This document shows positions 1 to 64,000 of a DNA stretch of 64,000 nt, piece after piece (the stretch's first letter is position 1; each line of letters starts with the position of its first letter). Below the pieces are notes generated by a model. The model did no database searches. It saw nothing but the letters and a program-made list of their open reading frames with translations, and was not told where the DNA came from. The translations under genes were made by a program, and so were the position numbers. The stretch covers positions 4,631,501 to 4,695,500 of the forward strand of contig NZ_JACHNB010000001.1 of NCBI RefSeq assembly GCF_014205225.1. Direction: 5' to 3'. The stretch is from Actinoplanes octamycinicus (lineage in GTDB: Bacteria > Actinomycetota > Actinomycetes > Mycobacteriales > Micromonosporaceae).

Positions 1-1039
<1,039 letters not shown>

Positions 1040-1140
1040 CTAAATTTTCTGCTTGCGTCCACTGTGTGATTCACAGCAAACGAACAACCACCCCGGTTGG
1101 TGAACAATCACCGGGTTGCTGGTTGGTTCTGCTGATGGCT

Positions 1141-1257
1141 GTTTCGGTGGTCATAGCGGAGGGGAAACGCCCGGTTACATTCCGAACCCGGTAGCTAAGC
1201 CCTCCAGCGCCGATGGTACTGCACTCGGGAGGGTGTGGGAGAGTAGGACGCCGCCGG
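1141..1257 (+). rRNA. 5S ribosomal RNA
   Basis: The sequence starts GTTTCGGTGGTCATAGCGG and contains the conserved CCGAACCCGGTAGCTAAG segment and the GAGAGTAGGACGCCGCC 3' part. The 5' and 3' ends can pair as helix I. It lies about 100 nt after the 23S gene, in the usual 23S-5S order. The ends are set from the family length of about 117 nt and may be off by a few bases. Confidence 0.95.
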
Positions 1258-1269
1258 ACTTAACGTCGA

Positions 1270-1303
1270 GAAACGCCCACCCGGGATTCCGGGTGGGCGT
1301 TTC
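1270..1303 (+). terminator. rRNA operon terminator
   Basis: A perfect 15-bp stem (1270-1284 with 1289-1303) closes the 4-nt loop GATT and is followed directly by six T residues. This is a textbook intrinsic terminator 12 bp after the 5S gene. Confidence 0.95.
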
Positions 1304-1337
1304 TTTTTTGCTACCCAAAAACAGGCCGTGGGTGGGT

Positions 1338-1454
1338 GCGGTTGTTCGCGTGGGGGACGGTTCGGGCGGGGAGGGCCATTCAAAGGCCGTCAGGCTTGAT
1401 ACCTCCGAATGGCCCTCCCCGCCCGAACCTTGCCTACTCACCGGGACTGCCGCG
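1338..1454. repeat. Dispersed hairpin element, copy 1 (invariant loop core)
   Basis: Perfect 23-bp inverted arms (1359-1381 and 1407-1429) enclose a 25-nt loop containing CCGTCAGGCTTGAT. A second copy at 32666-32778 has the same 14-nt loop core and similar outer flanks (GCGGTTG at the left, ACCGGG then TGCCGCG at the right). Its arms differ in sequence yet are also perfectly paired. This copy lies between the rRNA operon (+) and the nucleotidyltransferase gene (-), so it separates convergent 3' ends. It could be a bidirectional terminator, a structured RNA or a mobile palindromic repeat; the sequence does not decide which. Confidence 0.8.
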
Positions 1455-1474
1455 GCTCAAGGCAGCAGATCTCC

Positions 1475-1790
1475 GCGCCTGCCGCGCCGTCAGACTCTGG
1501 CGGGTCCCGGCCCCCGGTCTGCCCGGCGCCTATTCAGCGATCCTGCCGCGCCGTCAGAGTCCGGCGGGGTCGCGGTTCCCGCTCTGCCCACCCGCCTGCT
1601 CAACGATCCTGCGGCGCCGTCAGAGTCCGGCGGGGGCCAGCTCCCGGTCTGCCCGCCTCGGCTATTCACCGATCCTGCCGCGCGGCCAGGCTTCGGCGGG
1701 TTCCGGCTGCCGCTTTGCTCGGCGCCTGCTCGGCGATGCTGTTGCGCCGTCAGCGTCCGGCGGGTCGCTGTTCCCGGTCCGTTTGGGGCG
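1475..1790. repeat. Tandem array, five imperfect copies of a 64-66 bp unit
   Basis: Unit starts fall near 1475, 1539, 1605, 1671 and 1735. Most units carry a GCGCCGTCAGAGTCCGGCGGG-like core, in which CGCCG and CGGCG can pair as a small hairpin. The last unit overlaps the 3' end of the minus-strand nucleotidyltransferase gene, and the TCA of the core is that gene's stop codon (TGA) read on the minus strand. The other units therefore repeat the gene's last codons and stop, with some divergence. A plus-strand ORF running through the array looks spurious. Confidence 0.85.
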
Positions 1791-2343
1791 GCTGACTGGC
1801 TGATGCTTGCTTTTGGGTGTTGAGGGCGGCTTGGAGGTGGGCTATGTCGGTGGCGTCTTTTGGGCGGCGTTTCAGGGTGGGGATCCAGATCGGGTACATG
1901 CGTTTCAGCTCGATCTGGGACTCCGGGGTGATGATGGGGCATGTGATGCCGGCCAGGGAGCCGGGTGGGCCGTCGAGCATGGTTTCGGGCCAGGGTTCGC
2001 CGGCTGAGGGGCCGGCGGCTACCACAGGGTGGCCGGCTTCGTTGCGGGCGAGCAGGGTGAGGCTCTGTTCTACGTCGTCCTTCACCAGGTCCATCTGTCG
2101 GTCGTGCGGAGGCTCGGGAAGGAGCGTCCAACCGCGGCTGACCAGCTCCTCAGCCAACTGCTGCACCTCGTCGCCCCAGACGAACCAGTCAACGTCCAAG
2201 TGCGGCCGGGTCACCTTCCCGAGGTAGAAGTCCATGGCCCAACCGCCCCGAAGCCACACCGGAATCCTGAGCTCCCGCCCGACCTCCACGACCTCCCGGA
2301 TCGCCTCCAACTGCCGGCCAACTCGAGAATCCACCACCAACAT
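1750..2343 (-). CDS. Nucleotidyltransferase resembling aminoglycoside 2''-adenylyltransferase
   Basis: This 197-residue protein belongs by motif to the nucleotidyltransferase fold that includes ANT(2'')-like enzymes, which transfer AMP from ATP to a small-molecule hydroxyl. The visible signature is LRGGWAMDFYLGKVTRPH followed by DVDW, where Gly-Gly and the Asp-x-Asp pair would bind nucleotide and metal. ANT(2'')-Ia has a similar GGGWAIDARLGRVTRKH...DIDL segment. The start at 2343 is chosen because GAGGG stands 7 nt upstream and because the longer reading frame is only heptamer-repeat sequence. The last codons and stop lie inside the 66-bp tandem array. The substrate is unknown; an antibiotic-resistance role is not shown. 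Confidence 0.75.
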   Translation of the reverse strand: MLVVDSRVGRQLEAIREVVEVGRELRIPVWLRGGWAMDFYLGKVTRPHLDVDWFVWGDEVQQLAEELVSRGWTLLPEPPHDRQMDLVKDDVEQSLTLLARNEAGHPVVAAGPSAGEPWPETMLDGPPGSLAGITCPIITPESQIELKRMYPIWIPTLKRRPKDATDIAHLQAALNTQKQASASQPPQTDREQRPAGR

Positions 2344-2392
2344 CCCTCCACCCTCGCAACGTCCCAAGAGCCTCGCACCTCCGGGCCTGGGT

Positions 2393-2586
2393 GCTCGCGG
2401 CTTGCGACTCGTGCCTCGTGGCTCGCGGCTCGTGCCTGGCGGCTCGTGGCTCGCGGCTCGCGGCTTGGGCCTCCGGCTTCGGTGCTGACTCCTTGCGGCG
2501 TGCCTCGCGGCTCCCGCCTCGTGGGGGCTCGTGGCTCGTGGCTCGCGGCTCGTGGCCCGTGGCCCGTGGCTCGTGGCTTGGGCCTC
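2393..2586. repeat. Degenerate heptamer repeat (GGCTCGY)n in two tracts
   Basis: Two tracts of a 7-bp unit (variants of GGCTCGT, GGCTCGC and GGCCCGT) each end in CTTGGGCCTCCGGC. These endings start at 2464 and 2577, a higher-order repeat of 113 bp. The tract fills the divergent spacer between the nucleotidyltransferase start (2343) and the CBS gene (2762). Reading frames through it give repetitive Arg/Ser/Pro/Ala peptides and look non-coding. A 7-bp unit can expand or contract by slippage. Confidence 0.85.
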
Positions 2587-2761
2587 CGGCATTGGTGTTG
2601 ACCTTCCGGCAGGCCCCCGCCGCGCGGGTTTTCCGAGGGGGGACAGGGACGGTGCGGTGGTTTGACGTATGTCGAAGGGTCTTGACTTTGGGTGACGGGT
2701 TCGGCATGAAGTCAGGAAGGGATCGAAAGGGACACGGGGGCCGACCGATATAGGAGGATCA

Positions 2762-3199
2762 ATGCGGATCAGCGACATCCTTCGCGTCAAGGGCAACAGT
2801 GTGGTGACTGTGGAACCGGAAATGTCCGTGGAGGGGCTGGTCAACGCTCTGGCCCAGCATCGGATCGGTGCGGCGGTGGTGTCTCGCGACGGCGCGGCGG
2901 TCGAGGGCATCGTGAGTGAACGAGACGTCGTGCGAGCCCTGGCCGCCCGCGGATCGGCGGTGCTGACCGAGCCGGTCAGCAGCATCCAGACGACACAGGT
3001 TCGCACCGTCTCACCGGACGCCCGCCTGGAGGACGTGGAACGCCTGATGACCGAACACCGCTTCCGCCACGTCCCGGTCGTCCTCAACGGCCGCCTGGCC
3101 GGAGTGGTCAGCATCGGCGACGTAGTCAAGAACCGCATCGACGAACTGGAAACCGAACGCACCACCCTCGCCGACTACATCACCGGCGACCGCACCTGA
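2762..3199 (+). CDS. CBS-domain pair protein
   Basis: The 145-residue protein is two CBS motifs (about residues 8-60 and 77-135) with no other domain. Each repeat has the typical ending seen in GIVSERDVVRAL and GVVSIGDVVKN. Stand-alone CBS pairs usually bind adenine nucleotides and act as energy or redox sensors for partner proteins; no ligand can be assigned here. The start is well supported by AGGAGG four nucleotides before the ATG. The last codons and stop (ACC TGA) are repeated in the tandem array that follows. No operon partner is visible. Confidence 0.92.
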   Translation: MRISDILRVKGNSVVTVEPEMSVEGLVNALAQHRIGAAVVSRDGAAVEGIVSERDVVRALAARGSAVLTEPVSSIQTTQVRTVSPDARLEDVERLMTEHRFRHVPVVLNGRLAGVVSIGDVVKNRIDELETERTTLADYITGDRT

Positions 3200-3626
3200 C
3201 CCCCCATCCGACGACCGCAGCCGACCCCACCACCCACCAGCTCCGGCCAGTGGAGCGGGCGGCAACGTCCACGCACCTGACCCCCACCGTCACCGACCAG
3301 CCGCCGGCAATGAAGCGGAGCAGCGATCGTCCACGCACCTGACCCCCACCGTCACCGACCAGCCGCCGACAATGAAGCGGAGCAGCGATCGTCCACGCAC
3401 CTGACCCGACCACTCACCAGCCGCAGGCGGTGGAGGGGGCCGTAATCTTCCAGCCCACCTGACCTCACCACTCACCAGCCGCAGGCGATGGAGGGGGCCG
3501 TAATCTTCCAGCGCACCTGACCTCACCACTCACCAGCCGAAGGCAGTGGAGAGGGCGGCGATCCTTCGCCGCACCTCCCCGCCGCTCACCGACCGCTGCG
3601 CTGACTCCACCGGCGACCGCATCTGA
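3193..3626. repeat. Tandem array, 58-62 bp unit, anchored on the CBS gene stop
   Basis: The motif CACCTGACC or a near copy starts at 3193 (inside the CBS gene end), 3274, 3336, 3398, 3456 and 3514. A partial unit follows at 3572 and a diverged copy of the gene end (CGGCGACCGCATCTGA) lies at about 3611. Spacing is 81, 62, 62, 58, 58 and 58 bp. Each full unit carries the terminal ACC-TGA of the CBS gene. There are no unique spacers, so it is not a CRISPR. I see no gene between 3200 and 3734. Confidence 0.85.
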
Positions 3627-3687
3627 GCACCACCGCCGCACAACAGGTGCCGAAGCAACCCACGTCAGAGGAGGAAGGCCCAGCAAA

Positions 3688-3719
3688 GACGCCGCCGCCC
3701 GGGAGTGGGCGGCGGCGTC
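3688..3719 (-). terminator. Hairpin terminator of the small membrane protein gene
   Basis: A perfect 13-bp GC-rich stem (3688-3700 with 3707-3719) closes a 6-nt loop. On the minus strand it is followed by TTTGC. It begins 15 nt beyond the stop of the 3735-3983 gene. Confidence 0.75.
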
Positions 3720-3734
3720 GAAGCGGCGATTCGG

Positions 3735-3983
3735 TCAGTGACGGCGGAAGGCGGGACGCCAGGCGGAGCGGGACGTCTTGGCCCTACGTTTGCGCAGTGC
3801 GAACAACGCAGCGGTGGCCGCGCCGGCCAACGCGAGCAAGCCGGCAGTCACCGGTTTCCGATGGGTGGCAACCGCCTGAGCCGGCCTTGAGTCCCGGACG
3901 TTGGTCACCGCCTTACGGATCCGGGACGGCGAAGTCCCACTACCGGACGTGGTGTCGAGAAGCTCGGGTGCATTCGTAGTCAT
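3735..3983 (-). CDS. Small single-TM protein of unknown function
   Basis: This 82-residue protein has a polar N-terminal half, one hydrophobic helix (about residues 46-62, rich in Ala and Leu, start PVTAGLLALAG) and a very basic C-terminal tail (LRKRRAKTSRS and on). That arrangement predicts an inner-membrane protein with a cytoplasmic basic tail. AGGAGAGG lies 7 nt before the ATG and a strong hairpin follows the stop, which supports it as a real gene. I do not recognise the family. Confidence 0.65.
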   Translation of the reverse strand: MTTNAPELLDTTSGSGTSPSRIRKAVTNVRDSRPAQAVATHRKPVTAGLLALAGAATAALFALRKRRAKTSRSAWRPAFRRH

Positions 3984-4368
3984 CGCTCAACCTCTCCTGA
4001 ACGGGGGATGCGTGCGCTATGCCGTGCTTATGCCCCTTGCTACCCCTCTCCCAACCGCGTTCCGTGACTGAACTTAGTCGGAGAGTCACCCCTCAGTTGT
4101 CCGCGACCTGACAGACGAACCCGCCCCAACATGGAAGCGGCAGGCAGCGAACACCGCATGCGGAAGTGCCGAAAGCGGAACCGCCGGAGCCGAGGGGCTG
4201 CGGTTGGTGGTGGCGGTGAGGCCAAGGGTCCCTCGGGAGTGGGCGGCCAGCGAGCCATGAGAACCGCGCGCAGCAATGTGGTCTTGCCGGGGGAGGCCGC
4301 CCGGTCAGGATCCGGTCGGCGCGGATACCGGGGCCGACCGGTCGGTGGGCCGACGCAAGACGGCGGGC
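3984..4368. other. Intergenic stretch with no supported gene
   Basis: This 385-bp stretch lies upstream of the minus-strand small membrane protein gene and so should hold its promoter, but I cannot point to convincing -10/-35 boxes. Plus-strand frames here run into the 23-bp repeat and give Arg/Gly-rich peptides typical of non-coding GC-rich DNA. Confidence 0.5.
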
Positions 4369-4650
4369 GCCGGCGGAGCAAGACGGCGGACGCAGGCAGG
4401 GCAAGGCGGCGGGCAGGCAGGGCAAGGCGGCGGGCAGGCAGGGCAAGGCGGCGGGCGCCGGCGGAGGAAGACGGCGGTCGCCGGCGGAGCAGGACGGAGG
4501 GCGCCGGCGGAGCAGGACGGAGGGCGCCGGCGGAGCAGGACGGAGGGCGCAGGCAGAGCAGGGCGGCGGGCGTCAGTGGACCAAGGCGGTGAGTGTCGGC
4601 GGCGCGAGGGATGGGCGTCAGCGGCGCAGGGCGGTGGGTGTCAGCGGACC
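4369..4650. repeat. Minisatellite of about 13 copies of a 21-23 bp unit
   Basis: Equivalent positions of the unit fall at 4369, 4392, 4413, 4434, 4457, 4480, 4503, 4526, 4549, 4572, 4595, 4617 and 4640. Most steps are 23 bp; two are 21 and one is 22. The right-most copy contains the stop codon of the minus-strand membrane protein (TGA at 4641-4643), so the array starts inside that gene's end. The plus-strand Arg-rich reading frame through the array looks spurious. Confidence 0.88.
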
Positions 4651-5180
4651 AGGGTGAGGCCGGGGGTTCGGGGAGCTCTGGAGCGGCGCAGGGCTCGGGC
4701 GGCGAGGGTGACGAGCAGGATGGCGGCGGTGTCGCGGAGTGTGGTGAGCGGGGCGGCGTACCAGGGGGTGTCGGGCAGGAGGACCGCCTGCAGCAGGCCG
4801 GCCGCGGCGGCGCTCAGGGCGGCAGCGGCGGCGACCCGGGACAGGCGGTGGCGCAGGGAGCGGAAACGGTCGCCGTGGCCCTGCCACCAACCTGGGGCCC
4901 AGCGTTCCGTCAGGACCGCGAAGAGCAGCGCGGGCAGGGTGCCGGCGGCAGCCACGGCTAAGGAGAGGAGTGGGCCGGCGCCGTTCAGGGTGGCGGCCAC
5001 CGCGGTCGTCGTGGCGAGCGCGATGAGGTCGAAGCGGCGGCGGCCGGAAGGCGTCTGGGCCAGCAACCAGAGAGCGGCGATCGGCAGCGCGGAGAGGAAG
5101 AGGTATCCGCCGGCCCAGAAGGCGAGCAGGTAGGCGGCCGCGAACGCGGCGGTCCGGATGGCGTGGCGGGCGACCGTCAT
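4641..5180 (-). CDS. Multi-pass membrane protein, unknown function
   Basis: The 179-residue protein shows about five hydrophobic segments (for example near residues 8-30, 45-60, 62-90 and 110-130). It ends in a basic Arg-rich tail. Its style (TERWAPGWWQGHGDRFRSL followed by a hydrophobic helix) recalls N-terminal membrane sensor domains of actinobacterial signalling proteins, but no signalling domain follows. The start at 5180 is the first Met with this pattern; longer frames extend antisense into the peptidase gene. Its stop lies in the first unit of the 23-bp minisatellite, so the C-terminus may have been reshaped by the repeat. Confidence 0.6.
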   Translation of the reverse strand: MTVARHAIRTAAFAAAYLLAFWAGGYLFLSALPIAALWLLAQTPSGRRRFDLIALATTTAVAATLNGAGPLLSLAVAAAGTLPALLFAVLTERWAPGWWQGHGDRFRSLRHRLSRVAAAAALSAAAAGLLQAVLLPDTPWYAAPLTTLRDTAAILLVTLAARALRRSRAPRTPGLTLVR

Positions 5181-5233
5181 GAGACGAAGATCGGCGGGGG
5201 CGGCTCGTGGTTGAAGCTTCCGGGGAGTTCGGG

Positions 5234-6262
5234 TCAGGGGATGCCGACCTCGCGGAAGGCGGCGCGGATGGTTTGCGGGGCGTGGCGGCTCACCCGGCCG
5301 TCGCGGGACAGGAGGCGGGCCTGTTCGGCGCAGAGGTAGGCGCAGTCGGTGAACTGGGCCTGCGGCCAGAGGTTCCGCAGGGCGGCGTAGAAGATCTTGG
5401 CGGCTGGGTAGGAGCCGAGGTCGATGGCGGACAGGTAGAAGGCCCGGTTCATGATGCCGCTGTTGAGGTGCGGGTCGCCGCCCGGGACGTACTCGGACAT
5501 GTGCGCGGCCTGCGGGTCCTTGCCGAGGACCGGGTTGTCGTACGCGGTCCCGGGGTGAGCCATCGAGCGGATCGCCTCGCCGTACATCGGGGCGGCCATC
5601 ACCTCCTCGCCGATCAGCCAGTTGTGCTCGCCGGCGTCGACCTTCTGCACGAACTGGTCCACGCAGGCGGCGAAGATGTCGGAGAAGGCCTCGTTCATCG
5701 CGCCGGCCTGATCGGTGTAGACCAGCCCGGCGGTGTACTGGGTGACGCCGTGGGTCAGCTCGTGCGCGCACACGTCCACGTCCCGGGTGAAGTCCTGGAA
5801 GATCTGGTCGTCGCCGTTCCCGAAGACCATCCGGGTGCCGTCCCAGAACGCGTTGTCGTACCCGTCGCCGTAGTTGACGTCGCCCAGCAGCGTCATCCCG
5901 GCGTCGTCGATCGAGTCGCGGCCGAGCACCTCGCGGAAGAACTCGCGGGTGGCGCCCAGGCCGTCGTACGCCGCGTTCACGTTGGCCGCGGCGACCGGGT
6001 CGTCACCCTCGCCGCGGACCAGTTCGCCGCCGGTCTCGAACCGGTGGTGATCATCGAAGATCTGCCGGTCACCCTGGCCGGGCCGGGCCGCGGTCAGCGC
6101 GTCCATGCTGGTCATCGCCAGCATCCGGCGTTGCTCCCGGACCGCCGCCGAGGCCACCGCGGTGCGCCGCGCGGCGTCCGCGTCCAGGCCGAGCCGGCCG
6201 GCATGCCGCGCGATGTGGTCGATGATGTGCGACGGAACGTAGAAGCAGATCGGCCCGGGCAT
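5234..6262 (-). CDS. M4-family metallopeptidase, protealysin-like
   Basis: The 342-residue zinc endopeptidase has the thermolysin-family HELTH motif (HExxH, in DVCAHELTHGVTQY) and the downstream glutamate helix GAMNEAFSD that supplies the third zinc ligand. A later HLNSGIMNRAFY segment matches the substrate-binding region. There is no signal peptide. The N-terminus (ICFYVPSHIIDHIA) resembles the short propeptide motif of protealysin-like peptidases, which lack secretion prepropeptides. The start at 6262 has GAGGGGG five nucleotides upstream. The emfourin-type inhibitor gene that often accompanies protealysins is not next to it; the next minus-strand gene is a membrane protein. Confidence 0.9.
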   Translation of the reverse strand: MPGPICFYVPSHIIDHIARHAGRLGLDADAARRTAVASAAVREQRRMLAMTSMDALTAARPGQGDRQIFDDHHRFETGGELVRGEGDDPVAAANVNAAYDGLGATREFFREVLGRDSIDDAGMTLLGDVNYGDGYDNAFWDGTRMVFGNGDDQIFQDFTRDVDVCAHELTHGVTQYTAGLVYTDQAGAMNEAFSDIFAACVDQFVQKVDAGEHNWLIGEEVMAAPMYGEAIRSMAHPGTAYDNPVLGKDPQAAHMSEYVPGGDPHLNSGIMNRAFYLSAIDLGSYPAAKIFYAALRNLWPQAQFTDCAYLCAEQARLLSRDGRVSRHAPQTIRAAFREVGIP

Positions 6263-6599
6263 GGTGTCCCCCTCGCTGCGGGCCGGCTGACGCGGCCCCG
6301 CGCCGACACTGGCACCGTCCCGACACGGCTTCTGTCGGCTCCTGAGCATTGCGGCGTCAGTTCTTGAGCAGAGGTTACTGCCGGCCGTCAGCCCCGGGAA
6401 TCACACGATCGCGGCATCGCCCCCACTCGGCGCGCCGCGGTGAAACGGCGGCGGGCAGGCCGGGTAGGGGGTGGAGGCCGGGTGGCGGGCCAGGTGGAGG
6501 ATGGCGCAGATAGCGCAGGGGTCAGGTGTAGCGGGGCAGAGGCCGGACGGAGGCTGGTGCAGCCCACGGAGGGTGGCTGTGTGGAGAGGGTGGAAGGCG
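6263..6599. other. Intergenic spacer, C-rich on the minus strand
   Basis: The 337-bp spacer lies between two minus-strand genes. It must hold the 3' flank of the siderophore-interacting protein gene and the promoter of the peptidase gene. Its 6470-6599 half is purine-biased on the plus strand with degenerate GGAGG/GGTGG runs. I see no clear terminator, no RNA gene and no believable ORF. Confidence 0.45.
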
Positions 6600-7520
6600 T
6601 CAGCACTCGGCCTTGCCGAGGCGCCAGTAGCCCATGAAGGCGACCGCCCGGCGGTCGACGCCGCAGGTGCTGACCAGGTGGCGGCGGAGGGTCTTGATGA
6701 CCGCGGCCTCGCCGGCCAGCCAGGCGTAGAAGCCGTCGACCGCGTCGGTGCCGTCCGGGACCTCCCAGAGCAGGCCCTCGTCGACGTCCACGTCCTCCAG
6801 CTCGGCGCAGGTGGCGCCGGCCGCGTCGCCGAGCAGGTGGGCGGCGGCGGCCTGGACGGCCGGGATCAGCTTGGCGCCGTGTGCCGCGCCGTCGCGGGGC
6901 AGCCAGGTGACCCGGACGCCGGGCGGGGCGTCGACGAGCAGCTGGTCGCCGGACTCCGGGACCTCCAGGAGGACCTCGCCGCGCATGCCGGCGGGCAGGC
7001 GGGAGAGGATCGAGGCGATCGCCGGGACCGCGGTCTCGTCGCCGACCAGCAGGATCCGGTTGGTGCCGGCCGGCGGGTGGAAGTCGGTGCCGCCGGTCGG
7101 GCCGGGGAAGTCCGCGTTCGGCCCGAGCAGGCAGGCGATCGAGCCGGGGCCGGCCGAGACCGCCCAGCGCGACGCCGGGCCGCTGACGCCGTGCAGGACC
7201 ATGTCGACGTCGACCTCGCGCAGGTGCGGGCGGACCGCGCGAACGGTGTAGGTGCGGATCGGGTTCTGCCGGTCGGCGGGCAGGCCGCGCCACCGGGTGA
7301 ACCAGTCCTCGCCCATCGGCAGGTGGTCGATGCCGCAGCCGTCCAGCGGCGGGATCAGCTTGCAGCGCTGGTCGAAACCGTTGTCGGCGAACCGGTCCAG
7401 GTCGGCGCCGGTGAAGGTGACGCGCAGGAAGCTCGGGCTGAGCCGGGTGACCCGGACCACCTCGACCGGGAAGAACCGGAACGGGACCGCCTCGGTCGAG
7501 GGCACAACGGTCTGGCTCAC
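6600..7520 (-). CDS. Siderophore-interacting protein (ferric-siderophore reductase, ViuB/SIP type)
   Basis: The 306-residue flavoprotein reduces siderophore-bound iron in the cytoplasm so that iron is released. The FAD-binding motif RTYTVR is near residue 88, followed by the SIP-type HGVSGPASRWA stretch, where the FAD phosphate region lies, and a C-terminal NAD(P)H-binding half ending in MGYWRLGKAE. The GTG start at 7520 is preceded by GGAGG at 5 nt. An IdeR/DmdR-type iron box lies 22 bp upstream, so expression should rise on iron limitation. The gene stands alone, without a siderophore biosynthesis cluster in this window. Confidence 0.93.
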   Translation of the reverse strand: MSQTVVPSTEAVPFRFFPVEVVRVTRLSPSFLRVTFTGADLDRFADNGFDQRCKLIPPLDGCGIDHLPMGEDWFTRWRGLPADRQNPIRTYTVRAVRPHLREVDVDMVLHGVSGPASRWAVSAGPGSIACLLGPNADFPGPTGGTDFHPPAGTNRILLVGDETAVPAIASILSRLPAGMRGEVLLEVPESGDQLLVDAPPGVRVTWLPRDGAAHGAKLIPAVQAAAAHLLGDAAGATCAELEDVDVDEGLLWEVPDGTDAVDGFYAWLAGEAAVIKTLRRHLVSTCGVDRRAVAFMGYWRLGKAEC

Positions 7521-7541
7521 GGAATCCTCCCCGCGGTCGGT

Positions 7542-7560
7542 TTAGGTAACCCTAACCTAA
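7542..7560 (-). promoter_or_regulatory. Iron box (IdeR/DmdR-type operator)
   Basis: TTAGGTAACCCTAACCTAA matches 16 of 19 positions of the actinobacterial iron-box consensus TTAGGTTAGGCTAACCTAA. It sits just upstream of the siderophore-interacting protein start. Confidence 0.88.
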
Positions 7561-7661
7561 GCTACCCGGGGTCTCGCAACCCGACCGCAACGGCGGGTTC
7601 TCTGCAGGACACCGCGCTCCGGACGATCTCAGGGGTCCCATCGCGCAGAAGGAGCCCGGAG

Positions 7662-8117
7662 ATGCCGCAGACCTCGACCACGGCCTTGACGTTCAGCGAC
7701 GCCGGAGCGGGTCTGTCCTGGCCGCTGGACGACTGGTCGGCCGCCCTGGAGCCGCCGACCGTGCTGATCGCCGACGACGACGAGGACGTGCGGGACCTGG
7801 TCGCCACCAAGCTGCGGGCGGCCGGCTACCGGACGCTGACCGCCGCCGACGGGCGCACCGCGATGGCGCTCGCCGTCGGCGAGCGGCCCCAGCTGGTGCT
7901 GCTCGACGTGCACATGCCCGGGCTGGACGGGCTGGGCTTCTGCTACGAGCTGCACTCGTCGCCGCAGACCGCGGACATCCCGGTGATCTTCATCAGCGGT
8001 CGGGCCGAGCCGGCCGACGTGGACCTCGGGCGGATGGTGGGCGCCGAGGACTACCTGGCCAAGCCGATCGACCCGGCCGAGCTGCTGCGCCGGGTGGAAC
8101 GCCTGCTGGGTCACTGA
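7662..8117 (+). CDS. Single-domain response regulator (CheY-like receiver)
   Basis: The 151-residue protein has about 30 unstructured N-terminal residues and one receiver domain. The acidic pocket is in VLIADDDEDV, the predicted phosphorylated aspartate is D82 in LLDVHMPGLDG, and the conserved Lys lies in YLAKPID. There is no output domain, so it would act through protein contacts. AAGGAG at 7 nt before the ATG fixes the start; longer frames upstream are antisense to the siderophore gene. A chemoreceptor is encoded convergently next door, but no histidine kinase is present, so its partner is unknown. Confidence 0.93.
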   Translation: MPQTSTTALTFSDAGAGLSWPLDDWSAALEPPTVLIADDDEDVRDLVATKLRAAGYRTLTAADGRTAMALAVGERPQLVLLDVHMPGLDGLGFCYELHSSPQTADIPVIFISGRAEPADVDLGRMVGAEDYLAKPIDPAELLRRVERLLGH

Positions 8118-8139
8118 CCCGGCGAGCGGCGCCGGGTCT

Positions 8140-8196
8140 CCGGCTGGTCCTCATGGGTGTCTCGAGGCACGAGAGACACCCATGAGGACCAGCCGG
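8140..8196. terminator. Bidirectional hairpin between convergent genes
   Basis: Perfect 24-bp arms (8140-8163 and 8173-8196) close a 9-nt loop, GAGGCACGA. An outer GGGTC/GACCC pairing may extend it. It lies between the ends of the response regulator (+) and chemoreceptor (-) genes. There is no T-tract, so termination is inferred from position and stability. Confidence 0.75.
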
Positions 8197-8211
8197 CACC
8201 GGGACCCGCGC

Positions 8212-9879
8212 TCACACGCGGAAGCGGGAGACCACCTCGCGGAGTTCGCCGGCGACCCGGGTCAGCTCGCCCATCGACGCGTCCGCCTCGCTGAGCGCGG
8301 ACGTGGTGGCGTGCGCGGCGCCGGCCACCGCGTTGATGTTGCCGGCGATGGTGGTGCTGCCGGTGGCCGCCTCGCCGATGCTGCGGCTCATCTCGTTGGT
8401 GGTGGCGGTCTGCTGCTCGACCGCCGACGCGATGGTCACCTGGTAGTCGTTGATCTCCGAGATGATCCGGGAGATCTCCTGGATGGCGGTCACCGCGTTC
8501 TCGGTGTCGGCCTGGATCGCCTGGACCCGCTGGGCGATGTCCTCAGTGGCCTTCGCGGTCTCCTGGGCCAGGTCCTTGACCTCGGTGGCGACCACCGCGA
8601 ATCCCTTGCCGGCCTCGCCGGCCCGGGCCGCCTCGATGGTCGCGTTCAGGGCCAGCAGGTTGGTCTGCTCGGCGATGCTGGTGATCGTCTTGACCACGTC
8701 GCCGATCTCCGCGGACGACTCGCCGAGCTTGGCCACCGTGTTGTTGGTGACCTGGGCGACGTTGACCGCGCCGGCCGCCACCTGGGCGGCGCTGGAGGCG
8801 TTCTGCGAGATCTCCCGGATCGACGCGCCCATCTCGTCGCTGCCGGCCGCCACCGACTGCACGCTGGCGGACACCTCGTTGGCCGTGCCGGCCACCATCC
8901 CGGCCTGCTCGGCGGCCTCCCGCGCCTCGGCGTCCAGCCGGCGGGTGATGGTGCTCAGCCGCTCGGTGACCGTGCCGAGCGTGCCGGCGTCGTGGGTGAG
9001 TTGCCGGACCGTGGTCTGCAGGCCCTCCCGGGCCCGGTTCACCGCCTCGGCCATCCGGCCCAGCTCGTCGCGGGAGCGGACCTCGGCCGGCACGGTCAGA
9101 TCGCCGTCGGCGACCGCGCCGAGCGCCGAGGAGACGGTTGCCAGCTGCCGTTTGATCAGCCGCATCACGCCGAACCCGACGAACGCCGCGACCGCGAACC
9201 CGATCACCAGCCCGACCAGGGTGATCAGCCTAGACCGCTGGTAGGCCTGGTTGCTGGTGGCGGTCATCGCGTCGGCGTCCGACTCCTCGGCCTGCTGCAG
9301 CTCGTCCATCGCGCCGTTCATGGCGTCCTCGGCGCTGGTGAAAGCGCCCATGATCTGGTCCGGTGCGGGCATCTGGAAGCCGGCCGGCGGCGCCTTGCGG
9401 AAGATCAGCACGTCGCGCAGCGCCCGGTAGCGCTGCATCGCCTCGGCGAAGGTGTCCAGCCGGGTCAGCCGGTCCCGCGCCCCGGAGTCGATGGCGATCT
9501 CGCGGTAGGCGGCGGTCGCCGCGTCGATCTGCGTGTCGGCCGCGCTGGTGCCGCTCAGCCCGGCCTGGGTCAGCTGGTCGTCGTGCTGGCCCTGCCCGGA
9601 GGAGACCAGCAGCATGCCGCGGAACAGGTTGGTGATGCCGCCACGCAGGTTGGCCAGCTGTTCCATGCTGTCGACGTGGTGGTCCTTCATCGCCTGCAGG
9701 TCGTCGCGGAGCTGCCCCATCCGGCTCAGCGAGACCACCGTCACGAGCAGGGCCACCACCGCCACGCAGGCCGCGGTGATGGTGCTCTTGATCAGCAGGC
9801 TGCGGTCGCCGAGAACCCGTTCCAGCAGCCCACGGGGCACCGCGGCGGTCCGCCCGGCGTCAGTGGTGTCCGGCTGCAT
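8212..9879 (-). CDS. Methyl-accepting chemotaxis protein
   Basis: The 555-residue receptor has a first TM helix near residues 28-50, a periplasmic-side helical domain of about 150 residues, and a second TM near 205-230 ([20 protein letters not shown]). A HAMP domain follows, then a long coiled-coil signalling domain. The hairpin tip is [19 protein letters not shown], the most conserved part of the family, followed by [15 protein letters not shown]. It would signal to CheA/CheW, which are not in this window. Start ATG at 9879 follows GGAGG by 5 nt. The ligand cannot be read from sequence. Confidence 0.95.
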
Positions 9880-9929
9880 CGGGTCCTCCCTGGTGGTCGG
9901 ACCAACTCTAGAATTCTTTTCACGTCCTT

Positions 9930-10592
9930 TTAGCGGTATTGCCCAAGACGTCCGGCGAGCGCCCGCCGGCTCCGCCAGGCGGGCCGGACCACCCGGTAGG
10001 CCAGGACGCCGCCGACGCTCAGGACATAGAGCCCCCACCAGTACGCGTGGGCGACCGCCGAGCCGGTGAAGTCGCCGCCCGCCCACAGCTGGTGCGGCAG
10101 CGCGAGCGTGACGCCGAAGCAGGCGTAGAGGTCGAGGGCGTGCCGGCGGACGGTGCGCAGCGCGGCCACCGCCACGGTGGCCAGCACCGCGGCGCCGCCG
10201 GCCGCGAAGAGCATCCCCGGCCCGGCCGGCCAGCCGCGCTCGGCCAGCACCAGGACCAGGTGCGCGGCGAGCAGCGCGAGCGACCGGGTCGCCGCCCAGT
10301 GCCGCCAGGCCAGCACCTGGCCGGCGCCGAACGCCCGGACCACCACCGGGATCCGGGCCAGCAGCAGGGTCTGCACCAGCAGCAGGTCGGCCGACCAGAG
10401 CCCGGCGAGCCGGCCGGCCGCACCGACCGTCGTCCAGCCGCCGGCCGCGCCCTGCTGCACCCCGCCGTTGCCCACCCAGAACGCGGTGACCACCAGCAGG
10501 CTCAGCCCGACCAGGAGACCGCCGGGCTCGGCGGCCCGGCGCGGGACCGGGGCGCGGCCGGCCGGCCGGGTGGTGGTCGGGGCGGACGTCAT
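9930..10592 (-). CDS. Ferric-reductase-type transmembrane domain protein without flavin domain
   Basis: The 220-residue protein is nearly all membrane helices, with about six. Histidines appear in [15 protein letters not shown] and [10 protein letters not shown], the places where ferric reductase-like proteins bind heme. Actinobacterial relatives normally continue into FAD- and NAD-binding domains of another 200 or so residues; this one stops right after the last helix (basic tail ending GRLGQYR). Either it passes electrons to a separate flavoprotein or it is a remnant. The start at 10592 lacks an obvious ribosome binding site. It precedes the chemoreceptor gene on the same strand. Confidence 0.72.
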
Positions 10593-10745
10593 GGCCCGGA
10601 TGATGCGGGACCGGGGTGAGTCCGGGGTTAGCTCCGGCTGTGAGTTGGCTGAGGTCGCTGCTCACCGCGTACCGGAAACCGGGTTTGGTCCTCCCGGGTG
10701 TCGCCGGTGACGCGGGAGTGATGGCTGGGCCGGTAGGCTGCGGAG

Positions 10746-12245
10746 ATGGCCGACGAGGACGTGGTCCGGGAGCTGCTCGCCGCGGTGCCCGCCGGCTGCA
10801 CCTGGCTGGTGCCGATCACCGATGACGACGGCGTGACCATCGACTTCCGGGTGGCGGCCACCAGCGATCAGATCCGCGACATCCACGACCGCGGCACGCA
10901 GCGCGTCGGCGGGCGGCTCAGCGAGCTCTACCCGTCCATGGTGGACGGACCGCTGTGGCGGCTCTACCTCGAGGTGCTGGCGACCGGGACGTCGGCCACC
11001 ATGGACGAGTTCCGCTACGAGGAGTCCCGGCCCGGCGTGGTGGCCGAGTCGCGCTTCGAGATCACCGTGCACCGGGTGCTGGGCGGCCTGTTGGTCTGGT
11101 GGACCCGGGTGGACGAGCACCGTCGCCGGCTGGAGAGCACCGAGCTGCTCGGCAGCCTCGGCTGGACCGAGCACGAGCTGGCCACCGGCCGCTCCGAGTG
11201 GTCCCCGGGGATGTACCGGATCTTCGAACGGGACCCGGCCGAGGGCCCCATGCCGCGCACCGCGCAGGCCGCCGCGATGCTGCCCGAGGACCGCGGGATC
11301 GCCGAGGCCTCCTGGCAGACCATGGACATGGGGAGCACCTCGGACGTGACCGTCCGGTTCCGGATCGGCGACGGGATCAAACACCTGCGGATCCTCTCCG
11401 ACCTGGCCCGGGACGCCGGCGGGCGGCCGGTGAAGATCTACGCGGTGGTGCAGGACGTGACCGCCCGGGTGGCCACCCGCACCGAGATCGAGCGGCTCAG
11501 CGATCAGGTCCGGGATCGGGAGCTGAGCGCGCTGGCCGAGCACCGGGTGGCCCGCCAGTTGCAGCAGATGATCCAGCCGGTGCCGGACGGCTCGTTCGAG
11601 CTGGACGGTCTGGAGGCGATGGTCAGCTACCTGCCGGCGGAGAGCGCGGTGCAGGTGGGCGGCGACTGGTACCACGCGCAGACCCTGCCGGACGGCCGGG
11701 TGGCGCTGGCCGTCGGCGACGTGGCCGGGCACGGCATGGAGGCCGCCAGCGGCATGGCCCACCTGCGGTTCGCCCTGGTCGCCTGGCTGTCGGTGGGCAT
11801 CCGCGACCCCGGGCTGCTGCTCCGACACCTGAACCGGCTCTGCGCCCAGCTGGGTATCACCGGCACCGCGGTGGTCGGCGTCTACGACCCGGGCACCCGG
11901 CTGCTGCCCTGGGCGCGGGCCGGGCACATGGCCCCGCTGATCGGCCGGCGGGGGTACACCATCGACCTGGAGCGGCCGCCCGGTCTGCTGCTCGGTGCCG
12001 AGACCGAGACCGACTTCCCGGTCGCCAGCACCCGGCTGGAGCCCGGCGACCTGGTCCTCTTCTACACCGACGGGCTGGTGGAGCGGCGCGGCGACGTGAC
12101 CGGCCGGACCGCCGAGGTGCGCGAGCACCTGAGCGCGGTGTCGGCGGCGCCGGGCGAGGACCCGCTGCCCGAGATCCATCGGCTGCTGCACGCGCCGAGC
12201 CCGGACGACGACACGTGCACGCTGGCGGTGCGGGTCAGAGAATAG
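10746..12245 (+). CDS. PP2C-type serine phosphatase with PAS-like N-terminus (SpoIIE/RsbU family)
   Basis: The 499-residue protein has a PAS-like sensory region (about residues 15-250), a short coiled coil near 250-275, and a SpoIIE-type phosphatase domain to the end. Metal-binding motifs are visible in [29 protein letters not shown] and the terminal PDDDTCTL. Such enzymes dephosphorylate STAS-domain anti-anti-sigma factors. A STAS protein and an anti-sigma kinase are encoded convergently just downstream, which makes them the likely partners. The ATG at 10746 is the natural start. The signal sensed is unknown. Confidence 0.93.
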
Positions 12246-12261
12246 AAGTGCGGGTCAGAGA
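12228..12261. repeat. 20-bp tandem duplication across two convergent stop codons
   Basis: GTGCGGGTCAGAGA occurs at 12228-12241 and 12248-12261. The first copy holds the last codons of the phosphatase gene. The second holds the TGA stop (as TCA) of the convergent anti-sigma gene. Confidence 0.8.
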
Positions 12262-12644
12262 TGGAGGCAGATCCGCACCAGGGTGCCGCCCGGCACGTCG
12301 GTGGTGTAGACCGAGTCGCAGACCCGCTCGACGATGGCCAGGCCGCGCCCGCGGATCGCCTCGGCCGCCGGCATCGGCCGGCCGAACGGGCGTGGGCCGC
12401 CGCCGTCGACCACGTCGCAGATCAGCTGGCCGTCCTCGGCCCAGACCCGGATGTGCCCGCCGCCGCCGGTGTGCTGCAGGGTGTTGGTGGTCAGCTCGCT
12501 GACCGCCAGGGTGAGCAGGTCGATGCGGGCCGGTGGCAGGCCCAGCTCGCGGGCCCGCTCGGTGACGAACGTGCGGACCCGGCGCAGGTCGTCGGGCTCG
12601 GTGTACGACATGCCGTCGGTGTCGGTGGGCTGCTGGTCAGGCAT
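12255..12644 (-). CDS. Anti-sigma regulatory factor, HATPase_c (RsbW-like serine kinase)
   Basis: The 129-residue protein is a single GHKL ATP-binding domain. The N box reads AVSELTTNTLQHTGG and the G-box region is GRGLAIVERVCD. Such proteins hold sigma factors and phosphorylate STAS antagonists. Its start overlaps the end of the STAS gene by 8 bp (CATGCC within the last codons), so the two are translationally coupled. The phosphatase that would reset the switch is encoded convergently. The target sigma factor is not in this window. Confidence 0.92.
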   Translation of the reverse strand: MPDQQPTDTDGMSYTEPDDLRRVRTFVTERARELGLPPARIDLLTLAVSELTTNTLQHTGGGGHIRVWAEDGQLICDVVDGGGPRPFGRPMPAAEAIRGRGLAIVERVCDSVYTTDVPGGTLVRICLHL

Positions 12645-12978
12645 GGCGGCCCTTCTCGGCGCTCTCCTCGGCCGGGGCGCGCAGCAGCGCGTCCAGCCCG
12701 GTCAGCTCGAGGACCGCGGCGACCGTGCCGGTGGCGCCGGTCAGGTAGAGCCCGCCGTCCCGGGCGCGGGCCGCGTGATGGGCGGTGACCAGCGCGTGCA
12801 CCCCGGTGGAATCGAGGAAGCCGACGTCGCTGACATCGACGAACACCACCGCAGAGTGGCTGACCGCGTCGAGCAGCACGGCGGTGAGCCGGTCGCGGGC
12901 GGTGAGATCACAGTCGCCGGCCAGGAGCACGGTGATCCGGCCCGGCTGAGCGGCCGTTCTCGCCTCGAAGCTCGCCAT
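12637..12978 (-). CDS. STAS-domain anti-sigma factor antagonist
   Basis: The 113-residue protein is one STAS domain. The phosphorylatable serine is in the motif VGFLDSTGVHALV, the standard SpoIIAA/RsbV site. It would bind the downstream anti-sigma kinase when unphosphorylated and release the sigma factor. The Met at 12978 (MASFEAR) starts the domain at the usual distance; the upstream extension in frame is Arg/Pro-rich and has no support. It is coupled to the kinase gene by an 8-bp overlap. Confidence 0.92.
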   Translation of the reverse strand: MASFEARTAAQPGRITVLLAGDCDLTARDRLTAVLLDAVSHSAVVFVDVSDVGFLDSTGVHALVTAHHAARARDGGLYLTGATGTVAAVLELTGLDALLRAPAEESAEKGRHA

Positions 12979-13070
12979 CGACCGCCGTACCTTTCCCTGC
13001 CGGGGAACGCCTGCCCGGCCCATCATGTCACCCGGCGGCCCGGAACGCGCCCACCGGATCGGTGAAGCGC

Positions 13071-13106
13071 GACGCGCGGGCACCGCTTGGCCGGCGCCCG
13101 CGCGTC
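13071..13106 (-). terminator. Hairpin after glnII
   Basis: An 11-bp perfect GC stem (13071-13081 with 13096-13106) closes a 14-nt loop, just past the stop of the minus-strand glutamine synthetase gene. There is no T-tract. Confidence 0.5.
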
Positions 13107-13119
13107 GTGTCGCTGCTCG

Positions 13120-14127
13120 TCAGCCCTGAGCGAGAGCCTCGCAGCAGGTGTCGATCAGCAGGCGGGTGACCACGTACGGGTCCACGTTCGCGTTCGGGCG
13201 GCGGTCCTCGATGTAACCCTTGCCGTCCTTCTCCACCTGCCACGGGATGCGCACCGAGGCGCCGCGGTCGGAGACGCCGTAGCTGTACTCGGTCCACGGG
13301 GCGGTCTCATGCAGGCCGGTCAGGCGCTGCTCGATGCCGGCGCCGTAGCCGTCCACGTGCTCCTGGCGCCGCTTGCCGAGCGCCTCCGCCGCGGTGATGA
13401 TCGCGTCGTAGTTGTCGCGCATCGCGTTGGTGGAGAAGTTGGTGTGCGCGCCGGCGCCGTTCCAGTCGCCCTTGACCGGCTTCGGGTCCAGGGTGGCGGA
13501 GATGCCGTAGTCCTCGGCGATGCGGTAGAGCAGCCAGCGGGCCACCCACAGCTCGTCGGCCACCTGCGGGGCGGCGACCGGGCCGATCTGGAACTCCCAC
13601 TGACCCGGCATCACCTCGGCGTTGATGCCGGACAGGTGCAGGCCGGCCTCGAGGCAGGCGTCCATGTGCTTCTCGACGATCTCCCGGCCGAAGACCTCGT
13701 CCGCGCCGACGCCGCAGTAGTAGCCACCCTGCGGGGCCGGGTAGCCGCCACCGGCCGGGAAGCCGAGCGGGCGGCCGTCCTGGAAGAAGGTGTACTCCTG
13801 CTCGATGCCGAAGATCGCCTCCTGGTCGGCGTACTTCTCGGCGGACGCGCGCAGGGCGGCGCGGGTGTTGGTGGGGTGCGGGGTGCCGTCGATCAGCTCG
13901 ACCTCGCACAGCACGATGATGTTGTTGCCGCCGCGGATCGGGTCCGGACAGGTGAAGACCGGGCGGAGCACACAGTCCGACTTGTCACCGGGCGCCTGGT
14001 TGGTGCTGGAACCGTCGAAACCCCACAGGGGCGGCTGCTCGCCGTCGGCCAGGATCTTGGTCTTCGACCGGAGCTTCGCGGTGGGCTGGGTTCCGTCGGT
14101 CCACAGGTACTCGGCCTTGACAGCCAT
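13120..14127 (-). CDS. glnII: Type II glutamine synthetase
   Basis: The 335-residue enzyme joins glutamate and ammonia to glutamine using ATP. Length and motifs (WGFDGSSTNQA, IFGIEQEYTFF, GINAEVMPGQWEFQIGP, GDWNGAGAHTNFST, SVRIPWQV) match the short eukaryotic-type GSII, not the roughly 470-residue GSI. GSII lacks the adenylylation site of GSI, so control is transcriptional, in actinomycetes through GlnR. GAGGAG lies 5 nt before the ATG. A GlnR-like half-site lies about 95-110 bp upstream. Confidence 0.95.
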   Translation of the reverse strand: MAVKAEYLWTDGTQPTAKLRSKTKILADGEQPPLWGFDGSSTNQAPGDKSDCVLRPVFTCPDPIRGGNNIIVLCEVELIDGTPHPTNTRAALRASAEKYADQEAIFGIEQEYTFFQDGRPLGFPAGGGYPAPQGGYYCGVGADEVFGREIVEKHMDACLEAGLHLSGINAEVMPGQWEFQIGPVAAPQVADELWVARWLLYRIAEDYGISATLDPKPVKGDWNGAGAHTNFSTNAMRDNYDAIITAAEALGKRRQEHVDGYGAGIEQRLTGLHETAPWTEYSYGVSDRGASVRIPWQVEKDGKGYIEDRRPNANVDPYVVTRLLIDTCCEALAQG

Positions 14128-14220
14128 GAACTCTCCTCAAGTCAAAAACGGCGCCATGCTGGCAGTGCCGGACAACCCTGGCGCGGCGCGAGGACCCTAA
14201 CGGCCGAAGATCAAATCCAT

Positions 14221-14236
14221 GTTTCCGATCCCGAAC
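14221..14236 (-). promoter_or_regulatory. Possible GlnR-binding half-box upstream of glnII
   Basis: On the minus strand GTTCG-N6-GAAAC resembles the actinomycete GlnR a-site (GTnAC-N6-GAAAC) with two mismatches in the left half. Position and gene fit, but the second site is not clear. Confidence 0.4.
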
Positions 14237-14266
14237 AGCGGACGAGTGATCCCGGTTACCTCCAGG

Positions 14267-15133
14267 TCACCAGTGCCTGCCTTCGCGGAGCAGCGCGGCG
14301 CGGGCCATCGCGATGTGCGGGGCGTCCCGGGTGGCCGCGCGGGTGGCCAGGTAGAGCGTGTTGATCGGTGGGTCGGCGGTGGTCAGCACCTCGGTCAGGG
14401 CGCCGGTGGCGAGGTCGTCGGCGACCAGGTAGCGCGGCAGCACGGTGACCCCGATGCCGGCGATCGCGGCGGCGCGCAACGCGCGCAGGTCGGGGACGAC
14501 GAGCACGGCCCGCCTGGGTGGCGGCTGGCCCAGGACGTGCCGCCACCAGCGGCGCACGATCGGCAGTTCCTCGGCGTACGCGAGCAGCGGCGCCCGGCGC
14601 AGATCCGGGACCGGAACCACCTCCGGAGCGGCCACCAGCGCGAACTCCTCGTCGCAGAGCGGCTCCGCGTGCAGGCCGGCCCGGCGCGGCCGGACCGCGC
14701 TGACCACCAGGTCGAGGCGGCCCTGGCCGAGCTCGGCGAGCAGGTCGTCGGCCAGCCCGAGCCGGACCCGGACCGCGACCCCGGCGGCGATCGTGCCGGC
14801 CAGCGCGGGCAGCACCCGGGCGCTGGTCAGCTCGGCCGGCCCGCCCAGGTGCAGGGTCCGGCCGCCGGGCTCAGCCGGCTCGCCCAGCCCGACGGCCACC
14901 CCGGCCAGCGCGTCCATCGGCCCGTCCAGCCGCCGGGCCAGGTCGTCGGCAGCCGCGGTCGGGGTGACGCCGCGCGGCCCGCGGACGAACAGCGGGTGGC
15001 CCAGCTCGGTCTCCAGCGCGCGCAGCTGGGCGGTGACCGTCGGCTGGGCCACGCCGAGCAGCTCGGCGGCCCGGGTCAGGGTGCCGGCCCGGTGGACGGC
15101 CAGGAACGTGTGCAGCAGGTCGAGGCTCACCAT
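14267..15133 (-). CDS. LysR-family transcriptional regulator
   Basis: The 288-residue protein has an N-terminal winged HTH (LLHTFLAVHRAGTLTRAAEL then VAQPTVTAQLRALE, about residues 5-60) and a C-terminal effector-binding domain. It is divergent from a DJ-1/PfpI-family gene with a 99-bp shared spacer, the classical LysR layout, so it probably controls that gene and itself. The start at 15133 places the HTH at the family position; longer frames run antisense into the neighbour. The inducer is unknown. Confidence 0.93.
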   Translation of the reverse strand: MVSLDLLHTFLAVHRAGTLTRAAELLGVAQPTVTAQLRALETELGHPLFVRGPRGVTPTAAADDLARRLDGPMDALAGVAVGLGEPAEPGGRTLHLGGPAELTSARVLPALAGTIAAGVAVRVRLGLADDLLAELGQGRLDLVVSAVRPRRAGLHAEPLCDEEFALVAAPEVVPVPDLRRAPLLAYAEELPIVRRWWRHVLGQPPPRRAVLVVPDLRALRAAAIAGIGVTVLPRYLVADDLATGALTEVLTTADPPINTLYLATRAATRDAPHIAMARAALLREGRHW

Positions 15134-15135
15134 GC

Positions 15136-15151
15136 CATCAATTCTCTGATG
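15136..15151. promoter_or_regulatory. Weak inverted repeat near the LysR start
   Basis: CATCA-N6-TGATG lies three bases upstream of the lysR-type start, in the divergent spacer. It could be an autoregulatory site; the spacing is not the standard T-N11-A. Confidence 0.25.
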
Positions 15152-15232
15152 GCTGACTGCCGCTGAGCCTCTTGGACCCTGATCGCCCTGCCCGGGCATG
15201 GTTGGCGCGTTCCCCTCGGAGAAAGGACTGAC

Positions 15233-15910
15233 ATGGCGAAGATCCTGATCGGCCTCACCAGCCACGGCGACCTGGGCGGGCTGCGGCCCACCGGCTACTA
15301 CCTGCCGGAGGCGGCCCACCCGTGGAAGGTGTTCACCGCGGCCGGGCACGAGGTCGAGTTCGCGAGCGTGGCCGGCGGCGAGCCGCCGGTCGACGGCGTG
15401 GACCTGACCGACCCGGTGCAGAAGGAGTTCACCGAGGACGCCGGGGTGCGGGAGCGGGTGCGGCACACGCCGCGGTTCGCCGACCTCGACCCGGCCGGCT
15501 ACGACGCGGTGCTGTTCGCCGGCGGGCACGGCGCGATGTGGGACTTCCCGGGCGACGCCGGACTGATCCGGCTCGGCCGGGAGATCTACGAGCGGGGCGG
15601 CGTGGTGGCCGCGGTCTGCCACGGGCCGGCCGCGCTGATCGGGCTGACTCTCGCCGACGGCACCCCGCTGGTGGCCGGCAAGCGGGTCGCCGGGTTCACC
15701 GACAGCGAGGAGGCCGCGGCCGGGCTGACCAAGGTGGTGCCGTTCCTGCTCGCGCGCCGGCTGACCGAGCTGGGCGCGCGGCACTCCGGCGCGGCCGACT
15801 GGCAGCCGCACGTGGTCACCGACGGGCGCTTGGTGACCGGGCAGAACCCGGCCTCGTCGACCGGCGTGGCGGAGCAAGTGCTGAAGGTCCTGTCCACAGA
15901 GAACCGGTAG
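15233..15910 (+). CDS. DJ-1/PfpI-family protein, class I glutamine amidotransferase-like
   Basis: The 225-residue protein has the nucleophile elbow AAVCHGPAAL with the reactive cysteine, plus GGHGAMWDF and PLVAGKRVAGFTDSEE. These are typical of Hsp31-like proteins, which act as glutathione-independent glyoxalases or protein deglycases on methylglyoxal damage. A glutamate in GYYLPEAAHPW is at the usual position of the DJ-1 acid residue. The gene is divergent from a LysR regulator. The start is preceded by GAGAAAGGA. The exact reaction cannot be settled from sequence. Confidence 0.92.
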   Translation: MAKILIGLTSHGDLGGLRPTGYYLPEAAHPWKVFTAAGHEVEFASVAGGEPPVDGVDLTDPVQKEFTEDAGVRERVRHTPRFADLDPAGYDAVLFAGGHGAMWDFPGDAGLIRLGREIYERGGVVAAVCHGPAALIGLTLADGTPLVAGKRVAGFTDSEEAAAGLTKVVPFLLARRLTELGARHSGAADWQPHVVTDGRLVTGQNPASSTGVAEQVLKVLSTENR

Positions 15911-15998
15911 GCCCATAATGTGACGGGCCCCACAGCCTTGCCCGCGGCGGGCCGGGCGACGACGATCGGGGGAAGCAGCGCGGGAGGAGGCGGGCGCG

Positions 15999-16874
15999 GT
16001 GCACACCCAGAGGATCGTGGTCGGCTACGACGGCTCGGCGGAGGCGCGGAAAGCGGCCCGCTGGGCACTGGACGAGGCCGAGCGGAGCGACGTGCCGGTC
16101 GAGCTGGTCTACGCGTACGAGTGGCCGACCTACGTGCCGGCCGCCGCGATGATGCCGGCCGCCGCGGTCTACCCGGACGTGGACACCGACCTGGCGGTCG
16201 CCGAGATGCTCGGCCGGGCGGTGGACACCGCGATGAGCAGCCACCCCGGCGTCCGGGTGTGGGCCCGGGTGGAGCACTCCACCGCCGCGGTCGCCCTGCT
16301 CCAGCGGGCCGCCGACGCGTCCCTGGTGGTGCTCGGCGGCCGCCGGCCCACCGGGATGCGCGCCTGGCTCGGCTCGACCAGCGGCTCGGTCAGCGCGCAC
16401 GCCCGCTGCCCGGTGGTGGTGGTCCGCGGCGAGCCGCGGGCGACCGACCCGGTGGTGGCCGGGGTGGACGAGTCGGAGGCGGCCGGGCTGGTGCTCGGTT
16501 TCGCCTTCGAGCAGGCCGCGGTGCGCGGGGTGCCGGTCCGCGCGGTGCACGGCTGGTCGCCGCCGGACGGGCGGGATCTCCTCTGCGAGACGAACCTGCG
16601 GGCGATCGGCGAGGAGCGCGGCCGGCTGGAGGCGCTGGTCGGCTGCTGGCGGCGGCGGTACCCGGGGATCCCGGTGAGCGCCGAGGTGATGGTCGGCTCG
16701 CCGGGGGAGGTGCTGGCCCAGGCCGCGGCCGGGGCGCAGCTGGTGGTGGCCGGCGCCCGGACCCGCCGGGCGCTGCGCGCCGTGCTCCGCCCGTCGGTCG
16801 GCCGGCACCTGCTGCACCGGGCGCGGTGCAGCGTCGCGCTGGTCAGCCGGACCCGGGCGGCGATCCGGTTCTGA
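15999..16874 (+). CDS. Universal stress protein with two UspA domains
   Basis: The 291-residue protein is a tandem of UspA folds (about residues 3-140 and 150-285). The first begins RIVVGYDGSAEARKAARWA and has an ATP-binding-like tail (GSTSGSVSAHARCPVVVV). The second ends VGRHLLHRARCSVALVSR. Such proteins bind ATP and appear under stress or dormancy. The GTG start is preceded by GGGAGGAGG. It ends 5 bp before the convergent TetX-like gene. Confidence 0.93.
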   Translation: MHTQRIVVGYDGSAEARKAARWALDEAERSDVPVELVYAYEWPTYVPAAAMMPAAAVYPDVDTDLAVAEMLGRAVDTAMSSHPGVRVWARVEHSTAAVALLQRAADASLVVLGGRRPTGMRAWLGSTSGSVSAHARCPVVVVRGEPRATDPVVAGVDESEAAGLVLGFAFEQAAVRGVPVRAVHGWSPPDGRDLLCETNLRAIGEERGRLEALVGCWRRRYPGIPVSAEVMVGSPGEVLAQAAAGAQLVVAGARTRRALRAVLRPSVGRHLLHRARCSVALVSRTRAAIRF

Positions 16875-16878
16875 GCGC

Positions 16879-18009
16879 TCAGCTGTCCCGGGCGGCCAGA
16901 TACTCGGCGGCGTTCCGCTTCCACCGCTCGGCCTCCTCGGCGAAGTCCGGGACGTCGGCCGGGTCGAAGGCGCCCTCGAAGAACTCCTTGATCGCCGCGT
17001 TCGCGCCGGCCGCCACCGGGCCGGAGCGGGCCAGCATCCGCCGCTCGTAGCGCAGCACGGCCTCGTCCGGTGCCGGGCCGGCGGCGATCTCCCGGGCCAG
17101 CTCGGCGCCGTCCAGCAGGGCCAGGTTCACCCCCTCGCCGCCGAACGGGGCCATCAGGTGCGCGGCGTCGCCGAGCAGGGTCAGGCCCGGCCGGTGCGGC
17201 CAGGTCAGCGGCGCCGGCAGCGCGAAGATCGGCCGGTGCACCAGGTCGCCCTCGCTGTCCGTGATCACCCGGCGCAGCTCGGGGGCGAAGCAGGCGAACC
17301 GCTCCAGCAGCTCGGCGCGCCCGCCGCGCCAGTCCGCCGCGACCGTGAGGCCGAGGTAGCCGCGCACGTGGCCGCCGCTGTTGCGCTGCAGGATGATGCT
17401 CCGCCCGTCGCCGTTGGCCCACATGTGCCCGGCGCCGACCAGCGCGGCGATCGCCGGGTGCCGGTCGTCCACGTCGTCGAACCGGACCTCGACGAAGGTG
17501 ACCCCGGTGTACTCCGGGGTGGCCGCGGTCAGCAGCGGCCGGACCCGGGACCAGGCGCCGTCCGCGCCGATCACCAGGCCGGCGGTGACCGACGAACCGT
17601 CCGCGAAGCGGATCCGGCCACCGTCGCGGACCTCGGTGACCTTGTGCCCCCAGCGGACCGTGCCCGGCCACAGCGAGGCGGCCAGCATCTCGCGCAGCTG
17701 GCGGCGGTCGATCTCCGGGGCGGCGGTCTCGTCGTCGTCGACGACGTGCTCCATGACCAGCGCGCCGGACGGGTCGAGCATCCGCTTGGACTGGGACTCC
17801 GGCCGGGCCAGGGCGGCGAACTCGGTGGTCAGCCCGGCGTCGGCCAGCGCGATCTGGCCGGTGTCGGCGTGGATGTCCAGGGTGCCGCCCTGATCGCGGG
17901 CGGTGACCGAGGCGTCCGCGTCGTAGACGGTGACGTCGATGCCGTGCAGTTGCAGGACCCGGGCGCAGGCGAGACCGCCGGGGCCGGCTCCGATGATGGC
18001 GATTTCCAT
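16879..18009 (-). CDS. FAD-dependent monooxygenase of the TetX-like group
   Basis: The 376-residue flavoprotein has the FAD dinucleotide motif IGAGPGGLACARVL at the N-terminus, the segment GGTLDIHADTGQ, the PEIDRRQLREML region and GDAAHLMAPFGGEGVN near the C-terminus. The order and wording of these motifs parallel TetX (GGTLDLHKGSGQ, PEINRNDLRAIL, GDAAHLMPPFAGQGVN), which hydroxylates and inactivates tetracyclines. The real substrate here is unknown; many soil relatives act on other aromatics. It is divergent from a TetR gene with two shared operators. The ATG at 18009 starts directly at the FAD-binding strand. Confidence 0.88.
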   Translation of the reverse strand: MEIAIIGAGPGGLACARVLQLHGIDVTVYDADASVTARDQGGTLDIHADTGQIALADAGLTTEFAALARPESQSKRMLDPSGALVMEHVVDDDETAAPEIDRRQLREMLAASLWPGTVRWGHKVTEVRDGGRIRFADGSSVTAGLVIGADGAWSRVRPLLTAATPEYTGVTFVEVRFDDVDDRHPAIAALVGAGHMWANGDGRSIILQRNSGGHVRGYLGLTVAADWRGGRAELLERFACFAPELRRVITDSEGDLVHRPIFALPAPLTWPHRPGLTLLGDAAHLMAPFGGEGVNLALLDGAELAREIAAGPAPDEAVLRYERRMLARSGPVAAGANAAIKEFFEGAFDPADVPDFAEEAERWKRNAAEYLAARDS

Positions 18010-18039
18010 GGTTATCACCCTTCGTGGGACAACTACCGA

Positions 18040-18051
18040 ACGACCGTTCGT
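18040..18051. promoter_or_regulatory. TetR operator, site 1
   Basis: ACGACCGTTCGT is an 11 of 12 match to the perfect palindrome of site 2. It lies 31 bp upstream of the TetX-like start. The two sites are 35 bp apart. Confidence 0.75.
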
Positions 18052-18074
18052 TAGATTCGACCGTAGGCTGCCGA

Positions 18075-18086
18075 ACGAACGTTCGT
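18075..18086. promoter_or_regulatory. TetR operator, site 2
   Basis: ACGAACGTTCGT is a perfect 12-bp palindrome, 18 bp before the tetR-type start, so repressor bound here would block its own gene. Confidence 0.78.
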
Positions 18087-18103
18087 CAAGTAGGGTGAGG
18101 GGC

Positions 18104-18667
18104 ATGACAGCGACGCGACGGGCGGGCAGCGAGACCCGCGCCGAGATCCTCCGGGTGGCCCTGGAGCTGTTCACCGAGCGCGGCTTCGAGGGCACCTCGA
18201 TCCGCGACCTGTCCGAGGCGCTGGGCATGACCAAGTCGTCGCTCTACTACCACTTCGAGGGCAAGGAGGCGATCATCCAGGCGCTGCTGGCCAGCCGGCG
18301 GGCCGAGGTCGACGAGCTGCTGGAGTGGATCGACGGCCAGGAGCCGGGGCCGGAGCTGCTGCGCCGCGCGGCGCTGCGCTGGGTCGACTCGACGGGGCGG
18401 GAGCGGATCCTCGGCATGCGGTTCGCGCACGCCAACGGGCCGACGATGGCCCGGCTGGCGGCCCAGGGCGGCACCCGCGGCTGGTTCGACGAGGCGATCA
18501 CCAGGATCCTCGGGCCGGACGCGCCGATGCCATCCCGGTTGCGCGCCCGGATGGCTTTCGACACGGTCAGCGCGGCGCTCTTCGCCGCGCAGGGGCAGCC
18601 GGCCAGCGAGGCGGACGTGCTGGCCGCGGCCCGCGCCGCGACCATCGCGCTGACCGCGCCGGACTGA
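18104..18667 (+). CDS. TetR-family regulator
   Basis: The 187-residue protein has the N-terminal HTH (AEILRVALELFTERGFEGTS then LGMTKSSLYYHFEGKEAII, about residues 12-55) and an all-helical ligand domain. It is divergent from the TetX-like monooxygenase; two near-identical palindromes lie in the 94-bp spacer, so it very likely represses both. The start at 18104 follows GTGAGGGGC. The ligand is probably the monooxygenase substrate. Confidence 0.93.
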   Translation: MTATRRAGSETRAEILRVALELFTERGFEGTSIRDLSEALGMTKSSLYYHFEGKEAIIQALLASRRAEVDELLEWIDGQEPGPELLRRAALRWVDSTGRERILGMRFAHANGPTMARLAAQGGTRGWFDEAITRILGPDAPMPSRLRARMAFDTVSAALFAAQGQPASEADVLAAARAATIALTAPD

Positions 18668-18699
18668 GGCCCGCTTCCCGCTGACGGTCCGCGGCTGGC

Positions 18700-19581
18700 T
18701 CAGATCCGGCCGGCGTCCAGCTCGCTGAGGATGTGGGTGAGCAGTTTCGGGGTCTCGGCCGGCGGCTCGGCCTCGATGAACAGGCGGCCGATCGCCGCGG
18801 CGTAGTGGTCCACCTCTTCCCGCTTGTCCAGGTAGAGCGCGCTGGTCAGGTGCTCGATGTAGACCACGTCGGGCAGCTCCTCGTGCGGGAACCGCAGGAT
18901 GCTGAACGCGCCGCCGGCCGCGGCGTGCCCGCCGGACTGGAACGGCATGATCTGCAGCCGCACGCTCGGTGACTCGCACACCTCGATCAGCGTGGCGATC
19001 TGCTCGCGCAGCACCTCCCGGCCGCCGATCGGGCGGCGCAGCACCGCCTCGTCCAGCACCGCCCAGAGCCGCGGCGCGTCCGGGCGGTCCAGCAGTTTCT
19101 TGCGCTCCATCCGCAGGCCGGCCCGCAGGTCGATCTCCTCCGGGCGGGCGCTGCCGTGACCCAGCCGGATCACCGCCCGGGCGTACGCGTCGGTCTGCAG
19201 CAGCCCCGGGACGAACTGCACCTCGTACGTCCGGATCAGCTCGGCCGCCTGCTCCAGGTCCAGATAGTTCTGGAACCAGGTGTCCAGCACGTCGCCGTAC
19301 GCCTGCCACCAACTCGGCGCGTTCGCCTCCCGGGCCAGCGCGACCAGCCGGTCGTGCTCGGCCTGGTCCACCACGCCGTAGAGCTTGAGCAGGTCGACGA
19401 TGTCGCGCTCCTTGAAGCCGACCCGCCCCAGCTCCATCCGGCTGATCTTGGACTCGGAGGCGCGGATGACATAGCCGGCCTGCTCGCGGCTCAGCCCACG
19501 GGACAGCCGCAGGGCACGCAGATGGGCGCCGACCTGGAGCCGGCGCACCGTCGAGCCGCCACCGTCGTGTTCCTCCGCCAA
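18700..19581 (-). CDS. XRE-family regulator with DUF5753 C-terminal domain
   Basis: The 293-residue protein has an N-terminal HTH (about residues 16-70: LRALRLSRGLSREQAGYVI, then SESKISRMELGRVG) and a long C-terminal domain with SWWQAYGDVL, YEVQFVPGLLQT and PFQSGGHAAAGGAFSILRFP, typical of DUF5753. These regulators are very numerous in filamentous actinobacteria and often pair with a small DUF397 protein. No DUF397 gene is adjacent; a DUF574-type methyltransferase gene lies just upstream on the same strand instead. Confidence 0.93.
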   Translation of the reverse strand: MAEEHDGGGSTVRRLQVGAHLRALRLSRGLSREQAGYVIRASESKISRMELGRVGFKERDIVDLLKLYGVVDQAEHDRLVALAREANAPSWWQAYGDVLDTWFQNYLDLEQAAELIRTYEVQFVPGLLQTDAYARAVIRLGHGSARPEEIDLRAGLRMERKKLLDRPDAPRLWAVLDEAVLRRPIGGREVLREQIATLIEVCESPSVRLQIMPFQSGGHAAAGGAFSILRFPHEELPDVVYIEHLTSALYLDKREEVDHYAAAIGRLFIEAEPPAETPKLLTHILSELDAGRI

Positions 19582-19611
19582 GGACGCACCTCCTAGCCAG
19601 GAGCCTAGGCC

Positions 19612-20409
19612 CTAAGGCTTCCTACCGACCGCGCAGTACTGACTGATCTCCTCGGCGTCCGCGTCCGCCGGGTCCGGCCGCCACCGGGTCACCGAGGTCA
19701 CCCCGGGCTCGACCAGCTCCAGGCCGTCGAAGAGCGCGGCGATCCGCTCCGGGCTGCGCAGGTGGTATTTCGGCTCGGCGGACAGGTTCCAGATCCGGGC
19801 GGCCTCGCGGACGTCCGGGTCGGTGTCGCTGCCGTCGTACATCGCGAAGTAGCTGCCGGACGGGAAGCGGGCCAGCAGCGTGTCGATGATCTGCTTGGCC
19901 TCGGCGTCGTCCTCGAGGTGCCCGAGAATGCCCATCAGCATCAGCGCCACCGGCTGGTCGAGGTCCAGCGTCTCCCGCGCCCGCTTAAGGATCTGCTCCG
20001 GATCGCGCAGGTCCGCGTCGACGTACGCGGTGGCCCCCTGCTCGGTGCTGGTCAGCAGCGCCCGCGCGTGCGCCAGGACCAGCGGGTCATGGTCGACGTA
20101 GACGATCCGGGCGGCCGGGTTGGTGGCCTGCGCGACCTCGTGCGTGTTGTCCGCGGTCGGCAGCCCGGTGCCGATGTCCAGGAACTGGGTGATCCCCGCC
20201 TCGCCGGCCAGGTAGCGCACCGCGCGCACCAGGTAGCGCCGGGAGAGCCGGGCGTGCGTGCCGAAGTGCGGCAGCGACGCGGTGATCTGATCGCCGACCG
20301 CGCGGTCGACCTCGAAGTTGTCCTTGCCGCCGAGCAGGTAGTTCCAGATCCGGGCGGTCTGCGGGACGCTCGTGTCGAGTTTCGGCACATCGGTCGGGTC
20401 GTCGCTCAC
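19612..20409 (-). CDS. SAM-dependent methyltransferase of the DUF574 type
   Basis: The protein (about 265 residues) starts with the hallmark PQTARIWNYLLGGKDNFEVDR and has a SAM-binding motif FLDIGTGLPTADNTHEVA and an acidic motif VYVDHDPLVL. These fit the actinobacteria-specific Methyltransf_19 family, which often sits beside XRE/DUF397 genes as here. Its substrate is unknown. A GTG at 20409 is preferred because GAGGA is 7 nt upstream; the GTG at 20415 would have only 1 nt spacing. Confidence 0.9.
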   Translation of the reverse strand: MSDDPTDVPKLDTSVPQTARIWNYLLGGKDNFEVDRAVGDQITASLPHFGTHARLSRRYLVRAVRYLAGEAGITQFLDIGTGLPTADNTHEVAQATNPAARIVYVDHDPLVLAHARALLTSTEQGATAYVDADLRDPEQILKRARETLDLDQPVALMLMGILGHLEDDAEAKQIIDTLLARFPSGSYFAMYDGSDTDPDVREAARIWNLSAEPKYHLRSPERIAALFDGLELVEPGVTSVTRWRPDPADADAEEISQYCAVGRKP

Positions 20410-20492
20410 GCGCACATCCTCGTGGCAGGGCGGACCCGGTGTCCTTTGTGGATCCGCGGCGGTCGTTTCGGATCAGCATACTCACCGACTGG

Positions 20493-21632
20493 TCACGTGT
20501 GGACGGTCTGTGCCACCCGGCGGAGGAACTCCGTGTTGGACCCGGTGGTGCGCAGCTGGGTGAGCAGCTGCCGCATGCCGTCCCGGCGGTCCTGGCCGGT
20601 CAGCGCCTTGCGGACCTGGGCGACGACGGCCAGCTCGGCCGGGGCGAGCAGCAGCTCGTCGTGCCGGGTGCCGGTGCCGGCCAGGTCGATGGCCGGGAAG
20701 ATCCGGGCCTCGGCGAGCGACCGGTCCAGCTTCAGCTCGGCGTTCCCGGTGCTCTTGTACTCCTCGAAGATCAGGTTGTCGAGCGCCGACCCGTTCTCCA
20801 CCAGGGCGGTCGCGATGATCGTCAGCGAGCCGCCGTTCTCGATCTTGCGGGCCGCGCCGAGCAGGCGTTTCGGCGGCTGCAGCGCGGTGCTGTCCAGGCC
20901 ACCGGAGAGGGTGCGGCCGCGGCCGGGCGGCGCCGTCAGGTTGTACGCCCGCCCCAGCCGGGTGATCGAGTCGAGCAGCACCACCACGTCCTCACCCAGC
21001 TCGGCCAGGCGTTTCGCCCGCTCGATCGCCAGCTCGGCGACCGCAGTGTGCTCCTGCGGCGGCCGGTCGAAGGTGGCCGCCACGATCTCCGCCTTGACCG
21101 TGCGGCGCATGTCGGTGACCTCTTCGGGCCGCTCGTCGACGAGCACCATCATCAGGTGGCACTCCGGGTGGTTCACCGCGATCGCGTTGGCCATCTGCTG
21201 CAGGATCGTGGTCTTGCCGGCTTTCGGCGGGGCGACGATCAGCGCCCGCTGCCCCTTGCCGATCGGCATCAGCAGGTCGATGACCCGGGTGGTGAGCAGG
21301 TCCCGCTCGGTCTCCAGGCGCAGCCGCTCCTGCGGGTAGAGCGCGGTCGTCCGGTAGAACTCCGGCCGTGGCCCGCTCGGCCGCCCGTTGACCGCGGTGA
21401 CCTGCAGCTGCGCCGGCTTGCCGGGCCGGCCGGACCGGGCGAAGCCGGTCACCCGGTCGCCGCGGCGCAGGCCCAGCCGGCGGGTCTCGGCGAGGGTGAC
21501 CGGCAGGTCGGCGCGGCCCGGCAGGTAGCCGTCGGCGCGCAGCCAGGCCCGGTCGTCGACGATGTCGAGGATGGCGTCGACCGCGAGCGTCTCCTCGGTC
21601 GATGGTGGGTTGTGGGTACGGGTAACCGTCAT
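20493..21632 (-). CDS. Short transcription termination factor Rho (paralog lacking the N-terminal domain)
   Basis: The 379-residue protein begins directly with the RNA-binding cold-shock-like domain (LDIVDDRAWLRADGYLPG, about residues 20-95) and continues into the hexameric ATPase. Walker A is APPKAGKTT, followed by VDERPEEVTDMRR; Walker B is VVVLLDSITR. The late motif GGLDSTALQPPKRLLGAARK is Rho-specific. The Rho_N helical domain and the long basic insert of usual actinobacterial Rho (600 or more residues) are absent. This is probably a second Rho. The ATG at 21632 has GGAG 8 nt upstream. Confidence 0.9.
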   Translation of the reverse strand: MTVTRTHNPPSTEETLAVDAILDIVDDRAWLRADGYLPGRADLPVTLAETRRLGLRRGDRVTGFARSGRPGKPAQLQVTAVNGRPSGPRPEFYRTTALYPQERLRLETERDLLTTRVIDLLMPIGKGQRALIVAPPKAGKTTILQQMANAIAVNHPECHLMMVLVDERPEEVTDMRRTVKAEIVAATFDRPPQEHTAVAELAIERAKRLAELGEDVVVLLDSITRLGRAYNLTAPPGRGRTLSGGLDSTALQPPKRLLGAARKIENGGSLTIIATALVENGSALDNLIFEEYKSTGNAELKLDRSLAEARIFPAIDLAGTGTRHDELLLAPAELAVVAQVRKALTGQDRRDGMRQLLTQLRTTGSNTEFLRRVAQTVHT

Positions 21633-21829
21633 GGGGAACACTCCAAGTCGAGCCGCGAGCGGGCTCGGGGGAAGCGAAACGACGGCACAGGCGGCGCGTC
21701 GTCAGGTGAGAAAGAGTCCCGGGCGGGGAATGCCACCGGCATCCGGGATGCGCCCACCGTAGCACCGTTCGCGGATTCGGCCCAGTAGGGCAGGATGGGG
21801 GTCACAGCTTCCGGGGGAGGGGAACGGGC

Positions 21830-22237
21830 ATGCCACTGTTGCGCCGGGTCATCGGATCGGTGCTGCGCCGGGTGCGCCAGCATCAGGGCCGCACGCTGAA
21901 GGAGGTGGCGGCCGCCGCCGGCGTCTCGCTGCCCTACCTGTCCGAGGTCGAGCGCGGCACCAAGGAGGCGTCCTCGGAGATCCTGGCCGCGATCTGCCGG
22001 GCCCTGGGCCTGCCGATGACCGACCTGCTCGACCTGGTCCGCCAGGAGATGATCCGCCAGCCGGTGCACCCGGTGCGCCCGGCCGGTCGCTACACCGTGG
22101 CGCCGGCCGTCCAGGCCCAGCGCGCCCAGGCCCAGCGCGGCCCGACCTGTTCGATCAGCGGCCGCCGCCCGGCCGGTGTGCGCGCCGGCGGTCGTCCCCG
22201 GGTGGCTTTCGCCGCCCGGCTCCACGTGACCTGCTGA
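21830..22237 (+). CDS. XRE-family regulator resembling ClgR
   Basis: The 135-residue protein has a single HTH domain (about residues 10-75). The segment GRTLKEVAAAAGVSLPYLS followed by EVERGTKEASSEILAAICRA closely follows ClgR, the activator of clp protease genes in actinobacteria. The C-terminal 60 residues are low-complexity. ClgR-type proteins are often controlled by proteolysis through the C-terminal residues, here ending RLHVTC. It is convergent with the L,D-transpeptidase gene, only 12 bp apart. Confidence 0.82.
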   Translation: MPLLRRVIGSVLRRVRQHQGRTLKEVAAAAGVSLPYLSEVERGTKEASSEILAAICRALGLPMTDLLDLVRQEMIRQPVHPVRPAGRYTVAPAVQAQRAQAQRGPTCSISGRRPAGVRAGGRPRVAFAARLHVTC

Positions 22238-22249
22238 GTGCCCCGCTGA

Positions 22250-23110
22250 TCAGGCCAGGACGGTGATGGCGGTGCCGGCCGGGATCTCCTCGATCAGCTT
22301 CTGCTGGGCCGGCCCCGGCATCCGGACGCAGCCGTTCGACACGCTGTGGCCGAAGACGCTGTCCTTGTACCAGGCGTGGATGCCGGTGTGCGCCAGCTGG
22401 AAGGCGGACGCCATCTTGTCCGGCTCCTCCGGGATCGAGCCCAGCACCAGCGCCCGCAGCCCGAGGTAGATGTCGCCCTTCATCGGGGTCGTGCCCATCA
22501 CGTAGGTGCGGCCCAGCGGGGTCGGCGTCTGCTTCGCGCCGGTCGCCACGGTCCACCGCTTCTGCTCCTCGCCGTCGCGCAGCCAGCGCAGCGTGTGCCG
22601 GGAGACCTCGACGATCAGGTGGTCGCGCAGCGTCTCGACGGCGTAGTCGCCGGGCGGCACCCAGCCGATCCGCCGGTTCACCGACGGGACCAGCACGGCC
22701 ACCCAGCCCCGGTCGCGGGCGACGATCGGGACCACGGTGCGCAGGCCGCTGATCTCCGGCGGCAGGTAGGCGCGCGGCTTGCCGCCCGGCGCGTCGTAGA
22801 GCGCCACCTTCGTCGCCGGGTGCAGGCCCTCGGTCGGGGCGACCGTGGAGTGCTGGTCGGGGTCGGCGGGCAGCTTCTCCGGCCCGTCCGCGTACGTGAT
22901 CACCGGCAGGCCGGCCGGCGGCGTCACCACGCGCGGAGGTTCCGGTGCGGCCGAGGGCGAGGCCGGTGCCGCGGACGAGGAGGGGGCCACCCACTGGCCC
23001 GCGCTCGGCGAAGGGTCTCGGTCGTGGGCGAGGCCGACGGCGGCGCCGGCGGCCAGCACCGCGGCGGCGGCCGTCGCGATCAGGTACACACGGGTCCGGG
23101 GGCTGGACAT
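22250..23110 (-). CDS. L,D-transpeptidase (YkuD domain), membrane-anchored
   Basis: The 286-residue protein has a hydrophobic N-terminal helix (residues 8-28, no lipobox), a Pro/Ala/Ser-rich linker, an SH3-like region (about 95-155) and a C-terminal YkuD domain. The active site is HSVSNGCVRM, with the catalytic cysteine and the upstream HTGIHAW histidine. It would form 3-3 peptidoglycan cross-links outside the membrane. The start codon at 23110 gives an N-in, C-out topology. Confidence 0.93.
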   Translation of the reverse strand: MSSPRTRVYLIATAAAAVLAAGAAVGLAHDRDPSPSAGQWVAPSSSAAPASPSAAPEPPRVVTPPAGLPVITYADGPEKLPADPDQHSTVAPTEGLHPATKVALYDAPGGKPRAYLPPEISGLRTVVPIVARDRGWVAVLVPSVNRRIGWVPPGDYAVETLRDHLIVEVSRHTLRWLRDGEEQKRWTVATGAKQTPTPLGRTYVMGTTPMKGDIYLGLRALVLGSIPEEPDKMASAFQLAHTGIHAWYKDSVFGHSVSNGCVRMPGPAQQKLIEEIPAGTAITVLA

Positions 23111-23193
23111 CGGGACAGCGTAACGACCACCCGGCGAAGGTGAAGGATCTTGTGAGCAACGAGTGGTTCACATCTCCGGGATAGGGTGCAGGC

Positions 23194-24201
23194 ATGCTGC
23201 GTAGGCTGGGCTTTCTCACCATCGGCCTGTTCGACGAGGCGGATCCGCGCCGCGGGCACGAGGCCACCCTGGAGATCATCGAGCTGGGCGAGCGGCTCGG
23301 CTTCGACAGCGCCTGGCTGCGCCACCGGCACCTGCAGTTCGGCATCTCCTCGCCGATCGCCGTGCTGGCCGCCGCCACCCAGCGCACCAGCCGGATCGAG
23401 CTGGGCACCGCGGTCACCCCGCTCGGCTGGGAGAACCCGCTGCGCCTCGCCGAGGACCTGGCCACCGTCGACCTGCTCTCCGGCGGCCGGCTCAACCCCG
23501 GCATCAGCGTCGGGCCGCCGATGCACTTCGACCGCGTCAAGGACGCGATCTATCCGGACACGGCCGACGCGGAGGACTTCAGCTACGCCCGGGTCGAGAG
23601 ACTGCTCGCTTGCGTACGAGGTGAGCCGGTCACCGACTTCCGCGGAACGGTCGGCTTCGAGCAGTTCTCCGATCGCGTGCAGCCCCACTCGCCGGGGCTG
23701 TCGTCCCGCCTCTGGTACGGCGGTGGCAGCCTGCGCTCGGCGGCCTGGGCCGGTGAGCACGGGATGAACTTCCTGACCAGCAGCGTGGTCAAGGCGGAGG
23801 AGTCGGAGGACTTCGACGCCGTCCAGCTCTCGCACATCCGCGCGTTCCGGGCCGCCCACCCGGACGGCGAGCGCGCCCGGGTCTCCCAGGGCCTGGTGGT
23901 GATCCCCACCGACTCGGCCACCGCGGCGCAGCGGAAGAAGTATGCGCAGTACGCCGAGCAGCGCTCACCGCGTACCAGAACTCCGCAGGGACCAGCGCGG
24001 ATGATGTTCGCGCCGGACGTGGTCGGCACCGCCGCGGAGATCGCGGAAAGGCTTGCGGAGCAAGCGGCCTTCCGAGAGATCGACGAGGTGGCGTTCGCGC
24101 TGCCGTTCACCTTCGAGCACGAGGACTACGTGCAGATCCTCACCGACATGGCGGAGCGGCTGGGTCCGGCCCTCGGATGGAAACCGGCTGCGGATCGCTG
24201 A
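23194..24201 (+). CDS. LLM-class flavin-dependent oxidoreductase
   Basis: The 335-residue protein is a luciferase-like TIM barrel. Motifs are GFLTIGLFDEADPRRG at the N-terminus, LGTAVTPLGWENPLRLAEDL in the middle and the C-terminal VGTAAEIAERL. Family members use FMN or F420. Nothing nearby defines a pathway. The 83-bp spacer from the divergent transpeptidase gene must hold both promoters. Confidence 0.9.
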   Translation: MLRRLGFLTIGLFDEADPRRGHEATLEIIELGERLGFDSAWLRHRHLQFGISSPIAVLAAATQRTSRIELGTAVTPLGWENPLRLAEDLATVDLLSGGRLNPGISVGPPMHFDRVKDAIYPDTADAEDFSYARVERLLACVRGEPVTDFRGTVGFEQFSDRVQPHSPGLSSRLWYGGGSLRSAAWAGEHGMNFLTSSVVKAEESEDFDAVQLSHIRAFRAAHPDGERARVSQGLVVIPTDSATAAQRKKYAQYAEQRSPRTRTPQGPARMMFAPDVVGTAAEIAERLAEQAAFREIDEVAFALPFTFEHEDYVQILTDMAERLGPALGWKPAADR

Positions 24202-24274
24202 CGCCGGGGCCGGATCAGCGCGCCGGGCGTTAGGCTGTGGCTGACCGTTTTCGCCGCTCAGAGGCGGGTTCCGG

Positions 24275-24913
24275 ATGGCTGAAGTGGTTCGTGACCGGGA
24301 AAGCCTGCTCGCGCGGATCATCCCGCTCGGCGGCGACCGGCGACTGATCGGGATCGCCGGGCCGCCCGGCGCCGGCAAGAGCACACTGGCCGGCTGGCTG
24401 GAGGCGCGGGTCGCCGAGCGGTGCGGCGCCGAGCCGCAGCGGGTCGCCCAGGTCCCGATGGACGGCTTCCACCTGCGCACCGCGGTGCTCGCCGAGCGGG
24501 GCCTGCGCGACCGCAAGGGCGCGCCGGAGACCTTCGACCGGGACGGGTTCGCCGACCTGCTGTGCCGGGCGCGGACCGCGACCGGCGAGATCACCGCCCC
24601 GGCCTACAGCCGGGAGCTGCACGAGCCGGTGCCGGACGCGCACCGGATCCCGGCCTCGGTCCGGCTGATCATCAGCGAGGGGAACTACCTGCTCCTGCCG
24701 GACGACGGCTGGGCCCGGGCCGGCGAGTGCCTGGACGAGATCTGGTACCTCGACGTGAGCTGGGCGGTGACCCGGCAGCGCCTGATCGACCGGCAGATCG
24801 CCGGCGGCCGCACCCCGGAGGCGGCCGCGGCCTGGGTCGACGGCAACGACAAGCGCAACACCGAGCTGGTCGCCGCGGCGGCCGGCCGGGCCACGGTCAT
24901 CCTGCGGCCCTGA
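24275..24913 (+). CDS. Nucleoside/nucleotide kinase family protein (uridine kinase-like P-loop)
   Basis: The 212-residue protein has the P-loop IGIAGPPGAGKSTLAGWL near residue 25 and the segment VPMDGFHLR, where uridine/pantothenate kinase-like enzymes bind substrate. EGNYLLLPDDGW serves as the Walker-B-like strand and the tail has the VDGNDKRNTELV motif. These proteins phosphorylate a small hydroxyl compound, often fructose, a nucleoside or pantothenate; the substrate cannot be chosen here. Its 3' end overlaps the convergent 2H phosphoesterase gene by 17 bp. Confidence 0.88.
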   Translation: MAEVVRDRESLLARIIPLGGDRRLIGIAGPPGAGKSTLAGWLEARVAERCGAEPQRVAQVPMDGFHLRTAVLAERGLRDRKGAPETFDRDGFADLLCRARTATGEITAPAYSRELHEPVPDAHRIPASVRLIISEGNYLLLPDDGWARAGECLDEIWYLDVSWAVTRQRLIDRQIAGGRTPEAAAAWVDGNDKRNTELVAAAAGRATVILRP

Positions 24914-25556
24914 GCGGCAGCGTGCCGACCCGGTCCCACTTCCACCGCCGGTCGTCCCGGTTGAGCCGGACCAGGTGCAGCTCACGGGCGGTCAGCGAGA
25001 CCCGGCGGTCGGGGAGCGCGCGCAGCGCCCGGACGATCGGGGCGGTCGGCACGGCCGCGCTGAGGTAACCGATCGAGACGTGCGGCCAGAAATGGTCGTC
25101 GGCGCCGGAGATCGCGCCGACGACCGAGGCGGTGACCCGGCGCAGCAGCAGCCGGTGCCGCTGGATGGCCGGCCACGGCGTGACCCGGAGCACCACCGCC
25201 TCCGGGTTCGGGTCGACCGGGCCGAAGGTGAGCGGCAGCGGGGCGAGCGGGAGGTCGCGGGCCGCGTCCAGGACCCGGGCGGCCTGCTCCGGAGTGACCT
25301 CGTCGGTGAAGCCCACCTGCTGCAGGCTGACGTGCAGGTTCGCCGCCGGGTCCAGCCACCGGGCGGGCAGGGCCGCGAGGTGGTCGGTGGCCAGGGCCGC
25401 CAGGGCAGTTTCGGCGGTCAGATCGAGATACCACCAGTACGACGTACGGCCGGGGCGCCAGCCGTTGCGCCACTCCCAGTGCGGCCGGGTGAGCGGGGCC
25501 GCGGCGAACTGCTGCCAGCGGAGCCGGGTCTCGGTCTCCTGGTCCCGCGTCGTCAC
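24897..25556 (-). CDS. 2'-5' RNA ligase/2H phosphoesterase family protein
   Basis: The 219-residue protein has the two HxS motifs of the 2H superfamily, in NLHVSLQQVG and FWPHVSIGYL, about 75 residues apart. These histidines act on 2',3'-cyclic or 2'-5' phosphodiesters. The first 60 residues (HWEWRNGWRPGRTSYWWYL) are aromatic-rich. The GTG start overlaps the stop of the HAD gene (GTGA), so the two are coupled; the longer frame upstream is antisense to it. Confidence 0.85.
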   Translation of the reverse strand: MTTRDQETETRLRWQQFAAAPLTRPHWEWRNGWRPGRTSYWWYLDLTAETALAALATDHLAALPARWLDPAANLHVSLQQVGFTDEVTPEQAARVLDAARDLPLAPLPLTFGPVDPNPEAVVLRVTPWPAIQRHRLLLRRVTASVVGAISGADDHFWPHVSIGYLSAAVPTAPIVRALRALPDRRVSLTARELHLVRLNRDDRRWKWDRVGTLPLRAAG

Positions 25557-26236
25557 AGCAGCTCCCGGACCGCGTCGTAGACGCCGGCCGGCGCGCACTC
25601 GGCGTCGGCGCGGACCGCGCGGCTCAACCCGCTGCCGCGCTCCAGGTCGGCGGTGCGGGTGCGCAGCCGGACCACCGGGATGCCGGCGCGCCGGGCGGTC
25701 AGCACGTCGGTGGTCCGGTCGCCGACCAGCACGGCGGGTGCGGCAGCGCCGAGCAGCGGGCGGAGGCCCGCCGGGTCGGGCTTGCGCGGAATGCGTGTGC
25801 CGTCGCAAATGACCACCCGCTCAGCCGGTGCGAGTTCACCCAGTCCACACCGGTCGATCTTCGCGCGCTGCGCCGCGTCGTCGCCGTTGGAGACGATGGC
25901 CAGGGCGTGCCCGTCGCCGCGCAGCCGGCGGGCGGCCGCGACCACCCGTGGGTCCACGGTCACTCGCGCGACCGCCTCGGCGTGGTATTCCGCGGCGAGT
26001 CCGTCCAGGTCAGCACCGGCCGGCAGGGGCGCGCCGAGCACCGCCGCCAGCACTTCGACCAGGTCGGCGAACTGCTGATCGGAGTAGAGCAGCGTGGTCC
26101 GCCGCCAGATCGCCAGCGCACGGGCGACGTCGCAGCCGGGCAGGAGGGTGGCCAGCACGGTGCGCCGGGCCGCCCGGGTGGCGGCGGCGGTGCGCAGCAG
26201 GGTGTCGTCGAGATCGAAGATGACGAGCCCGCCCAT
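25553..26236 (-). CDS. HAD-superfamily hydrolase
   Basis: The 227-residue protein has motif I in VIFDLDDTLLRT (nucleophile and acid aspartates), motif II in AIVSNGD, the lysine in RKPDPAGLRPLL and motif IV in VLVGDRTTDVLTA. It is a soluble phosphatase with a helical cap. Coupling by GTGA to the 2H phosphoesterase gene suggests a shared nucleotide-repair or RNA-end-processing role, but this is inference. Confidence 0.92.
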   Translation of the reverse strand: MGGLVIFDLDDTLLRTAAATRAARRTVLATLLPGCDVARALAIWRRTTLLYSDQQFADLVEVLAAVLGAPLPAGADLDGLAAEYHAEAVARVTVDPRVVAAARRLRGDGHALAIVSNGDDAAQRAKIDRCGLGELAPAERVVICDGTRIPRKPDPAGLRPLLGAAAPAVLVGDRTTDVLTARRAGIPVVRLRTRTADLERGSGLSRAVRADAECAPAGVYDAVRELL

Positions 26237-26350
26237 AGGGGAAAGGATAGGTCTGCCTCGCGGTGCCCACCGGGTTCCGGCGTTCCCGTCCCGCGAGGGG
26301 ATGGTGGTCGGGGTTCGTTCGCGATCACCTCGGTGCTGCGGGAGGCTCCG

Positions 26351-27079
26351 ATGGCGCGGATCGACTTCGACGGGCCGGTGGCGGCGGTGTACCAGTCCGG
26401 CCGGGGTGCCCCGGAGGGCGGGCTGGACGGCTGGCGGGCGGCCCTCGGCCACTACCTGCCGGTGCGCGGGCCGGTGCTCGACCTCGGGGCCGGGACCGGG
26501 CTCTACGCGCAATTGCTGCGGAGCTGGTTCGGGGTGCGGATCGTCGCGGTCGAACCGGCGCTGGCCATGCTCCGGCAGGCCCCACCGGAGGCGGCCCGGG
26601 TGGTGGGCCGAGCCGAGCGGATCCCCCTCGCCGCCGGCAGCTGCGGCGCCGCCTGGCTGTCCACGATGATCCACCACGTCGCCGACCTGCCGGCCGCCGC
26701 CCGCGAACTGCGCCGGGTCCTGCCACCGGGCGCCCCGGTGCTGATCCGCAGCACCTTCCCCGGCGACCAGTCCCGGATCGCCCTCTACCGCTTCTTCCCC
26801 ACGGCCGGCGCGGTGCTGGACACCTTTCCGTCGGTGGCCCAGGTCGAGGCGGCCTTCACCGCGGCCGGCTTCGCACTCCACGAACGACGCCGGATCCGGC
26901 AGGTCAACGCGGCAACCCTCGCCGAGTTCCACGAGAAGGTCCGCCACCGCGCCAACACCACCCTGCTCGCCATCCCGGACAGCGAGTTCACCGCGGGTCT
27001 GGCGCTCCTGCGCGCGGCCGCTGCGACCGAGACTGATCAGCCGGCCGTCTCGGAGCTGACCCTGCTGGCGCTGCGCTGA
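26351..27079 (+). CDS. Class I SAM-dependent methyltransferase
   Basis: The 242-residue protein has motif I VLDLGAGTGLYAQLL near residue 42, an acidic residue in IVAVEPALAML that would bind the SAM ribose, and the post-motif segment LSTMIHHVADLPAAARELRRVL. It resembles UbiE/Methyltransf_11 proteins; the acceptor is unknown. The last 43 bp overlap the end of the convergent PfkB kinase gene. Confidence 0.88.
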   Translation: MARIDFDGPVAAVYQSGRGAPEGGLDGWRAALGHYLPVRGPVLDLGAGTGLYAQLLRSWFGVRIVAVEPALAMLRQAPPEAARVVGRAERIPLAAGSCGAAWLSTMIHHVADLPAAARELRRVLPPGAPVLIRSTFPGDQSRIALYRFFPTAGAVLDTFPSVAQVEAAFTAAGFALHERRRIRQVNAATLAEFHEKVRHRANTTLLAIPDSEFTAGLALLRAAAATETDQPAVSELTLLALR

Positions 27080-27942
27080 TCCATCCAGGAGCGGGTGCCG
27101 AAGGAGGCGCAGCTGCGGGTGGCGACCGCGGCGGCCTCGTCCAGGGCCTCGGCGAACGTGGCGTCGGTGAGTGGCCGGCGGCGGGCGACCGCGAGGGTGA
27201 GGGCGCCGTGCAGCACGTCGCCGGCGCCGAGCGTGTCGACCACCGTGGCCGGCGGCACGGGCTGCTCGGCGAAATCGGAGCCGGTCCAGCGGAGCAGCGG
27301 GTCGGCGCCACGGCTGATGGCGATCCAGCGGACGCCGGCATCGGTCAGGAAGCGGGCGATGTCGCGGTCCGAGGTGAGGCCGGGCGGCCGGAAGTCGGCC
27401 GAGCAGACCACCACGTCCAGCAGCGGGAGCAGCCTCGGGGTGACCGGTTTCCAGCTACCCGCGTCGATCAGGGTGGGTATGCCCTGGCGGCGCGCTTCGG
27501 TCAGGACCGCGACGGCCAGCTCCGGATAGTGCCCGTCGACCTGAACGGCGCCGACATCTCGCAGAACGGGCGGCAGATCGGGTGGGACCACGGAGCGGGT
27601 GGCGCCGTTGGTGGAGACGACGGCGCGGTTGCCGGTCCCGGCGCTGACCACGATGCTCGACACGGACGGCGGGCCCGGGTCATCGGCGGTCAAGTCGACC
27701 AGGCGGACGCCCAGGGAGGACAGGTCGGCGTGGATGCCGGCCGCCAGCGGATGCCGCCCGACCGCGGTGAGCAGCGTCGCCGCCCCGCCGAGATGGGCGA
27801 CGGTCGCGGCCGCGTTGGTGGCCGGGCCACCCGCCGCGACGGTCTGGGCGAGTGCGGTGACCTTCTCGTTGTCCGCCGGGTATTTCTCCACCAGCTGGAG
27901 GATGTCCAGGGTGCACAGGCCGGCCAGCAGGACCTCAGTCAT
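27037..27942 (-). CDS. PfkB-family carbohydrate/nucleoside kinase
   Basis: The 301-residue kinase has the first PfkB signature region (AAGGPATNAAATVAHLGG near residue 36) and the second signature with the catalytic Asp and anion hole in VVDTLGAGDVLHGAL (about residue 240). It phosphorylates a sugar or nucleoside. Its ATG lies inside the end of the upstream gene (8-bp overlap, GGATGACTGA), so it is coupled to an uncharacterised membrane protein, which is unusual for ribokinases. Confidence 0.92.
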   Translation of the reverse strand: MTEVLLAGLCTLDILQLVEKYPADNEKVTALAQTVAAGGPATNAAATVAHLGGAATLLTAVGRHPLAAGIHADLSSLGVRLVDLTADDPGPPSVSSIVVSAGTGNRAVVSTNGATRSVVPPDLPPVLRDVGAVQVDGHYPELAVAVLTEARRQGIPTLIDAGSWKPVTPRLLPLLDVVVCSADFRPPGLTSDRDIARFLTDAGVRWIAISRGADPLLRWTGSDFAEQPVPPATVVDTLGAGDVLHGALTLAVARRRPLTDATFAEALDEAAAVATRSCASFGTRSWMDQRSASRVSSETAG

Positions 27943-28819
27943 CCAGGCAGATCTCCTCGAGATGCGGGGCGTGGTCGGTGTAGACGCCGGTGGAGAGCAC
28001 CGCGATGAAGTTCTTGTCCCGCGGCACGCTGCCGGCCAGCTGCCGCCAGTGCTGCGAGAGGTACCACCCGGTCGCCGTGGTGCCGACCGGGCCCAGGCCG
28101 GCGACCAGCAGCCAGCGGCGCTCCGGGAACTCCTCCGGGTTCGGAGCGTAGCGGAGGATGATGCCGTACTGCTTGCGCTTGGTGGAGCGGTACTCCGAGC
28201 CGTTGCGCAGCCGGATGAACTCCGAGCCGACCTCGTCCTCGATGATGGTGAACAGCGGGTCGGCGTGCTCGTTGGCGTACAGATGCGTGCAGTCGTTGCT
28301 GGACAGGCCGAAGCTGACGAAGCTGCGCGCGCAGTCGTCGATGATCGACGTGTCCACCGTGATGATCAGCGGGCAGGTGCGGCGCGCCTCGAACGCGGTG
28401 GAGACGTAGAGCAGCGACTGGATGTCGTTGGCCGCCACCACCCGCGGGATGTCGATCCGGTGCACCGTCACCTCCTTGAACCGGGAGTGCGGCCGCTGGA
28501 AGAGCATCTGCTGGTTGTGGTGGCCCAGGGTGGCCCGGACGTCGTCGTGCATGACGAAGTCGGGGTAGCACATCAGGGTCTCCTTGCGGACCAGCTCGGC
28601 GCCGAAGAAGTGCACCCGGGCCCGGTCGGCCAGCCGGTTCTGCAGGGTGATGAACATGTCCAGGATGGTGGCGAAGATGAACGAGGTGGCCACCCCGACC
28701 AGCATGTCCTGGATCGGGTCCCGGGCGTGGAAGGCGGCGACGAAGAGCGCGGCGGACAGGGCGAGTCCGGCCAGGTCGAGCCAGAGCCGCTGGCTGTTCA
28801 GGATGCGCCGGATCCCCAT
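27935..28819 (-). CDS. Membrane-anchored protein of unknown function (two N-terminal TM helices)
   Basis: The 294-residue protein has two TM helices (about residues 12-30 and 36-58) and a soluble domain of roughly 230 residues. The N-terminus of the soluble part (VHFFGAELVRKETLMCYPDF) is followed by a Rossmann-like stretch with SFVSFGLSSND and, near the end, YGIILRYAPNPEEF then LLVAGLGPVGTTATGWYL. The pattern of a GT-containing loop after YG-NP strands recalls uncharacterised bacterial sensor domains, but I cannot name one. Overlap with the PfkB kinase start implies co-production. Confidence 0.75.
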   Translation of the reverse strand: MGIRRILNSQRLWLDLAGLALSAALFVAAFHARDPIQDMLVGVATSFIFATILDMFITLQNRLADRARVHFFGAELVRKETLMCYPDFVMHDDVRATLGHHNQQMLFQRPHSRFKEVTVHRIDIPRVVAANDIQSLLYVSTAFEARRTCPLIITVDTSIIDDCARSFVSFGLSSNDCTHLYANEHADPLFTIIEDEVGSEFIRLRNGSEYRSTKRKQYGIILRYAPNPEEFPERRWLLVAGLGPVGTTATGWYLSQHWRQLAGSVPRDKNFIAVLSTGVYTDHAPHLEEICLDD

Positions 28820-28847
28820 CGTCCTTCACGATGCAGGAAAACGGTGA

Positions 28848-29486
28848 TCAATGCACCGGCGGCGGTCCCGAACGGGCGAGCCGGGCGGCAAGTCCGTCCA
28901 CAAAGGTGACCAGCGCGAACTCGAAGCTGTCCCGGTCCACCGCGTCGGCGTGCTCGCGGAGCCGGTGCGCGTCGCCGAGTGCCGGGTACCGCTCCAGGTA
29001 GACCTGCACGTCGTCGACGAAGCCACGCGAGAACGACCCCATCGCGGCGCCGACCACCAGGTATTTCGTCGAGGCGCCGATCATCGTGGCGTCCCGGGCC
29101 GGCCAGCCGGCGGCGACCAGACCGCCGTGCACCGCGTCGGCGCGGCGCAGCGAGGCGTCCCGCTGGCCGGGGCCGTGCGCCAGGAACGGGACGATGTTCG
29201 GGTGCGCGGCGAGCGCGGCGCGGTAGGACCGGGCCCAGCCGAGCAGCCCCTCCCGCCAGCCCTCGGCGAACGCGCTGACGTCGACCTGCTCCATGATCTC
29301 GCTGGCCACGTCGTCGAGCAGTTGCTCCTTGGTCGGGTAGTGGAAGTAGAGCGCGGGGGCGCTGACGCTCAGCGCGGTGGCCAGCTTGCGCATGCTGAAG
29401 CCGTCCAGCCCGTCCCGGTCGATGATCTCCAGAGCGGCGGCCCGGATGCCCGTCTTGCTGAGCAGGGGAGTGGTCGGCCGCGGCAT
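28848..29486 (-). CDS. TetR-family regulator of the acyl-CoA dehydrogenase operon
   Basis: The 212-residue protein has an N-terminal HTH (IRAAALEIIDRDGLDGFSMR, then VSAPALYFHYPTKEQLL, about residues 14-55) and a C-terminal domain of TetR_C type. It is divergent from a beta-oxidation-type operon with an 88-bp spacer carrying two related inverted repeats, so it probably represses that operon and responds to an acyl-CoA. The start is at the conserved distance from the HTH. Confidence 0.93.
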   Translation of the reverse strand: MPRPTTPLLSKTGIRAAALEIIDRDGLDGFSMRKLATALSVSAPALYFHYPTKEQLLDDVASEIMEQVDVSAFAEGWREGLLGWARSYRAALAAHPNIVPFLAHGPGQRDASLRRADAVHGGLVAAGWPARDATMIGASTKYLVVGAAMGSFSRGFVDDVQVYLERYPALGDAHRLREHADAVDRDSFEFALVTFVDGLAARLARSGPPPVH

Positions 29487-29513
29487 GGAGGCATCTCCTG
29501 ACTGTTGTTTCGC

Positions 29514-29562
29514 CTAACACCGTTAAGTTAACATGGCACGGGAAACCTGACAGCGTTCAATT
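29514..29562. promoter_or_regulatory. Paired operators between TetR gene and acyl-CoA dehydrogenase operon
   Basis: CTAACACCGTTAAGTT (29514-29529) and CTGACAGCGTTCAATT (29547-29562) match at 12 of 16 positions and are 33 bp apart. The first contains TAAC-N3-GTTA and is followed by the palindrome GTTAAGTTAAC. Confidence 0.6.
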
Positions 29563-29574
29563 TAGGAGCGGGCC

Positions 29575-30723
29575 GTGGACCTCACCCTCTCGGCGGAACA
29601 GCACCAGCTGCGCGACCTCGCCCGGGACTGGGTGGAGCGCGAGGTCGTGCCGCACGCCACCGAGTGGGACCGCGCCGAGCAGGTCGACCCGAAGATCGTC
29701 GGAAAACTGGCCGAGCTGGGCTTCCTCGGCCTCGGGATCGCCGAGGAGTTCGGCGGCTCGGGCGGCGACTTCCTGGACTACGCCCTGGTCATGGAGGAGC
29801 TGGGCCGCGGCGACACCTCGGTGCGCGGCATCGTCTCGGTCACCCTCGGCCTGGTCGCCAAGACCATCCAGGCCTACGGCACCGACGAGCAGAAGAGGCA
29901 CTGGCTGCCCCGGTTCTGCTCGGGCGAGACGATCGGCTGCTTCGGCCTGACCGAGCCGGGCACCGGCTCCGACGCCGGCAACCTGACCACCCGCGCCGTC
30001 CGGGACGGTGACGACTGGCTGATCAGCGGGGAGAAGATCTTCATCACCAACGGGACGTGGGCCGGCCTGGCGCTGGTCTTCGCCCGCACCGGCGGCCCCG
30101 GCCCGCGTGGCGTCACCGCGTTCCTGGTCCCCACCGACCGGCCCGGCTTCGGCCGCCGCGAGATCAAGGGCAAGCTCGGGCTGCGCGGGCAGGCCACCGC
30201 CGAGCTGTCGCTCGACTCGGTGCGCGTCGCCGACGCCGAGCGGCTCGGTCCGGAGGGCGCCGGCTTCAAGATCGCGATGTCCGCGCTGGACAAGGGCCGG
30301 ATCGCGGTGGCTTCCGGTTGTGTGGGCCTGGCGCGAGGTTGTCTGGAGGCCTCCCTGGCGTACGCCGGGGAGCGCACCCAGTTCGGCAAGCCGATCGCCA
30401 CCTACCAGCTCGTCCAGGAGATGCTCGCGGACATGGCGGTGGAGACCGACGCCGCCCGGCTGCTCGTCTGGCGCGCCGCCGACCTGGTCGACCGCGGCCA
30501 GCCGTTCGGCACCGCCGCGTCGATGGCCAAACTGTTCGCCAGCGAGGCCGCGGTGAAGGCCGCGAACCAGGCGATCCAGGTCTTCGGCGGGTATGGGTAT
30601 GTCGACGAGTTCCCGGTCGGCAAGTTCATGCGCGACGCCCGCGTCCAGACCCTCTACGAGGGCACCAGCCAGATCCAGAAATTGCTCATCGGCCGAGCGC
30701 TGACCGGGATCAGCGCCTTCTAG
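29575..30723 (+). CDS. Acyl-CoA dehydrogenase 1
   Basis: The 382-residue FAD enzyme introduces a trans-2 double bond in acyl-CoA. Signatures are GCFGLTEPGTGSDAGNLTTRA (FAD/substrate loop, residues about 121-140), KIFITNG and the C-terminal QAIQVFGGYGYVDEFPVGKF, with the predicted catalytic-base region near LYEGTSQIQKL. The GTG start has AGGAG six nucleotides upstream. It is the first gene of a three-gene operon; the SDR follows after 19 bp. Confidence 0.95.
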   Translation: MDLTLSAEQHQLRDLARDWVEREVVPHATEWDRAEQVDPKIVGKLAELGFLGLGIAEEFGGSGGDFLDYALVMEELGRGDTSVRGIVSVTLGLVAKTIQAYGTDEQKRHWLPRFCSGETIGCFGLTEPGTGSDAGNLTTRAVRDGDDWLISGEKIFITNGTWAGLALVFARTGGPGPRGVTAFLVPTDRPGFGRREIKGKLGLRGQATAELSLDSVRVADAERLGPEGAGFKIAMSALDKGRIAVASGCVGLARGCLEASLAYAGERTQFGKPIATYQLVQEMLADMAVETDAARLLVWRAADLVDRGQPFGTAASMAKLFASEAAVKAANQAIQVFGGYGYVDEFPVGKFMRDARVQTLYEGTSQIQKLLIGRALTGISAF

Positions 30724-30742
30724 GAACAAGGGAGTTCTCTCT

Positions 30743-31492
30743 ATGAGCCGGGTTGCCATCGTCACCGGGGCCGCGCGCGGCATCGGCGCGGCCACCGCGT
30801 TGCAGTTCGCGTCCGAGGGCGCGGCCGTCGCCGTGCTCGACCTGAACGAGGCCGACTGCGCCGACGTGGTCGGCCGGATCCAGGCGGCCGGCGGCACCGC
30901 GATCGCGCTGGCCTGCGACGTCGCCGACGAGGCCCAGGTCGACTCGGTGATCGACAAGGTCGCCGCCGAGCTGGGCAGCGTCGACGTGCTGGTCAACAAC
31001 GCCGGCGTCACGCGGGACAACCTGCTGCACAAGATGCCCGCGTCGGACTGGGACATGGTGATGAACGTGCACCTGCGCGGCGCGTTCCTGTGCAGCCGGG
31101 CGGCCCAGCGGCACATGGTCCCGCAGCGCTCCGGCAAGATCGTCAACACCTCGAGCGTGTCCGCGCTGGGCAACCGCGGGCAGGCGAACTACGCCGCGGC
31201 CAAGGCCGGCATCCAGGGCCTGACCCGGACCCTGGCGATGGAGCTGGGCCCGTTCGGGATCAACGTCAACGCGGTCGCGCCCGGCTTCATCGTCACCGAG
31301 ATGACCGACGCCACCGCGGCTCGGATCGGCGTCTCCGCTGCCGATATGCAGGCCAAGGCGGCTGAGATCACCCCGCTGCGGCGGGTCGGCCACCCGGAGG
31401 ACATCGCCAAGGTGGTCGCGTTCCTGGCCAGCGACGCCGCCTCGTTCGTCACCGGCCAGACCCTGTACGTCGACGGCGGACGCCGCCTGTAA
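30743..31492 (+). CDS. SDR-family 3-oxoacyl-(ACP/CoA) reductase, FabG-like
   Basis: The 249-residue reductase has the NAD(P) motif TGAARGIGAATAL, the NNAG motif (VLVNNAGVTRDNLLHK), catalytic Ser in VNTSSVSA and YxxxK in NYAAAKAG. It ends in the FabG-like FVTGQTLYVDGGRR. Between two acyl-CoA dehydrogenases it likely acts as a hydroxyacyl-CoA dehydrogenase in the same catabolic route, not in fatty-acid synthesis. Confidence 0.94.
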   Translation: MSRVAIVTGAARGIGAATALQFASEGAAVAVLDLNEADCADVVGRIQAAGGTAIALACDVADEAQVDSVIDKVAAELGSVDVLVNNAGVTRDNLLHKMPASDWDMVMNVHLRGAFLCSRAAQRHMVPQRSGKIVNTSSVSALGNRGQANYAAAKAGIQGLTRTLAMELGPFGINVNAVAPGFIVTEMTDATAARIGVSAADMQAKAAEITPLRRVGHPEDIAKVVAFLASDAASFVTGQTLYVDGGRRL

Positions 31493-31505
31493 AGAAAGAG
31501 TTCTC

Positions 31506-32663
31506 ATGCGTCGCACAGTTTTCAACGAGGACCACGAAGCCTTCCGGGCGACCCTGCGGGACTTCCTGCAGTCCGAGGTCGTGCCGCACTACGACGACTG
31601 GCTGCACGAGGGCGAGGTGCCCCGCGAGTTTTACAAGAAGCTCGCCGAGCTCGGCCTGTTCGGCATCGAGGTGCCGGAGGAGTACGGCGGCGCCGGGATC
31701 GACTCGTTCAAGTTCGCCGCGGTGCAGTACGAGGAGACCGCCCGGGCCGGCGTCTCGTTCGGCGGCTCCGGCGTGCACGTCGCGCTCTGCCTGCCCTACC
31801 TGCTGAACCTCGCCACGCCGGAGCAGAAGCAGCGCTGGCTGCCGCCGTTCGTCAGCGGCGACATGATGTTCGCGATCGCGATGACCGAGCCGGGCACCGG
31901 GTCCGACCTGGCCGGGATGAGCACCACCGCCAAGCTGTCCGAGGACGGCCGGCACTACGTCCTGAACGGGGCGAAGACCTTCATCACCGGCGGCGTCCTG
32001 GCCGACCGGGTGATCGTCTGCGCCCGCACGTCGCCGCCGAAGCCGGACGACCGGCGGTTCGGCATCTCGCTGCTCGTGGTGGACACCAAGCTGCCCGGCT
32101 ACTCGGTGGGCCGCAAGCTGGACAAGCTCGGGCTGAAGACGTCGGACACCGCGGAGCTGGCGTTCCAGGACGTGCTGGTGCCGGTGGAGGATCTGCTCGG
32201 CGAGGAGAACAAGGGGTTCTCGTACCTCGGGCAGAACCTGCCGCAGGAGCGGCTCGGGATCGCGTTCGGGGCTTATGCCCAGGCCGCGGCGGCGGTGGAG
32301 TTCGCGAAGCGGTACACCCAGGAGCGGAAGGTGTTCGGGCAGACGGTCGCCTCGTTCCAGAACACCAAGTTCGAGCTGGCGGCTTGCCAGGCTGAGGTGG
32401 ACGCGGCCCAGGCGGTGGCGGATCGGGCTCTGGAGGCGCTGGACGCCGGGGAGTTGACGGCGGCCGAGGCGGCTTCGGCGAAGCTGTTCTGCACCGAGGT
32501 GGCGCATCGGGTGATCGACCGGTGCCTGCAGTTGCACGGTGGGTACGGGTTCATCAACGAGTACCCGATCGCTCGCCTTTACGCCGACAACCGGGTGAAC
32601 CGGATCTATGGCGGGACGTCCGAGGTGATGAAGATGATCATCGCTAAGGACATGGGGTTGTAG
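31506..32663 (+). CDS. Acyl-CoA dehydrogenase 2
   Basis: The 385-residue enzyme has the same family marks as the first (AIAMTEPGTGSDLAGMSTTA, NGAKTFITGG, LQLHGGYGFINEYPIARL, YGGTSEVMKMIIAKDMG) but a different N-terminus and probably a different chain specificity. It starts 13 bp after the SDR gene. The stop is 2 bp before the outer flank of hairpin element copy 2. Confidence 0.95.
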   Translation: MRRTVFNEDHEAFRATLRDFLQSEVVPHYDDWLHEGEVPREFYKKLAELGLFGIEVPEEYGGAGIDSFKFAAVQYEETARAGVSFGGSGVHVALCLPYLLNLATPEQKQRWLPPFVSGDMMFAIAMTEPGTGSDLAGMSTTAKLSEDGRHYVLNGAKTFITGGVLADRVIVCARTSPPKPDDRRFGISLLVVDTKLPGYSVGRKLDKLGLKTSDTAELAFQDVLVPVEDLLGEENKGFSYLGQNLPQERLGIAFGAYAQAAAAVEFAKRYTQERKVFGQTVASFQNTKFELAACQAEVDAAQAVADRALEALDAGELTAAEAASAKLFCTEVAHRVIDRCLQLHGGYGFINEYPIARLYADNRVNRIYGGTSEVMKMIIAKDMGL

Positions 32664-32665
32664 GG

Positions 32666-32778
32666 GCGGTTGCGCTAGGTGGGGGTTCCGGGCGGGGGCC
32701 CTCTTCGAAGCCCGTCAGGCTTGATGTCTTCGAAGAGGGCCCCCGCCCGGAACCTGTTTGGTTACCGGGGGTGCCGCG
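32666..32778. repeat. Dispersed hairpin element, copy 2 (invariant loop core)
   Basis: Perfect 27-bp arms (32684-32710 and 32728-32754) close a 17-nt loop containing CCGTCAGGCTTGAT, identical to copy 1 at 1338-1454. Inner arm bases differ between the copies (ATTC/GAAT in copy 1, CTTCGAAG in copy 2) and pairing is kept. It lies between the convergent ends of acyl-CoA dehydrogenase 2 (+) and the maltokinase-cap-like gene (-). The remaining 120 bp to 32901 show nothing further. Confidence 0.82.
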
Positions 32779-32901
32779 CTGTCTGGTTGGGGTTGGGCTT
32801 GAGGTCGTGGGTGGGGGCGGTTCGCTTCACATCGCTGACCGTGGGTTGAGTTTTTGGTACGGCCGTAGCGCGTGGTCAGGGTGCGCGGTCAGGGTGTTTG
32901 G

Positions 32902-33465
32902 TCAGGGGGTTAGGCGGGCTAGCACCAGCGGGGTGTCTACTCCGGACCAGTGGGCGGTCAGGGTGGCTTCGCCTGGGGTGGCAGGGGTGTCCGGGATGCG
33001 GATGATCTCCAGGGTGCCGTGGGCTTCGGGGGTGCCGGTGCCTTGGAGGAGCAGGGACGGTGGGCGGATCGTCACCTGGCCGTCGCTGTGGATCTCCTCC
33101 TGGGCCTGGGTGCCGGCGGTCTTGATCACGTTGGTCAGGACGGTGGTGAAGATCGGGTCGCCGCAGGCGTCGTAGACCCAGCGCTTGCCCAGGACGCTGT
33201 GGGTGGTGGTGCCGACCAGGAAGTCGTCGGCGCCGTCGAGCGGGGCGTCTCGGTAGGTCAGCGGGGTGTGCAGGACGGGGCCGTCGCCGGCTCGGACCAG
33301 CATGATCTCGATGCCTACGGCGCCGGCCGGGTCGTCGAAACGGCCGGCGGAGACTCGGGTCACCTCGGGGGCCGGTGGGCCGGGGTACCAGGGCTGGGTG
33401 GGCAGCCAGGTGCTGAGCAACTCCAGTTTTGACGGGCGGATCTCCGCCTTGTGCAGCAACGCCAT
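32902..33465 (-). CDS. Stand-alone maltokinase N-cap-like protein
   Basis: The 187-residue protein begins MALLHKAEIRPSKLELLSTW and continues with PGRFDDPAGAVGIE-type wording (GRFDDPAGAVGIEIMLV), matching the N-terminal cap domain of mycobacterial maltokinases. The kinase domain is missing. Small proteins of this kind are common in actinobacteria and are often mis-annotated as glucan-related enzymes; their function is unknown. The start at 33465 is the domain start, and longer frames run into the promoter region of the deacetylase. Confidence 0.8.
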   Translation of the reverse strand: MALLHKAEIRPSKLELLSTWLPTQPWYPGPPAPEVTRVSAGRFDDPAGAVGIEIMLVRAGDGPVLHTPLTYRDAPLDGADDFLVGTTTHSVLGKRWVYDACGDPIFTTVLTNVIKTAGTQAQEEIHSDGQVTIRPPSLLLQGTGTPEAHGTLEIIRIPDTPATPGEATLTAHWSGVDTPLVLARLTP

Positions 33466-33604
33466 GCCGCCCACCCTAAGGTCAGCGCACCCGTGACCGG
33501 GTTGCCTGTCATGAGGAACAGCACATTTGCACGTCCAAGTGAACATGGCACGGGTTCCTCAGCGTCTCAGGTCTGAGGACTCACCTACCGCGAGGACGCA
33601 GAGC

Positions 33605-34462
33605 ATGGCGACGAGCAGGTTGTTTCGGGCAGTGGCCACCGGTGCGCTGGTGTCCCTGATAGCCGGCTGCAGTGCCGGCGGCCATTCCCCGGCGGGCCCG
33701 GCAACCCCACCCGCGACCAGCGCTTCCGCTCCGAGCCCGGATCCGTCCGGGGCCGTGCCGGCGACCCAGGCCGGCACGCCGGAGGCGGTCACCGCCGCGC
33801 TGGCCGCGCTTCCGGAGAGTCTGCGGCGCCGCATCCCGCAGTTTCCGCCGCCGCCCGCGCCGACCAAGCTCACCCTGCCGAGAGACGGGAAGGCCGGGAT
33901 CTTCAAGCGGATCCCCACCACCGAGAAGATCGCCTTCATCACCATCGACGACGGCTGGCAGAAAGATCCGCTGGCGGCCAAGCTCTTCCAGGCGGCGAAC
34001 GTGCCGATCACGCTCTTCCTGGAGGTCAACGCGGTCGACCCGGACCCGGAGTACTTCAAGCCGCTGCAGGCTGCCGGGGCCACCATCCAGAACCACACGA
34101 TCAGCCATCCCACGATGACCTACCTGGGGTATGACGGGCAGAAACGTCAGATCTGCGAGGGTGCCGACCGCCTGGCGAAGTACTACGGCGAGCGGCCCAC
34201 GCTGTTCCGCCCGCCGGGCGGCGCCTACAACTCCACCACTTTGCGGGCCGCCCACGACTGCGGGATGAAGGCGGTCTTCAACTGGACCGAGACCACCGAC
34301 CACGGCAAGGTCTTCTACCAGCAGGACCCGCACGTGGTGCAGCCCGGCGACATCATCCTGATGCACTTCCGGCCGCGCTTCGTCGACGACTTCCTGGCCG
34401 TCCTCAAGGCCATCCACAAGGCCGGCCTGACTCCGGCCCGGTTGGAGGACTACGTCCCCTGA
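33605..34462 (+). CDS. Polysaccharide deacetylase-family lipoprotein
   Basis: The 285-residue protein has a signal peptide with lipobox LIAGC (lipidated Cys near residue 20), a Pro/Ala/Ser-rich linker and a NodB-type domain from about residue 95. The first metal motif is ITIDDGW, the second HTISHP (HxxxH), and FRPPGGAYN supplies the third catalytic motif. It would remove acetyl groups from an extracellular glycan such as peptidoglycan or chitooligosaccharide. Only an Arg/Ser-rich frame precedes the start. Confidence 0.92.
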   Translation: MATSRLFRAVATGALVSLIAGCSAGGHSPAGPATPPATSASAPSPDPSGAVPATQAGTPEAVTAALAALPESLRRRIPQFPPPPAPTKLTLPRDGKAGIFKRIPTTEKIAFITIDDGWQKDPLAAKLFQAANVPITLFLEVNAVDPDPEYFKPLQAAGATIQNHTISHPTMTYLGYDGQKRQICEGADRLAKYYGERPTLFRPPGGAYNSTTLRAAHDCGMKAVFNWTETTDHGKVFYQQDPHVVQPGDIILMHFRPRFVDDFLAVLKAIHKAGLTPARLEDYVP

Positions 34463-34653
34463 GGACTCCGTCTCCTGGCCGGCGTCCGGTATGGGCGGCC
34501 TGACCAGGGGTGGGTGTGTGCAGCCGTCCACTTTGGTCACGGGAAGGTCACGAACGTCATCGAGCGTAGTGACTTCCATGCGGATCGATCGGAGGATCCC
34601 GGGAGGAGCGCCGGAACATCCCTTCCGGGGCCCATCTCCCGGAGGACCCACAC

Positions 34654-37600
34654 GTGAGACAACCATTCCGCTGGGGCCGTCGAACCTTCACCTCCGTCCT
34701 GGCGATCGGTCTGGCCGCCGGCGTGACGACGGTGAGCGGTTCGTTGCCGGCCGCGGCCGCACCGGCGCCCGTGGCCGAGGAGAACCCATCCGCCACCGAG
34801 GACGTCACCCCCAAGGAGTCGCCGGCCGAGACGCTCGGCTCGCACGACGCCGGACTGCTCGCCGAGGCCCTCGCCGAGCACCGCCCGAGCGTCACCCTGA
34901 TCATCGCCACCGACCAGGGCCGGGCCGCCGACGTCGCGACCCGGGTGAAGGGCCTGGGCGGCACCGTCGCCCGGCGGTTCGACCAGGTGGGTTACGTGCT
35001 CGCCGCGGTGCCCACCGGCAAGGTGCTGACCACCGCGAAGCTGCCCGGCGTGGCCGGCGTCGACCTGGACGAGACGGTCCAGGTGCCGAAACCGGACCTG
35101 ACCGCCGACCCGAACGCGGCCGGGCAGGGCAGCCCGCCCAGCGGGCCGGGCGCCGGCACTCCGGCCGACAACCCGTACCTGCCGGTCGGCGAGACCGGGT
35201 CGGTGGACTTCAAGCGGCAGCACCCGAGCTACGACGGGCGCGGCGTGACCATCGGCGTGATGGACTCCGGCGTCGACCTGGCCCACCCGGCGCTGCAGCG
35301 GACCACCACCGGCGAGCGGAAGATCGTCGACTGGGTCACCGCGACCGACCCGCTGGTGGAGAACGACGCGACCTGGCGGGCGATGCTCACCGAGGTGACC
35401 GGGCCGAGCTTCAGCTACCAGGGCGCGACCTGGACGGCGCCGGCCGGCACCTGGCGGATCAACCGCTTCAGTGAGGCGATCACCAAGGCGTCCGAGCCGG
35501 CCGGCGACGTGAACCGGGACGGCGACACCACCGACGTGTGGGGTGTCCTCTACGACCCGGTCAGCCACGACATCCGGGTCGACGTGAACCAGAACTTCGA
35601 CTTCACCGACGACGCCGTGATGCGGCCGTACAAGGAGAAGTTCGACGTCAACTGGTTCGGTACCGACAACCCGGCGACGCCGGTCGCCGAGCGGATGCCG
35701 TTCGTGGTCGAGTACCGCGAGGACGTCGACCTCACCCCGGCCGGGCTGCCCGGCCAGGTCGCCGACTTCGTCAACATCGGCATCCCGGAAGGCCTGCACG
35801 CCAGCCACGTGGCCGGCATCGCGGCCGGCAACGACCTGCTCGGCAACCGGGTCCTGGACGGCCAGGCGCCGGGCGCCAAGATCGTCTCGTCGCGGGCCTG
35901 CTCGTGGGGCGGCGGCTGCACCGCGGCCGCGTTGACCACCGGCATGGTCGACCTGGTGGTCAACCGGCACGTCGACGTGGTGAACCTGTCGATCGGCGGC
36001 CTGCCCGCGCTGAACGACGGCTCCAGCGCGCAGGCGCAGCTCTACCAGCAGCTGATCACCAAGTACGGCGTGCAGCTGTTCATCTCGGCCGGCAACTCCG
36101 GCTCCGGTGTCAACACCGTCGGTGACCCGTCGGTGTCCACCGACGCGGTCAGCGTCGCGGCCAGCGTGAGCCGGGAGACCTGGCTGGCGAACTACGGTTC
36201 GGTGACCCGCAAGCCGCTGCAGCTGTTCCCGTTCTCGTCGCGCGGCCCGCGCGAGGACGGCGGCTTCAAGCCGAACATCTCGGCGCCCGGCTCGGCCATC
36301 TCGGCCACCCCGACCTGGGAGCCGGTGGCCGGCCTGGACACCGTCGGCTACACGCTGCCGATCGGCTACTCGATGCAGAACGGCACGTCGATGGCCGCCC
36401 CGCAGGCCACCGGCGGCGCGGCGCTGCTGCTCTCGGCGGCCAAGCAGCGCAAGATCACCGTCAGTCCGGCTCAGCTCCGCCGGGCGCTGTACTCGACCGC
36501 CGACCCGATCCCCGGCGAGCAGGCCTACGAGCAGGGGTACGGCCAGATGGACGTGCCGGCCTCGTGGAAGCTGCTCACCCGGATCTCCGACGTGCGCACC
36601 TACACCGCGTCGGCGCCGGTCTGCACCCCGCTCGCGCAGTACCTGCCCACCCCGGGCAGCGGCACCGGCATCTACAACCGGTGCGCGGCCGCGGACGGTG
36701 GCTTCACCGCCGGGCAGACCAAGGTCGTCTCGCTCGCCCTGACCCGGACGAGCGGCCCGAACCGGACCGTGCTGCACCGGATCTCGGCGTTCGGTGACCG
36801 CGGCGCGTTCCTGACCACGCCGGTGGTCGGGCTGCCGCTGAACAAGACCGTCACGATCCCGGTCCGGGTGACCGCCGGCCACGGGGTGACCAGCGCGCTG
36901 TTCAAGATCGACGACCCGGCCACCCCGGCGGTCGACTTCGAGGTGCTCAACACCGTGGTCACCGGCGTGGCGGCGAAGTCCCCGTCGTACGCGAACACCT
37001 TCTCCGGCTCGGTCGACCGCAACTCCACCACGTCGTTCTTCGTCACGGTGCCGCCGGAGGCCACCTCGCTGCAGGTCGACCTGGGCGGGCTCGCGGCCGG
37101 CTCGCAGACCCGGTGGATCGCGATCAACCCGTACGGCGTGCCGGTCGAGCCGACCTCCAGCCCGTACTGCTACACGAACTACTCCGACCCGGCGACCTGC
37201 AAGCCGGAGGAGCGGTCGTACGACAACCCGCTGCCCGGCGTCTGGGAGCTGGAGGTCGAGTCCCGGCGCACCTCGCCGCTGCTCAGCAACCCGTTCGCGC
37301 TGACCGCCAAGGTGCAGGGCGTCACGGTCGAGCCGGCCACCGTCACCCTGCCGTCCGTGCAGGTCGGCACGGCCACCCCGGCGACCTGGACGGTCGCCAA
37401 CCGGTTCGGCCCGATCACCATCACCCCGCAGGGTGGCCCGCTGGGCAGTTCGCTGACCCAGCGGCCGACCATCGAGCAGGGCGGCGTGCAGGACTACACG
37501 GTGGTGGTGCCGGAGGGCGCCGCCCGGCTCGAGGTGGCCATCGGCAACCCCGCCGACCCGGCCGCCGACCTGGACCTGTTCGTCTACGACCAGAACGGCG

Positions 37601-37944
37601 TGGAGAAGGGCCGGTCCGCGGACGGCGACTCGGAGGAGGCGGTTTCGATCGCCTCGCCGGCTCCCGGCACCTACACCGTGGAGATCCAGGGTTACTCGGT
37701 GCCGGCCGGCTCGACCGCGTACGACTACCGGGACACCTACTACAGCCCGGCGCTCGGCACGGTCAGCGCGCCGAACACCCCGGTGGCGCTGGCGGTCGGG
37801 GCGAGCGCCTCGATCACCGGCTCGGTCACCGTGGCCGCGGTCCCGCCGGCCGGGCGGCACCTGTCCGGTCAGGTGAGCTTCGTGACCGACCAGGGCGCGG
37901 TCGTCGGCCGCGGCTCGGTGACCATCGGGACGGTCACCGGATAA
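34654..37944 (+). CDS. Secreted S8-family serine peptidase (large, subtilisin-like)
   Basis: The 1096-residue protein has a signal peptide ending near AAAAPA and an inhibitor-like propeptide (about 75-150). The triad is Asp204 in IGVMDSGVDLAHP, His382 in GLHASHVAGIAAG and Ser579 in QNGTSMAAPQATG. The gap between Asp and His is about 178 residues, far more than in subtilisin; such insertions are known in tripeptidyl-peptidase II and pyrolysin. About 500 C-terminal residues form beta-rich domains, including a pre-peptidase-like C-terminal segment near 940-1030. GGAGG lies 8 nt before the GTG. The last 11 bp overlap the convergent flavoprotein gene. Confidence 0.93.
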   Translation: MRQPFRWGRRTFTSVLAIGLAAGVTTVSGSLPAAAAPAPVAEENPSATEDVTPKESPAETLGSHDAGLLAEALAEHRPSVTLIIATDQGRAADVATRVKGLGGTVARRFDQVGYVLAAVPTGKVLTTAKLPGVAGVDLDETVQVPKPDLTADPNAAGQGSPPSGPGAGTPADNPYLPVGETGSVDFKRQHPSYDGRGVTIGVMDSGVDLAHPALQRTTTGERKIVDWVTATDPLVENDATWRAMLTEVTGPSFSYQGATWTAPAGTWRINRFSEAITKASEPAGDVNRDGDTTDVWGVLYDPVSHDIRVDVNQNFDFTDDAVMRPYKEKFDVNWFGTDNPATPVAERMPFVVEYREDVDLTPAGLPGQVADFVNIGIPEGLHASHVAGIAAGNDLLGNRVLDGQAPGAKIVSSRACSWGGGCTAAALTTGMVDLVVNRHVDVVNLSIGGLPALNDGSSAQAQLYQQLITKYGVQLFISAGNSGSGVNTVGDPSVSTDAVSVAASVSRETWLANYGSVTRKPLQLFPFSSRGPREDGGFKPNISAPGSAISATPTWEPVAGLDTVGYTLPIGYSMQNGTSMAAPQATGGAALLLSAAKQRKITVSPAQLRRALYSTADPIPGEQAYEQGYGQMDVPASWKLLTRISDVRTYTASAPVCTPLAQYLPTPGSGTGIYNRCAAADGGFTAGQTKVVSLALTRTSGPNRTVLHRISAFGDRGAFLTTPVVGLPLNKTVTIPVRVTAGHGVTSALFKIDDPATPAVDFEVLNTVVTGVAAKSPSYANTFSGSVDRNSTTSFFVTVPPEATSLQVDLGGLAAGSQTRWIAINPYGVPVEPTSSPYCYTNYSDPATCKPEERSYDNPLPGVWELEVESRRTSPLLSNPFALTAKVQGVTVEPATVTLPSVQVGTATPATWTVANRFGPITITPQGGPLGSSLTQRPTIEQGGVQDYTVVVPEGAARLEVAIGNPADPAADLDLFVYDQNGVEKGRSADGDSEEAVSIASPAPGTYTVEIQGYSVPAGSTAYDYRDTYYSPALGTVSAPNTPVALAVGASASITGSVTVAAVPPAGRHLSGQVSFVTDQGAVVGRGSVTIGTVTG

Positions 37945-39298
37945 CGGGCCTGGTCACCACTTCCTCCGCCTTGCGCGCCGCGATCAGGATCGGATCCCAG
38001 ACCGGCGCGTAAGGCGGGGCATAACCCAGGTCCAGCCCGGTCATCTCGCTGACCGTCATCCCGTTCCACACCGCCACCGCGAACGCGTCGATCCGCTTGG
38101 CCGCCTCGGTCCTGCCGACGATCTGGGCGCCGAGCAGCACCCCGGTGTCGCGCTCGGCGATCACCTTGACCGTCATCGGGACCGCGCCGGGGAAGTACCC
38201 GGCCCGGTTGGTCGACTCGACGGTGGCGGTCACCGTCGCGAACCCGGCCTGCGCCGCCTCCCGCGAGCTCAGGCCGGTGCGGGCCACCTCCAGGTCGCAG
38301 AGCTTGGTGACCGCGGTGCCGATCACGCCGGGGAAGGTGGCGTACCCGCCGCCGATGTTGATCCCGGCGACCCGGCCCTGCTTGTTGGCGTGCGTGCCGA
38401 GCGGGACGTGCACCGCGCGCCGGCTGATCCGGTGGTGCACCTCGGTGCAGTCGCCGGCCGCCCACACCCCGTCGGCCGCCCGCTGCCGCAGGTCGGTGCG
38501 GATGCCGCCGGTCGTCCCGAGCGGCAGCCCGGCCGCCTCGGCCAGCGCCGTGTTGGGCCGCACGCCGAGGCCGATCACCACGACCCCGGCCGGGATCGCC
38601 CCGGCGTCGGTGGCCACCGCGGCGATCCGGCCGTTCGCCGTCTCCAGACCCTCCACCGTGACGCCGGTGCGCAGCTCGATGCCGAGGTTGCGGATCGACG
38701 CGGCGACCAGCGCGCCCATGTCCTCGTCGACGGTGCCCATCGGCTGCGCGGCCCTCTCCACCAGGGTGACCCGGAGTCCGCGATTGATCATCGCCTCGGC
38801 CATCTCGACGCCGATGTAGCCGCCGCCGATCACCACCGCGTCCGCCGGTTTCTCCCGGTCCAGCCACTCGCGCAGGGCGCTGCCGTCCTCCAGGGTCTGC
38901 ACGCCGAACACGCCGCCGGCGTCGGTCGCCGCCCAGGACGGGCGGACCGGGCTAGCGCCGGTCGCGTAGACCAGGTGGTCGAAGCCCTCGTGCCGGGTCC
39001 GCCCGGCGTCCCGGTCGCGCACGGTCACCGTGCGGGCGTCCAGGTCGATGCCGGTCACCTCGTGCCGGGTGCGCACCTCGATCCCGGCGGTGCGGAACGC
39101 CGCCGGGGTCCGCGCGATCAGCGCGTCCGGGCCGTCGACCAGGCCGCCGATCCAGTACGGGATGCCGCACGCCGAATAGGACACGAACCGGCCCATCTCG
39201 AAGGCCAGGATCTCCAAGTCGTCCGGGCCGCGTCGGCGCCGGGCCTGAGCCGCTGCCGACATGCCCGCCGCGTCGCCGCCGATCACGATCAGTCGCAC
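37934..39298 (-). CDS. FAD-dependent pyridine nucleotide-disulfide oxidoreductase (CoA-disulfide reductase/NADH oxidase type)
   Basis: The 454-residue enzyme has the FAD motif VIGGDAAGMSAAAQAR, a single redox cysteine in VSYSACGIPYW (the CoADR/Nox position), an NAD motif VVIGGGYIGVEMAEAM and FAD motif GVWAAGDCTEVHH. The C-terminal dimerisation domain is present. The likely role is reduction of CoA disulfide or oxygen with NAD(P)H. It shares a 124-bp divergent spacer with the GH3 gene, but the operator there lies close to the GH3 start. Confidence 0.93.
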   Translation of the reverse strand: MRLIVIGGDAAGMSAAAQARRRRGPDDLEILAFEMGRFVSYSACGIPYWIGGLVDGPDALIARTPAAFRTAGIEVRTRHEVTGIDLDARTVTVRDRDAGRTRHEGFDHLVYATGASPVRPSWAATDAGGVFGVQTLEDGSALREWLDREKPADAVVIGGGYIGVEMAEAMINRGLRVTLVERAAQPMGTVDEDMGALVAASIRNLGIELRTGVTVEGLETANGRIAAVATDAGAIPAGVVVIGLGVRPNTALAEAAGLPLGTTGGIRTDLRQRAADGVWAAGDCTEVHHRISRRAVHVPLGTHANKQGRVAGINIGGGYATFPGVIGTAVTKLCDLEVARTGLSSREAAQAGFATVTATVESTNRAGYFPGAVPMTVKVIAERDTGVLLGAQIVGRTEAAKRIDAFAVAVWNGMTVSEMTGLDLGYAPPYAPVWDPILIAARKAEEVVTRPVIR

Positions 39299-39395
39299 CC
39301 GCCCATTGTGCCCGGTTCCGTGCCCCGGTTTCCGGCCGATTTCCGTTTGGTTATTGCTTCCCGCATCGGCCGGAATCTATGGTGAGCCGCAATCG

Positions 39396-39409
39396 TCGAA
39401 GCGCTTCGA
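39396..39409. promoter_or_regulatory. LacI-type operator upstream of the GH3 gene
   Basis: TCGAAGCGCTTCGA is a perfect 14-bp palindrome, 13 bp before the GH3 start. The same 14-mer occurs twice upstream of the sugar transporter operon. Confidence 0.88.
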
Positions 39410-39422
39410 TTGGGAGAACACC

Positions 39423-42329
39423 ATGCGGAGAAGACGCGGTCTGGCCCTGCTGGCGGCCGCCCTGCTCACCGTTCCGCTGACCGCCACCCCGGCGCACGCC
39501 GCCGAGACCTTGCCGTTCCGCGACCCGAGCCTGCCGCTGCCGGCCCGGATCGACGACCTGGTCGGCCGGCTCACGGTCACCGAGAAGCTCTCGCTGCTGC
39601 ACCAGTACCAGCCGGCCATCCCGCGTCTCGGGCTCGCCGCCGTCAAGTCCGGCACCGAGGCCCTGCACGGCGTGGCCTGGTCCAACGACTACGCCGCCGG
39701 CGGCGCCAAGGTCGACGCGACGGCCACCGTCTTCCCCCAGGCGGTCGGCCTGGCCAGCACCTGGGACCCGGCGCTGATCCAGCGGGTCGGCACGGCGGTC
39801 GGCGACGAGGCCCGCGGGCTGCACGCGCGGAACCCGACGGTGTGGGGCCTGAACCTGTGGGCGCCGGTGGTCAACCCGCTGCGCGACCCGCGCTGGGGGC
39901 GCAACGAGGAGGGCTACTCCGAGGACCCGTTGCTGTCCGGGACCATCGCCACCGCCTACGGCCGGGGGCTGCAGGGCGACGACCCGGCACACCTGCGGAC
40001 CGCTCCGACGCTCAAGCACTACGCGGCCTACAACAACGAGACCAAGCGTGACCAGACCTCCTCGAACGTGCCGCAGCGGGTGCTCAACGAGTACGACCGC
40101 AAGCCGTTCGAGATCGCCCTGCGGGCCGGCGCGGCGACCGGCGTGATGTCCTCCTACAACCTGATCAACGGCCGGCCGGCCACCGTCGACCCGGACCTGG
40201 CCGGCCTGGTGCGCGGCTGGAGCGATCAGCGGCTCTACAACGTCACCGACGCCTGGGCGCCGACCAACCTGACCGGCTCGCAGGGGTACTTCGCCACCCA
40301 GGCCGAGGCGGACGCGGCGGTGGTGCGGGCCGGGCTGGACAGCTTCACGGTCAACGACACCAACGGCGAGCCGACCGTCACCGCGCTGCAGCAGGCGCTC
40401 GACCAGGGGCTGCTCACCCAGGAGCAGGTGGACACCGCGGTCGGGAACGCGCTGAGCATCCGGTTCCGGCTCGGCGAGTTCGACCCGGACGGCGGGCCGT
40501 ACGCGAAGATCCCGGCCTCGGTGGTGGACAGCCCGCCGCATCGGCAGCTGGCCCGGGAGACGGCGGCCGACGCGATGGTGCTGCTGAAGAACTCCGCCGG
40601 CCTGCTGCCGATCAAGGCGGGCGGCTCGGTCGCGGTGGTCGGCCCGCTCGCCGACACGCTCTACACCGACTGGTACGGCGGTCAGCTCCCGTACGAGGTC
40701 ACCGCGCTCGACGGCATCACCGAGCGGGCCTCCTCGACGGTGACCGCGGCCGGCGCCGACCGGATCGCGCTGAAGGACGTCACCACCGGCCGGTACGTGA
40801 CCGCTCTCGACCCGGACGCGGTCACCGCCACCGCCACCTCGGCCGACGCCGCCGCCCAGTTCGACGCGGTGGACTGGGGCGACGGGGTGTCCACCCTGCG
40901 CAACGCCGCGAACGGGAAGTACCTGGCCTACAACTGGGGACCGTTCGTCACCCACGACACCGCGCCGACCGGCTGGTTCGTCCAGCAGCAGGTCAAGGTG
41001 GAGGATCAGGGCGACGGCACGGTGGTGCTGCACTACGCCGGCTACGAGACGCAGGAGAGCTGGTTCGGGGCGAACACCTACGTGACCGTGGGCACCGACG
41101 GCAAGCTCGGTCTCGGCTCGGCGACCGCGGCCGGCGCCGCCCACTTCACCAAGGAGGTGCTGGTCGACGGCGTGACCACAGCCGCCGCGGCGGCCGCGAA
41201 GCAGCAGACCGCGGTCGTGGTGGTCGGCACCAACCCGTTCGTCGCCGGGCGCGAGGCGCACGACCGCACCGGGCTGAGCCTGGGCGCACGGCAGGAGGCG
41301 CTGATCAAGGCGGTCCGGGCGGCCAACCCGCGGACCGTGGTGGTGCTGCAGAGCAGCTATCCGATCGCGCTGGCGGCGCAGGACGTGCCGGGCGTCGTGT
41401 GGACCACGCACGCCGGCGCGGAGACCGGGCACGCGCTCGCCGACGTCCTCTACGGCGACGTCAACCCGGCCGGCAAGCTGACCCAGACCTGGCCGCGGTC
41501 GACCGCCGACCTGCCGGCCGGCCTCAACCAGTACGACATCGTCAAGACCGAGCAGACCTACCAGTACGCGACCACGACGCCGCTCTACCCGTTCGGGCAC
41601 GGCCTGTCCTACACGTCGTTCCGATACTCCGGGCTCAAGGCCGGCGGCGGCAAGGTCAGCGTGACCGTGACCAACACCGGCAAGCGGGCCGGCGACGAGG
41701 TGGTCCAGCTCTACACCCACCAGCGGACCTCGCGCGACACCACCGCGATCAAGCAGCTGCGGGACTTCCGCAAGGTGCGCCTGGCGGCCGGCCGGAGCAC
41801 GACCGTGACGTTCTCGCTGACGCCGCGCGACCTGGCCCGCTGGGACCAGACCCGGCAACGCTGGGTGACCGAGGCCTCGGTCTACGACATCCTGGTCGGC
41901 TCGTCGTCCGGCGACATCCGGCAGCGGGCGTCGCTGCCGGTGCGCGGCGAGACCGTCCCGGCCCGCGATCTGTCCACGGTGACCAGGGCGGAGACCTTCG
42001 ACGACTACTCCGGCGTCCAGTTGCTCGACGAGAGCAAGGTGAGCGGGACGGTGGTCGGGGCGGTGACAGCCGGTGACTGGATCGTGTTCCGGGACGCGGC
42101 GCTCCGCGCGGGCAAGACCTTGACGGTACGGGCGGCCGGCGCCGGATCGGTGCAGGTCCGGGTGGGGTCCCCGACCGGACGGCTGCTCGGGACGGCGACC
42201 GTCGGTGACACCGGGAGCGTCTACGCGTACACCGAGGTGTCCGCGCCGCTGGCGGCCGTGAGCGGCCGGCGGGACGTCTGTCTGGTGCTCAGCCCCGGGT
42301 TGCGGGTGGCGTCCTTCCGGATCCGATGA
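39423..42329 (+). CDS. Secreted GH3 glycosidase (beta-xylosidase/beta-glucosidase type) with inserted trefoil-like domain and CBM6
   Basis: The 968-residue enzyme has a signal peptide (cleavage near THAAE-type ATPAHAAETL), a GH3 N-terminal barrel (LKHYAAYNNE, MSSYNLINGRPAT) with the probable nucleophile aspartate in VTDAWAP, and a GH3 C-terminal alpha/beta domain. A fascin/trefoil-like segment of about 130 residues (445-575; ALKDVTTGRYVTA and TLRNAANGKYLAY) is inserted in that domain. An FnIII-like domain (about 738-830) and a CBM6-like module (about 853-968) follow. With the alpha-xylosidase below it fits xyloglucan breakdown. The 14-bp operator marks LacI control. Confidence 0.92.
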   Translation: MRRRRGLALLAAALLTVPLTATPAHAAETLPFRDPSLPLPARIDDLVGRLTVTEKLSLLHQYQPAIPRLGLAAVKSGTEALHGVAWSNDYAAGGAKVDATATVFPQAVGLASTWDPALIQRVGTAVGDEARGLHARNPTVWGLNLWAPVVNPLRDPRWGRNEEGYSEDPLLSGTIATAYGRGLQGDDPAHLRTAPTLKHYAAYNNETKRDQTSSNVPQRVLNEYDRKPFEIALRAGAATGVMSSYNLINGRPATVDPDLAGLVRGWSDQRLYNVTDAWAPTNLTGSQGYFATQAEADAAVVRAGLDSFTVNDTNGEPTVTALQQALDQGLLTQEQVDTAVGNALSIRFRLGEFDPDGGPYAKIPASVVDSPPHRQLARETAADAMVLLKNSAGLLPIKAGGSVAVVGPLADTLYTDWYGGQLPYEVTALDGITERASSTVTAAGADRIALKDVTTGRYVTALDPDAVTATATSADAAAQFDAVDWGDGVSTLRNAANGKYLAYNWGPFVTHDTAPTGWFVQQQVKVEDQGDGTVVLHYAGYETQESWFGANTYVTVGTDGKLGLGSATAAGAAHFTKEVLVDGVTTAAAAAAKQQTAVVVVGTNPFVAGREAHDRTGLSLGARQEALIKAVRAANPRTVVVLQSSYPIALAAQDVPGVVWTTHAGAETGHALADVLYGDVNPAGKLTQTWPRSTADLPAGLNQYDIVKTEQTYQYATTTPLYPFGHGLSYTSFRYSGLKAGGGKVSVTVTNTGKRAGDEVVQLYTHQRTSRDTTAIKQLRDFRKVRLAAGRSTTVTFSLTPRDLARWDQTRQRWVTEASVYDILVGSSSGDIRQRASLPVRGETVPARDLSTVTRAETFDDYSGVQLLDESKVSGTVVGAVTAGDWIVFRDAALRAGKTLTVRAAGAGSVQVRVGSPTGRLLGTATVGDTGSVYAYTEVSAPLAAVSGRRDVCLVLSPGLRVASFRIR

Positions 42330-42332
42330 GAC

Positions 42333-42371
42333 TCGCGGCGGGAATCGGATGGGAGCGGATTCCCGCCGCGA
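42333..42371 (+). terminator. Hairpin terminator of the GH3 gene
   Basis: A perfect 14-bp stem (42333-42346 with 42358-42371) closes a loop of 11 nt, four bases past the GH3 stop. There is no T-tract. Confidence 0.65.
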
Positions 42372-42617
42372 CCGGCGTGTGGCGTCCGGGTGTCCTGCGC
42401 ACCCGGGCGCCGCACGCCACCCCTGTCACCGGGAACGCGCGCCATCGCCGCGAGACCACGATGCCGCCGACCGGAATGCGCGGCATCGCTCGGACATCAG
42501 CACCTGACCGGCTGCGGGACGGGTGGTCGGCGTGCCCGGGGCGTGCTCACGCAGGTGGTTAGGATCGGCGAGGGGAGCGCGGTCTTGGCGAGGGACCGGG
42601 GTACTTGGGGAGGCACT

Positions 42618-43634
42618 GTGCCGACGATCAACGACGTCGCCCGGGCGGCCGGGGTGTCGCCCAGCACGGTGTCGTACGTGTTGAGCGGCCGCCGCCCGAT
42701 CTCCGCGGAGACCCGGGCCCGGGTCCAGGCCGCCATCGCCGAGCTCGGCTTCCACCCGCACGCCGGGGCCCGCGCCCTGGCCAGCAGCAAGACCAACGTG
42801 CTCGCCCTGGTGGCGCCGCTGCGGGTGGACGTCAACGTGCCGGTCATCATGCAGTTCGCCACCGCCGTGGTGACCGCGGCCCGCACCCACAACCACGACG
42901 TGCTGCTGCTGACCAAGGACGAGGGCACCGCCGGGCTGGAGCGGGTGGCGCACAGCACCATGGTCGACGCGCTGATCCTGATGGACATCGAGCGCGACGA
43001 CGTGCGCCTGCCGGCCATCCGCCGGCTCAAGCAGCCGTCGGTGCTGATCGGCCTGCCCGCCGACCACGCCGGCATCGCCTGCGTCGACCTGGACTTCGAG
43101 GCCGCGGCCGGGCTCGCGCTGCGGCACCTGGCCGGCCACGGGCACCGGCGGATCGGGCTGGTCGGCCCGTCCCCGGCGGTCTACCGGCGGCAGACCACCT
43201 ACGCCGACCGGTTCCTGGCCGGCTTCCTGCGCGCCTCGGCCGACCTGGAGCTGCGCACCGCGACCCACCCGACCGAGCCGGGCGTGGACGGTGTCCGGGC
43301 CGCGCTGGCCGACCTGGACACCGAGCTGCCCGGGTTGACCGCCCTGGTGGTGCACAACGAGGAGGCGCTGCGGCCGCTCCTCGACCTGCTGCACGCCGCG
43401 GGCCGGCGGGTGCCCGAGGACGTCGCCATCGTGGCGATCTGCCCGCGGGACGTGGCGACCAGCATGCCGGTCAACCTGACCTCGATCGACATCCCGGCGC
43501 ACGAGGTCGGGACGATCGCCGTGGAGACGGCGATGCGGCTACTGGACCACCGCCGGGTCGACTACACCCGGCTGCTGGAGCCGAGCCTGATCGAGCGGGA
43601 CAGCTGCCGCGAAATCCCGTCGTCACACCGTTGA
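42618..43634 (+). CDS. LacI-family regulator of the glycoside operon
   Basis: The 338-residue protein has the LacI HTH and hinge (TINDVARAAGVSPSTVSYVL then GRRPISAETRARVQAAI, residues 3-55) and a periplasmic-binding-protein-like sugar-sensing domain ending with LTSIDIPAHEVGT. The GTG start has GGAGG four bases upstream. Palindromes TCGAAGCGCTTCGA upstream of the GH3 and transporter genes match CebR/LacI-type operators, so this is their probable repressor. None lies in front of its own start. Confidence 0.94.
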   Translation: MPTINDVARAAGVSPSTVSYVLSGRRPISAETRARVQAAIAELGFHPHAGARALASSKTNVLALVAPLRVDVNVPVIMQFATAVVTAARTHNHDVLLLTKDEGTAGLERVAHSTMVDALILMDIERDDVRLPAIRRLKQPSVLIGLPADHAGIACVDLDFEAAAGLALRHLAGHGHRRIGLVGPSPAVYRRQTTYADRFLAGFLRASADLELRTATHPTEPGVDGVRAALADLDTELPGLTALVVHNEEALRPLLDLLHAAGRRVPEDVAIVAICPRDVATSMPVNLTSIDIPAHEVGTIAVETAMRLLDHRRVDYTRLLEPSLIERDSCREIPSSHR

Positions 43635-43674
43635 CATCTCCGTCGCTCGTTCCCTAGCGTCTGCGGCAAGGCCG

Positions 43675-43694
43675 TTGTCGAAGCGCTTCGACAA
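43675..43694. promoter_or_regulatory. LacI-type operator 1 of the transporter operon
   Basis: TTGTCGAAGCGCTTCGACAA is a perfect 20-bp palindrome centred 73 bp upstream of the substrate-binding protein start. It contains the 14-mer found before the GH3 gene. Confidence 0.9.
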
Positions 43695-43707
43695 ATCGCT
43701 GCGCTTC

Positions 43708-43723
43708 GTCGAAGCGCTTCGAC
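43708..43723. promoter_or_regulatory. LacI-type operator 2 of the transporter operon
   Basis: GTCGAAGCGCTTCGAC is a perfect 16-bp palindrome, centred 31 bp (three helical turns) from operator 1. Confidence 0.88.
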
Positions 43724-43757
43724 AGTTCCCTTCCGCTTCCCCCTGGGAGGACCTCAG

Positions 43758-45065
43758 ATGACACTTTCCCGACGTGGGCTGCTCGCCGGCGCCCTCGCGA
43801 TGAGCGCTTCGATCGCCCTGGCCGCGTGTGGTGGCGGTGACTCGTCCGACGAGGGCGCCGACGCCAAGACCCTGACCCTCTGGCACTACGAGGGGCCGAC
43901 CAGCGCGATGGGCGTCGCCTGGAACAAGGCGATCGAGATCTTCAAGAGCAAGCATCCGGGCGTCCAGGTGAAGTTCGAGGAGAAGAGCTTCGAGCAGATC
44001 CAGCAGAACGCCCAGATGATCCTGAACTCGGACAGCGCGCCGGACATCCTGGAGTACAACAAGGGCAACGCCACCGCCGGCCTGCTCTCCAAGCAGGGGC
44101 TGCTCACCGACCTGTCCGACGAGGTCACCAAACGCGGCTGGGACAAGAAACTGAGCGGCAGCCTGCAGACCACGGCGAAGTACGACGAAGACGGCATCAT
44201 GGGCAACGGCAAGTTCTTCGGCGTGCCCAACTACGGCGAATACGTCATGGTCTATTACAACAAGGCGCTGTTCGACAAGTACAAGATCGCCGTGCCGACC
44301 TCGCTCGCCGAGTTCACCGCCGCGATGGACACCTTCGTCACGAACAAGGTCACCCCGCTCGCCGTCGGCGGCGCGGAGTACCCGGCCCAGCAGATCTTCT
44401 ACGAGCTGGCGCTCGCCAAGGCCGACCGGGCCTTCGTCGACGACTACCAGCTCTACAAGAACAAGGTCGACTTCACCGGCCCGGTGCTCAGCTATGGCGC
44501 CACCACCTTCGCCGACTGGGTGCGGAAGGGCTACCTCAACAAGGACTCGGCCGGGATCAAGGCCGAGGACATGGGCGTCTCCTGGGAGCAGGGCAAGTTC
44601 CCGATCCTGATCTCCGGCAGCTGGTGGTACGGCCGGTTCGTCAGCGAGGTCAAGAACTTCGACTGGGGCACCTTCCTGTTCCCCGGCAACACCCTGCACC
44701 CCGGCTCCAGCGGCAACCTGTGGGTGGTCCCGGAGAAGAGCAAGGCCAAGAGCCTGGCGTACGACTTCATCGACATCACCATGTCGCCCGAGGTGCAGAA
44801 CCTGCTCGGCAACAGCGGCGGCATCCCGGTCGCGGCCGACCCGGCGGCGATCACCGACGCCCGGAACAAGGAGCTGATCGAGAACTTCACCAAGCTCACC
44901 ACCGGCGACGGCCTGGCGTTCTATCCGGACTGGCCGGCGCCCGGCTACTACGACGTGCTGGTCGCCGGCACCCAGGGCCTGATCAACGGCTCGAAGACCC
45001 CGCAGGCGTTCCTCGACGAGATCGCCAAGCCGTACCAGGAGAACCTGGCCGACCTCGGTAAGTGA
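43758..45065 (+). CDS. Sugar ABC transporter substrate-binding lipoprotein
   Basis: The 435-residue protein has a Tat-like signal (SRRGLLAGALAMS) and lipobox LAAC with the lipidated Cys near residue 24. The rest is a type-1 extracellular solute-binding fold (TLTLWHYEGPTSAMG near the N-terminus, SGSWWYGRF and NLWVVPEKSKAK later), consistent with oligosaccharide capture. No ATPase gene is in this operon; the usual actinobacterial arrangement is a shared MsiK. The start is preceded by GGGAGGACCTCAG. Confidence 0.95.
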   Translation: MTLSRRGLLAGALAMSASIALAACGGGDSSDEGADAKTLTLWHYEGPTSAMGVAWNKAIEIFKSKHPGVQVKFEEKSFEQIQQNAQMILNSDSAPDILEYNKGNATAGLLSKQGLLTDLSDEVTKRGWDKKLSGSLQTTAKYDEDGIMGNGKFFGVPNYGEYVMVYYNKALFDKYKIAVPTSLAEFTAAMDTFVTNKVTPLAVGGAEYPAQQIFYELALAKADRAFVDDYQLYKNKVDFTGPVLSYGATTFADWVRKGYLNKDSAGIKAEDMGVSWEQGKFPILISGSWWYGRFVSEVKNFDWGTFLFPGNTLHPGSSGNLWVVPEKSKAKSLAYDFIDITMSPEVQNLLGNSGGIPVAADPAAITDARNKELIENFTKLTTGDGLAFYPDWPAPGYYDVLVAGTQGLINGSKTPQAFLDEIAKPYQENLADLGK

Positions 45066-45123
45066 TCCATGTCGGGGGCGGCCTTCGTCAGGGGCCGCCC
45101 ACGACGGAGAAAGGTTCCAGGTC

Positions 45124-46005
45124 GTGAAGAATCGCGGATACGCCGTCTTCCTCATCCCCGGCATCGTCGCCTCGACCGCGGTGATCATCGTCCCGCTGGT
45201 GATGACCATCTACATCAGCTTCACCAAGTGGACCGGGATCGGCAGTCCCCGCTGGGTCGGCTTCGACAACTACACCCGGCTCTTCCAGGACGCCACCTTC
45301 TGGGCCTCGTTCGGGCACATCATCCTGCTGATCCTCGCGATGGCGGTGGTGCCCACCTTCGTCGGCCTGGTCCTGGCCGCGCTGCTGTTCGACTACGTCG
45401 CCAAGCGGTTCTCCGACCGGTGGGCCTCGGCGCTGCGCTCCGGCTACTACCTGCCGCAGGTGCTGCCGGTCGCGGTCACCGGCATCATCTGGGGCTGGAT
45501 CCTGCACCCGAGTTACGGCGCGCTGAACCGGATCCTGGAGTCGGCCGGGCTCGGCTCGCTGACCCGCAACTGGCTCGGCGACCCGAGGTACGCGCTGTAC
45601 AGCGTGATGGCCGTGATGATCTGGTTCCAGCTCGGCTACCCGATCGTCATGTTCATGTCCGGCCTGCAGCGCATCGACCCGGAGCTCTACGAGGCGGCCG
45701 ACCTGGACGGCGCGTCCTGGTGGCAGCGGTTCCGGAAGATCACCATCGCGATGATCCGGCCCGAGCTGTACGTCGTGCTGGTGACCACCACCATCGCCTC
45801 GCTCAAGATCTTCGGGCAGATCTTCGTGCTGACCCGGGGCGGCCCGAGCAACGCGACGCTGGTGCCGTCCTACTTCGCCTACAAGAACTTCTTCGAGAAG
45901 GCCCAGGTCGGGTACGGCTCGGCGATCTCCACGGTGCTGACCGTGCTGATCGTCGTGCTGGCCTTCGTCTTCCTGCGCCTGCAGAACCGTGCCGAGCGGA
46001 GCTGA
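45124..46005 (+). CDS. Sugar ABC transporter permease, MalF-like
   Basis: The 293-residue protein has six hydrophobic segments. The EAA loop is ELYEAADLDGASWWQRFRKI. It starts with a GTG 58 bp after the binding-protein gene and pairs with the next gene to form the channel for sugar entry. Confidence 0.95.
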   Translation: MKNRGYAVFLIPGIVASTAVIIVPLVMTIYISFTKWTGIGSPRWVGFDNYTRLFQDATFWASFGHIILLILAMAVVPTFVGLVLAALLFDYVAKRFSDRWASALRSGYYLPQVLPVAVTGIIWGWILHPSYGALNRILESAGLGSLTRNWLGDPRYALYSVMAVMIWFQLGYPIVMFMSGLQRIDPELYEAADLDGASWWQRFRKITIAMIRPELYVVLVTTTIASLKIFGQIFVLTRGGPSNATLVPSYFAYKNFFEKAQVGYGSAISTVLTVLIVVLAFVFLRLQNRAERS

Positions 46006-46011
46006 GCGCCG

Positions 46012-46893
46012 ATGACTGTCACCGCCACTCGCGCGCCGGAGTCCCGTACCGAGGAGAAACCGACGCTCCGGGAGCGGCGGCCGGGCCGCTTCCTCGTCCT
46101 GGCCGGCCTGCTCGTCCTGCTCCTGCTGATGGTCGCGCCGCTGCTCGTGATCGCGGTCAACGCGGTCAAGAGCCCGGCCGAGTACGCCTCGAACGGACCG
46201 CTGTCGCTGCCCGGTCACCTCTACTGGGACGGCATCGTCGACTTCTGGAACCGGGTCGATTTCGGGCTCAAGCTCGGGAACAGCTTCATCACCAGCCTGG
46301 TGGTGGCGGTGCTGGCGGTGATCCTGTCGGTGTTCAACGCCTACGCGCTGGGCATCGGCCGGGTCAGGGGCCGGATCTGGTTCCTGGTCTTCTTCCTGGT
46401 CGCCAACCTGCTGCCACAGGAGGTGCTGGTCTACCCGCTGTACTACCTGTCCAAGCAGCTCGGCCTCTACGACAGCCTGTTCTCGATCATCATCATCTTC
46501 ACCGTCGTCCAGAGCGCCTTCGGCACCTACCTGCTCACCTCGGTCTACGCCGAGTTCCCCAAGGAACTGCTGGAAGCGGCCGCGATCGACGGCGCGGGCA
46601 GATGGCGGGCGCTCTGGCGGGTGGTGGTCCCGGTCAGCCGGCCGACCCTCGCGGTGCTGTTCACCTTCTTCTTCATCTGGACCTGGAACGAGTTCTTCCT
46701 GCCGCTGATCTTCCTGATCTCCAACGACAACCAGACCGTCCCGGTGGCCCTCGGCGTGCTCCAGGGCGACCGGATGATGGACGCCACGACCACCAGCGCC
46801 TCGGCGCTGATCGGCATCATCCCGGCGATGGTCTTCTTCCTGATCTTCCAGCGGACCCTCACGCGCGGCATCGCCGCCGGCGCCATCAAGTAA
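46012..46893 (+). CDS. Sugar ABC transporter permease, MalG-like
   Basis: The 293-residue protein has six hydrophobic segments. Its EAA loop is ELLEAAAIDGAGRWRALWRV. It starts 6 bp after the first permease gene, and the GH31 gene starts 9 bp after it, so all are one operon. Confidence 0.95.
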   Translation: MTVTATRAPESRTEEKPTLRERRPGRFLVLAGLLVLLLLMVAPLLVIAVNAVKSPAEYASNGPLSLPGHLYWDGIVDFWNRVDFGLKLGNSFITSLVVAVLAVILSVFNAYALGIGRVRGRIWFLVFFLVANLLPQEVLVYPLYYLSKQLGLYDSLFSIIIIFTVVQSAFGTYLLTSVYAEFPKELLEAAAIDGAGRWRALWRVVVPVSRPTLAVLFTFFFIWTWNEFFLPLIFLISNDNQTVPVALGVLQGDRMMDATTTSASALIGIIPAMVFFLIFQRTLTRGIAAGAIK

Positions 46894-46902
46894 AGGATCT
46901 TC

Positions 46903-49152
46903 ATGAAGTTCACCGACGGCTATTGGCGTAAGCGTGACGGCCTCACTGTTCTGCACCCCGCGCACCACCTGGACAGTGCCCCGGGGCCGGAGTCGCTGAC
47001 CGTCTATGCCGCCACCAGGCGGATCCAGGATCGCGGCGACACCCTGGACGCTCCGCTGATCACGGTCACCCTCACCGCGCCGATGAACGACGTCATCCGG
47101 GTCACCGTCGAGCACTTCCAGGGTGTCACCCATCGCGGGCCGGACTTCGCCCTGGAGGAGAGCACTGCCGACATCTCGGTCAGCGAGACCTCCTTCACCT
47201 CCGGCGCGCTGACCGCCCGGATCAACAACGGCGACAACTGGGCGCTGGACTTCCTCGCCGACGGCAAGCGGATCACCGGCAGCGGCTGGAAGGGGATGGG
47301 CATCGTCTCCTCGCCCGGCGGCGCCTACGTGCACGAACAGCTCGATCTGGGCGTCGGCGAGGTGGTCTACGGGCTCGGCGAGCGCTTCGGACCGCTGATC
47401 AAGAACGGCCAGAGCATCGACATCTGGAACGAGGACGGCGGCACCAGCTCGGAGCAGTCCTACAAGAACGTCCCGTTCTACTTCACCAACGCCGGCTACG
47501 GCGTCCTCGTCGACCACCCCGGCAAGGTCTCCTTCGAGGTGGCCTCCGAGATGGTCACCCGCACCCAGTTCAGCGTGGCCGGGCAATCGATGTCTTACCT
47601 GGTCATCCACGGTCCGACCCCGGCCGACGTGATCCGCAAGTACACCGCGCTGACCGGGCGGCCGGCGCTGCCCCCGGCCTGGTCCTTCGGGCTCTGGCTG
47701 ACCACCTCGTTCACCACCTCCTACGACGAGGAGACGGTGAACAAGTTCGTCGACGGGATGGCCGACCGGGACCTGCCGCTGAGCGTGTTCCACTTCGACA
47801 CGTTCTGGATGCGCGAGTTCAACTGGTGCGACTTCGAGTGGGACACCCGGATCTTCCCGGACCCGCCGGGCATGCTGAAGCGCCTGGCCGGCAAGGGGCT
47901 CAAGGTCTGCCTCTGGATCAACCCCTACATCGCGCAGCGCTCGCCGCTGTTCGCCGAAGGAAAGGCACAAGGCTTTCTGGTACGCACCGTCGAGGGCGAC
48001 GTCTGGCAGTGGGACCGCTGGCAGGCCGGCATGGCCCTGGTCGACTTCACCAACCCGGACGCCCGGGAGTGGTACGCGGCCAAGCTGCGGGCCCTGGTCG
48101 AGATGGGCGTGGACGCGTTCAAGTCGGACTTCGGCGAGCGGATCCCGGTCGACGGCGTCGTCTGGCACGACGGGTCCGACCCGGAGCGGATGCACAACTA
48201 CTACACGCAGCTCTACAACCAGGTCGTCTTCGACGTGCTGCGGGAGGCGAAGGGCGAGGGCGAGGCGGTGCTGTTCGCCCGCTCGGCCACCGTCGGCGGC
48301 CAGCAGTTCCCGGTGCACTGGGGCGGGGACAACACCGGCACGTTCGAGTCGATGGCGGAGAGTCTGCGCGGCGGGCTGTCGCTGATGTCGTCCGGGTTCG
48401 GTTTCTGGAGCCACGACATCGGCGGCTTCGAGGGGCTGCCCGACCCGGCGGTGTTCAAGCGGTGGGTGGCGTTCGGGCTGCTCTCCTCGCACAGCCGGTT
48501 GCACGGGTCGAAGTCGTACCGGGTGCCGTGGAACTTCGACGAGGAATCGGTCGACGTGCTGCGCTTCTTCACCCACCTCAAGTACCGGCTGATGCCGTAC
48601 CTGTTCGGGGTGGCCCGGGAGGCGCACCTGACCGGCCTGCCGGTGATGCGGCCGATGGTGCTCGGCTTCCCGGACGACCCGGCGGCGACCTACCTGGACC
48701 GGCAGTACCTGCTCGGCGGGGACCTGCTGGTGGCGCCGGTGTTCAGCGCGGCGGGGGAGGTGTCCTGCTACGTCCCGGCCGGCCGGTGGACCCGCTACCT
48801 GACCGGCGAGGTGGTCGAGGGGCCCGGCTGGGTCCGCGAGACGCACGACTTCTTCAGCGTGCCGCTGCTGGTCCGGCCGGGCGCGGTGATCCCGGTCGGC
48901 GCCCGCCAGGACCGCCCGGACTACGACTACCGCGACGGCGTGACGCTGCGCCTGTTCTCGCCGGCCGAGGGCCGCACGGCCGTGGTGGTGCCCGGCCCGG
49001 CCGGCGCCGACACGGTCTTCACGGTGGTCCGCGAGGGCGCCGAGATCCGCGTGGGCCGCAGCGGCGAGGCCCTGCCGTGGCGGGTCCAGCTCGGTACGGC
49101 GATCACCGACCTGGCCGCGGATCAGGACAGCTGCACCCTGACCCTGGGCTAG
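46903..49152 (+). CDS. Cytoplasmic GH31 alpha-xylosidase (YicI-like)
   Basis: The 749-residue enzyme has no signal peptide. The nucleophile region AFKSDFGERIP and the acid/base region VHWGGDNTGTFESMAESL match the YicI alpha-xylosidase motifs (KTDFGERIP; HWGGD...SMAESLRGG). It would release xylose from imported xyloglucan oligosaccharides or isoprimeverose. Placed last in the operon after a sugar importer, it implies uptake followed by internal hydrolysis, with the GH3 enzyme acting outside. Confidence 0.94.
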   Translation: MKFTDGYWRKRDGLTVLHPAHHLDSAPGPESLTVYAATRRIQDRGDTLDAPLITVTLTAPMNDVIRVTVEHFQGVTHRGPDFALEESTADISVSETSFTSGALTARINNGDNWALDFLADGKRITGSGWKGMGIVSSPGGAYVHEQLDLGVGEVVYGLGERFGPLIKNGQSIDIWNEDGGTSSEQSYKNVPFYFTNAGYGVLVDHPGKVSFEVASEMVTRTQFSVAGQSMSYLVIHGPTPADVIRKYTALTGRPALPPAWSFGLWLTTSFTTSYDEETVNKFVDGMADRDLPLSVFHFDTFWMREFNWCDFEWDTRIFPDPPGMLKRLAGKGLKVCLWINPYIAQRSPLFAEGKAQGFLVRTVEGDVWQWDRWQAGMALVDFTNPDAREWYAAKLRALVEMGVDAFKSDFGERIPVDGVVWHDGSDPERMHNYYTQLYNQVVFDVLREAKGEGEAVLFARSATVGGQQFPVHWGGDNTGTFESMAESLRGGLSLMSSGFGFWSHDIGGFEGLPDPAVFKRWVAFGLLSSHSRLHGSKSYRVPWNFDEESVDVLRFFTHLKYRLMPYLFGVAREAHLTGLPVMRPMVLGFPDDPAATYLDRQYLLGGDLLVAPVFSAAGEVSCYVPAGRWTRYLTGEVVEGPGWVRETHDFFSVPLLVRPGAVIPVGARQDRPDYDYRDGVTLRLFSPAEGRTAVVVPGPAGADTVFTVVREGAEIRVGRSGEALPWRVQLGTAITDLAADQDSCTLTLG

Positions 49153-49159
49153 CGCACCG

Positions 49160-49194
49160 GTGACCGGCGGGACCCACCAGGCCCCGCCGGTCAC
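49160..49194. terminator. Bidirectional hairpin between GH31 and NACHT genes
   Basis: A perfect 12-bp stem (49160-49171 with 49183-49194) closes an 11-nt loop between convergent genes. It overlaps the NACHT stop codon by 4 bp. Confidence 0.65.
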
Positions 49195-52100
49195 TCCGGC
49201 CCGCCGCTGATCCGCTCGGTCACCTCGGCGACCAGCGCCTGGTTACCCACCTTCGCGAGGGTCTGCTCCGCGGCGGGGGTGAGGCGGGTGCGCACGAACG
49301 ACCTGGGCGACGTGAAGATCCGCAGCAGCACGTCGGCGATGAGCGTGGGCGATGCCTGGTCGTCCGCGCGGAGGCGGGCCAGGACCAGCGAGCCGTACCG
49401 GATGTAGTCGTCGTCCGTCCAGGTCGGGAAGTCGGCGGCGGCGATGTCGGCACATCTGCGGTAGGCCGCCGGGGTGGGCCGCGTCCACAGATCGAGCAGG
49501 GCGTGCATGGCGGACGGCGCGGCGTCGTCCCACCAGCGCACGAAGGTGTTGACCGCGACGCCCAGCCGGCTGGACAGCGGCTCCAGCGCGTGCTGGACCA
49601 CGTCGTCGCCGACGTCGCAGAGCAGGTTCTTCTCGCGCCGCAGCTGGTCCGGGTGCACGTTGTGATAGGTCGCGGCGTACCCGGACCGCTCCGGGCTGCC
49701 CGGCGGCACCGCGAACGTCCAGTTCGGATCGACGCGTGGTGGCGCGGCCGGCCCGGCCGCGAGGCGGAGCCGGATCTCCCTGTGCTCACCCGTCCAGCAG
49801 CGTTCCAGGTCGATCGCGGCCACCAGGCTGCTCCAGCCCTCGGCGCTCAACTGGGAGCGCCAGAGCAGGGCCTGCGCCTGCCAGACGTCGACCGGGTCCG
49901 GCTGGTCCGGATACAACCGGGTGCCCGGCACCTCCTCCGCGAGGCAGAGCAACAGCAGCAACAGGTTCGCGGCGTACGCCGCGTAGCGGGCCGGCTCACC
50001 GGGGGACCGCGGCCGGTAGTCGCCGAACCGGGGCGTCGGCGGCACCTGATTGACATCCCGGAAGAGCCTGGTCAGCATGGCGCCGAGCAGGCCACGCTCG
50101 GCGGCGTCCGCTGCCGAGACCATCGTCTCCAGGAATTCCAGGATCGGGCCGCGCAGGCTGAGCGGCTGGAACGAGAGCAGGGCGCGCAGCAGGTCGTCGT
50201 CGGCCGGCGACGCGCCGAACGCCATGGTGGACGCCGCCTCCCGGGCCGCCATGTCGCGCAGCACCTGCCAGGTCAGGCCGGCGACGAAGAACTCGCCGAA
50301 GGTGGCGTGCAGGAACTCGTAGGTCTCCAGGCGGGCGTCGTCCCGGGCGGCCCGGGCCCGGTGGATGAAGAAGAAGCGGCCCAGAGTCAGCTCCGCGTCG
50401 CCCAGCGGCGAGCGCAGGTCGGTGGCGATCCGCGTCCGGGACGGACCGAGCAGGGCGGTCAGGTCCGCCTCCAGATCAGTCTCGGTCACCCACAGCGTGG
50501 CGCGGTTGAACATCGCGAACGCCACCACGGACAGCCGGCGCAACTCGCCGGCCACTGCCGCCCGCAACTCGGCATCCGGCAGGCCGGGGCGGTGCTTGAC
50601 GATCTCGCGGACCGCGAAGGTGTGCAGCAGCTGCTCGTAGAGCTGATCGGCGCGGAGGTCGGCGCCGAGGCGCTGCAGCGCGTTGCCGTCCGCGTCGTAG
50701 AGCGCGAGCATGAGCAGCAGCAACGGCTGCGCGGCCAGCTCCCGGTGAGCGAGCACGGTGTCCGCCGCGAGGGGCCGGAGCCGCCGTGCCGTGAAGTTCG
50801 CCGCGTTGCCGCGGTTCCAGATTTGGAGCCAGGCGGCGATCCGCTCGTCGTCGAACGGCTCCAGCCGCAGCGCGACCGTCTCCTCCGGGGCGCGGGCCCG
50901 ATCGGCGACCGCGATCCTGCTGGTCACCAGCACCGCGACCGGCCGGCCCTGGTCGGCCTCACGCTGCTGGAAGCGGGCCACCCGGATCAGGTAGTCGGTC
51001 TGGCTGACGCCGACCGCCTGGAGCAGCTCGTCGAAGCCGTCGAGCAGGATCACCGGCATCGCGTCGCCGGCCGAGCGGGCCAGGGCCGGCCACTCCACCC
51101 GGTCCCCGATGGCCTCCCGGACGGCGCGTTCGATCTGGTCCTGCACGCTGTCGGCGGCGGGCACGTCCCGCAGGATGACCCGGACCGGCAGGAAGTCGGC
51201 GGCCGGCAGCCGGGCGGCCAGGATCCGGGTGAGCACCGACTTGCCGGAGCCCGGCTGGCCGAGCACCAGCAGCGGAGCGCGGACCGCCTGCGGTGCGGTC
51301 AGGTGGCCGATCAGGAACTCCTGCAGGTCGTCGCGGACCGGGAAGTCGGCCCACCAGGACTCTTCGCTGATCTGGGCGGCGGAGGCGACCGGAGCCGCCC
51401 GGAACCGGGGCGGGACGTAGCCCTCACCGAGCTCCGGCACCCGGATGCCGTCCGGCACGTCGCCGGACTCGACGATCTGCCGGTCCAGCTCGGCGCGGTA
51501 GGCCAGGGCCAGGCTCGCCCGGCGCTGGTCCGGCGCCCGGCCGGTGGAGATCGCCTCGAGGGTCTCCTGCAGCCCGGCCAACGCGGTGCGGGTGGCCCGG
51601 TGCTCGCGCTGGCTCGCCCAGCACGCCACCTCGGGGAAGTCGGCGACCAACCGGCGGAACAGCTCCTCGTACCGCTCGACGGCCCGGGCGGGCACCGCGT
51701 CCATGGCCAGGGCGAAGCGGTCCCGCTCGGCGGCGGTCAGCCGCTCCCAGACCGCCAGCCCGGTGATGAACCGGCCGACCGACTCGGCCAGGGCCCGGTA
51801 GTAACCGTCCAGGGCGCGCAGGTAGGACTCCGGGGCGTGCTGCGGCGACGGCAGGATCGCCGCGGCGGCGTCGATCCGGCGCGCCACGGTCAGCACGTGA
51901 TCGGCCGGGTTCACCTCGTCGAAGGTCCCGCTCAGGGCGCCCTGCTCGGCCTTCGTCAGCTGGAGCTCGCCGAACCGGAAGGGCAGCGGGCGCTCCGCCA
52001 TCGCCTCGAAGAACGCGGCGACCACGAGGACCGTGTGCGCCGCCTCCAGCCGCTCGGTGCGGCTGTGCCGGGACAGGCCGGCGCGCCGCTCGGCGAAATC

Positions 52101-52286
52101 CCGCACCAGCTCGTGGCTGAGCCGGACCAGTTCCGCCTTGGCGTCGAAGAGCCCGAGCAGCGCGGGCACGGCCGGGGTGGCGGCCAGCAGCACGCCACCG
52201 ACGACCTTGTCGAGGGCGGCGACGACCTTGCTGTCCTGGCCGCCGAGCAGCCGGACCGCGTCCGAGTAGCCGAGGGAGCGAGCCAT
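49191..52286 (-). CDS. NACHT-domain NTPase A (bacterial NLR-like)
   Basis: The 1031-residue STAND NTPase has an N-terminal helical domain (about 1-100, LGYSDAVRLLGGQDSKVV, with the hydrophobic VGGVLLAATPAVPALLGLF) resembling the actinobacterial NACHT N-terminal helical type. A second helical region runs to about 320. The NACHT core has Walker A LVLGQPGSGKSVL (near 345) and Walker B PVILLDGFDEL (near 412), then YEFLHATFGEFFVA, typical of the winged-helix part, and a C-terminal sensor of about 330 residues. Bacterial NACHT proteins are known to defend against phage. No nuclease domain is visible. A paralog lies 72 bp upstream. Confidence 0.88.
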   Translation of the reverse strand: MARSLGYSDAVRLLGGQDSKVVAALDKVVGGVLLAATPAVPALLGLFDAKAELVRLSHELVRDFAERRAGLSRHSRTERLEAAHTVLVVAAFFEAMAERPLPFRFGELQLTKAEQGALSGTFDEVNPADHVLTVARRIDAAAAILPSPQHAPESYLRALDGYYRALAESVGRFITGLAVWERLTAAERDRFALAMDAVPARAVERYEELFRRLVADFPEVACWASQREHRATRTALAGLQETLEAISTGRAPDQRRASLALAYRAELDRQIVESGDVPDGIRVPELGEGYVPPRFRAAPVASAAQISEESWWADFPVRDDLQEFLIGHLTAPQAVRAPLLVLGQPGSGKSVLTRILAARLPAADFLPVRVILRDVPAADSVQDQIERAVREAIGDRVEWPALARSAGDAMPVILLDGFDELLQAVGVSQTDYLIRVARFQQREADQGRPVAVLVTSRIAVADRARAPEETVALRLEPFDDERIAAWLQIWNRGNAANFTARRLRPLAADTVLAHRELAAQPLLLLMLALYDADGNALQRLGADLRADQLYEQLLHTFAVREIVKHRPGLPDAELRAAVAGELRRLSVVAFAMFNRATLWVTETDLEADLTALLGPSRTRIATDLRSPLGDAELTLGRFFFIHRARAARDDARLETYEFLHATFGEFFVAGLTWQVLRDMAAREAASTMAFGASPADDDLLRALLSFQPLSLRGPILEFLETMVSAADAAERGLLGAMLTRLFRDVNQVPPTPRFGDYRPRSPGEPARYAAYAANLLLLLLCLAEEVPGTRLYPDQPDPVDVWQAQALLWRSQLSAEGWSSLVAAIDLERCWTGEHREIRLRLAAGPAAPPRVDPNWTFAVPPGSPERSGYAATYHNVHPDQLRREKNLLCDVGDDVVQHALEPLSSRLGVAVNTFVRWWDDAAPSAMHALLDLWTRPTPAAYRRCADIAAADFPTWTDDDYIRYGSLVLARLRADDQASPTLIADVLLRIFTSPRSFVRTRLTPAAEQTLAKVGNQALVAEVTERISGGPE

Positions 52287-52321
52287 GCGTCCATGATGGC
52301 CGGACCCGGTGGGCCGGCGCG

Positions 52322-52337
52322 CCCTTCGGACGAAGGG
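52322..52337. terminator. Short hairpin between the NACHT genes
   Basis: CCCTTC-GGAC-GAAGGG can form a 6-bp stem with a tetraloop in the 72-bp spacer downstream of NACHT B. Termination is only suggested. Confidence 0.3.
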
Positions 52338-52358
52338 TTGACCCGGCCGGACGAGCGG

Positions 52359-55300
52359 TCACTCCAGCCGGCGGATGTCCTCCTCGGTGAGACTGAGTTC
52401 CCGCCGGGCCCACTCGCTGAGCGTCTGCTGAGCCCCGGCGTCCGCCATGGCCGGGGCCTCGACCAGCTGCTGGAAGATCTTCCCGGCGGCCTCCGGCGAG
52501 ACGGTCCGCCCGGCCCGGAGCCGGTCCAGGAGAGCGGACAGGACGTAGCGGTAGGTGGTGCCGGACCAGGGCAGTCCGGCGGTCAGCAGGTCCGCCACGC
52601 GCTGGGCGGTGCCGGCCGACGGGTTCGCCCAGAAGTCGACGAGCAGGTGGGCTGCCGAGGCCATCTCCGCGCGTCCGACCCGCACGAAGGAGTTGACCAG
52701 GGAGGCGGGCACCTTGTTCAACGGCTGCACGGCGTGGTGCACCATGTCGTCCAGCACGCTGCACTGGAAGTAGGCCTTCTGCCGGATCTGGTCGAGGCTC
52801 AGGTCCGGCATCAGCAGCGCGTCGCCGTGCTCCTCGAAGATCCACTCCGGTTCGAAGGTGACCTCGGTGAAGCCGTGCAGGGACAGCCGCAGGTCGCGAC
52901 GTCCGTCCACCTCGACCCGGCTCAGGCCGATCGCCGCCACCAGGCTGGTCCAGCCGTCGACGGTGAGCAGCGCCCGCCACAGCAGGGTCTGCGAGTGCCA
53001 GTCGTCGACCGGGTCCGGCGGCGCCGGATAGAGCTCGCTGCCGAGCACGAGGCGGTCGCAGCAGAGGGCGAGCAGGAGGAGGTTCGCGGCGTAGGTCGCG
53101 TAGCGGGCCGGCTCGCTCGGCGACTGCGGGCGGTAGTCGGCGTAGCGGATCCCGGGCGGCGTGTGGTTGACCGCGCGGTAGAGGCGCACCAGCAGCTCCC
53201 GCAGGGACTGCCGCCGGTCGGCGTCGGCCGTGCCGGCCATCTGGTCCAGGAAGTCCAGGATCGGGCCGCGGGCGCTCAGCGGCTGGAACGACAGCAGCGC
53301 GCGCATCAGGTCGTCCTCGGCGGGACCCGCGTTGAACGACATGGACGACGCCGCGTCCCGGGCCGCCAGGTCGGTGAGCACCTGCCAGGTGAGCCGGGCG
53401 ACCAGGTACTCGCCGAAGGTGGCGTGCAGGAACTCGTACGTCGGGAAGGCGGTCTCGTCCGGCAGGGCCCGCGCCCGGTGGATGAAGAAGAAGCGGCCGA
53501 GTGTCAGCTCGGCCTCCGGCAGCGCGGCGCGCATCCCGGCGGCGGCGCCCGGACCGGCCGGGCCGCAGATCTGCAGGGCCGCCAGATCGCGGTCCAGGTC
53601 CGCCTCGGTGACCCACTGGACGGAGCGGTTGAACATCGCGAACGCGACCACCGACAGGCGCCGCAACTCGTTCTCGACCGCGGCGCGCACCTCGCGGTCC
53701 GGCAGGCCCGGCCGGTGCTTGCCGATCTCGCGGAGCGCGAAGCTGCGCAGCAACTGCTCGTAGAGCTCGGTGGCGCGCAGGTCGGACCCGGCCCGCTGGA
53801 GCGCGTTCCGGTCGGCGTCGTAGAGCGCCAGCATGAGCAGCAGCAGCGGCTGCCCGGTCAGATCGCGGTGCTGCAGCACGACCTCCGGGGCGAGCGGCCG
53901 GAGCCCGGCGGCGGCGAAGTTGGCGGCGTTCACCCGGTTCCAGATGTCCAGCCAGAGGGCCACCCGCTCGTCGTCGAACGGCTCCAGGCGCAGGGCTGTC
54001 GTCTCCTCGGGCGTGCGGGCCCGGTCGGCCACCGCGGTCCGGCTGGTGACGATCACCGCGACCGGGCGGCCCTGGTCCGCCTCGCGACGCTGGAACCTGG
54101 CCACCCGCACCAGGTAGTCGGTCTGGCTCACCCCGACCGCCTGGAGCAGCTCGTCGAAGCCGTCGAGCAGGATCACCGGCATCGCGTCGCCGGCCGATCG
54201 GGCCAGGCCCGGCCACTCGACCCGCTCGCCGGTCGCCTGCCGGACGGCGTACTCGATCTGGTCCTGGATCTCGTCGAGGGCCGGGGTGTCCCGCAGGACG
54301 ACCCGGATCGGCAGGAAGTCGGCGGCCGGCAGCCGGGCGGCCAGGATCCGGGTGAGCACCGACTTGCCGGAGCCCGGCTGGCCGAGCACCAGCAGCGGAG
54401 CGCGGACCGCCTGCGGCGCGGTGAGGTGACCGATCAGGAACTCCTGCAGGTCGTCCCGGGCCGGGAGGCGCGACCACCAGGACTCCTCGCTCACCTGGGC
54501 GGCGGAGGGAACCTGGCACACCCGGAACCGGGGCGGGACGTAGCCCTCGCCCAGCTCCGGCACCCGGATGCCGTCCGGCACGTCGCCGGACTCGACGATC
54601 TGCCGGTCCAGCTCGGCGCGGTAGGCCAGGGCCAGGCTCGCCCGGCGCTGGTCCGGCGCCCGGCCGGTGGAGATCGCCTCGAGGGTCTCCTGCAGCCCGG
54701 CCAGGGCGGTGCGGGTGGCCCGGTGCTCGCGCTGGCTCGCCCAGCACGCCACCTCGGGGAAGTCCGCGACCAGCTGCCGGAACAGCTCGTCGTAGCGGGT
54801 GACCGCCCGGTCCGGCAGAGCGCGCAGCGCCTCGGAGAACCGGTCCCGCTCACCGGCCCCGAGGCGGTCCCAGACGGCGAGGCCGGCGACGAAGCGCTGG
54901 GTCACGGTCGCGGCCGCTTCGTAGTAGTCGCGCAGGAAGATCCGGAACACCTCGGCAGACTGATGGGGAAGCGGCGGGACCATGGTGTTGCCGACCAGGT
55001 GGGCGAAGATCCGCGCGTCATCCGCGACCGCGCCCGGCGGATTGCCGGCGCCGGTGACGGCCAGCTGCTCCGCCTTGGTGATCTCCAGATCCCGGAACTC
55101 GATCGGCAGGTCGCTGTCCGCCATCGCCTCGAAGAAGGCGGCGACCACGATCACCAGGTGGGCCGCTTCCAGCCGCTCGGTGCGGCTGTAGCGGGACAGG
55201 CCGCTGCGCCGGTCGGCGAAGCCGCGGACCAGGTCGTGGCTGAGGCGGACCAGCTCCGCTTTGGCGTCGAAGAGGCCGAGCAGTGCCGGGACCGCCGGGG

Positions 55301-55409
55301 TCGCGGCCAGCAGCACCCCGCCGGTGATCTTCTCGATCGCGGCGACGACCTTGCTGTCCTGGCCACCGAGCAGCCGGACCGCGTCCGAGTAACTGAGGGA
55401 GCGAGCCAT
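52359..55409 (-). CDS. NACHT-domain NTPase B (bacterial NLR-like), paralog of A
   Basis: The 1016-residue protein has the same layout as A: helical N-terminus (LSYSDAVRLLGGQDSKVV), Walker A LVLGQPGSGKSVL near 343, Walker B PVILLDGFDEL near 415, YEFLHATFGEYLVA and a diverged C-terminal sensor. About 82 residues from VADFPEVACW to VPPRFR are identical to A, and the DNA of these parts is nearly identical. The start at 55409 (MARSL) is chosen because A begins at the same place. The ATG 12 nt earlier is in frame here but out of frame in A, where one base is missing. Confidence 0.88.
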   Translation of the reverse strand: MARSLSYSDAVRLLGGQDSKVVAAIEKITGGVLLAATPAVPALLGLFDAKAELVRLSHDLVRGFADRRSGLSRYSRTERLEAAHLVIVVAAFFEAMADSDLPIEFRDLEITKAEQLAVTGAGNPPGAVADDARIFAHLVGNTMVPPLPHQSAEVFRIFLRDYYEAAATVTQRFVAGLAVWDRLGAGERDRFSEALRALPDRAVTRYDELFRQLVADFPEVACWASQREHRATRTALAGLQETLEAISTGRAPDQRRASLALAYRAELDRQIVESGDVPDGIRVPELGEGYVPPRFRVCQVPSAAQVSEESWWSRLPARDDLQEFLIGHLTAPQAVRAPLLVLGQPGSGKSVLTRILAARLPAADFLPIRVVLRDTPALDEIQDQIEYAVRQATGERVEWPGLARSAGDAMPVILLDGFDELLQAVGVSQTDYLVRVARFQRREADQGRPVAVIVTSRTAVADRARTPEETTALRLEPFDDERVALWLDIWNRVNAANFAAAGLRPLAPEVVLQHRDLTGQPLLLLMLALYDADRNALQRAGSDLRATELYEQLLRSFALREIGKHRPGLPDREVRAAVENELRRLSVVAFAMFNRSVQWVTEADLDRDLAALQICGPAGPGAAAGMRAALPEAELTLGRFFFIHRARALPDETAFPTYEFLHATFGEYLVARLTWQVLTDLAARDAASSMSFNAGPAEDDLMRALLSFQPLSARGPILDFLDQMAGTADADRRQSLRELLVRLYRAVNHTPPGIRYADYRPQSPSEPARYATYAANLLLLALCCDRLVLGSELYPAPPDPVDDWHSQTLLWRALLTVDGWTSLVAAIGLSRVEVDGRRDLRLSLHGFTEVTFEPEWIFEEHGDALLMPDLSLDQIRQKAYFQCSVLDDMVHHAVQPLNKVPASLVNSFVRVGRAEMASAAHLLVDFWANPSAGTAQRVADLLTAGLPWSGTTYRYVLSALLDRLRAGRTVSPEAAGKIFQQLVEAPAMADAGAQQTLSEWARRELSLTEEDIRRLE

Positions 55410-55441
55410 GCCGTCCATCATGGTCGGTGGTCACCACGCGG

Positions 55442-55468
55442 TTGACCCGCCCCGGGCGGGTGGGTCAA
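55442..55468. repeat. Inverted repeat upstream of NACHT B
   Basis: TTGACCCGCCC (55442-55452) and GGGTGGGTCAA (55458-55468) pair with one mismatch (C/T). It lies in the divergent spacer between NACHT B and the enoyl-CoA hydratase gene and could be an operator for either. Confidence 0.45.
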
Positions 55469-55477
55469 GATAGCGAA

Positions 55478-55493
55478 GTTACCTGCGGGTAAC
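55478..55493 (+). promoter_or_regulatory. Palindromic operator before the enoyl-CoA hydratase gene
   Basis: GTTACC-TGCG-GGTAAC is a 6-4-6 palindrome 21 bp before the start. Motifs of this TTACC-N-GGTAA type are common in front of actinobacterial fatty-acid genes and are bound by TetR-type regulators; the regulator here is unknown. Confidence 0.6.
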
Positions 55494-55513
55494 ATCAGCG
55501 ACAAGGAGGCCGC

Positions 55514-56185
55514 ATGCCCACGCTCGACCGCCAGGACGACGTCTTCGTCCTCGACCTCGGGGACACCGAGAACCGGTTCCACCCCGACTGGCTGATCGCC
55601 GTCGGCGCCGCCCTCGACGAGGTGGAGAAGGCCGACGGGCCGAAGGCCCTGGTCACCACCGCGACCGGGAAGTTCTTCTCGAACGGTCTCGATCTCGAGT
55701 GGCTGGGCGCGAACGGCGACAAGTTCCGGGAGTACGCGACCTCGGTGCACGCCCTGTTCGCCCGGGTGCTCGCGCTGCCGCTGCCGACCGTCGCGGCGCT
55801 GCAGGGGCACACCTTCGCGGCCGGCGCGATGCTGTCGCTGGCGCACGACTTCCGGGTGATGCGCGCCGACCGCGGCTTCTGGTGCCTGCCCGAGGTGGCG
55901 ATCAGCATCCCGTTCACTCCGGCCATGTCGGCGCTGATCCAGAGCCGGCTGACGCCGCAGGCCGCGCACGAGGCGATGACCACCGGCCGGCGGTACGGCG
56001 GCGAGGACGCCCGGACGGCCGGGATCGTCGACCACGCGGCCCCGGAGGACGCGGTGCTGCCCACCGCCGTCAAGATCGCCGCGACGCTGGCCGGGAACGC
56101 CGGCGACACGCTCGGCACGATCAAGGCCCGGATGTACGCCCCGGCCCTGACCCTGCTGCGCGACGGGACGAACCCGCTGGGCTGA
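55514..56185 (+). CDS. Enoyl-CoA hydratase/isomerase family protein
   Basis: The 223-residue crotonase-fold protein has the oxyanion-hole segments GKFFSNGLDLEWLG and LQGHTFAAGAMLSLAHDFRVM. The sequence after the second lacks the usual catalytic glutamate pair of hydratases and is closer to delta3,delta2-enoyl-CoA isomerases (CLPEVAISIPFTPAM). It would work in beta-oxidation. AAGGAGG stands 5 nt before the ATG. It stands alone on its strand. Confidence 0.92.
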   Translation: MPTLDRQDDVFVLDLGDTENRFHPDWLIAVGAALDEVEKADGPKALVTTATGKFFSNGLDLEWLGANGDKFREYATSVHALFARVLALPLPTVAALQGHTFAAGAMLSLAHDFRVMRADRGFWCLPEVAISIPFTPAMSALIQSRLTPQAAHEAMTTGRRYGGEDARTAGIVDHAAPEDAVLPTAVKIAATLAGNAGDTLGTIKARMYAPALTLLRDGTNPLG

Positions 56186-56192
56186 GCCCGAC

Positions 56193-57317
56193 TCAGGCCG
56201 GCTGGGACACCAGGGCGGCGACCTCGGCGTGCAGGCCGGGGACGTCGCCCCGGACGCCGTCCAGCAGCCACTGGCACATCTGCAGGGACGCGCCGACCAC
56301 CGTCCGCACCCGCGCCAGGCGGCGGGCGGTGAACTCCGTCCACAGCGCGTCGTCCACCACCGGCGCGGTCAGCAGCAGGTCGCCGAGCACCGCGGCGTCC
56401 TCCAGCGACATCGCCGCGCCCTGCGCCAGGGTGGGCGGGGCGGCGTGCGCCGCGTCGCCGATCACCACCACCCGGCCCCGGTTCCACGGCCCGTCCAGCA
56501 GGTGGGTCTGGAACCGGGTGAAGTGGATCCGGGCCGGATCGTCGAACTCGATCTCGTCCCACGGGCCGTGCAGCGGCGCGGCCAGCGAGCGGACCACGGC
56601 CAGCGACTCCGCCGGGCTCAGCGGGCCGCGATGCTGGGGCGTCTCGGCCAGGTAGACGTACATCGACTCGGGGCCGGTCGGGCAGTACCCGGCGATGTGC
56701 AGCGGACCGCCCAGGATCAGCTCGGTCCGGTGCACGGACGCCGGCCGGGCGGTCACCACCCGCCAGATGTCGATCCCGACGTCCCGGGTGACCAGATCGA
56801 TGCCGATCTCCCGGCGCACCGCGGAACGCACCCCGTCGGCGCCGATCACCACGTCGTAGCGGGCCGTCCGGTGGTCGGTGAGGGTCACCTCGACGCCGTC
56901 GCCGTCCGGCCGGATCGCGGTGAAGCTGGTGCCGAACCGGACCCGGGCGCCCACCCGCGCCGCCCGCTCCAGCAGCAACTGGGCGAGAACCGGACGGTAC
57001 GTGCCGAAGGTGGCCGGCAGGTCGGCGCCGCCCGTACGGAAATCCGTCATCTCGGCCAGCAGCGTGCCGTACGCGTCGGGCGCCCTGATCCCGAGCGAGT
57101 CGAAGCCGTGCCCGCGCGGCCGCAGCCGGTCCCAGACGCCCAGCTCGCGCAGCACGCGCAGCGCGTTGCCCTGCAGCGTGATGCCGGATCCGGTGGCGCC
57201 GGCCTCGGGCAGCGCGTCGATCAGGTCGACCGCGACCCCGCCGGTCGCGAGCCGGATGGCGGCCGCCGCCCCGGCGATGCCGGCGCCGACGACGAGGACC
57301 TTGCGGACTGCGGGCAC
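56193..57317 (-). CDS. FAD-dependent aromatic monooxygenase (PHBH/salicylate hydroxylase-like)
   Basis: The 374-residue protein has the FAD motif VLVVGAGIAGAAAAIRLA, the DG motif DVVIGADGVRSAVRRE and the second FAD motif GRVVVIGDAAHAAPPTLAQG. These are the three classical group A monooxygenase signatures. The substrate is unknown. It is convergent with the enoyl-CoA hydratase gene (7 bp apart) and divergent from the phosphoketolase. Confidence 0.92.
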   Translation of the reverse strand: MPAVRKVLVVGAGIAGAAAAIRLATGGVAVDLIDALPEAGATGSGITLQGNALRVLRELGVWDRLRPRGHGFDSLGIRAPDAYGTLLAEMTDFRTGGADLPATFGTYRPVLAQLLLERAARVGARVRFGTSFTAIRPDGDGVEVTLTDHRTARYDVVIGADGVRSAVRREIGIDLVTRDVGIDIWRVVTARPASVHRTELILGGPLHIAGYCPTGPESMYVYLAETPQHRGPLSPAESLAVVRSLAAPLHGPWDEIEFDDPARIHFTRFQTHLLDGPWNRGRVVVIGDAAHAAPPTLAQGAAMSLEDAAVLGDLLLTAPVVDDALWTEFTARRLARVRTVVGASLQMCQWLLDGVRGDVPGLHAEVAALVSQPA

Positions 57318-57355
57318 GAGCGGCTCCTCACGCGCGGGCGGAAAACGCTCTCACT

Positions 57356-57377
57356 GTCCACCGCGTCCATGGTGGAC
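57356..57377. promoter_or_regulatory. Inverted repeat in the monooxygenase/phosphoketolase spacer
   Basis: GTCCACC-N8-GGTGGAC is a perfect 7-bp inverted repeat 38 bp upstream of the monooxygenase start. It is a possible operator. Confidence 0.4.
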
Positions 57378-57472
57378 GGAAGAGAGACGTGGCTCACTCC
57401 TGTCCCAGTGGCCTCGTTCGCCCGCCGTTCGCCAAGGGTGAGGCGTGCTGACCGGAACCGCGGGTAACGTCC

Positions 57473-57491
57473 CGTTCGGAAGGGCCGAACG
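57473..57491. promoter_or_regulatory. Inverted repeat upstream of the phosphoketolase
   Basis: CGTTCGG-N5-CCGAACG is a perfect 7-bp inverted repeat about 68 bp before the phosphoketolase start. It may be an operator or a 5' UTR hairpin. Confidence 0.4.
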
Positions 57492-57558
57492 ACCCTGCCG
57501 GGCGAGGTCCCGGCGGAGAAAAGTGAAGATCGACGAAGCCTTCGGGGAAGGAAAGATC

Positions 57559-59949
57559 GTGACCGCTGTGCTCGACCAGCTCGCCCATCTTGAGGACACC
57601 GAGGTCGCCGCGCTCGACGCGTGGTGGCGGGCGAACAACTACCTCACTGTCGGACAGATCTACCTGCAGGCCAACCCGCTGCTGCGCGAGCCGCTGAAAG
57701 CCGAGCACATCAAGCCGCGGCTGCTCGGCCACTGGGGGACCAGCCCCGGCCTGTCGTTCGTCTACGCGCACGTCTCCCGGCTGATCAAGAAGACCGGGCA
57801 GCAGGCCATCTACCTGGCCGGTCCGGGCCACGGCGGCCCGGCGCTGGTGGCCGCGGGTTACCTGGAGGGCACCTACTCCGAGATCTACCCGAAGGTCGGC
57901 CAGGACGAGGCCGGCCTGCTCCGGCTGTTCCGCCAGTTCTCCAGCCCGGGCGGCATCCCCAGCCATGTCTCGGTGACCACCCCCGGGTCCATCCACGAGG
58001 GCGGTGAGCTGGGCTACGTGCTGGTGCACGCGTTCGGCTCGGTGATGGACAACCCGGACCTGCTGACCATCGCGGTGGTCGGCGACGGCGAGGCGGAGAC
58101 CGGCCCCCTGGAGGGCTCCTGGAAGGGCGTCTCCTTCATCAACCCGGAGCACGACGGCGCGGTGCTGCCGATCCTGCACCTGAACGGCGCCAAGATCGCC
58201 GGCCCGACCGTGCTGGCCCGCAAGGATCCGGAAGAGGTCCGCAAGCTCCTCGAGGGCCACGGCTACGAGATCATCGAGGTGGGCGGCGACGACCTGCCCG
58301 GCATGCACCACCGCTTCGCCGAGGCGCTGGCCGCGGCCTGGGGCAAGATCAAGAGCATCCAGACCGCGGCGCGTGAGGGCGGCTGGGACGGTTCCCGGCC
58401 GCGCTGGCCGCTGATCATCCTGCGTACGCCCAAGGGCTGGACCGGCCCGCAGGAGGTCGACGGGATCACCGTCGGCGGGACGTGGCGGGCCCACCAGGTG
58501 CCGCTCTCCGGCGTCCGAAACAACGCCGACCACCTGCGGCTGCTGGAGGAGTGGCTGAAGTCGTACCGGCCGGACGAGCTGTTCGACGCGAACGGCGCCC
58601 CCACCCCGCTGGTCCGCGAGCTGGCCCCGGACGGCGACCTGCGGATGAGCGCCAGCCCGCACGCCAACGGCGGCCGGCTCACCCGGGACCTGGACCTGCC
58701 CGACTTCCGCGACTACGCGGTCGAGGTGAAGACCCCGGCGTCGGGCCGGGCCGAGTCCACCCGCCGGCTGGGCGAGCTGATGCGCGACATCTACTCGCGC
58801 AACCCGGACCGGTTCCGGCTGTTCTGCCCGGACGAGACGAACTCGAACCGGCTCGGCGCGGTCTTCGAGGTCTCCGACCGGGCGTTCATGGAGTCGGTCA
58901 CCCCGGACGACGTGAAGCTCAGCCGCGGCGGCCGGGTGATGGAGGTGCTCTCCGAGCACAACTGCCACGGCTGGCTGGAGGGCTACACGCTCACCGGGCG
59001 GCACGGCATGTTCGCCACCTACGAGGCGTTCGCCATGGTCAGCGCGTCGCAGACGATCCAGCACGGCAAGTGGCTGCAGGAGGCGTCGCACCTGCCCTGG
59101 CGGGCCAAGGTGCCGAGCCTGAACATCCTGCTCACCTCGACCGCCTGGCGCAACGACCACAACGGCTTCTCGCACCAGGGTCCCGGCCTGATCCAGAACG
59201 TGCTGACCCAGCGCGGCGACGTGGCCCGGGTCTACCTGCCGCCGGACGCGAACACCCTGCTCTCGGTCGCCGACCACTGCTTCCGGTCCCGGTCGTACAT
59301 CAACCTGATCGTGATCGACAAGCAGCCGCAGCTGCAGTGGCTGGACATGGACCAGGCGATCGACCACTGCACCAAGGGCGCCGGCATCTGGGAGTGGGCC
59401 GGCACCGACGACGGCAACAGCGACCCGGACATCGTGCTGGCCTGCGCCGGCGACGTGGTCACCATGGAGACGGTGGCCGCCGCGCGGATCCTGATGGAGA
59501 AGCTGCCGCAGCTCAAGGTGCGCGTGGTCAACGTGGTCGACCTGATGACCCTGCCGCGGCCCAAGGACCACCCGCACGGCATGAGCGAGACCATGTTCCG
59601 TGAGCTGTTCACCGACCACGTGGACGTGGTGTTCTCGTTCCACGGCTATCCGGGCGCCATCCACCAGCTGGTGCACGGCCGGCCGGACGCCGACCGGTTC
59701 CGGGTGCGCGGCTTCATCGAGCAGGGCACCACCACCACGCCGTTCGACATGACGGTGCGGAACAAGGCGTCCCGCTACCACCTGGTGATGGACGCGATCA
59801 ACAACGCCGGGCGGCTGCCGAGCGGCGCGACCGAGCTCAAGGCCTGGTGCGAGGCGCAGCTCGCCAAGCACGAGACCTATGTGGTCGAGCACCTGGAGGA
59901 CATGCCCGAGGTGCGGGATTGGTCACTCGGCGACTGGGCGCAGAGTTGA
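57559..59949 (+). CDS. xfp: Xylulose-5-phosphate/fructose-6-phosphate phosphoketolase
   Basis: The 796-residue thiamine-diphosphate enzyme splits xylulose 5-phosphate (or fructose 6-phosphate) with phosphate to acetyl phosphate and an aldose phosphate. Motifs include YLAGPGHGGPALVAAGYLEG, the TPP motif VGDGEAETGPLEGSWKG and the late STAWRNDHNGFSHQGPG and GYPGAIHQLVHGR. The family is 790-800 residues, so the GTG at 57559 with AAGGA six bases upstream is preferred to the frame starting at 57445. No acetate kinase gene is adjacent. Pentoses freed by the xyloglucan system could feed it. Confidence 0.96.
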   Translation: MTAVLDQLAHLEDTEVAALDAWWRANNYLTVGQIYLQANPLLREPLKAEHIKPRLLGHWGTSPGLSFVYAHVSRLIKKTGQQAIYLAGPGHGGPALVAAGYLEGTYSEIYPKVGQDEAGLLRLFRQFSSPGGIPSHVSVTTPGSIHEGGELGYVLVHAFGSVMDNPDLLTIAVVGDGEAETGPLEGSWKGVSFINPEHDGAVLPILHLNGAKIAGPTVLARKDPEEVRKLLEGHGYEIIEVGGDDLPGMHHRFAEALAAAWGKIKSIQTAAREGGWDGSRPRWPLIILRTPKGWTGPQEVDGITVGGTWRAHQVPLSGVRNNADHLRLLEEWLKSYRPDELFDANGAPTPLVRELAPDGDLRMSASPHANGGRLTRDLDLPDFRDYAVEVKTPASGRAESTRRLGELMRDIYSRNPDRFRLFCPDETNSNRLGAVFEVSDRAFMESVTPDDVKLSRGGRVMEVLSEHNCHGWLEGYTLTGRHGMFATYEAFAMVSASQTIQHGKWLQEASHLPWRAKVPSLNILLTSTAWRNDHNGFSHQGPGLIQNVLTQRGDVARVYLPPDANTLLSVADHCFRSRSYINLIVIDKQPQLQWLDMDQAIDHCTKGAGIWEWAGTDDGNSDPDIVLACAGDVVTMETVAAARILMEKLPQLKVRVVNVVDLMTLPRPKDHPHGMSETMFRELFTDHVDVVFSFHGYPGAIHQLVHGRPDADRFRVRGFIEQGTTTTPFDMTVRNKASRYHLVMDAINNAGRLPSGATELKAWCEAQLAKHETYVVEHLEDMPEVRDWSLGDWAQS

Positions 59950-59967
59950 TCTAGACAGGTTTGGGGG

Positions 59968-59999
59968 TCTCTCCGCCTAAGAAAGTGGGGGCGGAGAGA
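59968..59999 (+). terminator. Hairpin after the phosphoketolase
   Basis: A 10-bp stem (59968-59977 with 59990-59999) closes a 12-nt loop, 18 bp beyond the phosphoketolase stop. No clear T-tract follows. Confidence 0.55.
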
Positions 60000-60081
60000 T
60001 ACTTCACCCTTTCTTTCGACGCCGGATGAAGCGAAGGTGAAGGGCATACGCCTACTCGACGATGAGGAAGGGGACCCCCGG

Positions 60082-60531
60082 ATGGCCGGTACGCTCAGCC
60101 CTTGGCCGACGACCCGACAGGGTTCGACGCAACATCCCGTGCCCACGCTGCAGTACCTGTTGCAGGCCCACGGCCACACGGTCACGGTGGACGGCGTCTT
60201 CGGCGCCCAGACCGGTGACGCGGTGCGCGCCTACCAGCGGGCGAAGGGCCTTCCCGACAACGGCGTTGTCGGCGCGGAGACCTGGCAGGCTCTGATCGTG
60301 GACGTCCGGCCCGGTGCCCGGGGCAACGCGGTGCGCGGCGTGCAGCACGAGTTCCACCAGCGGCGGGGGTCCGGCGCCGACCCGGACGGGGTCTACGGCC
60401 CGGTCACCGAGTCGGCGGTGCGCGCCTTCCAGTCCGACGCCGGCCTCATCGTCGACGGTGTCGTCGGCCGGGAGACCTGGCAGGCGCTGGTCGCCGGCGC
60501 CGACGGCGGATCGCTCCAGCAGGCCGCCTGA
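60082..60531 (+). CDS. Peptidoglycan-binding-domain protein (two repeats, no signal peptide seen)
   Basis: The 149-residue protein contains two PG_binding_1 repeats: HGHTVTVDGVFGAQTGDAVR to GAETWQAL, and the later YGPVTESAVRAFQSDAGLIV to GRETWQAL. There is no enzymatic domain and no obvious signal peptide, which is odd for a wall-binding protein. The ATG at 60082 has AAGGGG eight bases upstream; an upstream GTG at 60037 adds an acidic stretch. It could use another export route or act as a regulator fragment. Confidence 0.8.
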   Translation: MAGTLSPWPTTRQGSTQHPVPTLQYLLQAHGHTVTVDGVFGAQTGDAVRAYQRAKGLPDNGVVGAETWQALIVDVRPGARGNAVRGVQHEFHQRRGSGADPDGVYGPVTESAVRAFQSDAGLIVDGVVGRETWQALVAGADGGSLQQAA

Positions 60532-60554
60532 CGTCCTGGAAAAGAGCGCCGGAC

Positions 60555-61331
60555 TCAGCCCCGGCGCGACGCGGCCGCCGCCACCGGGTCGAAGCCGAAC
60601 GGCAGCTCGAGGCGGTGGCCGCGCATCAACTCCCGGTCGGCCAGCAGCGCGGTGGTCTCGCCGTCCGCCGCGATCCGGCCGCCGTCCAGGATCACCGAGC
60701 GCGGGCACAGCTCCAGCGCGTAGGGCAGGTCGTGGGTGACCATCAGCAGCGTCACCGGCAGCGACTGGAGGATCTCGGCCAGCTCGCGGCGGCTCGCCGG
60801 GTCCAGGTTCGACGACGGCTCGTCGAGCACCAGGATCTCCGGGCGCATGGCCAGCACGGTCGCCACCGCCACCCGCCGCCGCTGCCCGAACGACAGGTGA
60901 TGCGGCACCTGGTCGCGGTGCTCGGTCATACCGACCGCCCGCAGCGCCTCGTCGACCCGCGCGTCCAGCTCGGCGCCGCGCAACCCCAGGTTCGCCGGCC
61001 CGAACGCGACGTCCTCGGCCACCGTCGGCATGAACAGCTGGTCGTCCGGGTCCTGGAAGACGATGCCGACCCGGCGGCGGATCTCGCCGATCGCGGCCCG
61101 GTCACCCGGCCGGACCGGCAGCCCGGCCACCTGGACCGTGCCGCCACCGCCGTGCAGGATGCCGTTGAGGTGCAGGACCAGGGTGGTCTTGCCGGCGCCG
61201 TTCGGCCCGAGCAGGGCGACCCGCTCGCCCGGGGCCAGGGTGAGGTCGACGCCGCGGAGCGCGGCCCGGCCGTCCGGGTAGGCGTAATGCAGCCCGGTCA
61301 CCTGCAGGGCGGGAGTCGTCACGTCGCTCAT
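60555..61331 (-). CDS. cbiO: ECF transporter ATPase, CbiO/NikO-like
   Basis: The 258-residue ABC ATPase has Walker A LGPNGAGKTTL, Q-loop VFQDPDDQLF, the signature region LSFGQRRRVAVATVLAM, Walker B ILVLDEPSSNLDP and the H-loop MVTHD. The start at 61331 overlaps the cbiQ stop (ATGA), so translation is coupled; a longer frame upstream lies within cbiQ. It powers nickel or cobalt uptake with CbiM and CbiQ. Confidence 0.95.
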   Translation of the reverse strand: MSDVTTPALQVTGLHYAYPDGRAALRGVDLTLAPGERVALLGPNGAGKTTLVLHLNGILHGGGGTVQVAGLPVRPGDRAAIGEIRRRVGIVFQDPDDQLFMPTVAEDVAFGPANLGLRGAELDARVDEALRAVGMTEHRDQVPHHLSFGQRRRVAVATVLAMRPEILVLDEPSSNLDPASRRELAEILQSLPVTLLMVTHDLPYALELCPRSVILDGGRIAADGETTALLADRELMRGHRLELPFGFDPVAAAASRRG

Positions 61332-62080
61332 GCTAGAGCCGCGATCCCGATCGACAGCAGCGGCAGGGTGGCGGCGGCCGCCCACTCGCCGGCCGGCGCG
61401 CGGCGATCGTTCATCGACGGCATCCGGCCCGCGTAGCCACGGGAGACCATCGCCAGATAGACGCGCTCGCCCCGTTCGTACGATCGCAGGAACAGTGACC
61501 CCAGGCCGACCGCGAACGCGCGCGCCTGCCAGAGGAACCGCGGATCGTAGCCGCGGCTCAGCCGCGCGATCCGCATCCGCCGCGCGTCCTCGGCGAGCAC
61601 GTCGAGATAGCGCAGCATGAACGTGGCGATCTGGGTGAACACCGGCGGCACCCGCAGCCGGTCCAGCCCGTGCAGCAGGTCACGCATCGTGGTGGTGGCC
61701 GCGAGCAGCAGCGACGCCAGCACGCCGAGGGTGCCCTTGGCGACGATGTTCCACGCGCCGTGCAGCCCGTCGACCGACAGGGACATGCCGAGCCAGTCGA
61801 CCCGCTCACCGTGCCCGAAGAACGGCAGGGTGACCGCGAGCAGCACGAACGGCAGCTCGATGGTGGCCCGCTTGAGCAGCCAGAGGGCCGGGACACGGGC
61901 CACCGCCGCGAGCACCACCACCAGGGCGAGATAGCCGGCGAAGGCGGCGAGACGCTGCGGCGGGGTCAGCACCACCACGATCGTGAACAGCAGCACCGCC
62001 ACGATCTTGACCTCGGGCGCCAGCCGGTGGATCCGGCTGCCCCGGGCCAGGTAGAGCGGATGGGCGTGCCCCGCCCCCAC
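61328..62080 (-). CDS. cbiQ: ECF transporter T component, CbiQ/NikQ-like
   Basis: The 250-residue membrane protein has about five hydrophobic segments and the two short coupling helices with ArgGly-type motifs (MRIARLSRGYDPRFL and YLAMVSRGYAGRM), which contact the ATPase. A GTG start sits 1 bp after the cbiN-like stop. It is third in the operon. Confidence 0.94.
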   Translation of the reverse strand: MGAGHAHPLYLARGSRIHRLAPEVKIVAVLLFTIVVVLTPPQRLAAFAGYLALVVVLAAVARVPALWLLKRATIELPFVLLAVTLPFFGHGERVDWLGMSLSVDGLHGAWNIVAKGTLGVLASLLLAATTTMRDLLHGLDRLRVPPVFTQIATFMLRYLDVLAEDARRMRIARLSRGYDPRFLWQARAFAVGLGSLFLRSYERGERVYLAMVSRGYAGRMPSMNDRRAPAGEWAAAATLPLLSIGIAALA

Positions 62081-62081
62081 G

Positions 62082-62426
62082 TCAGGCGGCCTTCCGCTCG
62101 CGGCGCCGGACCAGCCAGAACCCGCCGGCGCCGAGACCGAAGGTGAGCAGCACGCCGGCCACCCCGGCCAGGCCGGTCGACAGGTACGGGTTGTCGATGC
62201 CCTTGATCTGGTAGTCGGCGAGCGGGCTGTCCGCGAACTGGTGCTCCTGCTCCCGCTGCGCCATGCAGTGACCGCCGGTGATCTCCCCGGCCGCGTCGAA
62301 CGTGCAGCCCTCCCGGGCCGTCGCGTCCAGGCCGTCCGGGCTGCCCGAGGCGAAGTTGCTCACCACGCCGGCCAGCAGCAGCGCGACCAGCAGACCGCCG
62401 GCCAGGAACCATCCGAGCCGCTTCAC
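62082..62426 (-). CDS. CbiN/PDGLE-domain small membrane protein
   Basis: The 114-residue protein has two TM helices (about 6-24 and 82-104) with an extracytoplasmic loop between them. The loop has the SPDGLDATA motif (PDGLE-like) and two cysteines. It starts with a GTG overlapping the cbiM stop (GTGA). CbiN proteins help the CbiM substrate-binding unit load cobalt or nickel. Confidence 0.9.
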   Translation of the reverse strand: MKRLGWFLAGGLLVALLLAGVVSNFASGSPDGLDATAREGCTFDAAGEITGGHCMAQREQEHQFADSPLADYQIKGIDNPYLSTGLAGVAGVLLTFGLGAGGFWLVRRRERKAA

Positions 62427-63118
62427 GCGACAGCCTCCACTTCGGCGACGACCGGCTTCCGGAACGTGCGGAGCGCGTAGACCATGTCCGGCCGCACCCG
62501 GGCCACGGTGATCACGGTGACCGCGGTGATCAGGCCCTCGCCGACGCCGATCAGCACGTGCGCGCCGGCCATCGTGCTGGAGATCCACGGGAGGGAGAGC
62601 TCGGTCGTGCCACCCAGCGCGTACTCCAGGACGAAGCCCTGCGAGGCGGCCACCACCGAGACGATCGAGGCGATGAAAGCCGTCGTGCCGAGCCCGCCCG
62701 GGGTCCGCGGCAGCAGCCGGAGCAGGGCGACGACCAGCAGGTAGCCGGCGGCCGTACCGATGATCGCCATGTTCGTGATGTTCAGCCCGATGGCGGTCAG
62801 GCCGCCGTCGGCGAACAGGCACTGCACCACCAGGACGGTCGACACGCAGAGCGCGCCGACCCAGGGGCCGACCAGGATCGCCGCCAGGGTCCCGCCGAGC
62901 AGGTGGCCGGAGATGCCGGGCAGCACCGGGAAGTTGAGCATCTGGACGGCGAAGATGAACGCGGCGACCAGCCCGGCCATCGGGGCCAGCCGGTCGTCCA
63001 GGTCGCGCTGCGCCCGCCAGACGCAGACGGCCAGCACGGCCACGGCGACGACCACGAAGACCGCGGACACCGGCCCGTTCACAATCCCGTTCGCGATGTG
63101 CATCGCTTGCGCATCCAT
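62423..63118 (-). CDS. cbiM: ECF transporter S component, CbiM/NikM-like
   Basis: The 231-residue protein has about seven hydrophobic segments and the conserved PGISGHLLGGTLAAILVGPW segment. CbiM/NikM proteins usually begin Met-His-Ile, with His2 and the N-terminal amine binding the metal. Here MHIANG lies at residues 6-11, after MDAQA. The upstream ATG at 63118 has a GAGG seven bases away and is the likely initiator, while the Met at 63103 has no good ribosome binding site, so the N-terminus may be processed. Whether the metal is nickel or cobalt is unsettled; no cobalamin riboswitch is seen. Confidence 0.94.
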   Translation of the reverse strand: MDAQAMHIANGIVNGPVSAVFVVVAVAVLAVCVWRAQRDLDDRLAPMAGLVAAFIFAVQMLNFPVLPGISGHLLGGTLAAILVGPWVGALCVSTVLVVQCLFADGGLTAIGLNITNMAIIGTAAGYLLVVALLRLLPRTPGGLGTTAFIASIVSVVAASQGFVLEYALGGTTELSLPWISSTMAGAHVLIGVGEGLITAVTVITVARVRPDMVYALRTFRKPVVAEVEAVA

Positions 63119-63175
63119 GTTTCCCCCTCGCGAAGCGCTCCTCGCAAGGCGTCAGCATATTGGCTACGAGTGGCT

Positions 63176-63194
63176 GTTGCACATCCTTGGCAAC
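63176..63194 (-). promoter_or_regulatory. Nur-like box upstream of cbiM
   Basis: GTTGC-N9-GCAAC matches the spacing of the streptomycete Nur box (TTGCaa-N5-ttGCAA). It is about 58-76 bp before the cbiM start. Confidence 0.6.
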
Positions 63195-63207
63195 TAGAGA
63201 GTGATCT

Positions 63208-63222
63208 TCGTGATCATTTTCA
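63208..63222 (-). promoter_or_regulatory. Zur-like half-site
   Basis: On the minus strand TGAAAATGATCACGA matches 10 of 15 positions of the Zur-type palindrome TGAAAATGATTTTCA, with a complete left half. It is a weak call. Confidence 0.3.
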
Positions 63223-63424
63223 GTGTCCCGGCACGGCCGCCATTCTTCAAGATCAAGTTCAAAGGCATGCTGACTCGGGTCCGCGCTGATCACCGATCGT
63301 CGCTCCCGCCAGGGACCCTTCCGGTCCGAGCTGGCCGCTGGCGCGTCCAGAACGCTCAGCCCGCAAGGGCGACGTCCGCGGGTGGTGACGACGTGCCAAC
63401 TTCAAATCCCCACCCGTCGGAGCG

Positions 63425-63441
63425 GGCCCGCGCTGCGGGCC
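63425..63441 (-). terminator. Short hairpin after the nitroreductase gene
   Basis: GGCCCGC-GCT-GCGGGCC forms a 7-bp stem just past the minus-strand stop at 63446. There is no T-tract. Confidence 0.45.
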
Positions 63442-63445
63442 GGGG

Positions 63446-64000
63446 TCACGTGGCCGGGATCCCGATGACGTCGTCCACCGGGCGGCGGGGGGCCTGGCGG
63501 CCGGGGTGGCCGTAGCCGATCCGGAGCGCGATCTGCGGGAACCCGGTCCGCCCCAGGGCGCGGCGCAGCTGGTCGCGGGCGGCCGGGACCTCGATCGGCT
63601 GGGAGATCATCGAGCTGGCCAGGCCGGCGTCGGTGACGGTGAGCAGGACCCGTTGCAGGGCCTGGCCGGCCTGGATCTGGTCGAGCCGCCGGTCGCCGGC
63701 CGTGCCGAGGATGCCGACCAGCGGTTCCGGCTCGTAGTCCCGGCCCGGGGCCCGCCGCCGGCTGGTGAACGCCCGCTGCGGGATCAGGTCCTGGTGTTCG
63801 CCGACGACCGCGCCGGCGTAGGCCGGCATGCCGTCCGGCGCGTCCTCGGTGTCCGTCCAGGTGATCAGTTCGGCCTGGTAACGCTCGTCGCGGCGGAGCA
63901 CCCGGTCGGCGCTGTGCGCGATCTCCGAGAACCCGGTCAGCGCGGTCATCCCGACCAGCAGGTCGAGCCAGGTGTTCTCGGCGCGGGCCGCTTCGATCAG
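63446..64000 (-). CDS. Acg-family FMN-binding nitroreductase-like protein (5' end outside window)
   Basis: The C-terminal 184 residues are present; the frame stays open to the window edge. Motifs TVTDAGLASSMISQPIEVP and ALRRTGFPQIALRIGYGHPG resemble the Rv2032/Acg type, which are DosR-regulated in mycobacteria and lack clear nitroreductase activity. The role is probably in hypoxic or stress physiology. The tail ends PVDDVIGIPAT. Confidence 0.85.
   Translation of the reverse strand: MIEAARAENTWLDLLVGMTALTGFSEIAHSADRVLRRDERYQAELITWTDTEDAPDGMPAYAGAVVGEHQDLIPQRAFTSRRRAPGRDYEPEPLVGILGTAGDRRLDQIQAGQALQRVLLTVTDAGLASSMISQPIEVPAARDQLRRALGRTGFPQIALRIGYGHPGRQAPRRPVDDVIGIPAT

Follow-up and report, generated by a model that had tools for sequence, protein, structure and literature searches.

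Integron attC sites are long imperfect palindromes behind genes, in which the stem letters vary, the shape is kept and the bottom strand is the one that is folded; what they keep are the outer boxes (inverted core boxes RYYYAAC / GTTRRRY) and not the tip. For the palindromic element YPAL (RU-2) of Yersinia, De Gregorio et al. in 2006 reportedly described a preference for stop codons and an effect on the mRNA level. According to the excerpts of the YPAL report considered here, these palindromic insertions of a 168 bp repeat contain internal inverted repeats, enter targets that span or adjoin dyad symmetries with target-site duplications of 3–26 bp, occur with filled and empty sites and are 'co-translated' with upstream genes (PMC2229807). 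REP sequences, as characterized in the consulted sections of a further report, are extragenic palindromes measuring 20–40 bp; one end bears a GTAG or CGTC tag, and the stems of the CGTC families are 8–9 bp long. They lie mostly 3′ of coding regions and near the 3′ end of the preceding gene, between convergent or same-direction genes, and frequently form opposed pairs (PMC3733652). The words actinobacteria, Micromonospora and Streptomyces are absent from the main text of that report.

The hairpin element analyzed here shares single features with each of these systems. Like YPAL, as far as the excerpts go, it is palindromic with filled and empty orthologous sites, but in contrast to the 168 bp repeat its stems are free, only its tip is near-constant and its hosts are actinobacteria. 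The likeness to REP sequences lies in its extragenic position, convergent or same-direction in 191 of 196 contexts and divergent in 5, whereas its stem comprises 23–32 pairs with variable letters across the family (element about 75–100 bp) and its fixed part is the tip instead of an end tag. By eye, no GTAG or CGTC tag was common to the feet and flanks of the element, CGTC appearing only in the form A loop described below. Intrinsic terminators likewise form stable, GC-rich hairpins a short distance 3′ of a stop codon; the element differs from them by the missing T run, the near-constant tip and a copy between rpoB and rpoC. attC sites resemble the element as long palindromes behind genes with varying stem letters and a preserved shape, yet keep their outer boxes and not the tip; no cassette array was seen in the element loci read, and the flanks of the element look by eye like direct rather than inverted repeats.

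Mobilization by a HUH/RAYT-type enzyme was considered and rejected, since the Y1 transposase (PF01797) does not track the element in 25 genomes: it was found in 9 and was absent in 16, of which 15 carry the element according to the model tallies (for example G021, G047, G063, G249 and G418). As the REP tag and stem size were not found and the Y1 transposase does not track the element, we do not claim membership in YPAL or REP. The earlier note on this DNA had known of no named family that fits, in agreement with our search of Rfam, which at gathering score gave no match over the element (window, 7 loci and 16 loci); at a loose threshold the region 1250–1560 of the window yielded only sub-threshold matches, mostly miRNA-type hairpins. 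No description of such an element was found in the sampled portions of the open-licence literature on actinobacteria, terminators/Term-seq and YPAL. The hairpin family is apparently undescribed, its unusual part being a fixed tip on a free stem.

Architecture of the hairpin in the window and its relatives

The window, i.e. the whole stretch of 64,000 nucleotides that was analyzed, contains two copies on the plus strand, both of which are hairpins on CCGTCAGGCTTGATR with perfect stems. Copy 1 as a whole spans 1357–1431 and matches the covariance model R1 with 92.1 bits, copy 1 itself being among the 18 rows from which R1 was built. The 23-bp perfect arms that had been claimed for it were read directly: the 5′ arm GGTTCGGGCGGGGAGGGCCATTC (1359–1381) and the 3′ arm (1407–1429), its exact reverse complement, surround aaaggCCGTCAGGCTTGATacctcc, in which two A·C mismatches and three further pairs separate the arms from the loop. 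The loop CCGTCAGGCTTGATA (1387–1401) contains the core CCGTCAGGCTTGAT (1387–1400) and shows a TCA/TGA mini-stem with a GGCT tetraloop in the predicted fold, and the right flank TTGCCTACTCACCGGGACTGCCGCG (1430–1455) is alike among the copies of this genome. Upstream on the same strand, the 5S rRNA (1143–1259) is followed by an ordinary rRNA terminator hairpin with a T run (1269–1309, hairpin 1269–1304) and then by copy 1, corroborating its reported position after the rRNA terminator.

Copy 2 (32684–32754) is the second locus for which the same loop core on a different, perfectly pairing stem had been announced. It indeed possesses a perfect stem of 27 bp and the loop CCGTCAGGCTTGAT at 32712–32725, the 14-nt loop being identical in copies 1 and 2 and the stem letters different. 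The stop codon of an acyl-CoA dehydrogenase-type gene (31506–32663, plus strand) lies 20 bp ahead of it; the element is likewise located 3′ of this gene in L011 and L060 (identified by BLAST) and behind an acyl-CoA dehydrogenase-type gene in L037, matched by the likeness of its end. In comparison with shuffled sequences, folding energies corresponded to z values of −8.3 (copy 1) and −9.0 (copy 2), and for each copy 0 of 200 shuffles folded as well. Hairpins with arms of at least 20 (one mismatch allowed) and loops of 3–30 occur four times in the window, including copies 1 and 2. At up to three mismatches the loop pattern matched the window six times versus 5.6 times in shuffles, and only exact loop matches are therefore informative. 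Two further observations concern the window: a long perfect hairpin with 24 bp arms and a 9-nt loop at 8140–8196, between convergent genes and without the tip motif, is probably a terminator shared by these two genes, and the intergenic region 2360–2590 contains imperfect short repeats (ggctcgtggctcgcgg...).

Two forms of the element were distinguished. In form A the stem is set directly on CCGTCAGGCTTGATR; form B reads CAC TCC GGG CGGTCAGGCTTGAT CCC TGC GTG and comprises a 3×3 internal loop. The 'loop' is predicted to refold around a GGCU tetraloop mini-hairpin in all six sequences folded. In general the finder asks for an 11-nt core within 1–3 mismatches and a pairing stem, and for the set of 239 contexts it demanded 11 of the 12 core letters within one mismatch, so that the constancy of the 12-nt tip core (1.85–2.0 bits over these contexts) is partly ascertained. 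The other 16 tip letters (including GGGC, CCC and GCG), which the finder does not demand, range from 0.7 to 2.0 bits. Loop variants such as TCAAGCTTGA, TCAGGCCTGA and GATCA..TGGTC are present as well.

The flanks are less uniform. A left-flank motif TTG[CT]NGG was detected in 61 of 239 contexts versus 6 of 273 control windows and a right-flank motif (TTG[CT]NGG, also CGTGG) in 86 of 239 versus 11 of 273, thus marking only a minority of copies. Sense-strand flanks are rich in G and T, with a GC skew of 0.23 just 5′ of the stem compared to 0.00 farther upstream (n = 199). Right after the stem the T fraction is slightly raised (0.27 in the first 12 nt versus 0.20–0.21), without forming a T run.

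Distribution and genomic placement

In the host genome (10.28 Mb) the core CCGTCAGGCTTGAT was found at eight exact matches, all of them with stems; the pattern read backwards, serving as control, gave 0 matches. Five of these exact-loop copies sit behind rRNA, and a ninth copy (L055) carries one loop change. Among 40 relatives, the host genome counted, the exact loop occurred in six, all of the host's genus. One of these matches, the exact loop in G003 (L009), has no stem, was taken as chance and was rejected as an element. In the wider search, R1 and a second model, R2, built from 51 copies of the sister form, were applied to the top candidates of a preliminary screen, which also caps the resulting counts. 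As both models also match other long hairpins, with 8 of 60 fetched loci (L069, L074, L094, L102 and L111–L114) showing no tip-plus-stem according to the finder, the numbers of genomes with matches are upper bounds for the element: R1 matched 41 of 67 in the genus, whereas R2 matched 172 of 300 in the family (18 of its 44 genera) and 5 of 394 in the class, two of these five lying outside the family. More copies in related genomes, for which the earlier note had proposed to search, are abundant in genus and family.

The exact 20-nt tip GGGCGGTCAGGCTTGATCCC was found in at least 120 stretches of GTDB genomes. The 80 titled matches listed belong mostly to Micromonospora, but also to Actinoplanes, Plantactinospora, Verrucosispora, Catenuloplanes and others; outside the family, two of the matches listed are from Trueperella bonasi and one is from an Actinomycetaceae genome. 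In T. bonasi (L232) and in the Actinomycetaceae genome (L237) the tip is placed on unrelated, AT-richer stems with z values of −6.0 and −6.6, respectively, and the other Trueperella match (L248) forms no stable stem (z +0.28). The T. bonasi copy (L232, 2983–3145) is located beside a TPP riboswitch, before a gene that by eye resembles a transporter gene. Copies in G418, a genome of another family, form tandem arrays with a spacing of about 115–170 bp, including at contig ends (L155–L161). Carriage of the element by phages or plasmids was considered and rejected, one 76-base copy giving no match to plasmids and phages and the exact tip GGGCGGTCAGGCTTGATCCC none in viral contigs.

For the placement analysis 196 distinct contexts were considered in which both neighbours had been called with a home-made codon-score caller, rRNA and other contexts without two called neighbours being dropped and orthologous copies entering as separate contexts. 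Of these, 100 are convergent, 70 same-direction sense, 21 same-direction antisense and 5 divergent. A same-strand upstream gene is present in 170 of 196, with the copy at a median of 23 bp behind its stop codon (quartiles 16, 23 and 66 bp), and in the other 26 the copy is not sense behind a gene; two overlapping subsets concur on the same-strand upstream gene (95 of 105 and 77 of 94). The next gene follows within 150 bp in 26 of the 70 same-direction sense copies. Several convergent gene pairs have a copy behind each gene, the two copies facing inward. tRNA genes were examined as upstream partners of copies without a same-strand gene and rejected, none being found in 19 and 17 loci.

Upstream genes encode phosphoglycerate mutase, Mrp, TatB, urease alpha, TypA, type III pantothenate kinase, RpoB and a response regulator, in addition to rRNA (G000, G058 and G062), and in view of this diversity a common function was rejected. 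Micromonospora sp. KC213 (L241) carries a sense copy in the gap between rpoB, which ends 8 bp ahead of it, and rpoC, which begins 43 bp after it, and a strong terminator is hard to accept at this place; a genome of another family (G477) carries a copy in apparently the same gap, judged by likeness, in opposite orientation. Furthermore, in two genomes a ZMP/ZTP riboswitch is found a few hundred bases behind rRNA-linked copies (L002, 1799–1889; L064, 1770–1859), and in G021 tandem repeats of about 50 bp stand between two facing elements (L020, about 7050–7550).

Stem covariation and conservation in place

That the stems covary, as the earlier note had expected under selection on a folded RNA or DNA shape, was analyzed for both forms. 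For form A (14 distinct rows) 93.8% of the stem cells are paired and 23 of 29 pairs are altered on both sides versus 13.6 in shuffles; further pair types amount to 33 versus 29.8, which is not clearly above the control as 57 of 500 shuffles reach 33. For form B (51 rows) 98.1% of the cells are paired and 20 of 27 pairs are altered on both sides versus 12.8. Scored on the structure drawn from the very sequences, covariation reached 0.611 for form A (0.175 shuffled, at most 0.134 slid) and 0.470 for form B (0.116 shuffled, at most 0.086 slid), and the far lower values of the slid controls argue against relatedness alone as its source. The claim of selection on shape is thus supported by many copies of relatives, whose stems covary above shuffles, although part of the compensation could originate from copying of one arm from the other (template switching) instead of pair-by-pair selection.

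The mismatch spectrum is of a particular kind. One-sided G·U states are scarce (2 of 1377 cells in form B), and the stem cells of 191 form B windows comprise 4589 Watson–Crick pairs, 70 A·C, 17 G·T and 99 others. Among private mismatches, which are nearest-neighbour estimates made without a tree and partly several from one copy, A·C was counted 23 times, G·T 6 times and others 30 times. Private stem changes on the same basis were G>A in 18 versus C>T in 2 cases, compared to 21 versus 24 in the mostly coding upstream window (p 0.001) and 8 versus 5 farther downstream. Tests on these private mismatches and changes gave Fisher p 0.00095 and binomial p 0.0023. With this A·C excess and G>A bias, the sense RNA hairpin does not stand out as the conserved form, and such a spectrum does not fit simple selection on it. 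Top-strand A·C pairs are G·T on the bottom strand, and a bottom-strand hairpin or arm-to-arm copying would fit better, against which speaks the tip, whose G·U lies on the top strand in the predicted fold and becomes A·C on the bottom. With G·U pairs nearly absent and A·C mismatches commoner, the folded form may be either RNA or DNA.

Presence and absence at the same locus were read for gpm, mrp and coaX, in each case in the 30 top-scoring matches to a query that carries the element, a selection that is not random. Filled and empty orthologous sites occur at all three, absence meaning loss or lack of gain. For gpm and for mrp, 67 loci each were found and 30 each were read; the element is present in 5 of the gpm loci read and in 3 of the mrp loci read, in two of the latter as a facing pair with tatB; for coaX, which is matched in 151 of 151 genomes, the finder located it in 15 of 30 loci read. 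At gpm in G011, G047 and G055 the element follows the stop codon and precedes the native terminator. In two coaX loci (L371 and L381) only the tip is readable, and three others (L364, L372 and L374) contain by eye remnant-like pieces, some of them repeated left-hand pieces ending near the tip, which may result from slippage at the strong hairpin. Orthologous copies in six locus sets show an identity of 0.86–0.99 versus 0.23–0.81 for the flanks, a comparison that is partly ascertained as the sets were picked by the tip for having the element, the stems being asked only to pair. The coding control, a fixed and mostly coding window 120–440 nt upstream, gave 0.71–0.91, and in the regX3-like set this window and the element are equally conserved (0.905 and 0.901, respectively). 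Movement of the element is deduced from its distribution, the flanks of the relatives read being too divergent for target-site duplications or a clean junction to be recognized.

Possible explanations of the element

We consider it slightly more likely than not that the hairpin is a dispersed REP/YPAL-like palindromic element at the 3′ ends of transcription units, which is read through its tip. The tip would be the part that some cell factor reads, and the stem would need only to be a long palindrome, so that its letters may drift; selection, and probably also a copying process between the arms, would preserve their match. In the transcript the element may form a very stable hairpin, in the 3′ UTR or between cistrons, that protects or separates the upstream message and terminates transcription partly but not fully, and it may have spread by insertion beside gene ends by a putative enzyme recognizing the folded tip. 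This explanation is based on the stem covariation above shuffled and slid controls, the sense placement behind genes (170 of 196, with 70 sense versus 21 antisense), orthologous copies that are more alike than their flanks together with same-locus presence and absence, the tip on unrelated stems in T. bonasi and an Actinomycetaceae genome and the conserved outer tip letters, and the positions between stop codon and native terminator at gpm and, in sense, between rpoB and rpoC. Against it stand the A·C and G>A spectrum, the 26 of 196 contexts that are not sense behind a gene and the Y1 transposase, which does not track the element.

A special class of terminator, in which the hairpin would stop transcription behind a gene or an rRNA operon and a tip-binding factor would replace the T run, would account for the very stable hairpin, its median distance of 23 bp from stop codons, the 100 of 196 convergent contexts, the copies behind rRNA in three genomes and the slightly raised T fraction after the stem. 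We regard it as unlikely, since the T run itself is absent, a sense copy separates rpoB from rpoC, the next gene is within 150 bp in 26 of 70 cases, copies lie beside native terminators at gpm and rRNA, and an ordinary terminator has no need of a fixed loop. The mismatch spectrum, in which private mismatches are mostly G·T on the bottom strand (A·C 23 versus G·T 6), would rather point to a site for single-strand DNA recombination or transposition, where the bottom strand folds and a putative tip-reading recombinase moves the unit by an integron attC- or HUH-like logic, the gene-end position being target choice and not function. The patchy occurrence outside the family, the tandem rows in G418, the direct-repeat-like flanks and the repeated left-hand pieces at coaX are consistent with such a site. 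However, the search for recombinases, which covered the Y1 transposase, gave none that tracks the element, one copy matched no plasmid or phage, the exact tip was absent from viral contigs, conservation in place suggests host use, and the tip pairs better on the top strand, with G·U there and A·C on the bottom, so that we hold this explanation to be quite doubtful.

Control of message stability by a protein or small RNA that binds the GGCU tip in the 3′ UTR appears improbable to us: sense orientation, conservation in place and the predicted tetraloop mini-hairpin in six of six sequences would agree with a regulatory RNA, but the upstream genes have no common function, G·U is nearly absent from the stems and the same locus is filled in some species and empty in others. 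A bolder view than the dispersed REP/YPAL-like element favoured above, which we put forward tentatively and find somewhat unlikely, is a new actinobacterial class of element in which only the folded tip is information. Some factor would read it, perhaps on the bottom DNA strand, and copying would keep the arms identical; the stem would thus change as a single mirrored sequence, and the element would cross family borders with a new stem on each occasion.

The many stems around one tip represent a natural experiment on what keeps long palindromes perfect, and the element family can show which factor reads such a tip. The family also places a strong hairpin within or 3′ of core units of antibiotic-producing genera, namely rRNA operons, rpoBC, gpm, mrp and coaX.
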